From positions 4,866,785-4,930,784 of the forward strand of contig NZ_KB900609.1 of NCBI RefSeq assembly GCF_000379105.1: a stretch of DNA of 64,000 nucleotides, given 5' to 3'. The position numbers and the translations under genes were made by a program. Below the pieces are notes generated by a model that saw nothing but the letters and a program-made list of their open reading frames with translations, had not been told where the DNA came from and ran no database searches. Below, one piece after another: positions 1-64,000 of the stretch; the stretch's first letter is position 1; the number at the start of each line of letters is the position of its first letter. Source of the DNA: Methylobacterium sp. WSM2598. Lineage in GTDB: Bacteria > Pseudomonadota > Alphaproteobacteria > Rhizobiales > Beijerinckiaceae.

Positions 1-78
1 GCCCGCTACCTGACCCTGGAAAGCATCGCCCCGATCAGCGATGATCCTCTTGTCAGCCTGCCCACCCTGGCAGCCTGA
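1..78 (+). CDS. C-terminal end of an unidentified protein (5' end outside window)
   Basis: An open frame enters from the left edge and ends at a TGA at 76-78, giving 25 residues that finish SLPTLAA. There is no start in the window and too little sequence to assign a family. The neighbouring region is rich in mobile-element debris, so a transposase or integrase end is possible, but that is inference. It could also be a chance open frame. Confidence 0.35.
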   Translation, partial: ARYLTLESIAPISDDPLVSLPTLAA

Positions 79-768
79 TCGTCCCGGCCCCGCCCGGTGA
101 CCGTGGTGGCCACGCCGCAGCTACACCACGCCTGGGGACACGACCCCGCGCGGGCAGGGAAGCTCACCCACTGAGCGAGATCAACACCGCCCCCGCGCCG
201 CCGTGACACTCTCGTTGGTCCAGTCGGACCGGGGAAGGCACGGCCTCCACGGCTGGCCCTGGGCCGGTCCGCGCAAGCCGCCATGCCCGCGAGGTCCCAT
301 GGCGGGCTGTTGCGTGGAGGTGCGGCGGCCGGGCCCGCTGTGGGGGGCGGAGCCCGGCCGCTGGCTGCAACGACCGACCGCTGGATCGGGGATGTCAGGC
401 GGTCGCTGCCTTCGCCCCCGCCGGGGAGCGAGGTCGGTCTCGGATAGAAGGGCACCGGCCCGGGATCCCTGCAAGCGAGAACGAGGTGAACCCGGGCCGC
501 CGTGCCGGACGGGGGTTCAGCACGGCAGGCGAGAGTGTGGGCCGGAATGGTTAACGAGATCTTAACCACGGCAGGATGCCCGACGGGCATCCCGTGGCGC
601 CGGGCGTCGGTCCAGATCCGGCCCGTGACCCGTCCGAGGCCGAGATGCGCATGGCCGTCCGGACCGCGATCCTGCAGGCGCGGCCCGCCCAACGACGCTG
701 CCTCCGCAGCGCATCCTCCGGGACTGAGTTAATCCTTCGGATGGTGTGACGAATCCGAGGGGCGGCCC
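79..768. other. 690 bp without a convincing gene
   Basis: The open frames on both strands here have no recognisable family signature and look like GC-rich spurious frames. The visible structure is a CtrA-type box (551-566) and a small perfect hairpin (574-592, stem GGATGCCC, loop GAC). I see no RNA gene. Confidence 0.5.
551..566. promoter_or_regulatory. Candidate CtrA binding box, TTAA-N7-TTAAC
   Basis: The sequence TTAACGAGATCTTAAC matches the full alphaproteobacterial CtrA consensus (TTAA, seven bases, TTAA, C). Such a match is unusual in DNA this G+C-rich. The nearest downstream start is the HD-domain gene about 200 bp away, which is rather far. Function is inferred from consensus only. 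Confidence 0.4.
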
Positions 769-1263
769 ATGATGACGAGCGCCGACGCGAAAGCCCTGGC
801 CCGCATCCAGCACGCCGGGCAGGTCGACGAGGCGGGCGAGCCCTTCATCGAGCACCTGGATCGCGTGGCGGCGGCGGCCGAGATCCGGGCTCGGCACGCC
901 CGGCAGGCCGGGCTGAGCACGGATGTGGATGCGATCGTCCAGGCTGCATGGCTGCACGATGTGGTCGAGGACACCCCCACTACCGCGGAGGACCTGAGAG
1001 CGGCCGGCTTTGCCGAGCCCGTGATCGAGATGGTGCAACTGCTCACGCCGTCGGACGATGGCCGGACCTGCGCCGAGCGGGTCGCGGCCCTCATCGCGAG
1101 TGGCAATCTCGGGGCGATCCTGATCAAGCTCTCGGACGACGAGGACAATGCCGACCCGTACCGGGCGCAGCCGGAGGAGGCCGAGCGTCTGGAGCGGCGC
1201 TACGCGGCGTCGATGGTGCGGCTGCGCAAGGCCGCGGCGGCGCTCGGCTACACTGGGCCGTGA
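769..1263 (+). CDS. HD-domain phosphohydrolase, SpoT/MESH1-like
   Basis: A 164-residue protein whose core resembles the (p)ppGpp-hydrolase HD domain of RelA/SpoT. It has an early EHLDRV histidine (about residue 29), the WLHDVVEDT motif with metal-binding His63-Asp64, and an IKLSDDEDNADP segment near 119-130 that corresponds to the IKLADRLHNM stretch of SpoT. No synthetase or TGS domain is present, so it would be a stand-alone hydrolase of alarmones or other nucleotides. The start is the first of two tandem ATGs (769 and 772); either could be used. The gene stands alone, with no close partner on the same strand. The family is fairly secure; the substrate is not. Confidence 0.8.
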   Translation: MMTSADAKALARIQHAGQVDEAGEPFIEHLDRVAAAAEIRARHARQAGLSTDVDAIVQAAWLHDVVEDTPTTAEDLRAAGFAEPVIEMVQLLTPSDDGRTCAERVAALIASGNLGAILIKLSDDEDNADPYRAQPEEAERLERRYAASMVRLRKAAAALGYTGP

Positions 1264-1676
1264 GAGGCAATCCCCGTCGCGGCGACGACACCCAGGGCCG
1301 TGAGATCCCGCCGCCCGCGCGCGGCCGGCTTCGTGCCGAGGGCGACGGCCTTCGTCCGCTGCGAGGCGCGGGGCAATGTCGCCCGGCGCGCCGGCGCGGA
1401 GATCACCGCCCGAGCGGGACGCGCGTCCGGATGCCTCCGGTGTCGCGAGGTGGCGCGACACGGCGGGACGGCGTGCCGAAACGGGGAGCGAGGACTCGTG
1501 GCACGGGACGCTGACCAGCCGGCACAAAAGATCCTCGAACGAGACCCGTTGCGGTGTTTCCCCGTGGAGCCGGCAACACTCGACGACCCCCTCTCCCGTC
1601 CGAACGTCGGCGTGACGTGGGTCCGCCGAGGATCCACTCGCGTTGTTCTATCTGTGATCCGCGGAGGGACAGTGAG
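1264..1676. other. 413 bp intergenic stretch
   Basis: Open frames here lack family features. The last 20 bases hold the ribosome-binding site (GGAGGGAC) for the small gene at 1677. Nothing else stands out. Confidence 0.4.
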
Positions 1677-1880
1677 ATGGGCTGTAATGAGGAGTTTGCC
1701 GCCGACCTCAAGCGAGAGCACGAGCGCCTCGGTCGCCTGCTTCAGACGGTCGACGGGTGCCGCTGGTGGACGGATGCCGAGCCCGGGCCCGAGAAGGTCG
1801 CGGCCCTGCAGGAGCGGACGGCACGGATCCGCGCCGCCATCGACGACATCGAGCGTGTCGTCAGCGCGATCGGAGGCTGA
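1677..1880 (+). CDS. Small hypothetical protein, 67 aa
   Basis: This start is chosen because GGAGG lies 7-11 bases upstream and the protein then begins MGCNEEFAADLKREHERL. The reading frame is open further upstream, but that extension is arginine- and proline-rich and looks non-coding. The product is acidic, largely helical, and has a central Trp-Trp pair and a predicted amphipathic C-terminal helix (RIRAAIDDIERVV). No membrane segment and no known family. It is followed 74 bases later by another small gene on the same strand. Confidence 0.55.
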   Translation: MGCNEEFAADLKREHERLGRLLQTVDGCRWWTDAEPGPEKVAALQERTARIRAAIDDIERVVSAIGG

Positions 1881-1954
1881 GCGGGCCTGGCGAGGAACCG
1901 GCCGCCGTGCCCTGCGCTGCCCCGTATTGAGGCCTGCAACACGGGAGCACGGCA

Positions 1955-2122
1955 ATGGAGGTTGGGTTCGGAATGCTCAGCGCGACGGGCGCGATGCTGG
2001 TCTGCAGCGGGCTGGCCGTCGGCATGATGGGGGCGATGGGCTTGGTCGGGCGCATCCTCTCGGGGGGAGACGCGAGGGAGCCGCCCGTCACCGACCCGAA
2101 CCGCGAGACGAACGCGCGCTGA
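1955..2122 (+). CDS. Small single-pass membrane protein, 55 aa
   Basis: This short frame starts MEVGFGMLSATGAML, preceded by GGAGCAC. Residues about 5-33 form one hydrophobic segment rich in Gly, Ala, Met and Val, followed by a short polar, positively ending tail (DPNRETNAR). This is the usual layout of a tiny inner-membrane protein. I do not recognise the family. Support is the ribosome-binding site plus the clean hydrophobic/polar organisation. Confidence 0.5.
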   Translation: MEVGFGMLSATGAMLVCSGLAVGMMGAMGLVGRILSGGDAREPPVTDPNRETNAR

Positions 2123-2420
2123 CGCGACAAAGGCCGGGCCTGGCAAGCACGAACGCGCTGCCGCTCCGGGCCGTGAGGCAGACCCGCCCAGCGTGCCGCC
2201 TCCGCTCCGGAGCCGGCCCGCGATCTCCGGCCCGGCCGCCACCTCGCGCTGGAACTCCCGGGCCGCCTCGGCCGTTTGGAGGCATCTCATTGGAAGCCCC
2301 CGATGACACTGACTGGAGCCGGCCGAGGCTGATCCTCGCGCCGGCTTCGTTTTGCGCACCGCGCGCTGTCCGCGAGGTCTGCCGCAGAGGGATCGCTTCT
2401 CCGGCGGCCAAGGCGCCGCC

Positions 2421-2672
2421 TCAGCTCTTCATCGTGGGATTGCGTTCGCAGGTGCCGCCCACATGCTCCGCGATGGCTTCGAAGGCGGCGTCGATCGAGG
2501 GATGGTGCGCGGGGATGCCTTCGAGGGCGCCCTGGGGGTTCACCACGATGCTGACCTTGGGCGAATCCATGATTCTCTGAACCGCACCCAAGGAATATCC
2601 CGAGCGGTCGGTGAGCCACCAAGTGCTTTCGTCCTCCACGGGCGTGGCAATGACGTCCACGGTCCGGATCAT
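2421..2672 (-). CDS. Hypothetical protein, 83 aa, second gene of a coupled pair
   Basis: The ATG at 2672 overlaps the stop of the upstream gene as TGATG (one shared base), which supports both this start and translational coupling. The frame could be extended to a GTG at 2693, but the coupling makes that unlikely. The product begins MIRTVDVIATPVEDESTWWL and has no signal peptide or membrane segment. It has mixed alpha/beta character and a late Cys. I do not recognise the family. With its partner it could be a two-component small-protein module, but no toxin or antitoxin motif is visible. Confidence 0.6.
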   Translation of the reverse strand: MIRTVDVIATPVEDESTWWLTDRSGYSLGAVQRIMDSPKVSIVVNPQGALEGIPAHHPSIDAAFEAIAEHVGGTCERNPTMKS

Positions 2673-2965
2673 CACAGCATGAACTCCAAGCACTCCGAGG
2701 AATTGGCCAAGGGCTGGCCGTTCTTGGGTGCCATCTCAGGCGATGCGACCAGTTCAGCGCTTGAAGGGCAGGCACAGTGTGTGCCGGCGATGCTCTCAGC
2801 TCTTGCGAGTGCAGGGTCAGCGAGGCCGCGACGGTAGATCAACGCCACCGCATACCAGAACGCAGCACTGTCACCGCCAAGCCGTGCGATGCTCTCCTCG
2901 ATGCGTTCTCGCGCTTGCTGGGCAAGATCCTCTATCTGGGCAAGAGGCACCTCAAGGTCGGCCAT
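2672..2965 (-). CDS. Hypothetical protein, 97 aa, first gene of a coupled pair
   Basis: The product starts MADLEVPLAQIEDLAQQARERI, a helical N-terminus, and continues with a helix around AAFWYAVALIYRRGL and a polar C-terminus ending ECLEFML. The stop shares its last base with the ATG of the next gene, so the two are almost certainly co-translated. The open frame runs much further upstream, but this ATG fits the change from random-looking to protein-like composition. Family unknown. Confidence 0.6.
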   Translation of the reverse strand: MADLEVPLAQIEDLAQQARERIEESIARLGGDSAAFWYAVALIYRRGLADPALARAESIAGTHCACPSSAELVASPEMAPKNGQPLANSSECLEFML

Positions 2966-3164
2966 GGCTGCCTTCCGAATGTTAATCGCTGTAACATCAA
3001 CGTGGCAAGCAGCCATTGGTGCCGCGTGCATGGGGGCACGCAACCGGCACGTGAGGTTGATGGGAAGGCGATCGAGGCACGCCGTCCCCGTGGCGCGACG
3101 CGTGATCGCCCCTCCCGCGATCCCGGCTTCCTGCGGACCTTCGCCGAACCTGGCCACGGGGTGG

Positions 3165-3344
3165 GCAGGAAGGCCGGAGGCGACCGCAACGCGGCGCGCG
3201 TCGTACCGGTCAATCGCGGAGCTTCGCGCGGCCGGCATCTCCTCTGCCAGCGGCATCGCCCGCGCCCTCACCGAGCGGGGTATCCCGACCGCGCAGGGGT
3301 CGCCACGCGGGACATCCACCGCGGTGCAGAGGGTGCTGAACCGG
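3165..3344 (+). pseudogene. Relic of a serine recombinase (resolvase/invertase) C-terminus
   Basis: One frame reads SIAELRAAGISSASGIARALTERGIPTAQG and then TAVQRVLNR. This is the typical distal helix-turn-helix segment of small serine recombinases (in intact proteins, LRAAG..S..GIA.ALN.RGIPT..G..W....V..VL.R). The catalytic N-terminal domain is absent and the flanks are unrelated. It is a fragment of an old mobile element. Confidence 0.6.
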
Positions 3345-3671
3345 CCTGCCCGCCGCCCGAGGCCCGCCGCTCTCGGCCGCCTGCGGCAGGGACTGCTCGG
3401 TGATCCGGCGCGCGCGGTTGTGCCAGCCCGGCATGAAGCTTCGGCGCGCGCGAGTTCCCTCGGCCGCCGCGCCCGCGCGTCGGTCGCCGCCGTGTCCCCG
3501 CCCATCGGATCAGCTTTGAGCGCGAGGCCGCAGTCGCACCGTCCTGGCGTCCGACGCTCTCGTGCGGACACGTGCCCTGAAGCACAGATCAGTGCGGCCG
3601 TTTGGTGCAGTAACAGCACATGAAGCGGCGAATAGCGCTATTTCGAGCCTGATATTGAAGGATAAACGACG
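3345..3671. other. Intergenic, promoter side of the leader-peptide gene
   Basis: No supported gene. The last 70 bases (about 3600-3671) are distinctly A+T-richer than the surroundings and end in AAGGATAAACGACG just before the ATG at 3672, consistent with a promoter and a weak ribosome-binding site for the peptide gene. Confidence 0.4.
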
Positions 3672-3866
3672 ATGACCCACTCGAATGACGATCAGGAAAT
3701 CATGCCGCAGCAGCTGTCCGAGCAGGAGCTCGATGATGTGAACGGTGGAATGAAGTGGACCCGCGGTACTGTAAACTCAGACGTCGTTGATGCTCGCGGA
3801 GGATCGTACATGATCGCCGGGGTGCGGGTCAACTTCGGTGCGGATGGTAGCTTCACTTTCGGCTGA
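3672..3866 (+). CDS. Double-glycine leader peptide (bacteriocin/RiPP-type precursor), 64 aa
   Basis: The N-terminal 26 residues end in LSEQELDDVNGG, the canonical double-glycine leader (LSxxELxxVxGG) recognised and cut by peptidase-containing ABC transporters. The predicted core is 38 residues, beginning MKWTRGTVNSD and ending GADGSFTFG. It has no Cys and is rich in Gly, Val and Asp, so thioether or disulfide bridges are not expected. No C39-type transporter, modification enzyme or immunity gene is visible in the window. It is therefore an orphan precursor that would need export machinery encoded elsewhere. The leader assignment is strong; antimicrobial or signalling activity is inference. 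Confidence 0.7.
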   Translation: MTHSNDDQEIMPQQLSEQELDDVNGGMKWTRGTVNSDVVDARGGSYMIAGVRVNFGADGSFTFG

Positions 3867-4032
3867 AATACTCAATGCACCTGCATCCGAGGTCGGCTGA
3901 GCTCTGAACCATTGAAAGACACGGTTAGCGTGGTGCTGGCTTCGAAGGGGGCGGGACGCCGGGGCCTCTCGCAGACCCGGCGCCGAGACACGGGGACTCG
4001 GCCGTCCCGCTTTCACCCCGCCTTCGCGACGG

Positions 4033-4250
4033 CAAACCGCAACACCGCGCGAGCGGTTGGTTCTGCTCCCGCACGGTCCAGGCGCCCGCCAATCCGAAGC
4101 TGTTGCGCAGCCACGGCATCGCCTCGAAGCCCGGAATCGCGCGCCGGGCCGTATCGAACGACCGAAACCCGCTCACCCGCGGCATAGACCGCTGCACCCG
4201 GAAATGGTCGCTCCCGATCCCTTGCTGCCGGTGGAGGTCTCGTCCAGGCG
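4033..4250 (-). pseudogene. Transposase C-terminal fragment, IS6-like
   Basis: The minus strand reads SDHFRVQRSMPRVSGFRSF followed by DTARRAIPGFEAMPWLRN and FGLAGAWTVREQNQPLA. From memory this resembles the C-terminal end of IS6-type DDE transposases (DH-x-x-x-K-R, F-x-SF-x-TA, G-x-EAM). The rest of the transposase and any inverted repeats are absent. It is a decayed remnant; the exact IS family is less certain than its transposase nature. Confidence 0.55.
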
Positions 4251-4659
4251 CACGGCGCCCCGTTGCGGCTCGCGGAACCGGCGCGGGCGGCGCTCGATGG
4301 CGGGCGTGGAGGCGAGCGCCCACCGGATGATGGTGGATCCACCTCCATCCTCCGCTCCGGGAGTATCTCCTTATCTCTCGCGGCAGGTGAGCACGGCCCA
4401 GGGACCGATCGGATGGAGCGGTGACGCCAGGCCACGTGAACGCCAAGCGCGACCGACCGCCGCAATCCGCCACGGCCCCGCCGACGCCGCGCCGTCGCGC
4501 GGGACCCGCCGGGAGCCCCGGGAGGAGGGGAGCGGTGTCGTCATCGTGGCGGGCCGGGATCGGGTCGGTCTCCCCCGCCCGGCGCCGCGCCGCGGTCGGT
4601 CCGGAACGCCGGGCGGGTCCGGGCCGTTCTCGGGCGACACGCCATCTCGGGAGAATCCC
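4251..4659. other. 409 bp without a supported gene
   Basis: Open frames on both strands are long because of high G+C but show no family signature. The final bases carry CGGGAGAATCCC, which provides the ribosome-binding site for the small exported protein at 4660. Confidence 0.4.
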
Positions 4660-4863
4660 ATGCGCACCAGATTCCTGCTCGCCGCCGCGCTCGCCGGCTC
4701 CTGCCTCCTCGCGGCCGGCGGGGCCGAGGCCAAGGGCTGCCTGAAGGGCGCCGTGGTCGGCGGCGCGGCGGGCGCCGCCGCGGGCCACGGCAAGGCCGGC
4801 GCGGCGGCCGGCTGCGCCATCGGCCACCACAACGCCAACAAGGCGAGCCAGGGCCAGAAGTAG
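4660..4863 (+). CDS. Small exported glycine-zipper protein, 67 aa
   Basis: The first 24 residues (MRTRFLLAAALAGSCLLAAGG, then AEA) form a clear Sec signal peptide with an AEA-K cleavage site. The mature part is short, with two Cys and a Gly/Ala-rich stretch (AVVGGAAGAAAGHGKAGAAAG) that fits a glycine-zipper segment able to insert into or sit on a membrane. GGGAG precedes the ATG. It stands alone upstream of guaB on the same strand, with a 180 bp gap. Such small proteins are common in Methylobacterium; the role is unknown. Confidence 0.7.
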   Translation: MRTRFLLAAALAGSCLLAAGGAEAKGCLKGAVVGGAAGAAAGHGKAGAAAGCAIGHHNANKASQGQK

Positions 4864-6537
<1,674 letters not shown>

Positions 6538-6690
6538 CGGCCGGCGCGCTTCCGTCGACGACGAACCCCGGTGCGGCTGCGCTTGCGCCTCGTCGCGGCG
6601 GGTGCGCCGATCCCGATGGCGATGGGGATCACCATCGCGGTGCGGCTCCTCCTCGCGCGGTGGGCGTGAGGCGGAGCCGCGGCGCGGGGA

Positions 6691-6846
6691 TCACCGCCGC
6701 GGCGCGGCGCCGGATTCGAGCGTGGTCTTGGCGTCGGCGGGCTTGCGCGGGGGCGGCGTGAGGTCGGGCGCGGCGGGTGCCGCGGCGCAGGCGGCGAGCA
6801 CCAGCAGGAGGAGGCCGGACAGGGTGAGCGACGCGAGGCGCGACAT
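6691..6846 (-). CDS. Small lipoprotein, 51 aa
   Basis: The product begins MSRLASLTLSGLLLLVLAAC. This is a textbook lipoprotein signal, with the lipobox LAAC placing the lipidated Cys at residue 20. About 31 mature residues follow, rich in Ala and Pro (DLTPPPRKPADAK). CCGGAGC lies about 10 bases upstream of the ATG. It is divergent from the methyltransferase gene at 6955. Tiny Pro-rich lipoproteins of this kind are frequent in Hyphomicrobiales; no specific function is known. Confidence 0.6.
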   Translation of the reverse strand: MSRLASLTLSGLLLLVLAACAAAPAAPDLTPPPRKPADAKTTLESGAAPRR

Positions 6847-6954
6847 GACGGTGAAGCTCCGGATCGGGGTCGAGGCCCTCCATCTCCTAAGGGAAGGTGA
6901 CGAAAGCTTGGCCGTTCTCCGCCCGATCGCGGGCACAAGCGCGGCCGTCTCGGG

Positions 6955-8268
6955 ATGACCCCGTCCGCCCGCCTCTCCGCCGCCATCGAGGTCCTGGCCG
7001 ACATCGGCGCGCGCCGCCGGCCCGCCGCCGACGCGCTCAAGGATTGGGGCCTCGCCCATCGCTTCGCCGGCTCGGGCGATCGGGCCGCGATCGCCGGCCT
7101 CGTCTACGACGCCCTGCGCCGGCGCGCCTCGGCGGCCTGGATCATGGGCGAGGACGCGCCGCGCGCCGTGCTGATCGGGTCGCTGCGCCTGCAGCGCGGC
7201 CTCGCGGGCGCCACGATCGCCGGGCTGTGCAGCGGCGAGCGCTTCGCCCCGGCTCCCCTGACCGAGGCGGAGCGCGCGCGCCTCGACACGGCGACCCTCG
7301 CGGACGCTCCCCTCCACGTCGCCGGCGACGTGCCCGAATGGGTGCTGCCCTCGTTGGTCGCGGCGCTGGGCGACGATCTCCTGCCGGAGCTGAAGGCCCT
7401 CGCCCGCCGGGCGCCCCTCGACATCCGGGTCAACACCCTGAAGGCGGACCGCGACCGCGTGGCCGCGGCGCTGGCGCACCTGAACCCCGCCCCGACCCCG
7501 CACGCGCCGGACGGCCTGCGCATCCCGGTGCCGGATGACGGGCGCGGGCCGGCGCTCCACGTCGAGCCGGAATTCCTGGAGGGCCTGTTCGAGATCCAGG
7601 ACGAGGGCTCGCAGCTCGCCGCGCGCCTCACGGGCGCGCGGCCGGGCGAGACCGTGATCGACCTCTGCGCCGGCGGCGGCGGCAAGACGCTGGCCCTCGC
7701 CGCCCTGATCGCCAACAGGGGCCGGCTCGTCGCCACGGACGGGGACCCGCGCCGCCTCGCCCCTATCCACGAGCGCCTGCGCCGGGCGGGCGCGGTCGCG
7801 GAGGTGCGCACGCCCCGGGGCGGGCGGGGCGCCCCCGACGCGCTGGCGGATCTCGCCGGCGCGGCCGACCTCGTCCTCGTCGACGCGCCCTGCACGGGCT
7901 CGGGCACGTGGCGGCGCAACCCCGACGCCAAGTGGCGCCTGCGCCCCGGCAGCCTCGCCGCGCGCCGCGCCGAGCAGGAGGCGGTCCTCGACCGCGCCGC
8001 GGGCCTGATCCGGCCCGGCGGCCGCATCGTCTACGTCACCTGCTCGCTCCTGCCGGAGGAGAATGACGGGGCGGTGGCCGGGCTGCTGGCGCGGCGCTCC
8101 TCCCTGCGCGCGGTCCCCCTCGCGCTCGCGCCGGATCTCGAGCCCGCGCTGCGCCGCACGGCCCACGGCATCCAGATGACGCCGGCCCGCACCGGCACGG
8201 ACGGGTTCTACGTGGCGCTGCTGACCCACGGGCAAGAGGGACGGAGCGCCCTTCCCCCGGCCGAATGA
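6955..8268 (+). CDS. rsmB: RsmB/NOP-type 16S rRNA (cytosine-C5) methyltransferase
   Basis: A 437-residue SAM-dependent RNA methyltransferase that adds a methyl group to C5 of a cytosine in 16S rRNA. The N-terminal 140 residues resemble the NusB-like RNA-binding region. The Rossmann core has motif I DLCAGGGGKT (237-245), motif IV DAPCTGSGTWRRNPD with catalytic Cys313, and motif VI VTCSLLPEEN with the second Cys363. Both cysteines needed for C5 chemistry are therefore present. The ATG at 6955 gives the normal length. The neighbouring lipoprotein gene is divergent. Alphaproteobacteria often have two RsmB-family paralogues, so the exact target base is not certain. Confidence 0.9.
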   Translation: MTPSARLSAAIEVLADIGARRRPAADALKDWGLAHRFAGSGDRAAIAGLVYDALRRRASAAWIMGEDAPRAVLIGSLRLQRGLAGATIAGLCSGERFAPAPLTEAERARLDTATLADAPLHVAGDVPEWVLPSLVAALGDDLLPELKALARRAPLDIRVNTLKADRDRVAAALAHLNPAPTPHAPDGLRIPVPDDGRGPALHVEPEFLEGLFEIQDEGSQLAARLTGARPGETVIDLCAGGGGKTLALAALIANRGRLVATDGDPRRLAPIHERLRRAGAVAEVRTPRGGRGAPDALADLAGAADLVLVDAPCTGSGTWRRNPDAKWRLRPGSLAARRAEQEAVLDRAAGLIRPGGRIVYVTCSLLPEENDGAVAGLLARRSSLRAVPLALAPDLEPALRRTAHGIQMTPARTGTDGFYVALLTHGQEGRSALPPAE

Positions 8269-8368
8269 CCGAGCCCGGGCCGATGCCGCGGTCGCGATCG
8301 TTTGGATGACTGGACAAGCTCGCGAGGGGGTGGTTCAGGGAGTCTCGGGGATCGCGGATCGACGGGAC

Positions 8369-9385
8369 ATGCCGCTCCATCGCAGGACGTTGCTCACGGG
8401 AGCGGCCGCGCTCCCGTTCGCGCGCCCGACGGAGACGGCGGCCCAGGCGGCCGGCGACACCGCCGCGCCGGTCGTCCCGCCACCGCCCGCGCCGGCCCCA
8501 TCGCCGATCCGCCCGGGCGCGGACCTCGACGTCATGGCCCTCTGGCCCGGCACGCCGCCCGGCGGCGGCGGCCCGGACCTCGACGGCCCCGCCTACGACG
8601 AGAGCCGCGAGGGCGTGATCCAGAGCGTGGCCCGGCCCTGCCTGCTGGTGGTGCGCGCGCCCCGACCGACCGGCAGCGCGGTCGTGATCGCGGCGGGGGG
8701 CGGCTACCGGCGCATCGATATCGGGCACGAGGCGATCCCGACCGCGCAGTGGCTGGCGGGCCAGGGCGTCACGGCCTTCGTGTTCGTCTACCGCCTGCCC
8801 GGCGAGGGCTGGCGGGCGGGGGCGGACGCGCCGATCCAGGACGTGCAGCGGGCGGTGCGCCTCGTGCGGGCGCGGGCCAAGCGCTACGGCTACGAGCCGG
8901 GCCGGATCGGCGTGGTCGGCTTCTCGGCGGGCGGCCACCTGATGGGCTCGGCCGCGGTGCGCTTCGGGGCGCCGCTCTACGAGCCGGTCGACGAGGACGA
9001 CGCGCTCTCGGCCCGGCCCGACGCGGCGGCGCTGATCTACCCGGTGATCACGCTCCGCCCGCCCTTCGACCGCACGTCGAGCCGGCGCGTGCTGGTGGGC
9101 GAGAGCCCGACGCGCTTCGCCACCAACAGCTACTCGATCGAACTGCACGTGCGCGCGCAATGCCCGCCGACCTTCCTGGCCCAGGCGGCCGACGACCCGG
9201 TCGCGGTGGTGGACAATTGCCTGCTGATGTACGGGGCGCTGCGGGCCGCCGACGTGCCGGTGGAGATGCACCTGTTCGAGCGCGGCGGGCACGGCTTCGC
9301 GCTCGGCGTGCCCGGCACCCCGGCGGCGGCCTGGCCCGGCCTGTTCCTGGCCTGGGCGCGGCGGCGGGGCTTCGTGCGGGGGTGA
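8369..9385 (+). CDS. Exported alpha/beta-hydrolase (acetyl-esterase/lipase type)
   Basis: A 338-residue hydrolase. The N-terminus MPLHRRTLLTGAAALPF resembles a Tat signal (an RR pair followed by a hydrophobic stretch) and is followed by a Pro-rich linker to about residue 50. The catalytic domain has an oxyanion-type GGGY segment, the nucleophile elbow GFSAGGH, an acidic residue in AADDPVAVVDN, and the final histidine in GGHGFAL. These are the hallmarks of the xylan-acetyl-esterase/BD-FAE branch of the alpha/beta-hydrolases. Export to the periplasm suggests de-acetylation of sugars or polysaccharides. Longer in-frame starts exist, but only this one gives a signal peptide. Confidence 0.8.
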   Translation: MPLHRRTLLTGAAALPFARPTETAAQAAGDTAAPVVPPPPAPAPSPIRPGADLDVMALWPGTPPGGGGPDLDGPAYDESREGVIQSVARPCLLVVRAPRPTGSAVVIAAGGGYRRIDIGHEAIPTAQWLAGQGVTAFVFVYRLPGEGWRAGADAPIQDVQRAVRLVRARAKRYGYEPGRIGVVGFSAGGHLMGSAAVRFGAPLYEPVDEDDALSARPDAAALIYPVITLRPPFDRTSSRRVLVGESPTRFATNSYSIELHVRAQCPPTFLAQAADDPVAVVDNCLLMYGALRAADVPVEMHLFERGGHGFALGVPGTPAAAWPGLFLAWARRRGFVRG

Positions 9386-9477
9386 CGGCCCGCCGGGCGC
9401 GCGGGTCCGTGGAACGGGGTCGGCCGATCGCGCGGCCCCGCGTTGCGCGCCGCCTCCGCCTCGTCTAACTCACCGGT

Positions 9478-11034
9478 ATGACGGCCGACCACGACAAGAT
9501 CCTGATCATCGATTTCGGGAGCCAGGTGACCCAGCTCATCGCGCGCCGGGTGCGCGAGGAGGGGGTCTATTCCGAGATCGTGCCCTACCAGGCGGCGGAG
9601 GCGGCCTTCGCGGCCCTGAAGCCGAAGGGCGTGATCCTCTCGGGCGGCCCCGAATCCGTGACGATCGAGACCTCGCCCCGCGCGCCCCAGGCGGTGTTCG
9701 AGGCCGGGGTGCCGGTGCTCGGCATCTGCTACGGCGAGCAGACCATGGCGGCCCAGCTCGGCGGCGAGGTCGAGGGCGGGCACCACGCCGAGTTCGGCCG
9801 GGCCGAGGTCGAGGTCATCGCCGACTCGGCCCTGTTCCACGGCGTCTGGCACGTGGGCGAGCGCTACCCGGTCTGGATGAGCCACGGCGACCGGGTGACC
9901 AAGCTGCCGGACGGCTTCTCCACCATCGCGATCTCGCCGAACGCGCCCTTCGCGGCGGTGGCCGACGAGGGGCGCCGCTTCTACGCGGTGCAGTTCCACC
10001 CGGAGGTGGCGCACACGCCGCACGGCGCGCTGCTGCTGCGCAACTTCGTGCGCGACATCGTGGGCTGCGCGGGCGACTGGTCGATGCGCGCCTTCCGCGA
10101 GGAGGCGATCGAGCGCATCCGCCGGCAGGTCGGCGGCGAGAAGGTGCTGTGCGGCCTCTCGGGCGGGGTCGACTCGGCGGTGGCGGCGGTGCTGATCCAC
10201 GAGGCGATCGGCGAGCAGCTCACCTGCGTGTTCGTGGATCACGGCCTTCTGCGGCTCGGCGAGGCCGAGGAGGTGGTGCGGCTGTTCCGCGACCACTACA
10301 ACATCCCGCTCGTGCACGTGCAGGCCCAGGATCTCTTCCTGGGCGCGCTCGCCGGCGTCACCGACCCGGAGGTGAAGCGCAAGACGATCGGGCGGCTCTT
10401 CATCGACGTGTTCGAGGCGGAGGCGAGGAAGAGCGGCGGCGCGGCGTTCCTGGCGCAGGGCACGCTCTATCCGGACGTGATCGAGAGCGTGTCCTTCACG
10501 GGCGGCCCCTCGGTGACGATCAAGAGCCACCACAATGTCGGCGGCCTGCCCGAGCGCATGAACATGACGCTCGTGGAGCCCCTGCGCGAATTGTTCAAGG
10601 ACGAGGTGCGGGTGCTCGGCCGCGAGCTCGGCCTTCCCGACGCCTTCGTGGGCCGCCACCCCTTCCCGGGTCCCGGCCTCGCCATCCGCTGCCCGGGCGA
10701 GATCACGGCGGAGAAGCTCGACGCGCTGCGCAGGGCCGACGCGATCTACTTGGAGGAGATCCGCAAGGCGGGCCTCTACGACACGATCTGGCAGGCCTTC
10801 GCGGTGATCCTGCCGGTGAAGACGGTCGGCGTGATGGGGGACGGGCGCACCTACGACCACGTCTGCGCGCTGCGCGCCGTCACCTCGGTGGACGGCATGA
10901 CGGCGGATTTCTACCCCTTCGACATGGGCTTCCTGGGCCGCGTCGCGACCCGGATCATCAACGAGGTCAAGGGCATCAACCGGGTCACCTACGACATCAC
11001 CTCGAAGCCGCCCGGGACGATCGAGTGGGAGTGA
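9478..11034 (+). CDS. guaA: GMP synthase (glutamine-hydrolysing)
   Basis: Converts XMP to GMP using ATP and glutamine. The 518-residue protein has an N-terminal class I glutamine amidotransferase domain with nucleophile Cys84 (GICYGEQ) and His174/Glu176 (FHPEV). An ATP-pyrophosphatase domain follows with the P-loop SGGVDS (228-233), and a C-terminal dimerisation domain ends [12 protein letters not shown]. Everything expected is present and the length is normal. It acts after guaB, 3 kb upstream on the same strand, with unrelated genes between. The insertion sequence begins 34 bp after its stop codon, so guaA itself is intact but its terminator may have been separated from it. Confidence 0.97.
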
Positions 11035-11068
11035 GGGGTAGTAGAAGCGGCGGCGGACGGCGCCTCTA

Positions 11069-11928
11069 GAGCGTGTTATGAACCTATGACGTAGCGTAGG
11101 CGTTGAAGGGCATGAGCGCTGATCGCCCCGCCTACCCGTCCGACGTGTCCGATGAAGAGTGGGCGCTGGTGGCGCCTTACCTGGCGCTGCTGCGCGAGGA
11201 CTCGGGCCAGCGCGACCACGACCTGCGCGAGGTGTTCAACGGCTTGCGTTACATCGTCAAGACCGGGGCGCCGTGGCGGTTCATGCCCCACGACCTGCCG
11301 CCGTGGGCAGCGGTCTACCAGCAGACCCAGCGCTGGTGGGCCGCCGAGTGCTTCGCGGATGTGGCCGGCGACCTGCGTGCTGTGCTGCGACAGGCGGCCG
11401 GGCGTGAGCCGGAGCCCTCGGCGGTGATCCTGGACAGCCGGACCCAGCGCTCCTCGCCCGAGAGTGGCGAGCGAGCCGGCTACGACGGGGCCAAGCGCAT
11501 GCGCGGGTCGAAGGTGCATCTGGCGGTCGACACGCCCGGTCACGGGGTGGCGCTGCACGTCACGCCAGCGGATGTCGATGACCGCAGTCAGGTCGACACC
11601 CTGACGTGTGCGGTGCAAGCGGAGACGGACGGGAGCGTGGAGAAGGCATTCGTCGATCAGGGCTACACGGGTGAGAAGGCGGCGACGGCGGCGCAGGCGA
11701 ACGGGATCGCGTTGGAGGTGGTCAAGGCGCCAGAGGCCAAGCGCGGCTTCGTTCTGCTGCCGCGCCGTTGGGTGGTGGAGCGTTCGCTGGCCTGGGCGAC
11801 ACGCTGCCGCCGGTTGGTGAAGGATTACGAGCGTTATGCGAGCACGCTGGCTGGGATCTACATGGTCGCCTTCGTCTGTGACATGCTCAGCAAACTGGGA
11901 CGCATGATAGAAAGTTCATAACACGCTC
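11069..11928 (+). mobile_element. IS5-family insertion sequence, 860 bp, complete
   Basis: Perfect 15 bp terminal inverted repeats GAGCGTGTTATGAAC lie at 11069-11083 and, inverted, at 11914-11928. A TA dinucleotide flanks each end (11067-11068 and 11929-11930), consistent with the 2 bp target duplication of the IS427/IS1031-like groups. The element encodes one intact transposase whose TAA stop lies inside the right inverted repeat. It is inserted between guaA and a trypsin-like gene whose 5' end is missing, so insertion was probably accompanied by an adjacent deletion. Confidence 0.93.
11103..11921 (+). CDS. IS5-family transposase
   Basis: A 272-residue DDE transposase in a single uninterrupted frame. 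The N-terminal DUF4096-like segment (SDEEWALVAPYL, then FNGLRYIVKTGAPWRFMP) leads into the catalytic core. This has the first Asp in ILDSRTQRSS, the second in FVDQGYTG, and the Glu in RRWVVERSLAW. The start is either 11103 or the internal Met at 11112; the downstream Met gives a more typical N-terminus. The stop codon lies in the right terminal repeat. The protein looks functional. Confidence 0.93.
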   Translation: MKGMSADRPAYPSDVSDEEWALVAPYLALLREDSGQRDHDLREVFNGLRYIVKTGAPWRFMPHDLPPWAAVYQQTQRWWAAECFADVAGDLRAVLRQAAGREPEPSAVILDSRTQRSSPESGERAGYDGAKRMRGSKVHLAVDTPGHGVALHVTPADVDDRSQVDTLTCAVQAETDGSVEKAFVDQGYTGEKAATAAQANGIALEVVKAPEAKRGFVLLPRRWVVERSLAWATRCRRLVKDYERYASTLAGIYMVAFVCDMLSKLGRMIESS

Positions 11929-11930
11929 TA

Positions 11931-12629
11931 GGCACGGGCACCCTGCTCACGCAAGAAGGACGCTGCTTCGTCGTCACTGCGGACCATATTTTCCGCGAGG
12001 ATCCCGATGACGCCACCAGTCGTCTCATTGACATGGCCGATCTGGCTGTGCCGGATCGACCGCGGCAGGACACGCTTCATACCCTTGGTGATCTTCACAT
12101 ATACCGCCTCAAGCCGCCTGTTCTGATCGACGCCGTGGTGCTCGAGATCCTTGCACCCGTCACCATTGAATTGCTCAACTCAGGCTGGGGCTTTCTGAAG
12201 ATTGGACAAGTCGACGACCCCAGACCCGACGATCGTTTCGTGATCAGCGGGTTCATGATCGACCGCGCGTCCTTCAGGGACAACATGGTCCATCAGGCGA
12301 TGCTGAACCTGGAGACCGACTTTCTGCATGACACGCCGGAAGTGAAGGAGCCTGCGCCGGGATACGACCTGTTCTTCTACCTTCAAGCCGAAGGCGCCAT
12401 GATCGATGGAACACGCCGTGCCATCAACACCCTCAAGGGGGTGAGCGGCGGTCCGATATGGGCCTTGAGACGGCCCTCGCCCGGCGGGCCATGGGCCCCG
12501 TCGAAGATGCTGAAACTGGTCGCCGTCCAGAGTTCCGAGATGCGTCGGAAATGGTCTCGTGGTGTCCACTGGAAGGCCGTGCGAGGGATTCTGCGACAAC
12601 CGGAGGTCGGCTTCACGTCTCCGCCCTGA
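11931..12629 (+). pseudogene. 5'-truncated trypsin-like peptidase, cut by the insertion sequence
   Basis: The frame emerges directly from the IS right end and reads GTGTLLTQEGRCFVVTADHIF. This is the S1-protease start region (GTGF.V....FLVTAAHV) with the catalytic His in TADHIF. The Asp position is not clear. The serine region is LKGVSGGPIW (consensus G-x-SGGP). No start codon or N-terminus exists on the other side of the IS; the sequence there runs straight from the guaA stop and has an in-frame TAG. The protein therefore lost perhaps 20-50 residues. An internal ATG at 12033 would give a product without the catalytic His. G+C is lower than the core genome. It converges on the Argonaute gene and probably belongs to the same accessory island. 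Confidence 0.7.
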
Positions 12630-12729
12630 TCCTTCCTCCGGACGGTGGCTGCGGGTCCTGCGCTGACAGCGTGATCAGGGCTGACGATCGTGGCGCGGGA
12701 ACGTTCAGGCCAGATGAAACGCGCGGCCA

Positions 12730-14190
12730 CTAAATGTACTTTCGATAGTCCGTGCTCTCCGCCTGTCCCTCTTGCATGTATTTGAGGACCTCTCCCACCA
12801 TGCGCGCAGCACGGATTGGAATCGGCGAGCGTTGGTTCATCTGGGTCGAGTTCCAATTGATTTTGGTCAGAGAAAAGACTTCCTCCGCCAACTGTGCGAC
12901 GGTGCTGTCGCAGCTCGGGTGTGGGCAGAGCAAAAGCGGCCGAGGATCATATTGGCCAGGGTAGGTTCCGTAATAGGGGACGCTGCCATTCGTATAGAGC
13001 AGACCTTTGCCGCCCAAATCCACGAAGGTTCCACGCAGAACTGGGTAGTTGCCGTCCCGAAGCAATTTGATCGAGTAAGACTCCTGCACCCAGACGAGGT
13101 CGCGCAACTCCGCCCCGGCGGCGTCCAAGGCTTCGCGGATCCCCTCCGCTTCCTCATCCTTGAACCGAGAAGTTTTCAAGACGATGACCCGTGCGGGAAG
13201 TGTCTTGTGATGAGTCTTGTAGGCGGCAAGGACGTTTTCGATGAGTTCGCGTGCGTCGTCGCGTGTCATGTGGGGATGACGCCCACGACTTTCGGTATGC
13301 GCCCGCTTGCCCTTCAGCACGAAACCACGGCCCCGCTCGTCGAACATCTGGGCGGCGCTGGTGAAAAGCTGTTGACCGCCCGCCTCGCGGTAGAAGCTGA
13401 TGCCGACGTAGCAGGCTGTATATTCCCCTTCCTTGGGCAGCCGCCGCCAGGGGATCCGACCGCTGCCTTTGTAGTATAGGGTGGTGAGGAGGTTCCAGCT
13501 TCGACCCGCCACATCCTGGATCTGGCGCGCGCTGCTCTCCTTCACCTTGCGGGGGATTGAAGCCTTCTCGTCGATCACGTCCTCCCAGACGATCTGGATT
13601 GGGAAGCTGAGGCTCATCGCCTTGGCCTTCAGCATGCCTCGGAAGTTTGGAGCATCCGAGCCGCTGCTGTCGTCCTTCTCGGTTGTGCTGCGGGAATCGA
13701 CTTTGGCGCTCCAGACGCGTTCGATGAGCCGGACGGGGAGGGCGACGATCGCGACGTGCGGCCGGTGCCCGCCCTCGTCGAGGCTTCGCAGTTCGGCGAT
13801 GATCGCGTCGACGGCCATCTCCACCGCCCTCTCGTGGTCAGGTTCCTTGCCGATCCGATCGAGCTTGCTCTGCGACAAGGCCACGGTGGCGCCGTCTTCG
13901 ATGTCGAAGCGGCAACGATAGGGACTCTGGTTGCCGAGACCGGGAAAGGCGGGGTGCAGGTTCGGATGCTTCTCCGACATGCCGTCGAACCCGCTGGCCG
14001 CAAGCTCCAGGAACTTGCGTGTATCAGCCACCGTCTTGGCGCTTCCCACCACCCCGACCTTGATCACGTCGCCGACGAAGGGCTGCAGCGGTCCGGCTTC
14101 GAAGAGCCCCAGACGTGGGTCGGGGTGGTGATGCCGGTCGCCGAACTCGAGCTCGGGTTCATCGAAGATTTGGGTCTCGAACGTGATCAT
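12730..14190 (-). CDS. Short prokaryotic Argonaute (MID-PIWI), catalytically inactive
   Basis: A 486-residue protein with the length of short pAgos, which lack N and PAZ domains. The MID half ends in the signature [19 protein letters not shown] (about 232-250). The PIWI half shows [10 protein letters not shown] (260-269), VIVLKTSRF (335-343), [23 protein letters not shown], and the terminal LTKINWNS with PIPIR. The position of the first catalytic Asp (usually VGIDFY) is Ser265, and the second Asp region reads KTS, so no slicer activity is expected, as in known short pAgos. The ATG overlaps the upstream APAZ stop as ATGA, so the two are co-translated. Short pAgos use guide RNA to sense invader DNA and switch on the APAZ-linked effector. 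Confidence 0.9.
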
Positions 14191-15525
14191 ACGAGCAGCC
14201 CCTGTGATTGCTCGGACGCCTCGGCGGCCCTCTTCTTAGGCGTTCCCCAGACGTCTTCCGGCACGCGGGTGCGAAGCTGGACGGCTGGTGGCTGGCCGAA
14301 ACGGAGCCGAGGTTCGGCGCAGACCGGCTCGTCGAAGAGACCGTTGCCAGCGCGTTCCGCCGCCTTGTCCGCTGCCGTGAGAAAACGGTGCCACATGACG
14401 ATTTGGCCACGCAGCGACGCGCTGTTGTCCATGCGCTTCTTGCCGGCGAGGAGGGCGGCGGGGTGAGAGTGCGGGATGAATCCGTTCGTCGTGAAATAGT
14501 AGGTGGGGTTGACGATCAGGAACCACTGAGTCCCGAGACGCTCGAATCGCGGAACGAAGGCGTGATGGCGCACGAAGTCGACGCGCCCGTCCTCCTTCTT
14601 GCTCATAGCGACGTTCACGACGTCTGCGTCCGTCTTCTTCTTGGATGCGTCATAAGCGAGGTTGCGCGGCGTGTCCGCGCGCAGAGCTCTGAAATACAAT
14701 AGTTTACGGTCTTTGCACCAATTCAGATCTGCACGTACCTGATACTTCAGAGCATTACGTAGAAGGAAGGTGAAATTGTTCTGCTCATCGACGTCGTCGT
14801 GGAAGGCAAGCTGGTCCGTGTCGATGGCTTCGATCTGATCGAGATCGACGATTTCCCTGCAGGCGGATGTGCGGAGATCGTGAAACGACCAAAAACTCGC
14901 TGCCTCTTATCACCCAGTCGAAGCGGGCTGGCTCGTCAGCGTCGAGCAGCACGGCCGTCGCCTTACGGCCGTTGTAGGGCGTGGTGGCGACGAACATCTC
15001 AGGCGGGAGCGTGATCGGCAAGATGTTGACGAGCGCCTCCTCGCCGCCGCCCAGCGGCGGCACATAGTAGCCGAAGCCAGCCTTAGGCACAGTGAGCGCG
15101 GCGAGGCGGTCGACAGCGTCGCGGTCGAGCTTGTCGCTTGCCTTGTTGAACTGGAGGCGGCGCTCGCCCAGGCCTGTTCCTCGGGGGATTTCCTGCCAAT
15201 AGAAGCTCTCGTCGGATCGACGGTAGAGGACGATGATCACAGGGAGGTTCGAACCGCGCCAGTACTCGAGATCTTCGCTACGGAGGAGATAGGCGAAGCC
15301 CTGATCGGTCTCGGAAGCGTAGGAGCCCGACTCCTTCGCCTTCACCTGGACCGCGATCATATGGGCCATGGGCCGGCCCTGCTTCATGACCTCAGCGATG
15401 CCGTCGATCCCGGCTTCCAGTCGTGAGCGGGTATCGAACTGAAAGCCCATGGTGAGAAAACGGCCGCGGACGGCGTTCTCGCCCAACTCTCCGAGGATCT
15501 GGTTCGGCGTCAGCAGTTTCGACAT
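14187..15525 (-). pseudogene. DREN (DUF4365)-APAZ effector of a SPARDA-type system, frameshifted
   Basis: The first frame begins at the ATG at 15525 and encodes a DUF4365 PD-(D/E)XK nuclease domain: GELGE near 12-16, EAGID41G, then AVQ60VK62AK. It runs cleanly to about Phe211 and then turns into an Arg-rich tail that stops at 14785. At that point a second frame takes over as [16 protein letters not shown] and continues through FLLRNALKYQVRADLNWC, HHAFVPRFERLGTQWFLIVN, PTYYFTTNG and RGQIVMWHRFL, which is a typical APAZ domain. The switch falls in a run of five A (14891-14895); removing one base restores a 445-residue DREN-APAZ protein of expected size. It is therefore a pseudogene, a phase-variable gene or a sequencing error. 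Two partial products of 246 aa (nuclease) and about 170 aa (APAZ) remain possible. Confidence 0.85.
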
Positions 15526-15689
15526 AGCGTGATCATAGAACAATCGGAGAACGGACAGTAGCGCTTCTCCGCTAGGGCGCGCTACGCTATCCACACCCAC
15601 GCCGCCAGCCGTCGCCGGTCGGCTGCTCAAGACCTGTACGCCACTTCTCCGGCTGCTTGCGAAACCGACGTGTCGGAACGCATAAATGG

Positions 15690-15935
15690 TCAAGCGATTG
15701 TCGCGACCTTCACCCCGCATCCGAGCAGCAGTTGGTAGAAGCTGTCGATCGCGACCCGAGCGCCGCGTTGGGCGCAGTAGGTGAAGAGGACACGCTGCTT
15801 GGCGCGGGTGAAGGCTACGAAGAAGCCCGCCGTCGCTTCGGCCTGGTCCTCGACGAAACTCCTGCGCCAGGCGTCGTCGAGCCCAACGAAGACGACGGTG
15901 TGGTACTCGAGACCCTTGCTCTTGTGGGTCGTCAT
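15690..15935 (-). pseudogene. 3' fragment of a UvrD-type (SF1A) helicase
   Basis: The frame reads [21 protein letters not shown] (helicase motif V region) and then [18 protein letters not shown] (motif VI, with the catalytic Arg), ending VKVATIA. The C-terminus is therefore intact, but everything upstream of about 15950, including the Walker A region, is missing. It is on the same strand as the DREN-APAZ gene and ends 164 bp before it. UvrD-like helicases are frequent in defence islands (for example beside nucleases), so this may be the remains of a second system. Confidence 0.75.
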
Positions 15936-15946
15936 GCGGGGGGACG

Positions 15947-16010
15947 GCATGCACGCCCTAAATAGAAGCTCGCTATGCCAGCGTGCAAAACTATGATCGC
16001 ATGCACGCCC
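15947..16010. repeat. 12 bp direct repeat at a helicase-fragment boundary
   Basis: GCATGCACGCCC occurs at 15947-15958 and again at 15999-16010, separated by 40 bases. The left copy lies exactly where the helicase similarity stops. Such a pair could be a target duplication left by an excised element or a recombination scar. Confidence 0.45.
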
Positions 16011-16015
16011 AGGTT

Positions 16016-16183
16016 TCATTCCTGAGGGACGGCGAGGCCGGTGCGCAACTCATACGCATCGAGCGTCGCGGACCAATCGGCCGCACCGGTCGCCGAGGCG
16101 GTCAGATGGAGCACGACGGCGTCCAGAAGCTTGCCGAGCCAGTTTCCCTGGGCGTGGGCAGCATGCGCGGCGAGCAGTCGGTC
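16016..16183 (-). pseudogene. Possible C-terminal gene remnant of unknown family
   Basis: A minus-strand frame of 55 residues reads DRLLAAHAAHAQGNWLGKLL and VLHLTASATGAADWSATLDAY, ending VPQE. The composition is protein-like and helical, unlike the other frames here, but there is no start codon and a stop sits immediately upstream. It may be the tail of a gene destroyed when the island was assembled. I cannot name the family. Confidence 0.3.
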
Positions 16184-16623
16184 TCAGCCGATAAAGCGCA
16201 AGATCTCGCGTACCAAGATTACGGCCCCGAATGCCGGAGCGCCGCGCAGGTCGCGACGCTCCGCGAGAGCGATGTCCTCGCGGCGGAACTGATCGCGGCG
16301 GATCTCGTGGTCGCCGGAGTGCCGATGTACAATTTCGGAATCCCGTCCCCGCTGAAGGCCTGGATCGACAACGTGGTCCGCGTCGGGCCGACTTTCGGCT
16401 TCGATCGGACCCGGCCCGGCGAGCCCTATTGGCCGATGCTGGAGCCGGGCAAGCGGCTCGTCATCCTGACCGCCCGCGGCGATCACGGCGACGACGAGGG
16501 GGGCCCGTCTCGCGGCCATGAACCTCGTCGAGGCCGGGCTCACGGTGCCGCTGGCCTATCTCGGGCTTCACGAGACCCGTACCGTCGCGGTCGAGTACGA
16601 TGAGTTCGCGGACGGCCGCCTCG
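16180..16623 (+). pseudogene. Degraded FMN-dependent NADH-azoreductase (AzoR-type)
   Basis: The frame carries the flavodoxin-like core AADLVVAGVPMYNFGIPSPL followed by KAWIDNVVRVGPTFGF, the FMN-binding signature of azoreductases. It then continues to KRLVILTARGDHGDDEGG. After a run of six G at about 16499-16504 the homology jumps to another frame (GARLAAMNLVEAGLTVPLAY, then LGLHETRTVAVEYDEF). One G too many restores continuity if removed. The N-terminal 60 or so residues are not recognisable. Truncation plus frameshift makes this a pseudogene at the right edge of the accessory region. Confidence 0.7.
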
Positions 16624-16754
16624 CTCGCCGCGGCCGATGCGCCGGTCCGCCGGCGCTCGGCGCCGTGAGGGGGCGCCCTTCCGGCCCGCGGCGGCGATCC
16701 GCGGCGCCGACCCGCTTGACGCCCGCCCGCGACCCGCCTAGAAGCCGCCGGACC

Positions 16755-16829
16755 GGGCGCGTAGCTCAGCGGGAGAGCATTCGCTTCACACGCGAAGGGT
16801 CACAGGTTCAATCCCTGTCGCGCCCACCA
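16755..16829 (+). tRNA. tRNA-Val, anticodon CAC
   Basis: A 75-base cloverleaf with CCA encoded. The acceptor stem GGGCGCG pairs with CGCGCCC, the D-arm is GCTC-AGCGGGA-GAGC, and the anticodon stem TTCGC/GCGAA encloses the loop TTCACAC with anticodon CAC at 16787-16789. The T-arm is ACAGG-TTCAATC-CCTGT. All stems pair perfectly. It reads GTG valine codons, which are abundant in this genome. It lies just right of the accessory island; I saw no second copy of its 3' end in the window that would mark an attachment site. Confidence 0.97.
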
Positions 16830-16917
16830 TTCCACCGGTTCCCATGGCGTCCCAGGACAGCGGCCGGCAGCCGGGCCCCGCCCTGACCGAGGATCCGGCC
16901 AGACGGACCCGGGTCGC

Positions 16918-17415
16918 GTGACCGAGACGCCCTTACCCTCACATCCCAGGCAGGACCGGGCGGCGCTCCTGGCCGCGTTCTACCAGTATCTCGGCGGCCG
17001 GCTCGACTCGGTCGCCCGCCGCTCCTCGCTGCTGATGGCGTTCCTGGCCTCGTTCCTCGGCTTCGCCGTCTCCCCGCTGATGCGCGGCGGCACCACGCCG
17101 ATCCTGGAGAAGGCCGCCTTCGCGGCCTCCCACCCCTCCCTGTGGGCGGGAGTCGCCGGCATGGTCGTGCTGCTCTGGTCGGAACTCGCGCGGGTGCGCC
17201 GCTCCGCCGACCTGTTCAGCCGGATCGCCTTCGCGGAGGACGATCTGGCGGCGCTGCAGGAGCGCTTCGTCGCCTCCCCGATCGACACCCTGTTCCGGGA
17301 GGCGATCGCCAATCTGCGCGTCGTCGGGGGGCTGCTGCGGCGCAAGATCCGGCTCTACAATGCCGGCGTGGCGCTGTTCGTGCTCAGCGTGACCCTCTCC
17401 GTCATCGGCCTGTGA
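16918..17415 (+). CDS. Small membrane protein with Pycsar-effector-like layout, 165 aa
   Basis: Starts at a GTG with no strong ribosome-binding site; no other suitable start exists. It has an N-terminal amphipathic region (LLAAFYQYLGGRLDSVARR), TM1 at about 37-56, TM2 at about 76-90, then a soluble helical stretch (DLFSRIAFAEDDLAALQERF, then IDTLFREAIANL) and a final TM at about 145-165 preceded by GLLRRKIRLYN. The order TM-TM-soluble helices-TM and the terminal RRKIRLYNAG motif recall DUF5706/PycTM membrane effectors. No uridylate or other pyrimidine cyclase is adjacent. The similarity is by eye and may be only general; an ordinary small inner-membrane protein is the alternative. Confidence 0.65.
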   Translation: MTETPLPSHPRQDRAALLAAFYQYLGGRLDSVARRSSLLMAFLASFLGFAVSPLMRGGTTPILEKAAFAASHPSLWAGVAGMVVLLWSELARVRRSADLFSRIAFAEDDLAALQERFVASPIDTLFREAIANLRVVGGLLRRKIRLYNAGVALFVLSVTLSVIGL

Positions 17416-17470
17416 GCCGGCGCCGCCGGGCGGGGCCGCCCCGAGCGGCGGTCACGCCGCCGAGCGGCGG

Positions 17471-18172
17471 TCACGCCGCCGAGCGGGTGCGGGTGCGCAG
17501 GTGCTGCACGGCGTCGAACAGCGCGTCGAAATGGCCGATGACGAGGTCGGGGCCCAGATCCTCCACCGGCACGTCCGTGTAGCCGAAGGGCACCGCCACG
17601 ACCGGGATGCCGGCCGCCTGCGCGGTCACGATGTCGGTGCGGGAATCCCCCACCATCACCGCCCGGGCCGGGTCGCCGCCCGCCCGCGCGATCGTCTCGG
17701 TGAGGTGGCGCGGGTCCGGCTTGAACCACGGGAAGGTGTCGCGCCCGCAGATCGCCGCGAAGCGGTCCGCGACGCCGAGCGCCCGCAGCAGCTCCACCGA
17801 ATGCGCCTCCACCTTGTTGGTGCAGACCGCGAGCCGGTAGCCCGCCCCCGCCAGCCGGTCGAGCGCCGCCGCCGCGCCCGGGAACAGGAAGGAGCTCTCG
17901 CAGAGATGCGCGCCGTAATGGGCCAGGAAGACCCGGAACAGCGCCTCCAGCCGCTCCGGCGTCAGCTCCCGGCCCGCGGCCGCGAAGCCGCGCGCGAGCA
18001 TCGCCTTGGCGCCCGCCCCGATCAGGTCCCGCGCCCGCCCCACATCCGCCGGCGGCAGGCCCTCGCGCGCCAGGATCACGTTGAGCGTGCCGATGAGGTC
18101 GCTCGCCGTCTCGGCGAGCGTGCCGTCGAGATCGAACACCACGATGGGCGCCAGGGAGAGGGGAGGGGACAT
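17471..18172 (-). CDS. gph: Phosphoglycolate phosphatase
   Basis: A 233-residue HAD-superfamily phosphatase that removes phosphate from 2-phosphoglycolate formed during DNA repair or by Rubisco oxygenation. All four HAD motifs are present: FDLDGTLAE (nucleophile Asp14, Asp16), the Thr/Asn of CTNKVEAHS, Lys in FKPDP, and GDSRTDIVTA. The cap domain between motifs I and II has the size expected of Gph. ATG at 18172. It is convergent with the small membrane protein at 16918 and divergent from plsC. Several HAD phosphatases look alike, so a related sugar-phosphate specificity cannot be excluded. Confidence 0.88.
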   Translation of the reverse strand: MSPPLSLAPIVVFDLDGTLAETASDLIGTLNVILAREGLPPADVGRARDLIGAGAKAMLARGFAAAGRELTPERLEALFRVFLAHYGAHLCESSFLFPGAAAALDRLAGAGYRLAVCTNKVEAHSVELLRALGVADRFAAICGRDTFPWFKPDPRHLTETIARAGGDPARAVMVGDSRTDIVTAQAAGIPVVAVPFGYTDVPVEDLGPDLVIGHFDALFDAVQHLRTRTRSAA

Positions 18173-18471
18173 GCGAACTCGCGGGGCTCTCAGGAACGCA
18201 CCGGACCGCGCCGGTCCGGCCCGAAATGTGAGTCATCCTGCGGTAAAGGAATGATGCCGCACCGAAAACCCGTCCCCGGTCTCCTCCGGCCCGGCCGCGG
18301 GGCCCGCCCCTCTGGGAGCGCCTCGCCTTGCCGCCCATTCTCTTGGCCGGTGTGGCCGGAAGGACACCCGCCCGGCCGCTCGCCCGCCGGGAGTGGCCCC
18401 CGCCCGGCCGGCGCGATAAGGGAGGCCGCGCCGCGCCCCAGCACCACGCCGCGCGGCGTCCGGGATCGACC

Positions 18472-19206
18472 ATGCTCCTCCTCCGCTCGCTGGCGTTCAA
18501 CGTCGCCTTCTACGCCTTGACCGCCGCGATGCTGATCGGCGGGCTCTTCTGCCTCGTCTCCCGCCGGCTCGTGCTGCGCCTCGCCCAGACCTGGGCCCGG
18601 GTGACCCTGTGGCTGCTGGAACGGATCGTCGGCATCCGGGTCGAGTTCCGCGGCCTGGAGCACATCCCGCCGGGCGGGATCATCGTCGCGGCCAAGCACC
18701 AATCGGCGCTGGAGACCATCGCGCTCACGACGGTCCTGCCGAACTTCACCTACATCCTGAAGCGCGAATTGCTCTGGCTGCCCCTGTTCGGCTGGTACCT
18801 CTCCCGCGGCGAGATGGTGCCGATCGACCGCCGGAAGGGCTCGCGGGCGCTCGCCCTGATGAGCGAGGAGGCGGCCGGCGCCATGGCGCAGGGGCGCCAG
18901 CTGATCATCTTCCCGGAAGGCACCCGCCGCCCGCCCGGCGCCCCGCCCGCCTACAAGTTCGGGGTGGCGCATCTCTACGACCGCCTCGCCGTGCCCTGCC
19001 TGCCCGTCGCCCTCAACACCGGGCTGGTCTGGCCGCGCAACAGCCTGCACCGCCACCCGGGCACCGCCGTGATCGCCTTCCTGCCGCCGATCCCGCCCGG
19101 GATCGTGCGCGAGACCGCCTTCGCGCTGATCCAGGAGCGGATCGAGACCGCCTCCGCGGCGCTCCTCGCGGACACCTCGCGCAGAGGCGGCGAGGTCCCC
19201 GCATGA
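18472..19206 (+). CDS. plsC: 1-acyl-sn-glycerol-3-phosphate acyltransferase
   Basis: Transfers a second acyl chain to lysophosphatidic acid, giving phosphatidic acid for membrane lipids. The 244-residue protein has an N-terminal membrane anchor (about 5-30), then the acyltransferase motif I in its KHQSALET form (His76, Glu81, the HX4E variant common in proteobacterial PlsC), the GEMVPIDRR motif, and motif III FPEGTRRPPG (147-156). Near the C-terminus it has VPCLPVALNTG. The ATG at 18472 starts at the membrane anchor; longer upstream frames are not protein-like. Length is typical. Confidence 0.92.
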   Translation: MLLLRSLAFNVAFYALTAAMLIGGLFCLVSRRLVLRLAQTWARVTLWLLERIVGIRVEFRGLEHIPPGGIIVAAKHQSALETIALTTVLPNFTYILKRELLWLPLFGWYLSRGEMVPIDRRKGSRALALMSEEAAGAMAQGRQLIIFPEGTRRPPGAPPAYKFGVAHLYDRLAVPCLPVALNTGLVWPRNSLHRHPGTAVIAFLPPIPPGIVRETAFALIQERIETASAALLADTSRRGGEVPA

Positions 19207-19360
19207 CAATTCCGTAATGTCGGAACGCCCCGGCCGGCAGCGACATTCATGCATGTTCGCCCCATGAGGGGCGGAATCATGCGAGACGGCTTGACTGATC
19301 GCGATCCGGCTCCGGCCGCGTCGGTGCGGCGGGGTTTCGGATCCTCGACAGGAGGAGACG

Positions 19361-19708
19361 ATGCGCTGGAAACTGGCAGGTGCGGCGGCTCTCGCCTTGG
19401 GAACGCTGGTCGGCACCGGGACCGTGGCCGAGGCCCGCGACGGCTGCGGTCCGGGCTTTCACCGGGACTTCTACGGCTTCTGCCGCCCGAACTTCTACGG
19501 GCCGCGCTTCTACGGGCCGGTCGTCTATGGCGGCCCGCGCTGGCACCGCGTCGGCTGGTACCGGCCCTACTGGCACCGGGCAGGGTGGTACGGCGGCTGG
19601 CATCGGCCCTACTGGCATCGGCCCTACTGGCACGGGGCCGGGTTCTACCACCGCCCGTGGGGCTGGCACGGCGGCTGGCGCCATGCCGGCTGGCATCACC
19701 GCTGGTGA
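19361..19708 (+). CDS. GCG_CRPN-type exported His/Tyr/Trp-rich repeat protein, 115 aa
   Basis: A signal peptide (about 1-25, ending VAEA) is followed by the signature GCGPGFHRDFYGFCRPN. This is the GCG...CRPN prefix motif that precedes low-complexity repeats in many Hyphomicrobiales envelope proteins. The remainder is made of short repeats such as NFYGPRFYGP, HRPYWHR and HGGWRHAGWHHRW, very rich in Tyr, Trp, His and Gly. AGGAGGAG lies just upstream of the ATG. The mature protein is probably periplasmic or on the cell surface. Metal binding through the histidines is possible but unproven. Confidence 0.8.
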   Translation: MRWKLAGAAALALGTLVGTGTVAEARDGCGPGFHRDFYGFCRPNFYGPRFYGPVVYGGPRWHRVGWYRPYWHRAGWYGGWHRPYWHRPYWHGAGFYHRPWGWHGGWRHAGWHHRW

Positions 19709-19885
19709 CCTGAGCGGGTCCGGGGCCGCGAGGCCCCGGGCCGTCGCCCGCCGAGGCCGGCGACCTCGCCCCCGCGGCGGCGTCGCCCCGCCCCCCGCAT
19801 TGCGCGCCCGTCCGCCGCTCCCCATCTCTCGAGGCGACCGCGCGACGCTTGACCCGCGTCGCGCGCCACGGTTAGGATAGAACAA

Positions 19886-20344
19886 ATGGCGAACAGACGA
19901 GCCCTGTCCTGGTCGGCGGCGATGCGGGACATCGAAACGGATCGGTCGAGGAGGTCGGAGGTGCGCGAGGAGCGGTTGAGAGCGGCGTCGTCCCTGCGGG
20001 GCACCCCGGCCCTGAGCCTGAGCGCGTGGCGGGGGCGGTCGGGCCGCCGCTACGTGGTCGGCATCCACGACCTCGACGCGGACGCGGCCGAGATCGGCGA
20101 GGCCGTGGTGCTGGCCGTGCGCCGGGACCGGGAGGGGCTGGCGGAGCTCCTCGACGTGGCGACCACCGAGGACAGCCCGCGCGAGCGGCTGCGCGGCTTC
20201 GTCGCCCGGGTGCGCTCCCGGGGCGCGAACGAGATGCACGTCCACCGCCTCGCCGAGAGCGAGGCGGAGCGCCGCGCCGTGGTGGAGGATCTCGGCGGCG
20301 CCGCCGTCAGTAGATCGGTCCGGACGACCAAGCGGGAGAATTGA
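19886..20344 (+). CDS. Hypothetical protein, 152 aa
   Basis: A soluble, charged protein. The region of about 40-130 (GRRYVVGIHDLDADAAEIGE and VRRDREGLAELLDVATTED) has regular alternation of strands and helices and looks like a real domain, whereas the first 35 residues are Arg-rich and may include a wrong start. No motif I can name. It converges on the extensin-like gene and overlaps its 3' end by 38 bp. Confidence 0.6.
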   Translation: MANRRALSWSAAMRDIETDRSRRSEVREERLRAASSLRGTPALSLSAWRGRSGRRYVVGIHDLDADAAEIGEAVVLAVRRDREGLAELLDVATTEDSPRERLRGFVARVRSRGANEMHVHRLAESEAERRAVVEDLGGAAVSRSVRTTKREN

Positions 20345-21314
20345 GCGGCAGCGGCGCGGAAATCGCCCGCGCCGCCGGGCCGAAGCCCGGCGCCACGGGC
20401 GGCTCCTGCGCGGCGGCGCTGCGGGTCGGCGCCGGCCGCGGCGCGTAGGCCTGCACGGGCGGGGGGGCCGGCGCGCGGACGACGCGGGTCTGGCCCGGGC
20501 TCTCGCGCCGGCTCATCGGCGACACGCCGTAGGGATCGTCCTCCTCGACGTCGATCGGCGCCGGATCGGGCGCGGGCTGCCACGCCGGCGGCTTCTTGCG
20601 GATCGGCGACAGGGGCGAGCCGGGCGGCGGCAGCTGCGACTGGAACTTGATCAGGGGCTTGCAGATCCGCCGCAGCCCGCGCGGGTCGTGGCGGGCGAGG
20701 TCGAGGTGCAGGTGGTCGTAGTGGTAGACGTTCGACCCCGGCGCCAGCACCGTGGTGAAGTGGTTGCAGGCCCCCAGGAAGACCTCGCGCAGGAAGCCCT
20801 GCTCGGCCTCGCTGCCGCGCCAGCCGCCCTTCACCGTCACCACGGAACCGTCCGCGAGCCGGAAGGACATCACGTCGACCGCGTTGCCGAAGGAATGCTC
20901 CGAGAGCTTCGCACCGACCTGATTGTTGCGGCCGCGGCAGGAATAGGAGCCGGAATTGATCTCCACCACCGGCTGGCCGAAATACAGCTGCGCGGCCGGC
21001 TGAACCGTGGCGGCGAGCCACGCCTCCACCTCCGGGATCATCGGGCAGGCGAGCGTCATGCGCTGCTTGAGCGCGACCGTGCCGCCCGCGAGCCGGGTGA
21101 CGCGGAACGGATGCACCATCCCGCAGATTCCCGGCCCGTCGATCTCCTTCACGGGGACGATGTCCTCGGTCGGCTTGACGAGGCCGCGGGCGAGGCAGGC
21201 CTCCTCGGCCTCCGTACGCCAGGGTTCGCGCTGCTCAAAGGGTTTGAGCGCGCATCCGGTGAGCCCCAGGCTGAAGAGCGTGAAGGCTGAGAACGCAACG
21301 AGGCCACGACGCAT
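20307..21314 (-). CDS. Extensin-like lipoprotein (Extensin-like_C, M15-related fold)
   Basis: A 335-residue protein starting with a lipoprotein signal whose lipobox LTGC places Cys21 as the lipidated residue. The central domain (about 40-235) is the bacterial extensin-like C-terminal family. It has CGMVHPFRV, the Cys pair near ACPMIP and SYSCRGRNN, the SEHSFGNAVDV motif, and YHYDHLHLDLARH, whose His/Asp pattern mirrors M15 peptidoglycan peptidases. The last 90 residues are Pro/Ala-rich and probably unstructured. Expected location is the outer membrane or periplasm with a cell-wall role; enzymatic activity is inferred from the metal-site motifs. Start at ATG 21314. Confidence 0.85.
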   Translation of the reverse strand: MRRGLVAFSAFTLFSLGLTGCALKPFEQREPWRTEAEEACLARGLVKPTEDIVPVKEIDGPGICGMVHPFRVTRLAGGTVALKQRMTLACPMIPEVEAWLAATVQPAAQLYFGQPVVEINSGSYSCRGRNNQVGAKLSEHSFGNAVDVMSFRLADGSVVTVKGGWRGSEAEQGFLREVFLGACNHFTTVLAPGSNVYHYDHLHLDLARHDPRGLRRICKPLIKFQSQLPPPGSPLSPIRKKPPAWQPAPDPAPIDVEEDDPYGVSPMSRRESPGQTRVVRAPAPPPVQAYAPRPAPTRSAAAQEPPVAPGFGPAARAISAPLPLNSPAWSSGPIY

Positions 21315-21561
21315 GCCGGGAGATTGCGCGCAGCGGCGTTAACGCGGGGTCAAGGCCGGCGCGGTCCGGCTGGCTCGGATCGGGGCAGGCCCGGCGAAGC
21401 AAGCGGGGGCCGCCCGGGATCGTCCGCGTCCCCCCGCCGGAGGCGCCCATGCCCGACGGAGAGGGCGAGGATCGGGCCGAGGGTTTGGCCGGGGCGCGCG
21501 TCGGGACGAGCCCGACGCCGCCGAACCGGCGACCGCTTCGGCGAATTTCGGCGAATGCTGC

Positions 21562-21683
21562 TCATCCGCCATCCGGTTGATGGCTTCGCCATCTGCAATT
21601 TCGGCAATGCGGATGTCGGCTTCGCTCAGGCGCCGCGCAGGCTCGTGATCCGGGACCCGCTTTGATCAAGCGGGTCCCGGATC
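21562..21683. repeat. Dispersed intergenic repeat, copy A (with terminal hairpin)
   Basis: A block beginning CATCCGGTTGATGGCTTCGC and containing GGCAATGCGGATGTCGGC recurs at 24835-24910 in the same orientation and at 29555-29670 in the opposite one. This copy ends in a perfect 15 bp hairpin at 21647-21683 that directly abuts the hemN stop codon. All three copies sit at gene 3' ends. Confidence 0.75.
21647..21683 (-). terminator. Perfect 15 bp hairpin at the 3' end of hemN
   Basis: Arms GATCCGGGACCCGCT and its exact complement enclose the loop TTGATCA. It overlaps the hemN stop region. No T-run follows, so it may end transcription inefficiently or protect the mRNA 3' end. Confidence 0.5.
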
Positions 21684-23154
21684 AGACGGCCGCCGCGTGA
21701 CGCTCCGGCGCCGGCACGAGGTGCCGGTCGAAGACCGCGCAGACGCTGCGCACGAAGGAGCGGCCCGTCTCGGTCACGGCGATGCCGTCGAGGGAATCGG
21801 GCCCGGTGCCGCTCGCGAACAGCCGCACGAGGCCGTCGCGGGCGAACTCCTCCAGGCGGGCCCGCATCGTGCCCGAGACCAGGGCCGGGACGCTCGTGTC
21901 GTGCAGCGCGCAGAGCCGGCGCAGGTCGACCGCGAAGTCGCACATCAGCCGCTCGATCACGGCGCCGCGCAGGCGGTCGGCGGCGCCGACCGCGAGCCCG
22001 CGGGCGGTGGGCAGGTCGCCGGCCAGGATCCGCTCGCGCCACGCGGGCACGCCCGCGTGGTTCTGCGCGTAGCCGGCCGGAAGATGGCTGATCGCCGAGG
22101 CGCCGAAGCCGATCACGGTCTCGGCCGCATCCTCCGTATAGCCCTGGAAGTTGCGCCGCAGGCGGCCCGCCGCGGCGACCTCCGCCAGGGCGTCGTCCGG
22201 CCAGGCGAAGTGGTCGAGGCCGATGCGCACGTAGCCGAGATCCTGCAGGCGGGCGGCGGCCTCCCGCTGCTGCTCCAGCCGCCCCACCGGTCCCGGCAGG
22301 GCGTGGTCGGGGATCAGGCGCTGGGCCGGCTTCATCCAGGGCACGTGCGCGTAGCCGAACAGGGCGATCCGCTCCGGCCGCAGCGCCGCGACCTGGTCGA
22401 TGGTGGAGAGGAGCCCCTTGGTGGTCTGATGGGGCAGCCCGTACATCAGGTCGAGGTTGATCGAGCCCACGCCCGCCCGGCGCAGATGCTCGACCGACCA
22501 CGCCACCATCGAGAAGGGCTGGCGGCGGTTGATGGCCGCCTGTACCTGCGGGTCGAGGTCCTGCACGCCGAGGCTCGCCCGGTTGAGGCCGAGGCCGCAG
22601 GCGGTCGTGATCCAGGCCTCGGTGAGGAGGCGCGGGTCGAGTTCCGCCGCGAAGGCCGTGTCCGGCGACAGGGTGAAATGCCGGCGCAGGGCCTCGACCA
22701 CGGCGGCGAGGTCGCCGGGCGCGAGCAGGTTGGGCGTGCCGCCGCCGAAATGCACGGCCCCGGCGGCGAGCCGGGCCGGCAGGGCCTCGGCGACGAGGCC
22801 GATCTCCCGGGTCAGCGTCGCCACGTAATCCTCGATCGGCCCGCGCCGATGGACCACGCTGGTGTGGCAGCCGCAGTACCAGCAGAGCTGGTCGCAGAAG
22901 GGCACGTGGAGATAGAGCGAGACCGGCTCGGCCGGCGGGAGGGCGGCGAGCCAGGCGGCGTGCTCGGCCGGTCCCGTCGCGCCCGTGAACTGGGCCGCGG
23001 TCGGGTAGGAGGTGTAGCGCGGGACCGGCTGCCCGTAGCGCGCGACGAGGGCCGCCGCGCGAACCGGCTCGAGCCGGGCGCAGTCCGGCTTCGCCCGGCA
23101 ATGCGGAAGCTCGATCGGCGTGCCCTCGCAGCCCGTGCCATCCTGCGCGTCCAT
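21682..23154 (-). CDS. hemN: Oxygen-independent coproporphyrinogen III oxidase (radical SAM)
   Basis: Carries out the oxidative decarboxylation of coproporphyrinogen III to protoporphyrinogen IX without oxygen, in haem synthesis. The 490-residue protein has the radical-SAM cluster motif HVPFCDQLCWYCGC (Cys87, Cys91, Cys94, with Cys96), the SAM-binding FGGGTPN, and SLGVQDLDPQVQ. The C-terminal HemN domain includes the MCDFAVDL segment typical of true HemN rather than HemW. The ATG at 23154 is preceded by AGGAAGGGGAG; a Met at 23175 lacks such a site. An FNR-type box lies 64-77 bp upstream of the start, so expression should rise when oxygen is low, consistent with fnrN nearby. Confidence 0.95.
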   Translation of the reverse strand: MDAQDGTGCEGTPIELPHCRAKPDCARLEPVRAAALVARYGQPVPRYTSYPTAAQFTGATGPAEHAAWLAALPPAEPVSLYLHVPFCDQLCWYCGCHTSVVHRRGPIEDYVATLTREIGLVAEALPARLAAGAVHFGGGTPNLLAPGDLAAVVEALRRHFTLSPDTAFAAELDPRLLTEAWITTACGLGLNRASLGVQDLDPQVQAAINRRQPFSMVAWSVEHLRRAGVGSINLDLMYGLPHQTTKGLLSTIDQVAALRPERIALFGYAHVPWMKPAQRLIPDHALPGPVGRLEQQREAAARLQDLGYVRIGLDHFAWPDDALAEVAAAGRLRRNFQGYTEDAAETVIGFGASAISHLPAGYAQNHAGVPAWRERILAGDLPTARGLAVGAADRLRGAVIERLMCDFAVDLRRLCALHDTSVPALVSGTMRARLEEFARDGLVRLFASGTGPDSLDGIAVTETGRSFVRSVCAVFDRHLVPAPERHAAAV

Positions 23155-23217
23155 GGCCGCTCCCCTTCCTGGCATTCCCTCGGTGCGCCACGATGACGGG
23201 GCGGGACGGCGGATGCC

Positions 23218-23231
23218 CTGATTCAGATCAA
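23218..23231 (-). promoter_or_regulatory. FNR/FixK-type box upstream of hemN
   Basis: On the minus strand this reads TTGAT-CTGA-ATCAG, nine of ten matches to the TTGAT-N4-ATCAA consensus. It is centred about 70 bp before the hemN start. The fnrN gene at 24020 is the obvious candidate regulator. Confidence 0.75.
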
Positions 23232-23280
23232 GACCCTGCCGGCGGACGGCCCGCGCGACGCGCCCCGCCGGGCGGCTTGA

Positions 23281-23392
23281 GTGCAGGGCGGCTTGAGTGC
23301 AGGGCGGCTTGAGTGCAGGGCGGCTTGAGTGCAGGGCGGCTTGGGTGCAGGGCGGCTTGGGTGCAGGGCGGCTTGAGTGCAGGGCGGTTCGG
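23281..23392. repeat. 16 bp tandem repeat, seven copies
   Basis: Seven consecutive units of GTGCAGGGCGGCTTGA, plus a partial unit at 23271-23280. Units 4 and 5 end in G instead of A, and the last is diverged (GGTTCGG). The array sits between the hemN promoter and the 3' end of the gene at 23399, so it is non-coding. The copy number is likely to vary among strains by slippage. Confidence 0.9.
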
Positions 23393-23398
23393 CCGGCT

Positions 23399-23845
23399 TC
23401 AGGGGCCGGCCGGCGCGTCGAAGGCGACCGAGGCGCAGCCGAGCCGCCCGGCGAGGTGCGTCGCGCAGGATCGCAGCGCCGTCTCGACGCGCGGCCCGCC
23501 GAGATGGGCGGCGACGACGTCGCGCACGCGCAGCACTTTCTGGGGCGAGGGCGCGCCGAGGCCGTGCAGGCGCGGCGCGTCGTCCACGGCGTAGCAGAAT
23601 ACCGCGTGGGCGTAGCCGCGCGCGTCCTCCAGCATCATCAGCCCGGCGCGCCCGGGCGCCCGGCGGCGATAGTGCCGCACCAGCGCGGCCCAGCGCCGCG
23701 CATCGGCCCCCGGCTCGCAGAGACGGACCAGGGCGAAGGCCCGCCGCAGGGCCTGCCCGCCGGTCGCCTCCGAGTCGCACAGGAGACGCGCCGAGAAATG
23801 GTCGTCGATCTCCACTCGGTCACTCCGGCCACCCGCGAAGGCCAT
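23399..23845 (-). CDS. Hypothetical protein, 148 aa, FNR-box controlled
   Basis: Starts at the ATG at 23845 (MAFAGGRSDRVEIDDHFSAR). A longer frame to 23968 would run across the FNR box and is rejected. The protein is soluble, with a regular alpha/beta pattern and segments AGLMMLEDARGYAHAVFCYA and VLRVRDVVAAHLGG that recall GNAT acetyltransferases, but no diagnostic acetyl-CoA motif is certain. An FNR-type box lies 31-44 bp upstream of the start. The gene lies between hemN and fnrN, which suggests a role in low-oxygen metabolism. Confidence 0.65.
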   Translation of the reverse strand: MAFAGGRSDRVEIDDHFSARLLCDSEATGGQALRRAFALVRLCEPGADARRWAALVRHYRRRAPGRAGLMMLEDARGYAHAVFCYAVDDAPRLHGLGAPSPQKVLRVRDVVAAHLGGPRVETALRSCATHLAGRLGCASVAFDAPAGP

Positions 23846-23875
23846 GATTGTCGGGCGGTTCAGGCGGTCGCGTCC

Positions 23876-23889
23876 TTGACCAGGATCAA
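23876..23889. promoter_or_regulatory. FNR-type box between the 148-aa gene and fnrN
   Basis: TTGAC-CAGG-ATCAA, nine of ten consensus matches. It is centred about 37 bp from the start of the minus-strand gene and 137 bp from fnrN on the plus strand, so it probably controls the former and may allow fnrN autoregulation. Confidence 0.7.
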
Positions 23890-24019
23890 GCCCGGCATCG
23901 CTGGGGCAGTGCTGCCGCGCGAGCATGCGACGCGCCGTCGGGGGAGTGACGCGGTGAGGCTTGCTCATCTACAACTCCACGACGGGACCGTCATCCGTGC
24001 CACCGACTCGCGAGATTCA

Positions 24020-24781
24020 ATGTCGGCGAACGCCTTTCCGCCCTCGCCTGCCGAATGTCCCGGCTGGACCGAAGGAGCGACCTGTCCGCAGGGCCGCCTC
24101 GACACGCGCTGCGCCGCCTGCCGGGTGCGCAGCGTCAGCATCTGCGCCGCCCTGGACGCGGGAGAACTCGACCTCCTCGAAGCGCTGGCCGCCGACGCCG
24201 ATTTCGCCGCCAAGGCGGCGATCGCCATGCAGGGCGACCCGGCGACGCATGTCTACAACATCACCGAGGGCACGGTGCGCCTCTACCGCCTGCTCGCGGA
24301 CGGGCGCCGCCAGATCATCGGCTTCCTCCTGCCGGGCGATTTCATGGGGCTCGCCCTCTCGGACCGCTACGCCTTCTCGGCCGACGCGGTGGAGCCGGTC
24401 GCGGCCTGCCGGTTCGACCGCGCCGCCTTCACGCAACTCGTCGACGACAAGCCGCACCTGCTGCGTCGGCTGCACGAGGCGGCGACCCACGAATTGTCCC
24501 TGGCCCAGGACCACATGGTGCTGCTCGGCCGCCGGACCGCGGAGGAGAAGGTGGCGGCCTTCCTGGTCGCCCTGCGCGAGCGGCTCTGCCGCCTCGGACG
24601 CAGGGGCGTGACGCTCGCCCTGCCGATGACCCGCCAGGACATCGCCGATTACCTCGGCCTGACCCTGGAGACGGTGAGCCGGACCTTCTCGAAGCTCGCC
24701 CGCGACCGGGTGATCCTGGTCGTCCCGGACGGGGTACGGGTGCTGGACCGCGACCGCCTCCAGGCGATCGCCGCCGCCTGA
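24020..24781 (+). CDS. fnrN: FnrN-type oxygen-sensing transcription regulator
   Basis: A 253-residue CRP/FNR-family regulator. The N-terminus has the cluster motif CAACRVRSVSIC (Cys31, Cys34, Cys42), and a fourth Cys130 in VAACRFDR. Together these can hold the oxygen-labile [4Fe-4S] cluster. Two further cysteines (13, 22) lie upstream. The cyclic-nucleotide-like beta-barrel follows (about 60-150). The winged helix-turn-helix contains the recognition helix ETVSR (Glu217, Arg221) that reads TTGAT half-sites in FNR proteins. FNR-type boxes occur upstream of hemN, the 148-aa gene and the universal stress gene in this window, a consistent regulon. The frame is open further upstream, but the ATG at 24020 starts just before the Cys region. 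Confidence 0.92.
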   Translation: MSANAFPPSPAECPGWTEGATCPQGRLDTRCAACRVRSVSICAALDAGELDLLEALAADADFAAKAAIAMQGDPATHVYNITEGTVRLYRLLADGRRQIIGFLLPGDFMGLALSDRYAFSADAVEPVAACRFDRAAFTQLVDDKPHLLRRLHEAATHELSLAQDHMVLLGRRTAEEKVAAFLVALRERLCRLGRRGVTLALPMTRQDIADYLGLTLETVSRTFSKLARDRVILVVPDGVRVLDRDRLQAIAAA

Positions 24782-24834
24782 GCGGGCGGCGTCGGCGGCC
24801 GGCCGGCGGGGAAGCCCGGGCCCGGCGCGCGCCT

Positions 24835-24910
24835 GCGCCATCCGGTTGATGGCTTCGCCATCTCCCATGTCGGCAATGCGGCTGTCGGCGTCGCTCAGGC
24901 GCCGCGCCGG
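24835..24910. repeat. Dispersed intergenic repeat, copy B
   Basis: Shares CATCCGGTTGATGGCTTCGC, GGCAATGCGG and GCTCAGGCGCCGCGC with copy A in the same orientation, but lacks the terminal hairpin. The stop codon of the minus-strand membrane protein (24895-24897) lies inside it. Confidence 0.7.
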
Positions 24911-27081
24911 GACCGCAGGGCGAACGCGGCCGTCGCGCCGAGGGCGAGCGTCGCCAGGGCGAGCCCCGGCAGGAAACCTGCCGGCCGGTAGCGCAGCGTC
25001 AGCACGCCCGGCCCGGCCGGGACCACCGCCGCGCACAGGATGCCGTTCACGATCTCGACGGCGAGGGGCTGCCCGTTCCAGCTGGCCTCGTAGCCCGGGT
25101 ACCAGGCCCGCGCCCAGACCACGCGCCCGCCCTCGCCCCGCATCTCGTACCGGCCCTCGCGGGCGCCCTCGGAGGCGGCGGTGAGCACCGTCCCGGCGGG
25201 CAGGCGCGAGAGGGTGCCGGGCAGGTCCCCCGCGCCGGCCCGCTCGAACACGCTGCCTCCCTCGACCGGCCGCCGCGTCCAGCCGGGCCCGGCGAAGGCC
25301 GCGAAGGCGTCCGCCCGGGCGCCGGCCTGCGCGGTCACGCGGGTCACCCGGGCGAGATCGAGGGTGCTGCCCCCGCTCACCGGATCGGGGCGGGTCCAGA
25401 GATCGACCACCTCCGGACAGCTCGCCCCGATATAGTCGAGGCAGAGGTCGTCGAAGCCCTTGGCCCGCATCGGCGAGTAGCCGGCGATCGAGGCCGAGGC
25501 GGTGAGCAGGCCCATATTGCCGTGCGGGAAGACCCGGAACAGGCCGGACGGGGTGCCGCCGACCTCGCGATGCGTGAAGAGCGGCCGCTCGAACAGCAGC
25601 AGCGCCGCGTCGCCGTTCCGCAGCGGCTCGCCCCGGTAGGCCTCCCGGCTCGCGGGCGGAGTCCACTCCGGCACGAGTCCGTTATGCGGGAAGACGCGCG
25701 TCAGCAGCGCGAACAGGACGACGTGGCTGATCCCGATCGCCAGGAGCCCCGCCCGGGTCCGCGGGCCGCCCGCCCGCAGCACCGCCAGCGCCGCCGCCAG
25801 GACCACGAGCGCGAAGACGAGATTGAGCTTGGCGAGGGCCACGGACTGGAAGGACGCGATCACCGCGGTCGCCAGGACCAGGATCACGGTCGGGCTGGAG
25901 GACCAGCGGTGACCGGGCTGGGCCAGGAACCACGCGGCGACCACCGCGCAGCCGATCTGGAAATAGGGCAGGAAGCGGAAGGTCCAGCGCAGCTGCGAGA
26001 CGCCCGGGGCCGTCGCCAGCAGGCCGAGCGCCAGGGTCACGGCGAGCAGGATGGCGGCGCCGGTCCCCGCCGGCGTCCTCAGGCGGCTCCAGCTGCCATG
26101 GAGCAGCGCGACCGGGATCCACCAGCCGACGTAGTGCATCGGCGGGGAGGCGACGATCTCGGGTCCCCAGAAGCTGACCCAGATCTGCGGGAAGAGCGGC
26201 GCCCCGATGGCGAGGAGCGTCGGCAGGGGCGCCTGCAGCATGTGCGGGTAGAAGGCCTCGGCGACCCGCGCGGTGCTGCCGATGGCGGCCGCGAGCGGCA
26301 TCCAGGCCGGGGCGGCGAGGGCGAAGCCGAGGCCGGCCGCCAGCACGACCCGGGCGCAGGAGCGGAGCCCCGCGCCGCTCTGCAGCACGATCAGCACGCC
26401 GGTGCCGATCCCGGCGAGCAGGGCCGCGTCCGCGAAGGGCCAGCCGCTCGCCACCACGAGGAAGACGGCGAGCGCCGCGGGGGCGACGAAGCGGGCCTCC
26501 TCCCGCGCCCGCATCAGGAGCGCGGCCGCGAAGCCGAGCCAGGCCGTGCTGACGAGGCCCGGGACCCAGGTGGAGGCGCCCCAGTAGATCATCCCCAGGC
26601 AGGTGGCGCCGGTCAGGCCGGCCAGCACCGCGAAGGGGCGCGCGGTGCCGACGCTGCGCGCCAGGGCGTAGAGGCCCGCGCCGAGCAGGCCCAGATGCGT
26701 GAGGGCGTAGAAGGCGGCGGCGCGATCGAGGCGCTCGAAGCCGTCGAGCAGGAGGTAGAGCAGCAGGCAGACCGGATTGAGGAGCGCGTACTGGTACTCG
26801 GCGAGGAGCGAGCCGCCCTGGAACAGGCGGGGCGTCAGGACCGGCCATTCCCCGGCCTTGATCAGCCGGGCGATCTCGAGGAAGCCCGGGAGGAAGTAGG
26901 TCTGGCAATCGTCGGTGAAGTAGAAGCCCGGATCGTGCAGCAGGGGGAGCGCCCCGGTCGCGGCCGCCAGCAGGCCGGCGAGCACGGCGCCGCCGAGCTC
27001 CGCCCGGATCCCGGCCCGCCGCGCGGGGAGGGGGATGGCGGCCGGCGGCGCGCCGGCCAGGAGGCTGCCCTGCATCCTCAT
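24895..27081 (-). CDS. Large polytopic membrane protein, YfhO/GT-C-like, 728 aa
   Basis: About 12-13 hydrophobic segments span residues 25-480, after which a periplasmic domain (about 490-700) and one last membrane helix follow. A short luminal segment HDPGFYFTDDCQTY after the first helix carries the acidic pair typical of GT-C glycosyltransferases and YfhO-family proteins that use lipid-linked sugars. The ATG at 27081 overlaps the stop of the upstream methyltransferase gene as ATGA, so the two are co-translated. Its place behind a family 2 glycosyltransferase and a methyltransferase suggests transfer of a sugar, made from an undecaprenyl-phosphate donor, onto an envelope acceptor. The substrate is unknown. 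Confidence 0.78.
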   Translation of the reverse strand: MRMQGSLLAGAPPAAIPLPARRAGIRAELGGAVLAGLLAAATGALPLLHDPGFYFTDDCQTYFLPGFLEIARLIKAGEWPVLTPRLFQGGSLLAEYQYALLNPVCLLLYLLLDGFERLDRAAAFYALTHLGLLGAGLYALARSVGTARPFAVLAGLTGATCLGMIYWGASTWVPGLVSTAWLGFAAALLMRAREEARFVAPAALAVFLVVASGWPFADAALLAGIGTGVLIVLQSGAGLRSCARVVLAAGLGFALAAPAWMPLAAAIGSTARVAEAFYPHMLQAPLPTLLAIGAPLFPQIWVSFWGPEIVASPPMHYVGWWIPVALLHGSWSRLRTPAGTGAAILLAVTLALGLLATAPGVSQLRWTFRFLPYFQIGCAVVAAWFLAQPGHRWSSSPTVILVLATAVIASFQSVALAKLNLVFALVVLAAALAVLRAGGPRTRAGLLAIGISHVVLFALLTRVFPHNGLVPEWTPPASREAYRGEPLRNGDAALLLFERPLFTHREVGGTPSGLFRVFPHGNMGLLTASASIAGYSPMRAKGFDDLCLDYIGASCPEVVDLWTRPDPVSGGSTLDLARVTRVTAQAGARADAFAAFAGPGWTRRPVEGGSVFERAGAGDLPGTLSRLPAGTVLTAASEGAREGRYEMRGEGGRVVWARAWYPGYEASWNGQPLAVEIVNGILCAAVVPAGPGVLTLRYRPAGFLPGLALATLALGATAAFALRSRRGA

Positions 27082-27800
27082 CGCGCCCACACCGCCAGGA
27101 TGGACTTGCCCGCCCGGTGGAAGAGGAGCGGATCGATCCGCCGCGAGAGCGGCACCATCAGGCGGTCCCAGACGGCGATCTGCCCGGCCGTCGGCATCGC
27201 CTGGCGCAGGAGCGCGCGGTTGGCCAGGGAGGCGAGGAGGCCGACGCTGTCGAGGTAGCGCAGGCGCGTCAGGGCGAGCCCGTCCGGGCCGGCGGCCCGC
27301 AGGCTGGCGCGGGTGTAGCGCCGCTCGTGCCCGATCGCGGCGTCGAAGGGCGAGAACAGCGCCGGGTGGGCCGGGGCCAGCACCACCAGGCTGCCGCCCG
27401 GCGCCAGGCAGGCGGCGGCGCGCGCGAGTTCGTCCCGATCCTCGCGGATATGTTCGAGGACGTCGACGTAGAGGATCGCGTCGTAGGGGCCCGCGGCCGC
27501 CGCGCCGGCGAGCGTGCCCCGGCGGATGCGGGTGTGGGGGGCGAGCCGGCCCTCCGCCAGCTTCGCCGCGAGGGCGGCGGCGAAGCCCCGGTCGGGTTCG
27601 AGGCAGGTCCACTCGGTCACGGCCGGGTGCCGGCCGAGGATCTCGGCGGTCGCCCCGAGGCCCGCTCCCACGTCGAGCACGCGCCCGCGCAGGAAGGGGG
27701 CGATCTCGCCCGACCAGTAGGCCTTCCAGGTCGTGGCGGCGGAGAAGAGGTCGAGTTCGGTGCCGACGTAGTCGCCCTGGCTCAGGATGCTGCCTTCCAC
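27078..27800 (-). CDS. Class I SAM-dependent methyltransferase
   Basis: A 240-residue methyltransferase. Motif I is VLDVGAGLGATAE (about 41-53), the acidic post-I residue is in CLEPDRGF, and motif IV-like YDAILYVDVLEHI (about 106-118) follows. After this comes APGGSLVVLAPAHPALFSPFD. This is the UbiE/Methyltransf_11-23 type often found with sugar or lipid biosynthesis genes. The start is a GTG at 27800 inside the last codons of the preceding glycosyltransferase gene (overlap to 27782); no ATG is available near the N-terminus. It is the middle gene of a three-gene overlapping operon. Confidence 0.85.
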   Translation of the reverse strand: MEGSILSQGDYVGTELDLFSAATTWKAYWSGEIAPFLRGRVLDVGAGLGATAEILGRHPAVTEWTCLEPDRGFAAALAAKLAEGRLAPHTRIRRGTLAGAAAAGPYDAILYVDVLEHIREDRDELARAAACLAPGGSLVVLAPAHPALFSPFDAAIGHERRYTRASLRAAGPDGLALTRLRYLDSVGLLASLANRALLRQAMPTAGQIAVWDRLMVPLSRRIDPLLFHRAGKSILAVWAR

Positions 27801-28891
27801 GTCGTCTCTCCGGATGGGGGAAGCGGCTGGGCGCCGCCGCGCGGGGCCGCCGGACCGAGGAAGCGCGCCGCGTCCCGGGCGGGCACCATCTCGGACAGGG
27901 AGCGGCGGTTGAGGTGCGAGGCCGCCGAGGTGATGGCCAGCAGCGCCGCCTGGAGCAGGGCCACGAGCAGCAGCCCGGCGGCGCTCGTCGCCCAGCCCGG
28001 GATCGCCAGGTCCGTGCCGAAGCGGACCGCCACGACGCCGATCAGCGCCGCGCAGATCCCGGCCGAGAAGACCCCGAGCGCGATCAGCAGGCGCACCAGG
28101 CAGACGTCCTCGAAGACCGCGATGGCGTTGAGCCCGTGGCGGATCAGCGAGGTCAGGTTCATGCTGGAGCGCCCGGCGTAGCGCACCCCCCGGTCGAGGC
28201 GGACGCGGTGCAGCGGCACGCCCGCGCGCAGCAGCGCCGCGGCGAAGTGGCTCCACAGGGCCGGGCTGTGCACGAGGCGCGTCAGCGCGCGCGGCGGGAT
28301 CACGCAGTAATGGCCGAAATCGATCGTCTTGCCGGTGGCGAGGGCGAACGCCGCCTTGAAGGCCGCGTAGCCGATGGCGAAGCGCAGGCCCTCGAAGCGC
28401 CGCCCGCGCCGCACGCAGACGATCGCCTCCGGATGCGCCGCGCTCTCCCGCAGCAGGAGCGGGATGTGCTCGGGCCGGTCCTCGCCGTCGCCGTCCATCA
28501 CGATCACGGCCCCGTAGGCCGCGGCCCGCTCGCTCGCGAGCGTGAGCCCGACCGCGATCGCCCGCTGGTGGCCGAGATTGGTCACCAGGATTGCCGGGCG
28601 CAGGCGGACGCGCTTCGCGGTCCGCGCCAGCGCCGCCAGCGTCTCCTCCCCGCTCTGCCAGGAGCCGTCGTCGACGACGATGACCTCGGCGTCGAGATCG
28701 GCCGCCTCGCAGACGGCGTCGATGGCCTCCGCGAGGTGCCGGAACGCCGGCCAGTCATTGTAGATCGGGACCACGACGGCGATCGGGCGACGATCCGGCG
28801 GCGCGGCCGGGCGCAGGGCGGCGAGTTCGCGGGCGATCTCGGCGAACCGGTCCCGCGCAGCTTCCGCACCGGTCTCGGCATCGTCGCGCAT
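27782..28891 (-). CDS. Family 2 glycosyltransferase with C-terminal membrane helices
   Basis: A 369-residue GT-A enzyme resembling DPM1/GtrB-type polyprenyl-phosphate glycosyltransferases. It has VVVPIYNDWPAFR near the N-terminus, VIVVDDGSWQSGEETL, NLGHQRAIAVGL, and the metal-binding MDGDGEDRPEH. Two hydrophobic segments near 260-330 anchor it in the membrane. GGAGGG sits 5-10 bases before the ATG at 28891. It would load a sugar onto undecaprenyl phosphate for the large membrane protein encoded by the third gene of the operon. Confidence 0.85.
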   Translation of the reverse strand: MRDDAETGAEAARDRFAEIARELAALRPAAPPDRRPIAVVVPIYNDWPAFRHLAEAIDAVCEAADLDAEVIVVDDGSWQSGEETLAALARTAKRVRLRPAILVTNLGHQRAIAVGLTLASERAAAYGAVIVMDGDGEDRPEHIPLLLRESAAHPEAIVCVRRGRRFEGLRFAIGYAAFKAAFALATGKTIDFGHYCVIPPRALTRLVHSPALWSHFAAALLRAGVPLHRVRLDRGVRYAGRSSMNLTSLIRHGLNAIAVFEDVCLVRLLIALGVFSAGICAALIGVVAVRFGTDLAIPGWATSAAGLLLVALLQAALLAITSAASHLNRRSLSEMVPARDAARFLGPAAPRGGAQPLPPSGETTWKAAS

Positions 28892-29208
28892 CGCATCCCT
28901 CCGGCGACCCGGTCGCGGCATCCCCCAGGCGGAGGCGCGCCCGCCCGCCCGGAGGCCGCCCGGAACCCCGCGGGGCCGGTCTCGCCGCCGCTGCCCGGCG
29001 ATCGGAAACCTCCCCCAGATGGCGACGGGGGCGCTCACCCAAGCGGTTTGCACGGTCGCAGCGAGCGGTTAACAACTCGTACACGACGACGGTGCAGGAG
29101 CGGAGGGCGGGGCGCTGCGGCCTCGCCCGACGGCCTCGGCGGCTTGCGTTGAATCAAGGTCCGGGCGGGCCGGCTCGCGCAGTCTCGGGTCTCACCGCGG
29201 AGAGGTCG
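28892..29208. other. Intergenic between divergent glycosyltransferase and cytochrome genes
   Basis: About 317 bp holding the promoters of both genes. A weak FNR-type box lies at 29144-29157. I see no gene. Confidence 0.5.
29144..29157 (+). promoter_or_regulatory. Weak FNR-type box before the cytochrome c gene
   Basis: TTGCG-TTGA-ATCAA matches the FNR consensus at eight of ten positions, with one perfect half. It is centred about 58 bp from the cytochrome start, a sensible distance given the other FNR boxes in this stretch. Confidence 0.4.
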
Positions 29209-29547
29209 ATGCCCCTGGTCCACCCTCGTTTCCCCGTCCTCGGCGCGGTCGCGCTCGGCCTCGCCCTCGCGGCCGGCCCGGCCCGGGCCGTCGAGGATCC
29301 CCACCTCACGCGCGGGCGCAATTTCGTGCGGACCCACTGCGCCGGCTGCCACGCGGTCGGGCGCACGGGCGAGAGCCCGCTCCCCGAGGCGCCCCGCTTC
29401 CGCGACCTCCACACCCGCTACCCCGTCGCCGAACTCGCCGAATCCCTCGCCGAGGGCATCACCACGGGCCATCCGACCATGCCGGAATTCCGCCTCGACC
29501 CGGATCAGGTCGAGGACGTCATCCGCTACCTCAGCAGCCTGGAATGA
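29209..29547 (+). CDS. Small soluble periplasmic cytochrome c
   Basis: A 112-residue protein with a signal peptide (about 1-27, ending PARA), one haem-binding motif CAGCH (Cys44, Cys47, His48) and a C-terminal Met in TMPEFRL that can serve as the sixth ligand. The terminal helix ends VEDVIRYLSSLE, as in class I cytochromes. CGGAGAGG precedes the ATG. It would carry single electrons in the periplasm, between a dehydrogenase or bc1 complex and an oxidase. A weak FNR box upstream suggests it may be induced at low oxygen. Confidence 0.88.
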   Translation: MPLVHPRFPVLGAVALGLALAAGPARAVEDPHLTRGRNFVRTHCAGCHAVGRTGESPLPEAPRFRDLHTRYPVAELAESLAEGITTGHPTMPEFRLDPDQVEDVIRYLSSLE

Positions 29548-29554
29548 GCCGGGA

Positions 29555-29670
29555 TCGGCTTGATCGAATCGGATCCCGGATCACGAGCCCGCGCGGCGCG
29601 TGAGCGGAGCCGACATCCGCATTGCCGAAATTGGAGATGGCGAAGCCATCAACCGGATGGCGGATGAGAT
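29555..29670. repeat. Dispersed intergenic repeat, copy C (inverted)
   Basis: The reverse complement of copy A: GGATCCCGGATCACGAGCC, then GCCGACATCCGCATTGCCGA, then GGCGAAGCCATCAACCGGAT. It includes a degenerate version of the hairpin seen in copy A and lies just after the cytochrome c stop codon. Confidence 0.75.
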
Positions 29671-29756
29671 GCCGCCGGGTCGCAGGCGGGGAGAAACGCC
29701 CGGCGACCGCCGCGGCGCGATTGACACCTTCTTGCCGGCCCACCTACGCCTCTCGC

Positions 29757-30134
29757 ATGCGTGCCCCGCCGCGCCGCCGGCCGATCCTGCGCGCGGTCAT
29801 CGCCCTGGCCGCGCTCTACGCGCTCGTCCTGCAGGCGGTGGCGGGGGGAGCGCTCGCGGCCGGGATGCCCTCCGCGGCGCACGCCCTCTGCGCGCCGGAC
29901 GCGTCCGCGCCCGAGGCGCCGGGGCCGGGGAAGTCCCATCCCGTCCCGAACCACGGCGCCTGCTGCGTGGCGGCCCAGGCGCTCGACGGAGCGGCTCCGC
30001 CGCCCGCCGAGGCGAGCCCCGTGGCCTGGCCGCGCCGCCGCGCCGTCCCGATCCCGCACCGGCCCGACACCGTCGCCCAGCCCCGCGCGCCCCCCGGCAT
30101 CAGCGCCGGCCCCCGAGCCCCGCCCGTCCTCTGA
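29757..30134 (+). CDS. Small exported Cys/His protein upstream of a TonB receptor, 125 aa
   Basis: Begins [20 protein letters not shown], a positively charged N-region followed by a hydrophobic segment that acts as a signal peptide or anchor. The exported part contains HALCAPD and HPVPNHGACCVAAQAL, a small His/Cys-rich patch resembling DUF2946-type proteins that often precede TonB receptors for copper or other metals. It then becomes Pro- and Arg-rich. It ends 42 bp before the TonB receptor start and is probably in the same operon. The longer frame starting at 29622 lies in the dispersed repeat and is rejected. Confidence 0.6.
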   Translation: MRAPPRRRPILRAVIALAALYALVLQAVAGGALAAGMPSAAHALCAPDASAPEAPGPGKSHPVPNHGACCVAAQALDGAAPPPAEASPVAWPRRRAVPIPHRPDTVAQPRAPPGISAGPRAPPVL

Positions 30135-30176
30135 CCGATCGCCCGCCACGATCCTGTCAGACACGGATGATCCCTC

Positions 30177-32297
30177 ATGCCCCCCCGTTCCCGGGCCGCC
30201 CGCCGCGCCGCGGTGCTGCCGCTCGTCCTGCTCGCCGGTCCCGGCCTCGCCCAGACGTCCGACACGACCATCGCCCTCTCCGAGATCACCGTCGCCGGGA
30301 GCGGGCCGCCGCCTTCCGGCTCCGTCACGGTGCCGAGCGTCGCCGCCCAGCGCGCGGCCGTGAACGCCACCGTGGGCTCGGTCGGCTTCGTGGATGCGGC
30401 GGAGTACCAGAACACCTACGCCAACACGCTGCGGGACGTGCTTCGGGACGTGCCCGGCGTCACCGTGCAGGAGCGCTACGGCCAGGAGCTGCGCCTGTCC
30501 GTGCGCGGCTCGGGCGTCGCCCGCGGCTTCCACCTGCGCGGGATCGAGCTCCTGCAGGACGGCATCCCGTTCAACCTCGCGGACGGGAGCGGCGACTTCT
30601 ACCAGATCGACCTGCCGGCCCTGCGCTCGCTGGAGATCTACAAGGGCGGCGACGCGTTCGCCTTCGGCGCCACCACCCTGGGGGGCGCCGTCAACGCCGT
30701 CACGCCCACCGCCCACACCGCCCTCGCGCCCACGCTCCTGCGCGTCGAGGGCGGCAGCTTCAACACGGTCCGGGAGAGCGTCCAGGTCTCGCGGATCTCC
30801 GGCCCGGTCGACATCCTGGTCAACGGCACGGTCACGAATTCGGACGGGTACCGGCAGCACGAGGCGCAGGCGACCCGCAACCTCAACGCCAATCTCGGCT
30901 ACCGGCTCGCGCCAGGCGTCGAGACCCGGTTCTTCTTCGGGACCTACCTCACCGACCAGAAGCTGCCCGGCACGCTGACCCTGTCCGGCGCCCTCACCGA
31001 TCCGCGGACCGCGAGCCCGACGGCGCTCAGCGGCAACCAGTCCCGCAAGGTCGAGACCGAGCGGATCGCCAACCGCACCTCCTTCGTGCTCGAGGTCGGC
31101 AAGCTCGACATCGACACCTGGGCGATCCACAAGTCGCTCTACCACCCGATCTTCCAGGTCATCGACCAGGACGGCTGGACCTACGGGATCGCGCCGCACT
31201 GGGCCGGCAGCGTCGACCTCGGCGGCCACCGCAACGACCTGCTGCTGGGCCTGCGCGCCTTCGCGGGGCGGAACGCCGCCCGGCAATTCGTGAACCTGGC
31301 CGGCCGGCGCGGGGCGCAGACGCTCGACGCCGTGCAGAGCGCCTCGAACTACGAGGCCTACGCGGAGAACCGCTTCTGGATCCTGCCCGACCTCGCCCTG
31401 ATGACGGGGGCGAAGCTGTTCTCCTCGAACCGCACCTACAGCAACAAGGGCGGGCTCGCCCCGCCGAGCGCCGTCCCGGCCTTCGCCGACGAGACCTTCG
31501 AGGGCGTCAACCCGAAGCTCGGCCTGCTCTGGCAACCGCTGCCGGAGATCCAGGTCTTCGGCGACGTCACCCGCTCGCGCGACGTGCCGGACTTCTCGGA
31601 CCTCGTGCAGACGAACGCGCTCGGGACCACCTTCGTGCCCCTCGCCGCGCAGCGCGCCTGGACCGTCGAGGCCGGGACGCGCGGCCGCATCGACCGCCTG
31701 TCCTGGGACGTGACCCTCTACCGGGCCGAGGTGCGGGACGAACTCATCAACTACGCGATCGCGCCCGGGCTCGGCATCCCGGCCGCGACCTTCAACGCCC
31801 CGCGCACCCGCCACCAGGGCGTCGAGGCGGCCTTCGGCCTCGACCTCGCCCGCGACCTCGCCGCGGAGGGCGACGCGCTCGTCCTGCGGCAGGTCTGGAC
31901 GCACAACGACTTCCGCTTCCTGCACGACCCGGTCTTCGGCAACGGGCGCATCGCCGGCATCCCGGACGACGTGCTGCGCACGGTGCTGCGCTACACCCAT
32001 CCGAGCGGGTTCTACGTCGCCCCCTCCCTCGACTGGGTGCCGCGCGGGGCCTTCGCCGACCACGCCAACACCCTGCGCGTGCCGGGCTACGCGCTGGTCA
32101 ACCTGCAAGCCGGGATCGACGTCGCGAACGGCGTGTCGGTGTTCCTGGACGCCCGCAACCTGACGGACGAGCGCTTCGTCTCGGACATCTCGGTCGTCGC
32201 CGACGCGCGCAAGGTCGCGGGCGGGCCGGCGGCCCTGGCGGCCTTCTACCCGGGCAACGGCCGCGCCGTCTTCGCGGGCGTGCGGGCCGGGTTCTGA
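30177..32297 (+). CDS. TonB-dependent outer-membrane receptor
   Basis: A 706-residue receptor. The signal peptide (about 1-25, GPGLAQ) is followed by a short TonB-box-like region (IALSEITV), then the plug domain (about 70-180). This has TLRDVLRDVPGVTVQERYGQ, LSVRGSGVARGFHLRGIELL and FAFGATTLGGAVNAVT. A 22-strand-type beta-barrel ends in the terminal aromatic VRAGF, as required for outer-membrane insertion. It would import a metal chelate or siderophore using TonB energy. The small Cys/His protein upstream hints at a metal ligand, but the substrate cannot be read from the sequence. Confidence 0.93.
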   Translation: MPPRSRAARRAAVLPLVLLAGPGLAQTSDTTIALSEITVAGSGPPPSGSVTVPSVAAQRAAVNATVGSVGFVDAAEYQNTYANTLRDVLRDVPGVTVQERYGQELRLSVRGSGVARGFHLRGIELLQDGIPFNLADGSGDFYQIDLPALRSLEIYKGGDAFAFGATTLGGAVNAVTPTAHTALAPTLLRVEGGSFNTVRESVQVSRISGPVDILVNGTVTNSDGYRQHEAQATRNLNANLGYRLAPGVETRFFFGTYLTDQKLPGTLTLSGALTDPRTASPTALSGNQSRKVETERIANRTSFVLEVGKLDIDTWAIHKSLYHPIFQVIDQDGWTYGIAPHWAGSVDLGGHRNDLLLGLRAFAGRNAARQFVNLAGRRGAQTLDAVQSASNYEAYAENRFWILPDLALMTGAKLFSSNRTYSNKGGLAPPSAVPAFADETFEGVNPKLGLLWQPLPEIQVFGDVTRSRDVPDFSDLVQTNALGTTFVPLAAQRAWTVEAGTRGRIDRLSWDVTLYRAEVRDELINYAIAPGLGIPAATFNAPRTRHQGVEAAFGLDLARDLAAEGDALVLRQVWTHNDFRFLHDPVFGNGRIAGIPDDVLRTVLRYTHPSGFYVAPSLDWVPRGAFADHANTLRVPGYALVNLQAGIDVANGVSVFLDARNLTDERFVSDISVVADARKVAGGPAALAAFYPGNGRAVFAGVRAGF

Positions 32298-32338
32298 CCC
32301 GGCATGCGGACCGCGTTCTGACCCGGCATGCGGGCCGG
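32291..32338. repeat. 24 bp tandem duplication across the receptor stop codon
   Basis: Two copies of GTTCTGACCCGGCATGCGG plus 5 bases follow one another (32291-32314 and 32315-32338). The first contains the receptor's final Phe codon and TGA, so the duplicate places an identical stop context downstream. The sequence is self-complementary in part and may also act in termination. Confidence 0.75.
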
Positions 32339-32354
32339 GTCCGGGCCCGCGCCG

Positions 32355-33218
32355 TCAATGCGTCATCAGCACGGGCAGGGGGGCGTGGTCGAGGACGTGG
32401 CGCGTGACGCCCCCGAGGAAGAACTGGCGCACCCGGCTGTGGGTGTAGGCCCCCATGACGAGGAGGCTGGCGCCGCTCGCCTGCGCGGCTTCCAGGAGGG
32501 CGGCGCCGACGGAGCGGGTCGGGTCGGGGGGCGCGAGCCGCTCGGCCGCGATGCCGTGCCGGGCGAGATAGGCGGCGAGTTCGGCGGCGTCCTGCGCGTC
32601 CTCGTCCCGGCGCGGGGCGGAGAAGATCGCGACCGCGCCGGCAGCCTCGATCAGGGGCATCGCCTGGGCGATCGCACGCGCGCCCTCCAGGCTGCCGTTC
32701 CAGGCGATCAGCAGCTTGCGCAGCGGGTCGGCCGGCGCGGGGCCGGGCGGCACCACCAGGGCCGGCCGGCCCGTGGCGAAGACCGCGGCGTCGAAGGCCA
32801 CCGTCGCGAAGGGGTCCTGCCAGTCGGGCCGGTCGATCACGATCAGGTCGCTCAGGTGTCCCGCCCGGGCGAGGCTGGCATCGACCGGCCCGAGCCGCAC
32901 CGTGAAGGAGGCGTCGGTGACGCCCGGGCGGACGTCGTCGCCGGCGCGCACCGCCACGTCGGCCCCCGTGCACCAGGTCTCGAAGGCGGCGCGCGCGGCC
33001 CCGATCGCCTCGCGCGTCTCCTCCTCCAGGCGCTCGCGGGTCACCCCGGCGGCGATCGCCACTTCGGGGATCGCCGCCAGCACGTCCTCGGCCGGCGGGG
33101 ACAGGAAGGTCAGCCCGATATGCGCCTTCAGCCGGTCGCTGAGCGCCAGGGCCAAGTCGAGGCGCGGGCGCGCATCGCAATCGGGGCCCGTCGGAACCAG
33201 AAGGCAGCGCATCGCCAT
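32355..33218 (-). CDS. Universal stress protein, tandem UspA domains
   Basis: A 287-residue protein made of two Usp-like halves. The second half is canonical: LLIAWNGSLEGARAIAQAMP, and GASLLVMGAYTHSRVRQFFL with GGVTRHVLDHAPLPVLM, close to the G-2x-G-9x-GS/T ATP-binding pattern. The first half (to about 145) is more divergent. Tandem Usp proteins in alphaproteobacteria are often induced by anaerobiosis or starvation. An FNR-type box lies 58-71 bp upstream of the ATG, and a perfect hairpin lies between the two. The start is at MAMRC (33218); a second Met two codons later is possible. Confidence 0.9.
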   Translation of the reverse strand: MAMRCLLVPTGPDCDARPRLDLALALSDRLKAHIGLTFLSPPAEDVLAAIPEVAIAAGVTRERLEEETREAIGAARAAFETWCTGADVAVRAGDDVRPGVTDASFTVRLGPVDASLARAGHLSDLIVIDRPDWQDPFATVAFDAAVFATGRPALVVPPGPAPADPLRKLLIAWNGSLEGARAIAQAMPLIEAAGAVAIFSAPRRDEDAQDAAELAAYLARHGIAAERLAPPDPTRSVGAALLEAAQASGASLLVMGAYTHSRVRQFFLGGVTRHVLDHAPLPVLMTH

Positions 33219-33233
33219 GGCGGTGATCCTCTC

Positions 33234-33258
33234 GATGATCCGGTCTCACCGGATCATC
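33234..33258. promoter_or_regulatory. Perfect 10 bp inverted repeat in the usp upstream region
   Basis: Arms GATGATCCGG and CCGGATCATC are separated by TCTCA. It lies between the FNR-type box and the usp start codon, so it could be an operator or a 5'-UTR hairpin. Confidence 0.5.
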
Positions 33259-33275
33259 GCGCGGATGAGGCCGCC

Positions 33276-33289
33276 GTGATCTGAATCAA
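33276..33289 (-). promoter_or_regulatory. FNR-type box upstream of the universal stress gene
   Basis: On the minus strand this reads TTGAT-TCAG-ATCAC, nine of ten matches. It is centred about 65 bp before the start codon. It is a third strong site consistent with FnrN control in this window. Confidence 0.75.
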
Positions 33290-33410
33290 TTTGCCGGTTC
33301 ATCGAAGCGTTGCTCGGCGGCGGACCGACATCCGGGGCCTGCGGCTCACCCCGACGGTCACGCGACGCGACCGTCGGGTCCGTTCTCGAATCGTCGCCGA
33401 GCCGTTCGCA

Positions 33411-35399
33411 TCACGCCGCCTGCCGCTTGCGTCCGGGCTCCTGCACGGGGGCGACGAGCGGAAGGGTCAGCACGAAGCGGCTGCCCGCGCCGGGCGCCGC
33501 ATGCAGCGTGATCCGCCCGCCGAGCTGGTGGGTGACGATGTTGAAGGCGAGGTGGAGGCCGAGCCCGGTGCCGCCGCTGTCCCGGCGCGTGGTGAAGAAG
33601 GGCTCGAAGGCCCGCCGCGCCACCTCCTCGCTCATGCCGACGCCGTCGTCGCTGAAGGTGAGGACGACGCGGTCGGACCCCAGCGGCTCGGCCGCGAGCC
33701 GGATCGTGCCCGCGCGCCCGTCCGGGAAGCCGTGCCGCACGGCGTTGAGGAACAGGTTCGTCAGCACCTGGCCGAGGGGGCCGGGGAAGGACTCCATCAC
33801 GAGGCCGGGGGGCAGGTCGAGGGCGAGGGCGATGCGGGCGGTGCGCAGTTCCGGCCGCAGGCTCGCGATGATCTGCGCGCAGGTCTCGCCGAGGTCGAAG
33901 CGGCGGCGGTTGTCCTGGCTGCGGTCGACGGCGACCTGCTTGAAGGATTGCACGAGGTCGCCCGCCCGCATCAGGTTGGCGACGAGCTGCTTGCTGGCCT
34001 CCTGCACGGCCTCGATGAAGCCCGTGAGCTGCGAGCGGCGCAGGGGCCCGCCGGCGAGGTCCGCCGCGAAGGCCTCGCAGCGCTGGCTCAGGGTCGAGGC
34101 GACGGTGAGGCTGATGCCGACCGGGTTGTTGACCTCGTGCGCGACCCCGGCGACGAGGCCGCCGAGGGCGGCGAGCTTCTCGGCCTCGATCAGGCTCGCC
34201 TGGGTCTCGCGCAGCTCCGCGAGGGCGGCCTCGGCCTGCTCCTTGGCGCGGCGCAGCTCCGCCTCGGCCCGCAGCCGCGCCAGCGCGTTCTCGCGGAACA
34301 CCGCGACGGCGGCCGCCATGTCGCCGATCTCGTCGCGGGCCTCGGCGCCCGGCACCTTGCGGGCGTAGTCGCCCCCGGCGATCGCCAGCATGGCGCCGCT
34401 CAGGCCCCGCAGCGGGTCGCTGATGCTGCGGGCCACCAGGGTGCCGAGCGCGGCCACCAGGGCCACGAAGGCGAGCGCCACGCCCCCGAGCTTGAGCGCC
34501 GCGCTCTCCAGGGTGCGGTCGAAGCGGGCCTGGGCCGCCTGCTCGACCGCGCGCACATGGGTGCCCATCGCCTCGATCGAGGCGGTCATGCGGTCGGCAT
34601 TGCCGTCGATCTCCTCCTTGAGCAGGCGACCTTGGGCGGCGAACTCGGCGGTGAGCGCCGCGACGCCCGCCTCGACGGCCTGCGCGCGGGCGTCGAGCGC
34701 GTCGAGGGCGCGGCTCTGCACGTCGGTCGCCGCGCGGTCGCGCATCACCGGCACCGTGCCGCGGATCGCGGCGGCGGCCCGGCGCACCTCCGCGGCCGAG
34801 GCCTCCGCGGCCGAGAGCGAGAAGGCGTTCGCCGCCAGCATCATGGCGTGGAAGGATTCCCGCGACTTCGACAGGGGCGGCCCGATCGGCGCCTGACCGG
34901 CCGCGTCGGACCCCTCGATGAGCGCGTAGAGCCCCGACATCTCGCGGGCCGGCCCCGCGAGGCGGCCCTCGTAGATCTGCGAGATCCGGGCGCGCGTCTC
35001 GCGCAGGGCCGAGAACCCGGCGATGAAGCGCTCGGTGACCTCCCGCAGGGTCTCCGAGGGCCGGGCGATGAGCGGGTCGAGCCGCGCCTGCACGCGCAGC
35101 CGGCCGATCAGCGTGTCGCGCAGGTCGCCGATCCGCCACAGCATGTCGGGGTCGTCCTGGCTGATCGAGCGGTGGATCAGGCTCTGCAGCCGCTCGGTGT
35201 CGCGGTCGAGCTGGCCGAGCAGGTGCTCGGACTGGCGCACCTGCCGCAGGTCGTTCCAGGCCCGCGACAGCACGGTGGCCCCGTCCCAGATCAGCCCGAT
35301 CAGCACCAGGGCGAGGGCCGAGTTGAGCCCGGCGATGCCCAGGATGCGCCAGCGGATGGGCCATGCCCGCACGACCCGTTGCAGCCGTCTGCGCTCCAT
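33411..35399 (-). CDS. Orphan membrane-bound sensor histidine kinase
   Basis: A 662-residue kinase. TM1 (about 18-40) and TM2 (about 303-325) enclose a large helical periplasmic sensor region. A HAMP domain follows (LVARSISDPLRGLSGAMLAI), then a coiled coil and the HisKA box with the phospho-acceptor His in GVAHEVNNPVG. The ATPase has the N box NLFLNAVRHG, the G1 box DDGVGM, the F box FEPFFTT and the G2 box GTGLGLHLA, all intact. No response regulator gene is adjacent, so the partner must be elsewhere. The ATG at 35399 begins at MERRR before TM1; the longer frame is not protein-like. Confidence 0.92.
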   Translation of the reverse strand: MERRRLQRVVRAWPIRWRILGIAGLNSALALVLIGLIWDGATVLSRAWNDLRQVRQSEHLLGQLDRDTERLQSLIHRSISQDDPDMLWRIGDLRDTLIGRLRVQARLDPLIARPSETLREVTERFIAGFSALRETRARISQIYEGRLAGPAREMSGLYALIEGSDAAGQAPIGPPLSKSRESFHAMMLAANAFSLSAAEASAAEVRRAAAAIRGTVPVMRDRAATDVQSRALDALDARAQAVEAGVAALTAEFAAQGRLLKEEIDGNADRMTASIEAMGTHVRAVEQAAQARFDRTLESAALKLGGVALAFVALVAALGTLVARSISDPLRGLSGAMLAIAGGDYARKVPGAEARDEIGDMAAAVAVFRENALARLRAEAELRRAKEQAEAALAELRETQASLIEAEKLAALGGLVAGVAHEVNNPVGISLTVASTLSQRCEAFAADLAGGPLRRSQLTGFIEAVQEASKQLVANLMRAGDLVQSFKQVAVDRSQDNRRRFDLGETCAQIIASLRPELRTARIALALDLPPGLVMESFPGPLGQVLTNLFLNAVRHGFPDGRAGTIRLAAEPLGSDRVVLTFSDDGVGMSEEVARRAFEPFFTTRRDSGGTGLGLHLAFNIVTHQLGGRITLHAAPGAGSRFVLTLPLVAPVQEPGRKRQAA

Positions 35400-35654
35400 C
35401 CCGCCGGTCCCGCGCCCCGCTCCGCTGCCGGTTGTCCCGGGACGCGGGCAGGTTGTCAAAGGTGGAGGCGAGCCGGGCGCCGCGGCCGCGCGCGGGAGGC
35501 GGGATCCGGGTGGACGCGTCCGGCCCGCACGCGACGGCGTCGCCCGGCCTCCCGCGCGGGGCTGTCCCGAGCCGTGACGCAGAGTTATGAAGGACGTGTC
35601 GCAGTCTCACGGAGTCCCGCGCTCCGGTGATGCGCGGGATTCGGGGACAGGCAG

Positions 35655-36881
35655 ATGAACCATCCGTTCGGTGACCGGGAGCATCGCGCCCCGGCGATCC
35701 TGGCCGGCCTCGCGGCTCTCGGCATGGCCGCGATGCTGATCGGGAGGGGGCTCTTCCACGACGCCGGGTCGAATTCCTACGGCGCCCTGGCGGATGCCCT
35801 GCTGCACGGCCGAGTCTGGGTCGAATCCTGTCCGGAGATCGACTGCGCGCGGTTCGACGGGCGCACCTACATCGTGTTTCCGCCCCTGCCGGCGCTCGTC
35901 GCCATGCCGTTCGTGGCGTGGTTCGGCTTTCCGGGCTTCAAGGGATTCGTGCTGCTGGGCCTCGCCCTCTCGACGCTGAGCCTGCTGATCTGGAGCCGGA
36001 TCTTCGGGGCGCTCGCCGTCGATCGCCGCGACGCGCCCTGGCTGATCCTGGCGCTCGCCTTCGCGAGCCCGCTCTTCCAGGTGACGCTGCGGGCCGACGG
36101 CGTCTGGTTCTTCGCGCAGGTGGTCGGGTTCCTGATGACCAGCCTGAGCCTGTGGGCGGTCGTCTGCCGGGGCTCGTTCGCCCTGGCATGCCTGTTCGCG
36201 GCCCTGGCCTTCCTGTGCCGCCAGATGACGATCCTGTATCCGCTCTTCCTGCTGGCCGTCGCGCTGCCGCCGGGGGCGCCGCTCCGCGCGGGCCTGCGCG
36301 GGCTGGCCGGCCCCCTCGCGCGCGGGGCCGTCCCGCTCGCGGCCGCGCTCATCCTGGTCCTCGCCTACGATGCGGCCCGCTTCGGCAACCCGCTCGAGAC
36401 CGGCTACGCCTTCATCGACAACCCGGACAGCCAGGGATTCATCTGGCGGCGCCTCAGCGAGATCGGGCTCTTCTCGCCCAAATACGCGCTGTTCAACGCG
36501 GTCTATCTCCTCCTCCAGGGCGTGCATGTCGAGTTCGGGGGGCCGTACCGGACCGAGATCATCGGACTCGACAAGGCCGGCGTCGCGCTGGCAGTGTCGA
36601 GCCCGTGGATCCTGCTCGCCGCCTGCGCGAGGATCGACCGCGTCTTCGCCGCGGGGGCGGCGGTGATCGGCCTGATCGCCGGCACCACCCTGCTCTACCA
36701 CTCGAACGGCGCCGAGCAGATCGCCACGCAGCGCTACACGCTCGACTGGCTGCCCATCCTGCTGGTCCTGATGCTGCGCGCCCCGCGTCCGGCCGCCTTC
36801 GCGGCCCTGCCGCTTCTGGTGACCTGGGGCGTGGTCACGAACGCGGCCTTCGCCTTCCTCGCGAGCGTCTACCGCCTGTGA
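35655..36881 (+). CDS. Polytopic membrane protein, GT-C-like, 408 aa
   Basis: About ten hydrophobic segments. After the first helix comes an extracytoplasmic loop with HDAGSNSYGALADALLHGRV, and DGRTYIVFPPLPAL, an arrangement seen in GT-C mannosyltransferase-like proteins. A GGGGACAGGCAG ribosome-binding site precedes the ATG. It may be an envelope glycosyltransferase that uses lipid-linked sugar, but no catalytic motif is decisive. It converges on the HAD-UbiA gene. Confidence 0.75.
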   Translation: MNHPFGDREHRAPAILAGLAALGMAAMLIGRGLFHDAGSNSYGALADALLHGRVWVESCPEIDCARFDGRTYIVFPPLPALVAMPFVAWFGFPGFKGFVLLGLALSTLSLLIWSRIFGALAVDRRDAPWLILALAFASPLFQVTLRADGVWFFAQVVGFLMTSLSLWAVVCRGSFALACLFAALAFLCRQMTILYPLFLLAVALPPGAPLRAGLRGLAGPLARGAVPLAAALILVLAYDAARFGNPLETGYAFIDNPDSQGFIWRRLSEIGLFSPKYALFNAVYLLLQGVHVEFGGPYRTEIIGLDKAGVALAVSSPWILLAACARIDRVFAAGAAVIGLIAGTTLLYHSNGAEQIATQRYTLDWLPILLVLMLRAPRPAAFAALPLLVTWGVVTNAAFAFLASVYRL

Positions 36882-36942
36882 GGAGCGGACGGGCCGGGAT
36901 CCGCGCCCGGCCCGCGACGCAGAGGTCCCGGGCCGCCGGCCC

Positions 36943-38438
36943 TCACGGCGGCCCGTCCGGCAGGCCGAGCGCCGCCGCCGCGAAGGCGAGGGCGGCGGCG
37001 AGCCCGAGCAGGAGGCTGGGGCGGTCCCTGAGCGCGAACACCACGGGATCGTCGTTCAGCTGGCCCCGCCCCGCGATCAGCCAGATTCGCCCGATGAACA
37101 GCAGGAGGAGGGGCGGGAAGGCCCAGAGCGCCCGGGGCGCCGCCAGCGCGGCGGTCTGGAACGCGTCGAGCACCAGGTAGAGGATGAAGATCACGATGCT
37201 GGCGAGGCCGGCCGCGATGCCGAGCGCGAGCACGACCGGCTCGTCGGCCGGCAGGTAGCCCCGCCCGCCGACGACGCTCAGCCCGCGCTCGGCCGCGCCG
37301 CGCAGCTCGGTGTGCCGCTTGGCGAGGGCCAGCGAGGTGAACAGGAACATCGAGAAGGAGAGCAGCCTGGGCGACCAAATCACCGCCGCGGCGGTGATGC
37401 CGACCGCGAGGCGCAGGGTGAACAGGCCCCCCAGGGCGAGCGCGTCGAGGATGGGGGCGCGCTTGAGGGCCAGGGAATAGGCCAGGGTGAGGACGAGGTA
37501 GGCCAGCACGGCGGCGAACACCCCGGGACCGGCCCCGGCCGCGAGCCCGAGGCCGAGCGCGAGGCCCGCCGCGAGGGCGAACAGGCCGTGGGGAGGGGCA
37601 GGTCCCCGCTCGCGAGGGGCCGGCGGCGCTTCGACCAATGCGCGCGGTCGTGGGGGAGGTCCCAGAGGTCGTTCAGGAGGTAGCTCGCCGACGCGACGAG
37701 GCCGAGGGCCAGGAAGGTGAGGACGGCACGGCCCCAGGCGGCCGGGTCCCCGGCTTTGCCGCCGAGCACGAGGGGCAGGACGACGAGGCCGTTCTTGGCC
37801 CATTGATGGAGCCGCGCGGCCCGCGCGAGGGCGCGCGGTCGCGACGGGCCCTCGATCGCGGTGACGGGGCGGCCGAGGGCGCGGACGGCCCGCACCACGC
37901 CCGGGGCGGCCCCGACGAGCGCCGCCTCCCTGGCGCGGGCGAAGACCGGCTGGTCCGCGCCGGCCGCGCCCGCATACGCGAACCCCTCCGGGAACAGGTC
38001 CGCCAGCCGCGCCGCCCTGGCCTCACCCGGCAGCGCGAGCGCCGCGTCGGGCGCGAGCACGCGGGTGCCGGCGGGGAGGCGCTCCGCGACCCGCCGCGCC
38101 AGGGCATCGTCCTCGGTAAGGAGCCAGATGGGACACCCGCGCCGGGCCCGCGCCTCCGCGAAGGCCAGGGCCTCCTCGTTGAGCGGCCGGGCCGCCCCGG
38201 CGAGGGCCGCCGCCCGCGCGACGCGGTCTTCCAGGACGGCGCGCCCGCCTGGCCCCCGGAGCAGGAGCGTGAGAACCCCCGGGGTGTCGGATCGCAGGAG
38301 GGAGAGCGCGCCCTCCAGGAGCGCGCTGCCGCCCTGGAGCGCGTCGTCGAGGCCGATGACCAGGGGAAGCGAAGGCCGAGGCTGGGCGTGTTCGGCGGAG
38401 ATGCGGGAGGCAGCGTCGGCGGAAAGCGGATGGGTCAT
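36943..38438 (-). pseudogene. HAD-UbiA prenyltransferase (DPPR-synthase-like), frameshifted
   Basis: The 5' frame starts at 38438. It encodes a degenerate HAD-like half (VIGLDDALQGG in place of DxDGTL) followed by the UbiA start: HQWAKNGLVVLPLVLGG and the first Asp-rich motif NDLWDLPHDRAHWSKRR. At PLASGDLPLP the homology moves to another frame that continues HGLFALAAGLALGLGLA, then AYSLALKRAPILDALALGGL (second motif) and about six membrane helices to 36943. The break is at a run of four G (37590-37593); adding one base restores a protein of about 498 residues. UbiA-HAD proteins attach prenyl chains to sugar phosphates or quinone rings. It is either a pseudogene or an assembly error. Confidence 0.82.
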
Positions 38439-38640
38439 ACGTCGATCTCACGCGAATGCCGCGCGGCGCGGTGCCGATGCCGCGCTCTGACCGAGACAGG
38501 CTGATGCCATGATCCGTGCGCTTGAGGGTCGCCGCGAGGCAGCGCAGGGGTCCGGCGTTGCCTCGGTCACGCTCAATGACCTTAGGGAAGAGATTTTGCA
38601 AGACGGAGCTGTCCGGGACGAGCGCCGGCCCGGGCGGGTG

Positions 38641-38758
38641 CGGCCGGGGCGATCCACCTCCGCGTCGCCCGCACGGTCGCGGGCGACGCGATCCGACCGA
38701 TCGGCGCCGCGCCCGCGGCGGCGCGCTTCGTGAGCCTCCCGGTCGGCGCGCCGCCGGT
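38641..38758 (+). pseudogene. Degraded duplicate of part of the downstream ABC permease gene
   Basis: This 118 bp stretch aligns base for base without gaps to 39818-39935 inside the permease gene, with only scattered mismatches, and in frame reads AGAIHLRVARTVAGDAIRPI, where the gene has AGAIHLLVARTVAGYAIRAV. The flanks do not align. It is a relic of a former neighbouring copy or of a partial duplication. Confidence 0.8.
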
Positions 38759-39198
38759 GGCACCCTCATCGCGCGGACGCGGGGCGCTCGCCGTCGCACC
38801 GGTTCAGGAGGCTGCGGCGTTCTTCTTCAGGATGGCGGGCGTGCAGGTGCCGTCATGCGTCAGGTCCTGTTCGCGTTTGTACAGCCAGGATAGATAATCA
38901 TGGATCGAATTCGTTGGAATTTCACCGTTCCCACTGTGAAACTCAACCTTCTCTGCCTCGCCTGTTCGAATTATTTAATTTATGTACTCTCCTTCCAAAA
39001 GCTGCGAGCAGGATGGACCCTGCATCCGGCAGGTTCGGAAGCGGCCGACGTCGCGCGGCGGCGGCTGTCGCCCGGGTCAGGCCCGTCGCCCGCATCCCCG
39101 CCCTTCGTCCCGCGGCCCGGATTTCGCTAAGCTCCCGGGCGTATCTCCGATCCGCGCCGGATCTCCTGATTCCATCCCCCGCCGAGGAGCCCCGCCCC
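38759..39198. other. 440 bp upstream of the permease operon, with an A+T-rich core
   Basis: No gene is visible. About 38880-39010 is markedly A+T-rich (for example GAATTATTTAATTTATGTAC) compared with the surrounding DNA. This suggests a promoter region or foreign insertion. A GAGGAG ribosome-binding site precedes the GTG at 39199. Confidence 0.45.
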
Positions 39199-40257
39199 GT
39201 GATCCGCCTCGAGCCGCGCAGCGGGACGCCGCCGCTCCTCGCCCTCGCCGTGCCGGTGGCCGCGGGCCTCGTCGCCCTGGCGCTCGCGGCGATCCCGATC
39301 GCCGCCGCGGGCGCGCCGCTGCCGCGCGCCTATGCGAGCCTGATCGAGGGCGCGCTCGGCTCCCGCTTCGCGCTGGCCGAGGTGCTCACCCGGGCCACCC
39401 CCCTCATCCTCACGGGGCTCTCCGCCGCGATCGCCTTCCGGGCTCGGCTCTACAACATCGGCGCCGAGGGCCAGCTCTATACCGGTGCCCTCGCGGCCGT
39501 CGCCGTGGGGGCCGGGGCCGTCGAGGGGCCGCCCGCCCTGATGATCCCCCTCGTCCTCGCGGCCGGCGCGCTCGCGGGCGCCCTGATGATGCTCGGCCCC
39601 ACCCTCGCCCGGGTGGCGCTCGGCGCCGACGAGGTCGTCACCACGCTCCTCCTCAACTTCGTCGTCCTGCTCCTCGTCCAGATGATGATCGAGGGGCCGA
39701 TGAAGGACCCGATGAGCCTCGGCTGGCCGCAATCCGAGCCCGTCGTCGAGGCCGCCCAATGGCCCAAGCTCGTCGCGCGCACCCGCCTCCACGCGGGGCT
39801 CCTCCTCGCCCTGGCGGCGGCCGGGGCGATCCACCTCCTCGTCGCCCGCACGGTCGCGGGCTACGCGATCCGGGCGGTCGGCGCCGCGCCCGCGGCGGCG
39901 CGCTTCGTCGGGCTCCCGGTCGGCGCGACGCTCGTCGGCGTCGGCGCCCTCTCGGGAGCGCTGGCGGGACTCGCCGGGGCGGGCGAGGTCGCGGGCGTGA
40001 AGGGCTTCCTCGCCGCCGACCTCTCGCCCGGCTACGGCTACGCGGGCATCGTCGTCGCCATGCTGGCCGGGCTCTCGCCGCTCGGCACCGTGGCGGCGGC
40101 CGTCTTCGTGGCGGCGGTGTTCGTCGGCGCCGATTCCATGAGCCGGGCGGTCGGGGTGTCGAGCTACATCGCCAACCTCATCGTCGCCATGGCGCTGATC
40201 GCCGTGCTGGTGGCCGGGCTCGTGACCCGCTACCGGGTGCGGATCGGGAGGGCGTGA
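39199..40257 (+). CDS. BMP-family ABC transporter permease 1 (YufP-like)
   Basis: A 352-residue inner-membrane permease with about nine or ten helices. It has the BPD_transp_2 signature RLYNIGAEGQLYTGALAAV near 90-110, typical of nucleoside or purine transporters with Bmp-type binding proteins. GTG start at 39199, preceded by GAGGAG. It is followed four bases later by the second permease and then a deaminase. The binding protein and ATPase normally encoded immediately upstream are absent; only a short relic of this same gene lies there. The energy-coupling ATPase must be supplied elsewhere, or the system is inactive. Confidence 0.88.
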   Translation: MIRLEPRSGTPPLLALAVPVAAGLVALALAAIPIAAAGAPLPRAYASLIEGALGSRFALAEVLTRATPLILTGLSAAIAFRARLYNIGAEGQLYTGALAAVAVGAGAVEGPPALMIPLVLAAGALAGALMMLGPTLARVALGADEVVTTLLLNFVVLLLVQMMIEGPMKDPMSLGWPQSEPVVEAAQWPKLVARTRLHAGLLLALAAAGAIHLLVARTVAGYAIRAVGAAPAAARFVGLPVGATLVGVGALSGALAGLAGAGEVAGVKGFLAADLSPGYGYAGIVVAMLAGLSPLGTVAAAVFVAAVFVGADSMSRAVGVSSYIANLIVAMALIAVLVAGLVTRYRVRIGRA

Positions 40258-40261
40258 CCCC

Positions 40262-41206
40262 GTGCAGAGCCTCCTCGACATCCTGCTCACCGTCACCTTC
40301 TGGGCCGCGGCCCTGCGCATCGCCACGCCGCTGATCTTCGGGGTCGCGGGCGCCGTGCTGTGCGAGCGGGCGGGCGTGCTCAACCTCGGCATCGAGGGCA
40401 TCATGACGGCCGGGGCCATGACGGGCTGGCTCGCCGTGCATCTCGGCGCCGGCCTCTGGGGCGGGGTGCTGGTCGCGGCGCTCACGGGCGCGCTCCTCGG
40501 GCTCCTCCTCGCCGGGCTCACGGTCGGGCTCTCCCTCTCCCAGCACGTGAGCGGGCTCGCCGTGACCCTGCTCGCCACCAGCGCCGCCTCGTTCGGCTAC
40601 CGGCTCGCCCTGCCCGGCGCCGCCACGCCGCCGCGCATCGTGCCCTTCGCGCCCCTCGACCTGCCGCTCCTGTCCGACCTGCCGCTCGTCGGCCCGATCC
40701 TGTTCCGGCAGACCGCCCTGACCCTGTTGGCGCTCGCGCTCGTGGCGGCGCTGGCGTGGTTCCTCGCCCGCACGCCCCTCGGCCTCGCCGTGCGGGCGGT
40801 CGGCGAGAACCCGGCCGCCGTCGAGGCGCAGGGCATCCCCGTGCGGGCCCTGCGGACCGGCGCGGTGGTGGCGGGCTCGGCCCTGATGGCGGTGGGCGGC
40901 GCCTTCCTGACGCTGTCGGCCTTCAACGCCTTCTTCTTCGAGATGGTGGCCGGGCGCGGCTGGATCTGCATCGCGCTCACCGTCTTCGCGGGCTGGCGGC
41001 CCGGCAAGGCGCTGCTCGGGGCCGTGCTGTTCGGCGCCTTCGACGCCTTCCAGGTCCGGCTGCAGCAGGTCGCGGGCGGGATCGTGCCTGGGCAGGTCTT
41101 CCTGATGCTGCCCTACCTCCTGTCGATCGCGGCGCTCCTGGTCGGGGCCCGCCACGCCCGGGCGCCCCGGGCCCTGATGATCCCCTATCGCCGCGGAGAG
41201 CGCTGA
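40262..41206 (+). CDS. BMP-family ABC transporter permease 2 (YufQ-like)
   Basis: A 314-residue permease that pairs with the preceding one. It has the family motif AGVLNLGIEGIMTAGAMTGW (about 36-55) and AVRAVGENPAAVEAQGIPV, which contains the EAA-like contact with the ATPase. About eight to ten helices. GTG start four bases after the upstream stop; the deaminase gene begins four bases after this one ends, so all three are co-transcribed. Likely substrate: nucleobases or nucleosides. Confidence 0.9.
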   Translation: MQSLLDILLTVTFWAAALRIATPLIFGVAGAVLCERAGVLNLGIEGIMTAGAMTGWLAVHLGAGLWGGVLVAALTGALLGLLLAGLTVGLSLSQHVSGLAVTLLATSAASFGYRLALPGAATPPRIVPFAPLDLPLLSDLPLVGPILFRQTALTLLALALVAALAWFLARTPLGLAVRAVGENPAAVEAQGIPVRALRTGAVVAGSALMAVGGAFLTLSAFNAFFFEMVAGRGWICIALTVFAGWRPGKALLGAVLFGAFDAFQVRLQQVAGGIVPGQVFLMLPYLLSIAALLVGARHARAPRALMIPYRRGER

Positions 41207-41210
41207 CCTC

Positions 41211-42509
41211 ATGGACATCGACCTCATCCTGCGCCGCGCGACCCTGCCGGACGGGCGCCGGGACCACGACATCGCGGTCGCGGGCGGGCGGATCGTCGGG
41301 ATCGCGCCGGGCATCCCGGGCCCGGCCGGCGAGGAGATCGACGCGGCCGGCCAGCTCGTGACGCCGCCCTTCGTCGATTGCCACTTCCACATGGACGCGA
41401 CGCTCTCCCTCGGGCACCCGCGCCTCAACCTGTCCGGCACGCTCCTCGAAGGCATCGCCCTCTGGGGCGAGCTGAAGCCGCTCCTCACCGAGGAGGCGGT
41501 GATCGCGCGGGCGCTGCGCTACTGCGACCTCGCGGTGGCGCAGGGGCTGCTCGCGGTGCGCTCCCACGTCGACGTCTGCGACGACCGGCTGCTCGCGGTC
41601 GACGCCCTGCTCGCCGTCAAGAAGCAGGTCGCGCCGTACCTCGACCTCCAGCTCGTCGCCTTCCCGCAGGACGGCTATCTGCGCGCGCCCGGCGCGGCGC
41701 GCAACCTGGAGCGCGCCCTCGACCGCGGCGTCGAGGTGGTGGGCGGCATCCCGCATTTCGAGCGCACCGCGGAGGAGGGGGCCGAATCCCTGCGCCGCCT
41801 GTGCCGGATCGCGGCGGAGCGGGGGCTGCGCGTCGACATCCACTGCGACGAGACCGACGATCCCCTGTCGCGCCACGTCGAGACGCTCGCCGCCGAGACG
41901 GTGCGGCACGGGCTGCAGGGGCGGGTGGCGGGCTCGCACCTCACCTCCATGCACTCGATGGACAATTACTACGTCTCGAAGCTGCTGCCCCTGATGGCGG
42001 AGGCGCAGCTGCGGGTGGTGGCGAACCCGCTCATCAACATCGTGCTCCAGGGCCGGCACGACAGCTACCCGAAGCGCCGCGGCCTCACCCGCGTGCCCGA
42101 GGCGCTGGCGGCGGGGCTCACCGTCGCCTTCGGCCAGGATTGCTGCATGGACCCCTGGTACAGCCTCGGCGCGGCCGACATGCTCGACGTTGCCCATATG
42201 GGCCTGCACGTGGCGCAGATGACCGGGCGCGACGCGATGCGGGCCTGCTTCGCGGCCGTGACGACCCAGGCCGCCGCCGTGATGGGGCTTGAGGATTATG
42301 GGCTGCATGTCGGCGCCCACGCGGATCTGGTGCTGCTGCAGGCCCGCGACCCGATCGAGGCGATCCGGCTGCGCGCGACGCGGCTCGCGGTGATCCGCCG
42401 CGGCCGGGTGGTGGCCCGCACCCCCGCCCGGGCGGCCGCCCTCGCCCTGCCGGGACGGCCCGAGCGGGTCGATCCGGCGGCCTACGCGCCGGAGGCGGCC
42501 GGGGCGTAG
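41211..42509 (+). CDS. Cytosine-deaminase-like amidohydrolase
   Basis: A 432-residue metal-dependent hydrolase. Metal ligands are in DCHFHMD (His58, His60), HCDE (His211, with Glu214) and SHLTSMH (His243), and the general Asp is in FGQDCCMDPWY (Asp310). This set matches CodA-type cytosine or isoguanine deaminases rather than adenosine deaminase. Its operon position after two nucleobase-type permeases suggests uptake and deamination of a pyrimidine or modified base for use as nitrogen source. Related enzymes act on creatinine or isoguanine, so the exact substrate is open. Confidence 0.85.
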   Translation: MDIDLILRRATLPDGRRDHDIAVAGGRIVGIAPGIPGPAGEEIDAAGQLVTPPFVDCHFHMDATLSLGHPRLNLSGTLLEGIALWGELKPLLTEEAVIARALRYCDLAVAQGLLAVRSHVDVCDDRLLAVDALLAVKKQVAPYLDLQLVAFPQDGYLRAPGAARNLERALDRGVEVVGGIPHFERTAEEGAESLRRLCRIAAERGLRVDIHCDETDDPLSRHVETLAAETVRHGLQGRVAGSHLTSMHSMDNYYVSKLLPLMAEAQLRVVANPLINIVLQGRHDSYPKRRGLTRVPEALAAGLTVAFGQDCCMDPWYSLGAADMLDVAHMGLHVAQMTGRDAMRACFAAVTTQAAAVMGLEDYGLHVGAHADLVLLQARDPIEAIRLRATRLAVIRRGRVVARTPARAAALALPGRPERVDPAAYAPEAAGA

Positions 42510-42539
42510 GACGGGAGCGGGCGCGCCGGCCGACCCGGA

Positions 42540-43469
42540 TCACTCCTGCGCGTCCTCGCCGGCCGGCACCTCGGCCTCCTCGCGCCGGGCGGCCCGGGTC
42601 GCCCGCGCCCGCTCGGCCTCCCGCAGGCGCCGCCGCCGCATCTCCAGCCCCTCCCGGGTCGGCGGCCACCAGCCGCGGCGCACGTCGTCCGGGCGCGCGG
42701 CGGAGAGAACCTCCGCGAGTTCGCGGAAATCCGGCATCCGCCACCAGCCCCACACGAAGGTCCGGCCCTTCGGCAGGGGCGCCACCGCGTGCGGCAGGTC
42801 CTCGCGCGCGATCGGCTCCGCGTCGAGGGCCTCGAACACCACCACGCCGTAGGCCGCCGTCTCGACCGGGACCCCGAGGGGCGGCAGGTCGTCCATCGGC
42901 ACCGGGTGACGCTGGCGCCGCCGCTCGCGCTCGGCCGCGGGATCGCGGGCCGCCTCCCGGCGGGCGCGCTTCGCCTCGGGCTCGTTGCGGGCGGCCGCCT
43001 CCTCGATCACCGGCCAGACCGCCTTGAGCGCCTCGTAGGCCCGCCACGGCACCCGCCACGCCCGCACCGCCGGGTCCCAATGGGCGGCGGAGATGCCCCG
43101 CAGGGTCTCCACCACGGTGCGCGAATAGGGGGTGCGCACGATCAGCCCCTCGGGGCTCGGGTCGAGGTAGCGGCTCACCAGCGGCTCGAAGGCGTAGGCG
43201 TCGCGGCCCTTCGCGTCGCCGTGGGCGTCGCGCGCCGACATCTCCCGCCCGATCCAGGCGTCGACCCGCCGCTCGGCCGTGGTGCCCGGGACGAACCAGC
43301 GCCGCGTCGCGCGGCGGAACTTCGCGGTCGGGAAGGTCTCGCGGAAGCGCGCGATCAGGTCGCGGTCGAAGGGCATCGCCACCAGCACCCCGGGGCGCTT
43401 GCCCGTCCCCGGCGCGACTGAGAAGCCGGCGCCGCGCTCGACCGCCCCCTCGACCGCCTCCGGCTCCAT
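42540..43469 (-). CDS. Conserved hypothetical protein with HARP-like repeats, 309 aa
   Basis: No signal peptide or membrane helix. Two segments look alike: FRRATRRWFVPGTTAERRVDAW and WDPAVRAWRVPWRAYEALKAV. Each has the pattern of a basic stretch, an aromatic and W-x-VP that resembles the HARP domain of the annealing helicase SMARCAL1 and of some bacterial DNA-processing proteins. The C-terminus is a charged helix rich in Arg and Glu. It ends 30 bp from the deaminase gene on the opposite strand and starts 5 bp from the end of the PRC-barrel gene, so it is probably in an operon with it. A DNA-related function is only suggested. Confidence 0.65.
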   Translation of the reverse strand: MEPEAVEGAVERGAGFSVAPGTGKRPGVLVAMPFDRDLIARFRETFPTAKFRRATRRWFVPGTTAERRVDAWIGREMSARDAHGDAKGRDAYAFEPLVSRYLDPSPEGLIVRTPYSRTVVETLRGISAAHWDPAVRAWRVPWRAYEALKAVWPVIEEAAARNEPEAKRARREAARDPAAERERRRQRHPVPMDDLPPLGVPVETAAYGVVVFEALDAEPIAREDLPHAVAPLPKGRTFVWGWWRMPDFRELAEVLSAARPDDVRRGWWPPTREGLEMRRRRLREAERARATRAARREEAEVPAGEDAQE

Positions 43470-43473
43470 GGCC

Positions 43474-43911
43474 TCAGGCCGGGTCCGGCCGGCCGCGGCC
43501 CCAATGGGCGTCGACCCGCGGCCCGAAGCCCGGATCCGCGAAGGCGTCCTCGCCCGGACCCTGGCTCGGCGCCCCCGCCAGCGCGTCCACGTCGAGGTCG
43601 ATCACGTAGCCGCCGAGCCGGACATCGTAGGTCAGCGCCCGCCACGGCACCGGATGGTAGCTCTCGCCGAGGCCGAGGAAGCCGCCGAAGGACAGGACCG
43701 CGTAGGCGACCTGCCCCGACACTTTATCGACCATGAAGTTGTAGATCGTACCCAGGCTCTCGCCCTGGCGATTGTAGACCGCGGTGCCCTCGACCTTGTT
43801 CGAGGCGATCAGCCGGCGGGTCTCGTCGAGGGCGACGCCCTCGGCGGTCGGGTCGAGCTCCATCGAGCCCGGCGCGCGCAGGCTTCGTTCGGTCGGCAGG
43901 TCGGTCGGCAT
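43474..43911 (-). CDS. PRC-barrel domain protein, 145 aa
   Basis: The PRC-barrel fold spans about 30-110: SNKVEGTAVYNRQGESLGTI, then MVDKVSGQVAYAVLSFGG, FLGLGESYHPVPWRAL, and YVIDLDVDALAG. These domains bind proteins or RNA and are common, small and cytoplasmic in Methylobacterium. The start used is the ATG at 43911, which has GGAGAG about 8 bases upstream; a Met at 43926 (MERREM) is also possible. Downstream on the same strand, five bases away, is the HARP-like gene. Confidence 0.85.
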   Translation of the reverse strand: MPTDLPTERSLRAPGSMELDPTAEGVALDETRRLIASNKVEGTAVYNRQGESLGTIYNFMVDKVSGQVAYAVLSFGGFLGLGESYHPVPWRALTYDVRLGGYVIDLDVDALAGAPSQGPGEDAFADPGFGPRVDAHWGRGRPDPA

Positions 43912-44006
43912 CTCTCGTCTCTCCATCTCACCCCTGGGGAACCGGACCCCCGTCGGACGGTTCCGGGCGCTTCCGCGCCTGCGGGCGCTCTGGCGCCCGC
44001 GGCCCC

Positions 44007-44456
44007 TCAGCGCTCCCGGGCTTCCTCCGCCTGAGTCGCGGCGGCGCTGCGCACGTCGCGACTCGCCAGGGTCATCTCGACGGCGAAGACCCCGAGCGCG
44101 CACAGGGTGAACACGATCGCGGCGCCGAACAAGGCGAAGAGCACGCTCGCCACGCCCGTGTCGCGCAGCGCCCCCACGAACAGCGTCAGCACCGCCCCGC
44201 AGGTCGCCACCCCCGCGAGCGCCGCCAGCACCACCGCCGCGTCCAGGGCGAGGCTGCGCCGCCGCAACTCCGCGAGCCGCGCCACCTCGTTCGTGCGGCC
44301 CGACAGCCTCTCGACCTGGTCGGCGATCCGCGCGTGGCGCGTCGACAGGACGCTGAGCAGCGTCGCGAGGCCGCTGAGCAGGAAGACCGGCGTCAGCGCC
44401 ACCTGGATGATGTGCGCGGTCGAATCGAGGGCCGAGAGGTCGGCGGGAACGGGCAT
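44007..44456 (-). CDS. DUF2721 family membrane protein, 149 aa
   Basis: Three or four helices. The N-terminal IIQVALTPVFLLSGLATLLS followed by VLSTRHARIADQVERL is the family hallmark, then come two long hydrophobic segments (VVLAALAGVATCGAVLTLFV and SVLFALFGAAIVFTLC). The tail is charged. ATG at 44456. Found across proteobacteria; no function is established. Confidence 0.82.
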   Translation of the reverse strand: MPVPADLSALDSTAHIIQVALTPVFLLSGLATLLSVLSTRHARIADQVERLSGRTNEVARLAELRRRSLALDAAVVLAALAGVATCGAVLTLFVGALRDTGVASVLFALFGAAIVFTLCALGVFAVEMTLASRDVRSAAATQAEEARER

Positions 44457-44504
44457 GCGGGGCTCCGGTCGGCGGGCCCGCCTTCCGCCCGGCGCGGGCC
44501 CGGG

Positions 44505-45773
44505 TCAAGCCCCACCGCGGGCGGTGCCCTCCCGGGCATCGCCCGGCAGGGCATCGCCCGGCAGGGCATCGCCCGGCAGGGCATCGCCCGGCAGGGCATC
44601 GCCCGGCAGGGCATCGCCCGGCAGGGCATCGCCCGGCAGGGCATCGCCCGGCGGCGCGCGCAGGCCCCGCGCCAGCGGCACGGCGGCGAGCGCCATCAGC
44701 GCCATGGCCCAGAAGGCTGCCGGCCCGAACCGGCCGTAGAGCGGCCCGGCCGCCAGCGTCGTCAGCGTGGTGGCGAGCCCGAGGCCGAGCGTGCCGTAGA
44801 GGGTCTGGGCGGTGGCCGCCAGCGCCGGCGGCACGCTCGCCAGCAGCACCCGCATGCAGGCGAGGTGCAGGAGCGCGAAGGTCAGCCCATGCAGGGCCTG
44901 GATCAGCGCCAGGGCCGGCAGCGCCGCCGTCGCGCCCTCCACGGCCCAGCGCCCCGCCGCGGCGAGGCCCGCCAGCATCAGCGCCCGGGCCGGGCCGAGC
45001 CGGTCGAGGAGCGGCGGCCCGGCGAGCGTGAAGACCAGCACCTCCGCGGCGACCGATTCCGCCCAGAGCAGGCTCGCCGCGCCGGGACCGATCCCGGCCG
45101 CCTGCCAGCGGATCACCGCGAAGGCGTCGTGCATGGCATGGCTGCCGACCACCAGGGCGGCGACCAGGACGAGGCGGCGAAACGGCGCCGAGCGCAGGAG
45201 GAGGCCCGGCGAGGCCGAATCCACAATCCCCGCGGCCCGCGCCGCCCCGGCCGGGAGCCGCAGGGCGGCGAGCGCCAGGAGCCCGAAGAACGCCGCCCCG
45301 CAGGCGAGCAGGGCCGGCCGGCCCGACCACGCCGTCACCGCCCCCGCGAGCAGCGTGCCGGCGATGAAGGCCGCCGAGCCCGCACCCCGCACGAGCCCGT
45401 AGGAGAAGCGGCCGGCCGCGGCGGCCGGGAGCGCCAGGGCGTCCGCCAGCGGCGCGAGCGGCGCCGTCGCGGCCGCGTGCGCGACCCCGACCACCAGGAG
45501 GGCCGCGAAGCCGTGCCCGGCGAGGAAGGCGAGCGCCGTGACGGCGGAGAGGAGGGCGCAGGCCGCCAGCACGCCGCGGGCGGCGTCGCGCCGGTCCGCG
45601 AGGCGCCCCGCCAGCGGGCCTGCCGCGAGCCGGACCCCCTGGCCGGCCGCGAGCGCGAGCCCGATCTGGTCCGCGCCGAGCCCGCGCTCGGCCAGGAAGG
45701 CCGGCAGGTAGGGCGACGTGACGCCGTAGCCCGCATAGAGCGCCGCCGCGACGACGAGGAAGCGGCTCAGCAT
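44505..45773 (-). CDS. MFS_1-like transporter with a PGDAL-repeat tail
   Basis: A 422-residue transporter with 12 helices, resembling HcaT/MFS_1_like permeases: YGVTSPYLPAFLAERGLGAD at the N-terminus, GRLADRRDAARG between helices 2 and 3, and LHLACMRVLLASVPPALAAT. The conserved core ends near residue 380. A cytoplasmic tail of about eight PGDAL pentapeptides follows, coded by a 15 bp tandem repeat. The ATG at 45773 is where the first helix begins, but a 15 bp repeat just upstream leaves no clear ribosome-binding site. Substrate unknown; relatives move aromatic acids or nucleosides. Confidence 0.85.
   Translation of the reverse strand: MLSRFLVVAAALYAGYGVTSPYLPAFLAERGLGADQIGLALAAGQGVRLAAGPLAGRLADRRDAARGVLAACALLSAVTALAFLAGHGFAALLVVGVAHAAATAPLAPLADALALPAAAAGRFSYGLVRGAGSAAFIAGTLLAGAVTAWSGRPALLACGAAFFGLLALAALRLPAGAARAAGIVDSASPGLLLRSAPFRRLVLVAALVVGSHAMHDAFAVIRWQAAGIGPGAASLLWAESVAAEVLVFTLAGPPLLDRLGPARALMLAGLAAAGRWAVEGATAALPALALIQALHGLTFALLHLACMRVLLASVPPALAATAQTLYGTLGLGLATTLTTLAAGPLYGRFGPAAFWAMALMALAAVPLARGLRAPPGDALPGDALPGDALPGDALPGDALPGDALPGDALPGDAREGTARGGA
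44536..44652. repeat. 15 bp tandem repeat inside the MFS gene, about eight copies
   Basis: Seven exact copies of GCATCGCCCGGCAGG and a partial eighth, encoding PGDAL on the minus strand. Unit length is a multiple of three, so copy-number change alters tail length without breaking the frame. Confidence 0.92.
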
Positions 45774-45780
45774 CGCGGCG

Positions 45781-45825
45781 CCTCGCGGCGCGGCGCCTCG
45801 CGGCGCGGCGCCTCGCGGCGTGGCG
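45781..45825. repeat. 15 bp tandem repeat just upstream of the MFS start, three copies
   Basis: CCTCGCGGCGCGGCG is repeated three times (one base differs in the third). It occupies the place where the ribosome-binding site of the MFS gene should be, so copy number could influence translation. Confidence 0.85.
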
Positions 45826-45911
45826 CCCGCGCCGGCCGACCCGGGATCAGGACCGAGGGGCGCCGCCCCTCGGCTCCCCGCCGCAGGGCGCACCCTCCGG
45901 CCACCCGGATC

Positions 45912-46031
45912 TCAGAGGAAGCCCCGCGAATGCGGGCCCTCCCCGGGGATCTCGGAGGACACCGCGGCCCGCAGGCCGAGGATGAGGGCGCCGGCGGCGC
46001 CGAAGGCGAGGGAGATGGCGGCGAAGAACAT
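45912..46031 (-). CDS. Possible single-pass membrane microprotein, 39 aa
   Basis: MFFAAISLAFGAAGALILGL is followed by a short polar tail ending PHSRGFL. The first 22 residues form one hydrophobic helix. The ribosome-binding site is weak. Composition and position suggest a real tiny membrane protein, but a chance frame cannot be excluded. Confidence 0.4.
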   Translation of the reverse strand: MFFAAISLAFGAAGALILGLRAAVSSEIPGEGPHSRGFL

Positions 46032-46178
46032 GCGGAGAGTTCTGCGGCCGCGTGCTTAACGGGGGATTGCCGAACAGGGTGAATGGGAGGAAAACCCCGG
46101 CATCCACACGGCGGCGAGACGTGCGCGCCACAGGAACTTAGTGCCCAAGATCGGCCATCATCGGAGGACAGCGACGCG

Positions 46179-47207
46179 ATGGAGTACCGCACCCTCGGAC
46201 GATCCGGCCTCAAGGTCTCCCCCCTCTGCCTCGGCACCATGATGTTCGGCGGCCAGACCAGTGAGGCCGAGGCCGCCCGCATCATCGCGGATGCCCGCGA
46301 CCGGGGGATCAACTTCATCGACACGGCCGACGTCTACAACGACGGCGTCTCCGAGGAGGTGGTGGGCCGCGCCATCGCCCGCGACCGCGGCGCCGTCGTG
46401 CTCGCCACCAAGGTCGGGAACCCGATCGGGGCCGGCCCCAACGACCGCGGCCTCTCCCGCGCCCACGTCATCCGCGCCTGCGAGGACAGCCTCCGGCGCC
46501 TCGGCACCGACTGGATCGACCTCTACTACCTCCACCGCGAGGACCACGACACGCCGCTGGCCGAGACCGTGCGGGCCGTGGGCGACCTGATCCGCGCCGG
46601 CAAGGTCCGGTACTTCGCGGTCTCGAACCACCGGTCCTGGCGCGTCGCCGAGATCTGCCGCCTCTGCGACGACTACGGCATCGATCGACCGGCGGCGAGC
46701 CAGCCCTACTACAATGCCCTCAACCGCATGCCCGAGGTCGAGCACCTGCCGGCCTGCGCGTATTTCGGGCTCGGCGTGGTGCCCTACTCGCCGCTCGCCC
46801 GCGGCGTGCTCACCGCGAAGTACGATCCCGGCGCCTCGCCGCCCGAGGGCAGCCGTGCCGGCCGCGGCGACGCCCGCATGATGCAGACCGAGTGGCGCCC
46901 CGAGAGCCTCGCCATCGCCCGCGAGATCGCCGCCCACGCGGCCGCCCGCGGCGCCTCGCCGATCGACTTCGCCCTCGGCTGGGTGCTGAACAACCGGGCG
47001 GTCACCGCGGTCATCGCCGGCCCGCGCACCTTCGCGCAGTGGGAGGCCTACGCGGCCTCGCTCGCCTACCGCTTCGGGGCGGAGGACGAAGCCCTGGTCG
47101 ACCGGCTCGTGCCGGCCGGCCATCCCTCGACCCCCGGCTACACCGATCCGGCCTATCCCCTGGAGGGCCGCAAGACCTGGACGGATGCCCGATCAATCGG
47201 GGCTTGA
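46179..47207 (+). CDS. Aldo/keto reductase
   Basis: A 342-residue NADPH-dependent oxidoreductase of the TIM-barrel AKR superfamily. The catalytic tetrad is present: Asp48 and Tyr53 in FIDTADVYNDG, Lys78 in ATKVG, and His119 in LYYLHRED. The cofactor region near the C-terminus reads VIAGPRTFAQW. CGGAGGAC lies about 10 bases before the ATG at 46179. The family reduces aldehydes and ketones, often in detoxification; the substrate cannot be told. Confidence 0.92.
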   Translation: MEYRTLGRSGLKVSPLCLGTMMFGGQTSEAEAARIIADARDRGINFIDTADVYNDGVSEEVVGRAIARDRGAVVLATKVGNPIGAGPNDRGLSRAHVIRACEDSLRRLGTDWIDLYYLHREDHDTPLAETVRAVGDLIRAGKVRYFAVSNHRSWRVAEICRLCDDYGIDRPAASQPYYNALNRMPEVEHLPACAYFGLGVVPYSPLARGVLTAKYDPGASPPEGSRAGRGDARMMQTEWRPESLAIAREIAAHAAARGASPIDFALGWVLNNRAVTAVIAGPRTFAQWEAYAASLAYRFGAEDEALVDRLVPAGHPSTPGYTDPAYPLEGRKTWTDARSIGA

Positions 47208-47359
47208 GCTTTCGTTTACGCCTTCGGGTGTGGATGATCCCGTTCCGGCCGCGAATTTCCGCTTGGAACGGGGCCGGCAAGGCTTAGTTGTTGACGCTAA
47301 GCGCCCGGCAGGGCCGTATATCCCGCGACGTGGGCCCCAGGGGACACCGGAGGAGAGCG

Positions 47360-47722
47360 ATGGCGACCAAGACGACCAAGAAAGAGGCTCCGAAGGCCGA
47401 GGCGGCCGAGGCCGAGAAGCCCGCCGGCAAGGAATCCGCCGCCAAGGGCAAGAAGGTGGCGGCGCCCAAGGGCGGCGACAAGCCGAACGCCCTGCAGAAG
47501 CCCCTCCAGCCCTCGCCGGAACTCGGCGCGATCGTCGGCACCAAGCCGATCCCGCGCGGCGAGGTGGTCAGCAAGGTGTGGGACTACATCCGCACCCATT
47601 CCCTGCAGAATCCCGAGAACAAGCGCGAGATCCTCGCCGACGACAAGCTGAAGAAGGTCTTCGGCAAGGACAAGGCGACGATGTTCGAGATGAACAAGTA
47701 TCTCGCCCAGCACCTGAAGTAA
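47360..47722 (+). CDS. SWIB/MDM2-domain protein, 120 aa
   Basis: The first 45 residues are a Lys/Ala-rich tail (TKKEAPKAEAAEAEKPAGKE) similar to histone-H1-like bacterial tails. The SWIB domain follows at about 48-120, with LQPSPELGAIVG, IPRGEVVSKVWDYIRTHSLQ and FGKDKATMFEMNKYLAQHLK. In bacteria SWIB proteins are thought to act in chromosome organisation or transcription, notably in chlamydiae. CGGAGGAGAG precedes the ATG. The basic tail suggests DNA binding; the function in this group is unproven. Confidence 0.9.
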   Translation: MATKTTKKEAPKAEAAEAEKPAGKESAAKGKKVAAPKGGDKPNALQKPLQPSPELGAIVGTKPIPRGEVVSKVWDYIRTHSLQNPENKREILADDKLKKVFGKDKATMFEMNKYLAQHLK

Positions 47723-48144
47723 GGGCGGAGGCCCGCGCGGGGTTCCGCCGGAGGCCCGTCGGCGTCCGGCGCCGGCCGGTCTCGGACCGGAGCCTCGCGG
47801 TCCCCGTCGCGCCGAGGCGCATCGGCGCCGCTCTTCGACCCCGCCCTCCGCGACGGTCCCGGCATGGCTGGGGCCCCCTCGCCGGGCGATGATGGGCCGG
47901 GGCTCTAGAGATCGCGCCGGGCCGCGTGCGGGCCCGAACCCTGTCCTGAGCCGTCGTGGTCGGGGTTGCGGCGACGCACGCGAGGATGGGGCCGGTGCCG
48001 GAAACGCCGTGAGGGCATCGGCCGCCCCGTTCGGGGCCATCCCGCCATCGGACCGGCTCGAACCACCGGGCAGCTGCCCGCGGCCCCGTCCCGCGCCTGC
48101 CGATGCAGGCGCCCGGCCGGGCGGGGCGCTCGCCCTCCCATCGG
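47723..48144. other. Intergenic between SWIB gene and porin terminator
   Basis: About 420 bp between convergent genes. Open frames here are not protein-like and I see no RNA gene. Confidence 0.45.
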
Positions 48145-48184
48145 TCCTCAAAAATGGAAAGGGCCCCGACACCGCCGGGGCCCT
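48145..48184 (-). terminator. Rho-independent terminator of the porin gene
   Basis: On the minus strand, just after the porin stop, a perfect 9 bp stem (AGGGCCCCG/CGGGGCCCT, 48160-48184) with loop ACACCGC is followed by a T-rich stretch (TTTCCATTTTTG). Confidence 0.8.
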
Positions 48185-48206
48185 CCGTCGCGATCCGCCG
48201 TCGGGA

Positions 48207-49676
48207 TCAGAAGTCGCGCTGAACGCGCATGCGAACCTGGAACGTGTCGCCGTCCCTGACGGTCGCCGTGGTGCTGCCGGGCCGGTTCGGGTCGAGAACG
48301 CGACCGTTCTTGACGCCGACCTGGGTGTAGAGACCCTCGACGCCGATATCGAGATCCTTCACCGGCGACCAGATCAGGCTCGCGCCGGCGACGATCTGGG
48401 ACGCGTCGCGCAGCAGGGCGCTGGTCGCCGCGTTGGCGACGGTGAGGCCGCCGATCCCGGCCGCCGCGGTGCGGGCCCGGGCGGTCTTGTTGAACTCGAT
48501 CTCGCCGTAGCTGCCGAAGATGGCCGACCGCCACTCGGGCGTCCAGTAATGGAGGAACGAGCCCACCACCGTGAAGCTCTTCGAGAGCGACAGCCGGCCG
48601 GTCACCGGGTCGAGGATCGCGTCCGCGTAGGAGGTGTTGAACAGGCCACCAATCGGGTTGCCGGTCAGCGAGTAGGTGCCGTTGTAGTTGGAGATGCCGG
48701 TATAGATCGTCGCGCCTTCACCGTACGAGCCCTGCAGGTAGAGACCGTCACCCGCGGCGATGAAGGGCAGGTTGATCTTCACGCCGCCCTGGACCGCCCA
48801 GCCGTACTCGCTCGGCACGTGGGGGATCGTGAGGAGATTCGAGGTGAAGTTGCCGGTGTTGATCTCGTGGACCGCCGCCGAGAGCTGCGCCGAGCCCCAG
48901 GCCGCGTCGTAGCGCAGGGCGCCGACGAAGTCGGGCATGCGCGAGCGCTGCACCACGTCGACGGGGTTCACGCCCACGCTGGCGGTCGGCGCACCGAAGA
49001 TCGGGTTCTTGCGGAAGTTCGGGTCTTCCATCGAGATCGTGGCCGAGAAGCCCTCGCCGAACGTCGCCGTATAGGCGAGGACGTTGGTCGAGGACATGTC
49101 CGACCCGAGCGTGCCGGCGATGATCTCGTAATCGTGGGCGTAGAAGTCGTAGAACGAGGCCGCGCGGCCGGCGGTGAGGCCGGCAAACTGGATGAAGGCC
49201 TTGTCGGCGTTCACGTATTGCTGGACGCGCCCGGCCGTGTCGACGCCGGTGGCGGAGAAGGCGTTGGCGGCGCGCTCCTGGGTACCGGACTTCAAGAAGC
49301 CGCCGGTGCGGCTGGCCAGTTCGAAGCGGACGAAGGCGCGCAGGGTGCCGTAGCCGGTCTGCGTGCGGGCGTCGATGTTCAGGCGGCCGAGGGCGCGATA
49401 GCCCATGTTGTCGCCGCGGATCAGCGGCTGGACGTAGGTCGCCTCGAAGCGGGCGCGGCCGCCGACGCGCAGGCAGGTATCGGTGCCCGGGATGTAGAAG
49501 AAGCCGGCGCCGTAGGCCGAGCAGATCCGCACGTACTCGACCGGAGCCGCCTTCTTGGTCGGCAGATCGGCCGCCTGAGCCCCGCCGGCGACGGCCAGAC
49601 CGGCCGCCGAACCGAGGAGCACGCCCTTGACCGCGCGGAGCGACCGCGCGGACACCGACATCATTCCGGATTGCAT
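48207..49676 (-). CDS. Porin_2 family outer-membrane porin
   Basis: A 489-residue porin of the Hyphomicrobiales Omp2b type. The signal peptide (to about residue 33, GGAQA) is followed by AADLPTKKAAPVEYVRICSAYG, AGFFYIPGTDTCLRVGG and RARFEATYVQPL, the family signature. Alternating beta-strands run to the terminal Phe (RMRVQRDF), needed for barrel insertion. It would form a trimeric general diffusion pore. AAGGAGATGG precedes the ATG at 49676. A strong terminator follows the stop, as expected for an abundant protein; the 5' region is long and A+T-rich. Confidence 0.93.
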   Translation of the reverse strand: MQSGMMSVSARSLRAVKGVLLGSAAGLAVAGGAQAADLPTKKAAPVEYVRICSAYGAGFFYIPGTDTCLRVGGRARFEATYVQPLIRGDNMGYRALGRLNIDARTQTGYGTLRAFVRFELASRTGGFLKSGTQERAANAFSATGVDTAGRVQQYVNADKAFIQFAGLTAGRAASFYDFYAHDYEIIAGTLGSDMSSTNVLAYTATFGEGFSATISMEDPNFRKNPIFGAPTASVGVNPVDVVQRSRMPDFVGALRYDAAWGSAQLSAAVHEINTGNFTSNLLTIPHVPSEYGWAVQGGVKINLPFIAAGDGLYLQGSYGEGATIYTGISNYNGTYSLTGNPIGGLFNTSYADAILDPVTGRLSLSKSFTVVGSFLHYWTPEWRSAIFGSYGEIEFNKTARARTAAAGIGGLTVANAATSALLRDASQIVAGASLIWSPVKDLDIGVEGLYTQVGVKNGRVLDPNRPGSTTATVRDGDTFQVRMRVQRDF

Positions 49677-49981
49677 CGTCACTTTACCATCTCCTTTACC
49701 CAGGGAAGGAGTCGCACGGCGCGCCTTTTCTTTCCCCGATTCCGATGGGTAATGGAATATTTGAGCGGGCCGTGAATGTACATGGAGCCGTCGGCAGTGA
49801 GTTGCCGTAAGGGAACGGATGTGTCCGTTCTGCAATATGCCTTTCGATATAGGCCAAATGGCCGAGAGGAGCGGCCGAACGATTCAAAAAAGCGAGTAAA
49901 TTTTCAATCGCACGCTTGAATTGTCTTCGGCGAAGGCCGCGAAATCTCCTCCGCGGCCCTCGCCGGATGCGCGCGCCGGGG
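49677..49981. other. Porin promoter and 5' region, A+T-rich
   Basis: About 300 bp of clearly lower G+C than the neighbourhood. It contains a 7 bp inverted repeat GAACGGA-TGTG-TCCGTTC (49813-49830) that may be an operator or mRNA structure, and A/T tracts around 49885-49900. No gene. Confidence 0.5.
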
Positions 49982-50779
49982 TCACACGATGGCGCGCACC
50001 ACCCCGCCATCGACCCGCAGGGCCGCCCCGCTGGTGGCGCTGGCGGCGGGGGTGCACAGATAGGCGACGAGGTTCGCCACCTCCTCCGGCGTGGCGAGCC
50101 GCCCGAGCAGGGAGGTCGGCCGGTGCTCCCGGACGAAGGCGCGGCCCATCGCGTCGAGGTCCGGGTCGGCGATGCCGGCCGCCATCTCCTTCATGAAGGT
50201 GGCGACGCCCTCCGACAGGGTCGGGCCCGGCAGGACCGCGTTCACCGTGACGCCGCTGCCCGCGACGGTCTCGGCGAGGCCGCGGGAGACCGCGAGCTGG
50301 GCGGTCTTGGTCATCCCGTAATGGACCATCTCCACCGGGATCTGCAGGGCCGATTCGCTGGAGATGAACACGACCCGGCCGAAGCCCCGCGCCGTCATGC
50401 CGGGCACGTAGAGCCGCGACAGGCGCACGCCGCTCAGCACGTTCACCTCGAAGAAGCGCCTCCAATCCTCGTCCGGGATCTCGAAGAAGGGTTTGGGCTC
50501 GAAGATCCCCGCATTGTTCACGAGGATGTCCGCGTCCGGGACGGCGGCGTGCACGGCCCGCGCGCCCGCTTCGTCCGCGACGTCCCCGGGCGCGGCCAGG
50601 AAGCGCCCCTTCGGCGCGGCCCGCGCGAGCGCCGCGACCGCCGCCTCGGCCCGCCCGGCCGTGCGCCCGTTCACCGCCACGGTGGCGCCGAGCTCCCCGA
50701 GCGCCCTGGCGATGGCGAAGCCGATTCCCGCGGTCGAGCCCGTCACGAGGGCGCGCCGCCCGGTGAGATCGATGTCCAT
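49982..50779 (-). CDS. SDR-family oxidoreductase
   Basis: A 265-residue short-chain dehydrogenase/reductase with the Rossmann motif TGSTAGIG (13-20), NNAG in DILVNNAGIFEP, the catalytic Ser in VVFISSESA, and the YGMTK Tyr/Lys pair. The C-terminus ASATSGAALRVDGGVVRAIV is typical of classical SDRs. ATG at 50779. The gene is followed by unrelated DNA and preceded by a DHA2 exporter on the same strand. Substrate unknown. Confidence 0.9.
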   Translation of the reverse strand: MDIDLTGRRALVTGSTAGIGFAIARALGELGATVAVNGRTAGRAEAAVAALARAAPKGRFLAAPGDVADEAGARAVHAAVPDADILVNNAGIFEPKPFFEIPDEDWRRFFEVNVLSGVRLSRLYVPGMTARGFGRVVFISSESALQIPVEMVHYGMTKTAQLAVSRGLAETVAGSGVTVNAVLPGPTLSEGVATFMKEMAAGIADPDLDAMGRAFVREHRPTSLLGRLATPEEVANLVAYLCTPAASATSGAALRVDGGVVRAIV

Positions 50780-50862
50780 GCTGGCCTCCGTCGCAGCCGT
50801 CCCGCCCGGGAGATGTGATCCCGATCCCGGACGTCCAGGGCTTGGCGGTCCGCGCGGAGGAG

Positions 50863-50902
50863 CCCCGGAGGCGGCGCCTCCGGCCCGGAGGCGGCGCCTC
50901 AG
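50863..50902 (-). terminator. Tandem 20 bp hairpin repeat at the 3' end of the exporter gene
   Basis: Two consecutive copies of a self-complementary block (core GGAGGCGGCGCCTC). The first can fold as CCGGAGGC/GCCTCCGG; the second contains the exporter stop codon. No T-run follows, so termination is only likely. Confidence 0.45.
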
Positions 50903-52278
50903 GTCCGCGCCGGATTGCGCAGGGCGCTCGTCGCCGCCCCGGTCAGCGACAGGCCGGCGGCGATCCACAGCACCGCCACGGTGCCGCCCGTGTGCATCAG
51001 GCCGAAGATCACCGCGACCATCGCGGCCCCGAGCGACTGCCCGACGAGCCGCGCCGTCGCCTGCATGCCGCTCGCGCCCCCGCTGCGCTCCCGCGGGGCG
51101 CTGGTGATGATCACCCGGTTGTTCGGCGACTGGAACAGCCCGAAGCCGAGCCCGCAGAGCGTGAGCCGCCAGACGATGTCTCCCGTGGCGGGCTCGGCCG
51201 GCAGGCTCGCCACCAGGGCGAGGCCCGCCGCCATCCCCAGCATGCCGACGCCGCCGAGGAGGCCGGGGGCGATCCGGTCCGAGAGCCGGCCCGCCACCGG
51301 CGCGATCACCGCGATGGCGATCGGCCAGGGCGTCATCAGGAGGCCCGTCTCGCTGCTCGTCCGGTGCAGCAGGTCGTGGAAGTAGAAGGGGAGGGCGACG
51401 TAGGCCATCATCTGGGCCGAGAAGGCGCAGATCGAACTCGCCATCGAGAGGGCGAAGACCGGGATGCGCAGGAGGTCCACCGGCAGGAGGGGCGCCGGCA
51501 GCCGCGCCTGGTACCAGACGAAGGCCGTGCCGATCACGAGGGCGCCCCCGAGGAGGAGGAGCGCAAGGCCGCGTTCCCCGGGGTCGCCGAGCCCGTCGAC
51601 CCCGGTGATCAGGAGCGCGAAGACGAGCGCGTTGAGGAGCGCGCTCAGGGCATCGAAGCGCCCGCCGCTGCGGGGTGTGACCGGCAGGGTGCGGATCGCC
51701 GCCGCGAGCGCCAGCAGCCCGAGCGGCAGGTTGACGAGGAACAGCCAGGGCCAGCGCGCCACCGACAGGATCGCGCCCGCCACGGTCGGCCCGGCCGCCG
51801 AGGCGATCGCCACCACGAGCGCCACCGTGCCGACCCCCCGGCCGATCAGGCGGTGCGGGTAGATGAACCGCACCAGGGCGATGTTGACGCTCATGATCCC
51901 GGCGGCGCCGAGCCCCTGCAGGATCCGCGCGGCGATGAGCAGGGGCAGCGTGGGGGCGAGCGCGCAGGCCAGCGAGGCCGCCGTGAACAGGGCGAGCCCG
52001 ATCGCGTAGATCCGCCTGTAGCCGAGGATGTCGCCGAGCGAGGCGAGCGGCAGCAGCGCCGCCGTGACGGCGAGCTGGTAGCCGTTCGTCACGAAGATCG
52101 CGGCGCCCGGGCTGACCCCGAGGTCGCGGGCCATCACCGGCAGGGCGACGTTGACGATGGCCCCGTCCAGCACCGCGAGGGTCATGGCGGTGCCGATCGC
52201 CCCCATGGCCCAGAGGCGCTCGGCCGGCGGCAGGCCGTCCGCCGCCTCCACCGGCACCGGTCCGGCCGCTCCCGTCAT
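50899..52278 (-). CDS. DHA2 (EmrB/QacA-type) MFS exporter
   Basis: A 459-residue proton-driven drug-type exporter with about 12-14 helices. Typical stretches are LAVLDGAIVNVALPVMARDL in helix 1, ARILQGLGAAGIMSVNIALV in helix 4, and GGRFDALSALLNALVFALLI. After these come the cytoplasmic GRLSDRIAPGLLGGVG and QSPNNRVIITSAPRERSGGA. Likely role: efflux of toxic organic compounds. The ATG at 52278 is preceded by AGAGGGCGG. No adaptor or regulator is adjacent. Confidence 0.9.
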   Translation of the reverse strand: MTGAAGPVPVEAADGLPPAERLWAMGAIGTAMTLAVLDGAIVNVALPVMARDLGVSPGAAIFVTNGYQLAVTAALLPLASLGDILGYRRIYAIGLALFTAASLACALAPTLPLLIAARILQGLGAAGIMSVNIALVRFIYPHRLIGRGVGTVALVVAIASAAGPTVAGAILSVARWPWLFLVNLPLGLLALAAAIRTLPVTPRSGGRFDALSALLNALVFALLITGVDGLGDPGERGLALLLLGGALVIGTAFVWYQARLPAPLLPVDLLRIPVFALSMASSICAFSAQMMAYVALPFYFHDLLHRTSSETGLLMTPWPIAIAVIAPVAGRLSDRIAPGLLGGVGMLGMAAGLALVASLPAEPATGDIVWRLTLCGLGFGLFQSPNNRVIITSAPRERSGGASGMQATARLVGQSLGAAMVAVIFGLMHTGGTVAVLWIAAGLSLTGAATSALRNPART

Positions 52279-52403
52279 TCCGCCCTCTCCCGCCCTCTCC
52301 CGATCCGACGGGCCGGCCCGAGCAGAGCGGTCCGCCGCGATTCTGCTCAGGTTCTTGTTCCCGCGTCGTTTTTTCCGAACCGGTGCCCCTTCGGCGCACG
52401 GTG

Positions 52404-52449
52404 CCTGGAGCAGGCTTCGCTCGGGTCGAAACCCGAAGCCTGCTCCAGG
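52404..52449. repeat. Large perfect inverted repeat, 16 bp arms
   Basis: CCTGGAGCAGGCTTCG at 52404-52419 and its exact complement at 52434-52449, with a 14 bp spacer that can pair further. It lies between the ddl stop and the exporter start, both on the minus strand. It is probably a transcription terminator for ddl, or a member of a palindromic intergenic family. Confidence 0.75.
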
Positions 52450-52492
52450 TCTCCGGTTTGGCCGCATGTCCTACGCCGAACCGGCATCCACG

Positions 52493-53641
52493 TCAGCGGG
52501 AAATGCTCTCGCGCATCGGCGCCCACGCCGCATCCGCCGCCGATCGCGGGGCAGCCCGGCCCGTGGCGACGGCCCGGGCGTGGCGGGCGAGGGCGTGGGC
52601 GATCAGGGCGTCCATAAGGGCGGGCGGCGCGAGGCCCGCCGCGTCCCACAATTTCGGGTACATGCTGATCGCCGTGAAGCCCGGCAGGGTGTTGACCTCG
52701 TTGACGAAGATTCCCTCCGGGTCGTCCGGGTCGAGGAAGAGGTCGACCCGGGCGAGCCCCGCGCAGGCGAGGGCCTCGAAGGCCCGGGCCGCCAGCCCGC
52801 CCATCCGCTCGGCGAGCGCGGGCGCGAGGCTCGCCGGGATCAGCAGGGCCGCCCCGTCCGGATCGACGTACTTGGCGTCGTAGCCGTAGAAGCCGTGCGC
52901 GGCGGCCGGGGCGATCTCCCCCGGCGGCGACACCCGCACCTCTCCCTCCGCCGTCTCCAGCACCGCGAACTCGATCTCCCGCGCCCGCGGCACGGCCCGC
53001 TCGATCAGGATCTTCTCGTCGTACGCGAAGGCGTGGGCCAGCGCCTGGTCGAACTGGCCCGCATCGGCGACCCGCGAGACGCCGACCGAGGAGCCCATAT
53101 TGGCGGGCTTCACGAACAGCGTCCGGCTCTCCAGCGCCTCGACCGCCTCCGTGTAGGCGACCCCGCGCCGCGGCCCCGCCACCAGGTAGGGCACGATCGG
53201 CAGGCCCGCGTCGCGCATCAGGCGCTTGGCCACGTCCTTGTCCATCGCGGCGGCCGAGCCGATGACCCCCGACCCCACATAGGGCACGCCCGCGAGGTCG
53301 AGGGCGCCCTGCACGGTCCCGTCCTCGCCGTTCGGCCCGTGCAGCACCGGCACGACGACGTCGAAGGGCTCCGACACGCTCGCCGTCTCCCCCAGCACCG
53401 CGAGCCGGCCGCCGCCGCCCGGAAGGAAGGCGACGCGCGGCCCCTCCCGCACCATCGCGGGCGCCTCGCCGGGCGCGAGCGGCGGGCAGAGCCGCCACGC
53501 GCCCGTCTCCTTGTCGATGGCGATCGGCGTCACCGCGTAGCGATCCGGATCGAGCGCCCGGGCGACGTTGCCGGCCGAGACGATCGACACCTCGTGCTCG
53601 GCCGAGCGCCCACCGAACAGCAGCGCCACATTCCTCCGCAT
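52493..53641 (-). CDS. ddl: D-alanine--D-alanine ligase
   Basis: Joins two D-Ala residues with ATP for peptidoglycan precursor synthesis. A 382-residue ATP-grasp enzyme: LLFGGRSAEHEVSIVSAGNV at the N-terminus, HGPNGEDGTVQGALDLAGVP, the Lys in FVKPANMGSSVGVSRV, and the metal site near EIEFAVLE and FVNEVNTLPGFT. The length is slightly above the usual 300-370, in line with the DdlA-type subgroup. The start at 53641 has GGGGAGG 9 bases upstream; a Met at 53650 is too close to it. The gene is isolated, not in the usual mur-ftsQ cluster, which suggests a second Ddl may exist elsewhere. Confidence 0.93.
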   Translation of the reverse strand: MRRNVALLFGGRSAEHEVSIVSAGNVARALDPDRYAVTPIAIDKETGAWRLCPPLAPGEAPAMVREGPRVAFLPGGGGRLAVLGETASVSEPFDVVVPVLHGPNGEDGTVQGALDLAGVPYVGSGVIGSAAAMDKDVAKRLMRDAGLPIVPYLVAGPRRGVAYTEAVEALESRTLFVKPANMGSSVGVSRVADAGQFDQALAHAFAYDEKILIERAVPRAREIEFAVLETAEGEVRVSPPGEIAPAAAHGFYGYDAKYVDPDGAALLIPASLAPALAERMGGLAARAFEALACAGLARVDLFLDPDDPEGIFVNEVNTLPGFTAISMYPKLWDAAGLAPPALMDALIAHALARHARAVATGRAAPRSAADAAWAPMRESISR

Positions 53642-53875
53642 CGCCCTCATCCTCCCCGCCCGGCCTCTCCGCCCGGCGCGGGCCCAGCATAGGGCCGCGC
53701 TCGCATCCCACCAACCGCCCGCGCCGGCGCGCGCCGGCGGGGGAGGTCGGTGCGCTGGCGCACCGGGCGCGCCCGCTGGATCGTTTTTGGACTTCCGCGC
53801 TGCGCGCGGCGCTTGCATAGACGAGAGCACTGGCGCCATTGTGTCGCGCAATCCCCTCGAGGATCGCTCCTCAAG

Positions 53876-54796
53876 ATGAGCACGACCGAACCCTGCTCCA
53901 TCGGCGTCCTGTTCTGCGACGTCGCGGGGAGCACGCGGCTCTACCGCGATCTCGGCGATGACGCGGCCCTGCGCATCGTGGAAAGCTGCCTGGGCTGCGC
54001 CGCCGACGTGGTCCAGGCCAATGGCGGACGCATCGTCAAGACCATCGGCGACGAGTTCATGGCGGTCTTCTCCGACGTCTGCGCCATGTGCGACGCCGCC
54101 GTGGCGGTTCAGCGCCGGTTCGAGGACGACCGGGTCGGGCAGATCGAGGGGCAGCACCTGCAGCTGCGGATCGGCTTCCATTTCGGGCCGGCGGTGCAGG
54201 CCAACGACGATTACTTCGGCACGACCGTGAACATGGCGGCCCGGATGGTGGCGATCGCCAAGGGCGGGCAGATCATCACGACCGGCGCCCTGGCCGACAG
54301 CCTGCCGCCGCTGCAGCGGGCGGCGACCCGCAGCCTCGTCGGCGTCTACGTGAAGGGGGCGAGCGACGACGTGCGGGTGGCCGAGGTGCTCTGGCACCTC
54401 GCCGAGAACCAGACGGTCTTCTCGCTCCTGCCGGCGGCGGGCGAGCGCCCGCCCGCCGGCAACGACCTGCGCATCACCTACCGGGGCCGGCGCTGGCTCT
54501 TCGACGAGCGCCACGCCAGCGTCTCGCTGGGGCGGGAATCGGCCAACGACATCGTCGTCGACAACGACTACGCCTCGCGCCGCCACGCCACGATCGAGCG
54601 CCGGGGCGACAAGTGGGTGCTGGTCGATCACAGCACGAACGGGACCTACGTGACCTTGTTCGGGGCCGAGGAATTCTGCATGCGCCGCGAGGAGCTGGTG
54701 CTGCGCGACGTCGGCACCCTCGGCATCGGCCGCTCGGTCGGCCTCGACCGCGCCAGCGCCCTCGATTTCGCCCTGACGGTGGGCGGGGCGGAGTAG
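53876..54796 (+). CDS. Class III nucleotide cyclase fused to an FHA domain
   Basis: A 306-residue cytoplasmic protein. The cyclase domain (about 8-180) has metal-binding Asp15 in FCDVAGSTRLY, Lys55 and Asp59 in KTIGDEFMAVF, and the transition-state residues in FGTTVNMAAR (Asn119, Arg123). It could make cAMP. The FHA domain (about 195-290) has SLGRESANDIVV, ASRRHATIE and HSTNGTYV, the residues that grip phosphothreonine. The protein therefore links phospho-signalling to a cyclic-nucleotide output. Start ATG at 53876; no obvious kinase partner is nearby. Confidence 0.92.
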   Translation: MSTTEPCSIGVLFCDVAGSTRLYRDLGDDAALRIVESCLGCAADVVQANGGRIVKTIGDEFMAVFSDVCAMCDAAVAVQRRFEDDRVGQIEGQHLQLRIGFHFGPAVQANDDYFGTTVNMAARMVAIAKGGQIITTGALADSLPPLQRAATRSLVGVYVKGASDDVRVAEVLWHLAENQTVFSLLPAAGERPPAGNDLRITYRGRRWLFDERHASVSLGRESANDIVVDNDYASRRHATIERRGDKWVLVDHSTNGTYVTLFGAEEFCMRREELVLRDVGTLGIGRSVGLDRASALDFALTVGGAE

Positions 54797-55310
54797 CGCG
54801 GCGGGCGGGCATGCGGCCCGCCTCCCGGTGCGGGCCGACACCGGCGCGGCCTCCCGCGCACGCCCGATTCCACCGCGACGACCGGGGCGGGGCCGCTCCG
54901 CGCCGACACGGCCGGCCCACCGATCCCGCCCCCTCGCTCATTGCGGCGAGCGCGTACCGTTTCGGTGTCCGCCGGATCCGTCCGGACTCGTCTCGCGCCC
55001 GGGCATTGCCTTGGATTTCGGCGGTCTTGTTCTGATCCGCGCCGGATGGCTGCCGTGCGGATCGGTGGTGATCGGTTCGGCACGCAGATCGGCCAGGGCC
55101 GTCATCGCCTGTCCCGCGTCCGGGACAGCGGGGGCGGGATCTCGCGGTCCGAGCAGCCGATCCCGGCCTTCGGACGGCGCTACCGAACCCACCGAGGACC
55201 GCGCGAGGCGCCGCCGATCCCTCCCCCTCCGCCGGGTCGGCCGTCGCCCCAAACGAGAGCGGCGCCGGGGAGGCCGGCGCCGCGCGGGGATCTGGCGGAT
55301 CGCGGGGAGG
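54797..55310. other. 514 bp between convergent genes
   Basis: No open frame here has recognisable features. A short hairpin (TGTCCCG/CGGGACA) occurs around 55110-55130. Otherwise nothing notable. Confidence 0.45.
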
Positions 55311-57368
55311 TCAGGGCATCCGGCTCATCATCCGGGAGGCCCCGATCTCCGCCGGGGTGTAGCTCGGCGCCGCCGAGGCCGCCGCCGGGCCCGGCGCGTA
55401 GCGCGGGGTGCGGGCGAGGGAGGGGACCGGCGCGCGGACCCGGATCGGCTCCACCACCTTCACCTTCGGGGCCACCGGGCGGGCCGCCTCGCGGACCACC
55501 GGCTTGGCGGCCTTCGGCGTCTCCCGCACCACGGGCGCCGCCTTGGCCTTGGCCTTGGGCTTCTGGACGGGCTCCTCCTCGTCCTGGGGCTCGGGCCGCT
55601 TGGCCAGCTTCGGCTTGGCCGTCTCCTTCGCGGCGGCGGCCGGGGCCTTCTTGGTCGTCTCGGCCGGCAGCGTCGCCTGAATCGGCTTGCGGCGGGGGTG
55701 GCACTCGTTCCCGTCGAGCTCCATCCCGGTCGGGCAGGTGATCTTCACGCACACCTCGCCCTTCGGCTCCGACCCGGTCGGGCACGAGACCGGGCAGATC
55801 CGCTGGTTGTAGGTGTTGAGCACGTCCAGCGTCGCCTGATCGGGCATGTGCGAGACGATCTTGACCGCGCGGGTCTTCGCCGGGTCGCTCGCCTGCGACA
55901 GGCGGTAGAACTGGTCGAGCGCCTCCGAGGATTGCCTGCCCCACGACGATTCCGGCCGGCCCTGGTAGCAGCCGAGATCGACGAGGCGCTGCTGCACCGC
56001 GCGCACGACCCGCTCGGAAACGCCCTTCTCTTCGGCCACGGGCTGGGACAGGGACGCGGTCTTCACCACCGGCGCGGCGGCGGGCTCGCTTGCGGCGGCG
56101 GGCGCCTCGCCCGCGGCGGCCGGCTTCGGCGCCGTCTCGCCGGTCGGCAGCGCCGTGTAGGTCGTCGGCACCGTCGCCAGCGCCGTCTCGGTCGGCGCGG
56201 CCTTCTCGGCGTCGAGCTTGGCGGCCTGCTGCGCCCGGGCCGCCTCGGCCGCGAGCCGGGCCTGCTCGGCGACGCGCGCGGCTTCGAGACGGGCGGTCTC
56301 TTGCCGGGCCGTCTCTTGACGGGCGGTCTCTTGACGGGCCTGCTCCAGGCGCTTGGCTTCCTCCTCGCGCTTGCGGCGGGCGACCTCGGCGAGCCGCTCC
56401 TCCTCCTCGCGGCGGGCCGTGTCCCTGGCCATGTCCTGGCGCGGCAGGGCGGGCTCGCGCTGCTCGTTGCGGTCGGGCGTCGCCCGGGCCTCGAGCAGCT
56501 GGATGCGGGTCATCGCGTCGTCGATCAGCAGGCTGTTCGGGTACTTCGCGATGAACTGGCGCAGCTCCGCGAGCTGGTTGCTCCGGCGCAGCCGCGACCA
56601 GGCCTGCATGTCCGTCTCCTCGTGGTTGAGGAAGACCTCGCCCGGGTAGGACCGGGTGATTTCGGGCAGCTGGCGGCCGTTGGTGAGGCCCGACACCGTC
56701 GAGGCGACCTGCTGGAAGACCTGGCCGATCTCCAGGCCCGGCTCCTGCATGGCCTTCAGCAGCGCGCCCGCGAAGAAGCTGTTGCGGCCGGTGCCGTCGA
56801 AGGCGACGCTGTCGGCCTGGGTGGCGTAAGCCAGGATCAGGCCCTTGCGGCCGACCGCCCGCGCGAGGCCGTGGCTGGCGGCGTTGTTGCCGACGTCCTT
56901 CAGGGGCAGGTCGCGGCAGGCGTCGAGGATCAGGATCCGGGCGCCCTTGGCGTTGTCGAGGGCCGAGATGACGAACTCGACCGAGATCGTCTCGAACGGC
57001 ACGTCGAACCCGTCCCGCAGCTGCGCGTCGACCGGCACCAGGTAGTTCTGGCTCTGATATTGCAGACCGTGCCCGGCATAGTAGACGAGGGCGGTGTCCG
57101 CATCCGTCGCGAGCCGCGAGAACTGCGCGAGCTTCCGGTCCATGTCGCGGCGCGAGAGGTCGCGGCCGTCGATCACGTCGAAACCGGATTTGCGCAGCAG
57201 GGCCGCGAGATCCTCGGCGTCGTTGCCGGGATTGGCCAGCTTGCCGAAACTGTCATAGGCGGCATTGCCGATGACGAGGGCGACGCGCTTCTCCGCCGGG
57301 GCCGAAACGGCCATGCCTGCCCACAGCGTGAGCAGCAGAGCGAGAAATCCTGAGAGAGACCGTTTCAT
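55311..57368 (-). CDS. Caspase-like (peptidase C14) exported protein
   Basis: A 685-residue protein. A signal peptide (to about residue 23, VSA) is followed by a metacaspase-type domain with catalytic His100 in YYAGHGLQ and Cys151 in LDACRD, both intact. Middle: a coiled-coil region (about 310-400) rich in Glu, Arg and Ala with QETAR repeats. After that come a peptidoglycan-binding-like stretch near ALDQFYRLSQ, a small Cys-rich block (CPVSCPTGSEPKGEVCVKI), and a basic Pro/Ala/Lys tail. Bacterial caspase homologues of this type are periplasmic or membrane-associated and common in Hyphomicrobiales. Function uncertain; ATG at 57368. Confidence 0.88.
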   Translation of the reverse strand: MKRSLSGFLALLLTLWAGMAVSAPAEKRVALVIGNAAYDSFGKLANPGNDAEDLAALLRKSGFDVIDGRDLSRRDMDRKLAQFSRLATDADTALVYYAGHGLQYQSQNYLVPVDAQLRDGFDVPFETISVEFVISALDNAKGARILILDACRDLPLKDVGNNAASHGLARAVGRKGLILAYATQADSVAFDGTGRNSFFAGALLKAMQEPGLEIGQVFQQVASTVSGLTNGRQLPEITRSYPGEVFLNHEETDMQAWSRLRRSNQLAELRQFIAKYPNSLLIDDAMTRIQLLEARATPDRNEQREPALPRQDMARDTARREEEERLAEVARRKREEEAKRLEQARQETARQETARQETARLEAARVAEQARLAAEAARAQQAAKLDAEKAAPTETALATVPTTYTALPTGETAPKPAAAGEAPAAASEPAAAPVVKTASLSQPVAEEKGVSERVVRAVQQRLVDLGCYQGRPESSWGRQSSEALDQFYRLSQASDPAKTRAVKIVSHMPDQATLDVLNTYNQRICPVSCPTGSEPKGEVCVKITCPTGMELDGNECHPRRKPIQATLPAETTKKAPAAAAKETAKPKLAKRPEPQDEEEPVQKPKAKAKAAPVVRETPKAAKPVVREAARPVAPKVKVVEPIRVRAPVPSLARTPRYAPGPAAASAAPSYTPAEIGASRMMSRMP

Positions 57369-57825
57369 AGCCTCAAATCTACACGCCACCGGCCAACCCG
57401 GGCAAGTGCCGCGGCACACATCGTCTCCCGTCTCGACATGGTCTTTACCAGTCCGACGGCCCCGGGCCCGGGCACCCGCGAGAGATCAGGCGGGACGGGC
57501 TACCGCTCACCCAAAGTCGAGAAAATACAGGATCTTGCCGCGAGCGCGGGCGATTGGTCGAAGACGGGGCTCCGCCGCGTGCGGCGGGGCACGGTGGCGC
57601 GCCGGGCCCGGACTCTCCTGCCGGCCCCTTGCCCGCCGGATCGGCCCGCGGCGGCCCGCCCGGCCGGCGGGCCTGCACGCGCGGACGAGCGCGCGAACGA
57701 GCGCGCGCGAACGACGCGGACGAGCGCGCGAACGATCAGACGAGCGGACGTCGTTCCGCCCGATTGATTTCGCGCGGAGAGTGCGCTCTGCTTTCCCGCG
57801 CGGTGCCGCGGGTTGCGAGGACAGG
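57369..57825. other. Divergent promoter region with direct repeats
   Basis: About 457 bp between the caspase-like and AsmA genes. A 20 bp direct repeat GCGGACGAGCGCGCGAACGA occurs at 57681-57700 and 57716-57735, with a related GCGAACGAGCG motif between. These could be operator sites. No gene is supported. Confidence 0.5.
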
Positions 57826-59679
57826 ATGAAGCTGCGCAACCTCTCCCTTCTGCTTGCCGCCGCGGGCTGCCTCGCGGTCGGCGTCGCCGCCTCGTCCGGC
57901 ACGGCCATGATCGTGCGCTCGGCGCAGGAGCGCCTCGCCGCCGAGACCGGCCGGACCTGGACCGTCCGGGGCGGGGCCAGCCTGTCCCTGTGGCCGCGCG
58001 TTGCGGTCGTCCTGCGCGACGTCGGGACCCGCACGGATTACCCGGGGGTCGGCACGGCGAGCCTCGACATCGCCAGCCTGCGGGTCACCGGTGCGCCCCT
58101 CGACCTCCTCGCCGGGCGCGACCTCGCCGCGATCGAGGTCGAGCGCCCGGTCCTGCGCTGGCCGGCCGAGTGGTGGCGCGCCGGCGCGCCCGCGGGCGCC
58201 GCAGCCGCAGCGGGCGCCGCACCGGATCCCGATCCCGCACCCGATCCCGCGCGCGAGCAGGCCGGGCACGCCGGGCACGCCGGGCACGCCGGGCACGCCG
58301 GGCCCGCCGGGCCCGCCGGGCCGCGGCCCGAACGCGTCCGGGTGACGGGGGGCGCGCTCCTCCTCGTCAAGGGCGACACGGTCGTGGCCTCCGTCGAGGA
58401 TCTCTCCGCCGAGGCCCTGGCCCGCGCGGGCGGGTACGAGGTCAAGGCGGGGGGCCGCACCGGCGGCGGGGCGGCGCGCTGCGACGTGTCCGTCGCGCCC
58501 CCGGAGGAGGGGGAGAGCGCGCCCCTGACCTTCAGCTGCCAGGTGCCCGGGCTCGGCGCCGAGCCGCTTGAGGGCCGCGCCGACGCGGCCCTGCACGGGG
58601 CCGCCCTGACCCTGGCGCGCCTCTCCGCCCAGGTCGGCGCCGTGCCCTTCACGGGCGCGGTGGTGGTCGACCTCACCGCCAAGCCCTTCGTGCGGATCGA
58701 CCTCGCCGGTGGCAGCCTGGACCTCCCGGCCGCCGGGGGACTCGGGGACGCGTCCCTGGATCCCGCCCTGCTGCGCAGCTTCGACGGCCGCGCCAGGATC
58801 CGCCTCGGCGCCCTGCGGGCGGGCGGGCTCTCCCTCACCGAGGCGCTCCTCGACGGCAAGCTCACGGAGGGGGGGATCGAGGCGGCCCTGACGCAGGGCG
58901 GGCTCGCGGGCGGGCAGGTGCGCGCCACGCTCAGGTCCGACATCGCCCGGGAGGCGCGCGGGAGCGCGCCGCCCCGCCACGCGCTCCACCTCGACCTCAC
59001 CCAGGTCCGCAGCCTGCCGCTCCTCTCCGCCGCCTCGGGCTTCGCGCTCCTCGACGGGACGGCGGGCGCCACCATCGACCTCAAGGCGAGCGGCAGCAGC
59101 CAGGCCGAACTCGCCAGATCCCTCTCGGGCGAGGCGGCCATCCAGGTCGAGAACGGGCGCCTCACCGGGATCGACATCCCGGGCGTGGTCCAGTCGGTCG
59201 CCCAGCAGCTCTCCCCCGATCCGCGGCTGCGCAGCCAGGACGCCACCGCCTTCGACCGCATCTCGTCCCGGTTCCGCATCGCGGACGGGCGGGCGACGAC
59301 CCAGGACCTCGCCCTCGCCGGTCCCCTGGTCACCGCCAGGGGGACCGGGACCATCGACCTCTCCGCCCGCACCCTGGCCTTCCGCATCGAGCCCCGCCTG
59401 ACGCGCACCGCCGCCCGCGCGCTCCCGAAGCTGTTCGACGTGAGCCTGCCCGTGCTCATCGGCGGCTCCTGGGACGCGCCGCAGGTCAGCGTCGATCTCG
59501 GCGCCGTGCTGAACGGGCAGACCCTGTCGAATCTCGGCGCCCTCGGGTCGGAGATGCTGGAGGGCGGCAAGGCCAACCCGCTCGGCGGGATGCTGGAATC
59601 GCTGTTCGGCGGCGGAGGCGGCGGGGGATCGCGCGCGCCCCTGCGGCCGGGTCCCGCCCGTCCGGGCGCGCGGCCGTGA
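57826..59679 (+). CDS. AsmA-family envelope protein
   Basis: A 617-residue protein. The N-terminal signal anchor (about 5-28) is followed by the AsmA repeat fold: RTWTVRGGASLSLWPRVAVV with LRDVGTRTDYPG at the start, and ITGTG-like elements such as LAGPLVTARGTGTIDLSART and GGSWDAPQVSVDLG near the end. A low-complexity insert (GHA)4(GPA)2 sits at about 146-163. AsmA/TamB proteins act in outer-membrane assembly and phospholipid transport. ATG at 57826, preceded by GAGGACAGG. Confidence 0.9.
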   Translation: MKLRNLSLLLAAAGCLAVGVAASSGTAMIVRSAQERLAAETGRTWTVRGGASLSLWPRVAVVLRDVGTRTDYPGVGTASLDIASLRVTGAPLDLLAGRDLAAIEVERPVLRWPAEWWRAGAPAGAAAAAGAAPDPDPAPDPAREQAGHAGHAGHAGHAGPAGPAGPRPERVRVTGGALLLVKGDTVVASVEDLSAEALARAGGYEVKAGGRTGGGAARCDVSVAPPEEGESAPLTFSCQVPGLGAEPLEGRADAALHGAALTLARLSAQVGAVPFTGAVVVDLTAKPFVRIDLAGGSLDLPAAGGLGDASLDPALLRSFDGRARIRLGALRAGGLSLTEALLDGKLTEGGIEAALTQGGLAGGQVRATLRSDIAREARGSAPPRHALHLDLTQVRSLPLLSAASGFALLDGTAGATIDLKASGSSQAELARSLSGEAAIQVENGRLTGIDIPGVVQSVAQQLSPDPRLRSQDATAFDRISSRFRIADGRATTQDLALAGPLVTARGTGTIDLSARTLAFRIEPRLTRTAARALPKLFDVSLPVLIGGSWDAPQVSVDLGAVLNGQTLSNLGALGSEMLEGGKANPLGGMLESLFGGGGGGGSRAPLRPGPARPGARP

Positions 59680-59845
59680 GGGCCGGTCCCGCCCGCGCCC
59701 TCGTCCGGCGCCGCGTCAGCCCGCGCCGGTGGGGATGATGCGAGAGCGAGAAGTGTCGGCGGAACCGCCCGGGGCGGTTCCGCCGCGTCCCGGCCCGGCG
59801 GGCGCCGCCCCGGGCCGTTGCCGCGTCGAAGAGAGGAGCGAGGTC

Positions 59846-60754
59846 GTGTCGCGTCGTCCCATCCATCGCCTGCCGCGTCGCGCGGCGCCCGCGCTCGCGG
59901 CCCTGCTGTGGGCGGCGCTCGCCGGCCCGGTCGCGGCCGAGACGGCGCCGAGCGCCGGCCTCGCCGTCAGCGTCGCGCCGGCCAAGCGGCGCTGCTTCGA
60001 CGACCGGGTCGACGTGACCGGCGTGCTCGCCGCCCGCCAGGAGGTCCAGATCCGCCCCGAGCGGGACGGGCTGCGCGTGCAGCAGGTCGCCGTCCGGCCC
60101 CTCGACGAGGTGCGGCAGAACCAGGTCCTCGCCCAGCTCGTCCCCGACGACGGCTCGGTCAACCCGACCCCGATCCCGATCCGCGCCCCCGTCGCGGGCG
60201 TGGTCGGCCGCAGCACCGCCACGATCGGCGGGCCCGCCCCGGCCCATTCCGATCCGCTCTTCGTGATCATCGGGCAGGGCGAGATCGAACTCGCGGCCGA
60301 CGCGCCGATCACGGCGCTCGGGAAGATCGCCCCGGGCCAGCCCGTGACCGTGAAGCCCCTCGGCCTCGGCCCGATCAGCGGCCGGGTGCGGCTGGTCTCC
60401 CCCTCGACGGATGCGGCGAGCCAGCTCGGGCAGGTGCGCATCCTGCTCAGCGCGATCGGCGAGGCGCGGCTCGGCATGTACGCCCGCGGCACCGTCTCGG
60501 TCGGCGAGAGCTGCGGGATCGCCGTGCCCTTCTCCTCGCTGGTGAGCGGGCAGGACGGCACCACGGTCTACGTCGTCAGCCAGAACCACATCGAGGCGCG
60601 CCCGGTCGCGGTCGGGCTGTTCTCGGAGGACGAGGTCGAGATCCGCAGCGGCCTGTCCGAGAACGACCTCGTGGTCGTGCGCGCCGCCCCCTTCGTGCGC
60701 GAGGGCGACCTCGTCCGGCCGATCCGCGTCGGGGAGGGCCAGGCCCTGAACTGA
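59846..60754 (+). CDS. HlyD/RND-type periplasmic adaptor protein
   Basis: A 302-residue protein with a signal peptide (to about residue 33, VAAE). It has the biotinyl-lipoyl-like halves characteristic of membrane-fusion proteins: FDDRVDVTGVLAARQEVQIR and VRQNQVLAQLVPDDGS, then IRAPVAGVVGRSTATIGG. The beta-barrel and a C-terminal EARPVAVGLFSEDEVEIRSG complete the fold; the alpha-hairpin is very short. The start is a GTG at 59846 with AGAGGAG upstream. No RND or ABC transporter follows, so its pump is encoded elsewhere. Confidence 0.8.
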   Translation: MSRRPIHRLPRRAAPALAALLWAALAGPVAAETAPSAGLAVSVAPAKRRCFDDRVDVTGVLAARQEVQIRPERDGLRVQQVAVRPLDEVRQNQVLAQLVPDDGSVNPTPIPIRAPVAGVVGRSTATIGGPAPAHSDPLFVIIGQGEIELAADAPITALGKIAPGQPVTVKPLGLGPISGRVRLVSPSTDAASQLGQVRILLSAIGEARLGMYARGTVSVGESCGIAVPFSSLVSGQDGTTVYVVSQNHIEARPVAVGLFSEDEVEIRSGLSENDLVVVRAAPFVREGDLVRPIRVGEGQALN

Positions 60755-60920
60755 GCCGGCTTCGCGCCGCCCGTCTCCCGTGGGGCAGGGCGTGATCTGA
60801 TCGATCCGCGCCGCCCGCCCCGACTGGGCCGGATCTTCGAGGATCCCGTAAGCGATTTCTTCGGAACTCGGAGTATACCCGACCGGACAAGGTCGCGGCC
60901 GTTCCGTCGGGAGTGCCTCC

Positions 60921-61982
60921 ATGCCGGAGGGAACCATCGTCCTCGTCACCGATCGGCCGGACCGCAGCGCCGCGCTCGCGCGGGCGCTCGGATCGGTCGG
61001 GCGCTGCGAGGTGGTGGGGACCGACGAGCGCTGGACCCGCGACGCCGCGCTGATCGGCGTGGTCGCGGACCTGACCCTGACCCGGCCCGAGGCGTCCACC
61101 TGCCTGCGGGCCCTGGAGAAGCGCTACCGGGGCCGCGCGCTGCCGGTGATCGGGCTCCTGCGCCGCACCTCGACGGAATCCCTGCGCCACGCCAAGACGC
61201 TCGGCGCCACCGTCTGCCTGCCGGCCTACGTGCCGCCCGACACGGTGGTGGCGGCCCTGTTCAACCAGCTCGAGGCGTTCGGCCCGGTGGGCGAGGCGGC
61301 GGTGGTCCAGGGCGTCGCGCGGGCCGGGGAGGCGCTGACCAGCCTGCTCGCGGAGGCGCGCGCGGGCAGCCGGATCCGCATGCAGACCGTCGAGGCGGGC
61401 CTGACCCCGATCCTGACCGCCGTGCGGGAGGGCGGGCTGGCGCGCTGGCTCGACACGGTCTGGACGCACGACGACGCCACCTACCAGCATTGCCTGCTGG
61501 TGGCGGGCCTCGCCGCGCAATTCGCCCTGCACCTGCGCTTCCGGCGCGACGACCAGCAGCGCTTCGTGCGCGCCGCCCTCGTCCACGACGTCGGCAAGGC
61601 GCGGATCCCGCTCCCGATCCTCAACAAGCCCGGCCGGCTCTCGCCCGACGAGGCGGCGGTGATGCGCACCCACGCGGCGCTCGGCCACGACATCCTGAAG
61701 GCCGGCGGCGAGTGCGACGCCTTCACCCTCGACGTGGTCCGCCACCACCACGAGTTCCTCGACGGGTCCGGCTACCCGGACAGGCTCGCGGGCGCGGCGG
61801 TCAGCGACGGGGTGCGGCTGATGACGATCTGCGACATCTACGCGGCCCTGACCGAGCGCCGTCCCTACAAGACGCCGATGCCGATGCGGGAGGCCATGAC
61901 CATCCTGCAGAGCATGGATGGCAAGCTCGAAGCCGGCCTCGTCCAATCCTTCGGCCGCGCGCTGGCCGGCGAGAGGCCGTGA
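60921..61982 (+). CDS. Response-regulator-like HD-GYP phosphodiesterase
   Basis: A 353-residue protein. The N-terminal 120 residues are receiver-like: Asp50 in VVADLTLTRP may be the phospho-acceptor, but the usual Lys near the end is not visible, so it may be degenerate. The HD-GYP domain spans about 185-350: HD at 222-223 in ALVHDVGKARIP, HHHE at 275-278, DGSGYP at 281-286, and CDIYAALTERRPYK. These would hydrolyse cyclic di-GMP. ATG at 60921. It stands alone. Confidence 0.9.
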   Translation: MPEGTIVLVTDRPDRSAALARALGSVGRCEVVGTDERWTRDAALIGVVADLTLTRPEASTCLRALEKRYRGRALPVIGLLRRTSTESLRHAKTLGATVCLPAYVPPDTVVAALFNQLEAFGPVGEAAVVQGVARAGEALTSLLAEARAGSRIRMQTVEAGLTPILTAVREGGLARWLDTVWTHDDATYQHCLLVAGLAAQFALHLRFRRDDQQRFVRAALVHDVGKARIPLPILNKPGRLSPDEAAVMRTHAALGHDILKAGGECDAFTLDVVRHHHEFLDGSGYPDRLAGAAVSDGVRLMTICDIYAALTERRPYKTPMPMREAMTILQSMDGKLEAGLVQSFGRALAGERP

Positions 61983-62504
61983 TCGACCCGGGACAGGAAT
62001 CGTGCTGGCCAGGGCCGGACGTCGCTGACGCGACACAACGCCCGTCTCCGGTCCACAACAGCCTCCAGTCGATCCGCGTCGCGACCGATCCCGTTCCGGT
62101 TCTGATGCGCTCAAGATCCCTCGCTCGACCGGCGCCGGCCGGAACGAGATCTGCCGCATCGGACGAATACCGGTCAGAGTCGAGCGCCGATCTCGCAAGA
62201 AACTCTTTACGCTCATCGCCAGCTGTACTCGAAACGAATCAGTGGCGAGGAAGCCGGCTGTGGCATCCCGGCAACGGAGTTGTTTCGCGTGCTCGGCCGG
62301 GCAGTCTAGCAATAGACGCTGGCCGAGCGTGACCGTTATGCTGATCGAGAGGCCTGACCTGATGTGCGTCTTCGGACGGAGATCACGCGCCGGACCGGCC
62401 GCCGACGGGGATCGGGGTCGGGCCGGCCGCCGCGAGGGGCGGGCATGGGCCGGGGCGGGCGCGACCCGCCGACCGGCTCGCTGGGACGTGTTCGGGGGTG
62501 CGGG
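61983..62504. other. 522 bp intergenic, promoter side of the nidogen-domain gene
   Basis: Mixed composition, lower G+C around 62160-62360. No gene or RNA that I can support. The last bases, CGGGGGTGCGGG, could be the ribosome-binding site for the start at 62505. Confidence 0.45.
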
Positions 62505-64000
62505 ATGGTGACGCTGGGGTACGAAACGGGCCGCGCGCGCGGCCTTGCGCGGATGAAGCGCCTGCTGATGATCGGCGTCTCCTTCGCGGGGCTTCCGGTG
62601 CTGGCCGGCGCGGCCTACGCGCAGAGCGTGGTGCCGGGCTTCGACGCCAATCAGCTCGCCCGCAACGACGACGGCTCCACCGGCGAGGTGGCGCTGCCCT
62701 TCACGGCCAACTTCTTCGGCACGACCTACTCGTCGCTCTACGTCAACAACAACGGCAACGTGACGTTCGGGACGCCCCTGAGCACGTTCACGCCGGTCGG
62801 CCTCGGCGCCAATTACCGCGGGGCGCCGATCATCGCGCCCTTCTTCTCCGACGTGGACACGCGCAACCCGGCGAGCGGCATCACCTCCTACGGCACCGGC
62901 ACCTACGCGGGCCAGACCGCCTTCGGGGTGACCTGGCCCTCGGTCGGCTACTTCTCGAACCATGCCGACAAGACCAACACCTTCCAGTTGGTCCTGGCCA
63001 GCCGCGCCGATACGGGCGGCGGCAATTTCGACATCTACTTCAACTACCAGCGCATCCAGTTCGAGACCGGCGACGCCAGCGGCGGCACGAACGGGCTCGG
63101 CGGCACCTCGGCCTCGGCCGGCTACTCCGCCGGCACCGGCGCGGCGGGCAGCTACTTCGAGCTCCCCGGCTCCCTCGTGAACGGCGCGCTCATCGATGGC
63201 GGGCCCAACTCGCTGGTGGCGGGCTCGAACAACGGCGTCCCCGGGCAGTTCCTGTTCCCGGTCCGCAACGGCGTCGTCATGCTGGCCAACGTCTGCCAGC
63301 CCGGGGACAACGCCTCGACCACGCAGATCGCCAATTGCGGCCCCAACCGGGCCTACACGGGCGGCATCTTCTACACCCCGCTCGACAAGTTCACCCTGAA
63401 CGTCCTCGACAACACCACGATCGCCGGCCCGCAGAACGCGGCCGCCGTGCTGGTGATGCCGACCGCCGCGACCACCGGCGCGAGCCCGGCCGGCAGCGTC
63501 GCGATCAACGTCAACGCCTCGGCGACGATCACGGCGCCGGGCGGCGCCGGCATCCAGATCGACAGCGGCTCCGGCACGGGCGCGGGCAGCGTCACCAGCG
63601 CCGGCACGATCACGGCCGCGACGGCGGGCATCCAGGCCGACACCAACCGGGGCGCCCTCACGGTCGCGAATTCCGGCACGATCACCGCGCCGCTCGGCAT
63701 CTCGGGCTCGTCGCGCACCACCACCGGCCTGTCGAATTCCGGCACCCTCAACGCGTCCTACGCGGGCCTCGTCGGCGGGGGCTTCACCGGCACCGTCACC
63801 CTGACCAACACCGGCACCGTCAATTACGGCCAGTTCGGCATCCTGGGCGGCAGCGCGGTCGCGCCGCTCGTGATCTCCAACGCGGGGGCGCTGACCCAGT
63901 CCGCCACCGCCTCGGGCCCGCCCGCCACCGGCCTGCCGACCCTGATCGCCGGCTTCCTCCAGACCAACGCCAATCCGTCGGCGATCTTCGCCCGCGCCGG
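62505..64000 (+). CDS. Nidogen-like-domain, autotransporter-like surface protein (3' end outside window)
   Basis: 498 codons and no stop before the window ends. The internal Met at 62553 begins a clear signal peptide (MKRLLMIGVSFAGLPVLAG, then AAYAQS); the upstream ATG at 62505 has the better ribosome-binding site, so the start is uncertain. Residues about 45-260 form a NIDO domain: LPFTANFFGTTYSSLYVNNN, FGVTWPSVGYF and FDIYFNYQRIQFETG. Then a series of NSGTIT/NTGTV-type repeats begins (VANSGTITAP, LSNSGTLNA, LTNTGTVNYG), which fold as a beta-helix stalk. A C-terminal beta-barrel is expected but not in view. It is a probable adhesin or surface-layer protein. Confidence 0.85.
   Translation, partial: MVTLGYETGRARGLARMKRLLMIGVSFAGLPVLAGAAYAQSVVPGFDANQLARNDDGSTGEVALPFTANFFGTTYSSLYVNNNGNVTFGTPLSTFTPVGLGANYRGAPIIAPFFSDVDTRNPASGITSYGTGTYAGQTAFGVTWPSVGYFSNHADKTNTFQLVLASRADTGGGNFDIYFNYQRIQFETGDASGGTNGLGGTSASAGYSAGTGAAGSYFELPGSLVNGALIDGGPNSLVAGSNNGVPGQFLFPVRNGVVMLANVCQPGDNASTTQIANCGPNRAYTGGIFYTPLDKFTLNVLDNTTIAGPQNAAAVLVMPTAATTGASPAGSVAINVNASATITAPGGAGIQIDSGSGTGAGSVTSAGTITAATAGIQADTNRGALTVANSGTITAPLGISGSSRTTTGLSNSGTLNASYAGLVGGGFTGTVTLTNTGTVNYGQFGILGGSAVAPLVISNAGALTQSATASGPPATGLPTLIAGFLQTNANPSAIFARA

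Follow-up and report, generated by a model that had tools for sequence, protein, structure and literature searches.

Several export systems for small peptides with a double-glycine (GG) leader have been described, and the following statements are based on those portions of the cited reports that were available to us. For the substrates of C39/PCAT (AMS) transporters, the ComA consensus comprises L-12, E-8, and L-7, and the residues V-4, L-7, and L-12 are seated in a hydrophobic groove of the C39 domain (PMC6363468). Mutagenesis of several pairs indicated that nonconserved leader residues are largely without a role in C39 binding, and RtgAB depends on an additional leader motif and differs from ComAB/BlpAB in the peptides that it exports (PMC7018657). 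Precursors unlinked to modification or export genes have also been described, and Methylobacterium sp. 4-46 was named for its unlinked cluster parts (PMC2887384). The EbfG1-4/PteB system of Synechococcus elongatus includes small secreted GG-motif biofilm proteins; EbfG secretion is efficient only with the Cys of the C39 transporter, and EbfG1-3 form amyloid (PMC4997328, PMC9981879). Class II microcins have leaders of 15-18 aa ending in GG or GA, and the producer carries an immunity protein or an efflux system (PMC10233263). The nap-island peptides of Neisseria are cationic, predicted to be alpha-helical, and act in autolysis (PMC11798529). Among the papers searched, none combined Methylobacterium with double-glycine leader peptides, or with a microcin and a C39 peptidase.

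The window, the whole 64,000-nucleotide stretch of Methylobacterium sp. WSM2598 DNA analyzed in this study, contains an ORF for a GG-leader peptide precursor in the following setting, in which G402 is another genome of the same species:

3601..3900, no strand: AT-richer segment, 46-58% GC per 100 bases
3657..3662, + strand: ribosome-binding-like GAAGGA, 9 bases before the ATG, read from the sequence and kept in G402
3672..3866, + strand: GG-leader peptide precursor ORF, 64 codons, ATG start, TGA stop
3961..4371, - strand: decayed relic of an IS6-type (DDE_Tnp_IS240) transposase gene, starting ~95 bases past the peptide stop

The sequence confirmed the initial proposal of a double-glycine leader followed by a 38-residue, Cys-free core. 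The leader, MTHSNDDQEIMPQQLSEQELDDVNGG, has 26 residues (3672..3749, + strand) and a C-terminal end of LSEQELDDVNGG, and the core, MKWTRGTVNSDVVDARGGSYMIAGVRVNFGADGSFTFG, spans 3750..3863 (+ strand) and has a pI of 8.3 and, in unmodified form, a mass of 4027.5 Da. With L-12, E-8, L-7, V-4, G-2, and G-1, the leader shows the hydrophobic -12, -7, and -4 residues and the GG of C39/PCAT substrates as well as the E-8 of ComA substrates, whereas position -15, which is also hydrophobic in such substrates, is occupied by the non-hydrophobic Pro. A hydrophobic -15 is seemingly not strictly required, because three or four conserved positions are given in the available part of PMC7018657. A single-sequence structure model placed a helix in the leader at residues 17-23 and short strands in the C-terminal half of the core (44-48, 51-55, and 61-63; block pLDDT 75-81, pTM 0.35). 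The core is perhaps beta-rich, which we treat as a lead only because the pTM of 0.35 came from a single sequence. A scan with the sigma-70 consensus found no promoter-like site on the peptide strand in 3300-4100, no terminator was found in the same interval, and Rfam gave no match in 2400-5100.

The 3672-3866 precursor resembles C39/PCAT (AMS) substrates in its leader (L-12, E-8, L-7, V-4, and GG), in its small size, and in the presence of C39 exporters in the genome; unlike them, it is unlinked to an exporter, its core matches no family above the cut-off, and its export is predicted. It shares with EbfG1-4 the GG motif and a non-Gram-positive host, and its core is likewise modelled with strands, although the ebfG genes form an operon and the likeness is one of description. 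By this analogy, and within the available parts of the reports, the amyloid-forming, biofilm-supporting Synechococcus proteins may be the nearest functional precedent. The GG-terminated leader and the genomic pairing of a C39 transporter with a HlyD-type partner are reminiscent of class II microcins as described in the accessible text, but the 26-aa leader exceeds their 15-18 aa and no immunity gene was recognized among the ORFs scanned. The NHLP/Nif11 precursors, as far as described in the accessible text of PMC2887384, are similar in their GG cleavage site, in their unlinked genes, and in their occurrence in Methylobacterium; by contrast, the window peptide matches none of their models, has a leader of just 26 aa, and has a core that is not glycine-zipper-like. 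The Neisseria nap island, in the available description, is likewise a small acquired region that encodes GG-motif peptides and is confined to few species, whereas the 3672-3866 core is near-neutral and is modelled with strands.

The ORF lies in DNA of unusual composition: its GC content is 56% and that of the 100 bases upstream is 52%, compared with 72.6% for the window, and the AT-richer segment suggests acquired DNA. At the DNA level, the transposase relic is 73-81% identical to other genomic copies, a longer one of which has a Pfam match, and it lacks an inner stretch that other copies have. Frames of a Mutator-type transposase (L010:18662-19863) end ~3.6 kb upstream of the peptide ORF. Downstream, 4957..6537 (+ strand) is presumably an IMP dehydrogenase (guaB)-like gene, judging from sequence resemblance. 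A resemblance to serine recombinases at ~3220-3420, seen by eye, was dropped, as Pfam did not support it in the frame scanned. No immunity gene or regulator was recognized among the nearby ORFs that were domain-scanned, which cover some of the neighborhood.

A strict motif (L[ST]xx[ED][LMI]xx[VIL]xGG, a start codon at most 30 codons away, and a core of 15-100 aa) occurred once in the window and in none of 150 simulated 64-kb sequences for each of two composition models. Counts of a looser motif (L-12/L-7/V-4/GG, an ATG within 40 codons, and a core of 15-100 residues), which are biased upward (motif picked post hoc, some DNA fetched for its matches, ~4 kb double-counted) and illustrate rather than test because the DNA was partly fetched for matches and the motif was seen first, were 2 with E-8 in 543,505 bases of own DNA vs 0 in 10 Mb of third-order simulated DNA, and 7 without E-8 in the same bases vs 8 in 10 Mb. 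One of these seven was an unrelated-looking frame in the window.

The G402 genome encodes an identical peptide, with two base changes in the ORF, both synonymous (~22% of the possible changes in the ORF are synonymous), and its flanks differ at 7/200 bases upstream and 4/200 bases downstream. The base after GAAGGA is T in the window and G in G402, where the block is collinear except for a small break at 3419-3442. G402 was located by a DNA search and stands outside the relatives, family, and class samples of the core searches described below.

No core homologue was found at E<=1e-3 in 98 other relatives. A family sample (298 genomes including the own one) contained no similar core, with a best other match of E 0.06; a weak match in it within the genus, in the relative G029 (E 0.12), was to a GG-leader precursor-like frame similar in the leader only (LSDTDLEAVNGG). 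The best match in a class sample (385 genomes including the own one; E 0.0024) fell within a 425-aa frame. The plasmid search gave one match and no core homologue (E 10, in a frame that we take to be acyl-CoA-synthetase-like), the phage search gave one match inside a ribonucleotide reductase gene (E 8), and no candidate core homologue was confirmed in viral contigs and genome contigs. Thirty-five matches were inspected in context (29 from the family sample and 6 from the class sample), and 11 of them were realigned directly. One of the 35, L016, was a GG-leader frame resembling the window peptide in the leader only; two others (L033 and L034) showed a loose leader pattern judged to be due to chance, and the remainder were seemingly fragments of unrelated frames. 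Within the collections searched, the 3672-3866 peptide thus occurs in a single species.

Family models gave a similar picture. The peptide was not among the three genome matches at E<=10 of the bacteriocin-type signal model TIGR01847 (cut-off 15.7 bits), none of the curated GG-leader models reached its cut-off on it, and the core had no family match above cut-off in Pfam and NCBIfam. None of the NHLP/Nif11 models in Pfam and NCBIfam matched it at E<=10, a search in which HMMER filters drop most matches above ~0.1.

The sequence-only reading had called for a genome-wide search for C39 transporters, and PF03412 gave four matches to C39 or C39-like ABC transporters, two of which have the catalytic Cys, His, and Asp; in the other two, the catalytic Cys is absent from its place, as judged by eye. 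The latter two are HlyB-type transporters above the TIGR01846 cut-off. One of the intact transporters, at ~5.80 Mb (L006:9534-11717), is of the NHLP type (above the TIGR03796 cut-off; Cys/His/Asp kept). It lies in an NHLP-type RiPP cluster (L006:1304-11717, ~5.79-5.80 Mb) with an NHLP HlyD and two B12-radical-SAM proteins, one of which is a RiPP C-methyltransferase above the TIGR03975 cut-off. Also in the cluster are a GG-leader ORF of 134 aa, which ends in VMCPW, and a DMATS-like prenyltransferase, and to our knowledge the combination of an NHLP cluster with a DMATS-type prenyltransferase is unusual.

The second intact transporter, at 0.96 Mb (L007:9352-11487), shows by eye the Cys (MECG), His (NHFVVL), and Asp (HDP), and a HlyD-domain ORF is directly upstream. 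It passes no cut-off among the best 25 of the 182 NCBIfam families matched, and we call it CvaB/RaxB-like, presuming so from its domain order. At E<=1e-100 the transporter was found in 65 of 111 genus genomes, own included, with at least 49% identity in 27. Two short precursors lie beside it in the own genome (L007:6728-6847 and 6913-7032, ~0.957 Mb), approximating M-[KT]-x-L-[DN]-x-x-x-[LM]-x-x-[VI]-x-GG plus a short core that is often Cys/Pro- or Gly-rich; the leader has ~15 residues (e.g., MTKLDLAALKAISGG), and several copies often occur. Twenty neighborhoods were fetched from the 26 genomes, other than the own one, with an identity of >=49%, and this precursor family was found in 18 of them (L101-L106, L108-L118, and L120); one of the two lacking it is a contig of 4.6 kb. 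Five scanned peptides (four of the operon family and one from 0.952 Mb) reached no Pfam or NCBIfam cut-off. These results indicate that an unnamed precursor family beside the CvaB/RaxB-like exporter is widespread in the genus. The operon precursors share the L-12/L-7/[VI]-4/GG spacing with the 3672-3866 leader, with a shorter leader of other sequence. Compared with G402, one of the two own copies has two replacements and no synonymous change, and the other is unchanged.

Searches of the own genome with GG-leader profiles found further ORFs at ~0.938, 0.952, 2.026, 3.812, and 3.814 Mb, all present in G402. The five share L-12, L-7, V-4, and GG with the window peptide, and the cores differ; including the 3672-3866 ORF, the species has at least six longer-leader GG ORFs with diverse cores. 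Across the six, four codons differ between the two genomes, all synonymously. The C39 gene at 0.959 Mb lies 7.6 kb from the ORF at 0.952 Mb and 21.5 kb from the one at 0.938 Mb, a proximity that links the longer-leader type with this operon more closely than would the window peptide by itself. Two sub-threshold TIGR01847 matches, at 3,812,112 and 3,814,202, are GG leaders; a third, at 4,267,515, had no GG leader on checking. The former two ORFs are separated by 2 kb (L164, ~12.0-14.3 kb), and the DNA around them holds several copies of the IS6-type transposase that also flanks the window peptide as a relic. A plasmid search with the 2.026-Mb peptide gave no match. An extra GG-leader ORF in G402 (LSEEQLEAVAGG; L202, G402:C1:2826692, 2.827 Mb) was not listed in the window's genome by the same profile at E<=10.

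In the genus, the longer-leader profile matched 7 of 110 genomes at E<=0.05, own and G402 included. In G001 and G387 the profile matched GG-leader frames whose leaders are longer, and its matches in G386, G009, and G019 look like chance. The neighboring frames L197 and L199 (G001:C45, ~14.7 and ~15.8 kb) have long leaders that we take to be Nif11-like, and short cores with similar aromatic/Gly-rich ends.

The relation among these leaders is one of spacing. When the window leader was excluded, a profile built from the remaining five longer leaders scored it at 12.2 bits (E 3.4, genome). Three more profiles lacking it were run on 543 kb; two omitted it from their best 14 and the third gave 7.8 bits (E 2.7). 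Because left-out profiles score the window leader weakly or not at all, the peptide seems to share its spacing with the other longer leaders without forming a close leader family. The remark that no transporter is in view holds for C39, as none of the four matches lies in the window, and the remark on modification enzymes holds for the scanned ORFs covering part of the window, among which no maturase was recognized. The sequence-only reading, which regarded the lack of a C39 transporter in the genome and of homologous leaders in relatives as contrary to its proposal, is not contradicted, because the genome has two intact C39 transporters and GG-leader peptides of the same spacing.

We consider it probable that 3672-3866 is a functional small gene for a GG-leader precursor exported in trans by a C39 transporter, which would be encoded elsewhere because the window has no C39 gene. 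The last 12 residues of the leader would form a short helix docking on the C39 peptidase domain via V-4, L-7, and L-12; the peptidase would cleave after GG, and the attached ABC transporter would export the 38-residue core. The exporter would most likely be that of the CvaB/RaxB-like HlyD and C39-ABC operon located at 0.96 Mb, at a distance of 3.9 Mb on the contig, with the NHLP-type exporter at 5.80 Mb as a less likely choice. The core would be small, near-neutral, perhaps beta-rich, and probably unmodified, as Cys is absent and no maturase was recognized beside the ORF. Precursors belonging to the CvaB/RaxB-like transporter itself are already present, which speaks against such export in trans. 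Moreover, export in trans cannot be assumed and the exporter named here is a guess, because RtgAB, in the available account, needs an extra motif and has its own peptide set. The earlier proposal of an orphan precursor with a distant exporter gains support from the intact transporters and the same-spacing peptides, and we infer the link to a given transporter, as well as cleavage and the lack of modification.

Other explanations account for parts of these data. A precursor left by a decayed mobile island, formerly beside its own exporter or maturase and since deprived of expression or export, would fit the low-GC DNA, the decayed IS6-type gene just after the ORF, and the Mutator-type frames upstream, as well as the lack of a recognized partner gene among the nearby ORFs scanned and of a core homologue in the collections searched. 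We regard such a relic as unlikely, since both strains retain an intact frame, ribosome-binding-like site, and protein, and the differences between them within the ORF are all synonymous whereas both flanks also have changed bases. This argument is of little weight because decay would have had little time to become visible between two close strains.

It is still less probable that the core is modified by a maturase encoded elsewhere, for example to a cyclophane at the W-T-R triplet, and then exported as a RiPP. The B12-radical-SAM proteins of the NHLP-type cluster and a weak match to the XyeA triceptide model TIGR04495 point in this direction, but the match of 14.8 bits is below the cut-off of 33, the NHLP cluster already has its own GG-leader ORF, and of the two SPASM proteins that PF13186 detected in the genome, one is PqqE and the other scores under every one of the 22 listed NCBIfam cut-offs. 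Membership in the XyeA triceptides was rejected on this score and because neither of the two SPASM matches is a Xye-type radical-SAM/SPASM maturase; lanthionine, and with it a lanthipeptide, is excluded by the Cys-free core. Equally improbable in our view is an incidental GG motif, whether in a small cytosolic protein or in an ORF that arose by chance. The lack of a homologue with a similar core would agree with this, as would the failure of the curated GG-leader models and left-out leader profiles to pick the peptide out, yet the motif, its spacing, the start site, and the strain conservation are jointly hard to obtain by chance, and five more ORFs with the same spacing occur in the genome.

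As a precursor presumably exported in trans, the 3672-3866 peptide is a new example of the known GG-leader secreted peptides, and the leading options for its role are bacteriocin-like activity and, once secreted, a structural or signaling function. The ORF in the window led to five further longer-leader GG ORFs and to the unnamed precursor family; the core-diverse GG ORFs, the intact exporters, and this family merit more attention than the single ORF. We tentatively raise the possibility, in our view a doubtful one, that one general C39 exporter serves in trans a scattered library of core-diverse, largely unmodified GG peptides, comprising at least six longer-leader ORFs and the two operon precursors. 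If so, the precursors would be acquired or would diverge separately, and the secreted set would change faster than the exporter, as a plug-in secretome of stray precursors instead of gene clusters. Precursors distant from their exporter escape cluster-based genome mining, and if one exporter serves all of them, leader rules, not gene neighborhood, would define the secreted peptides of these bacteria.
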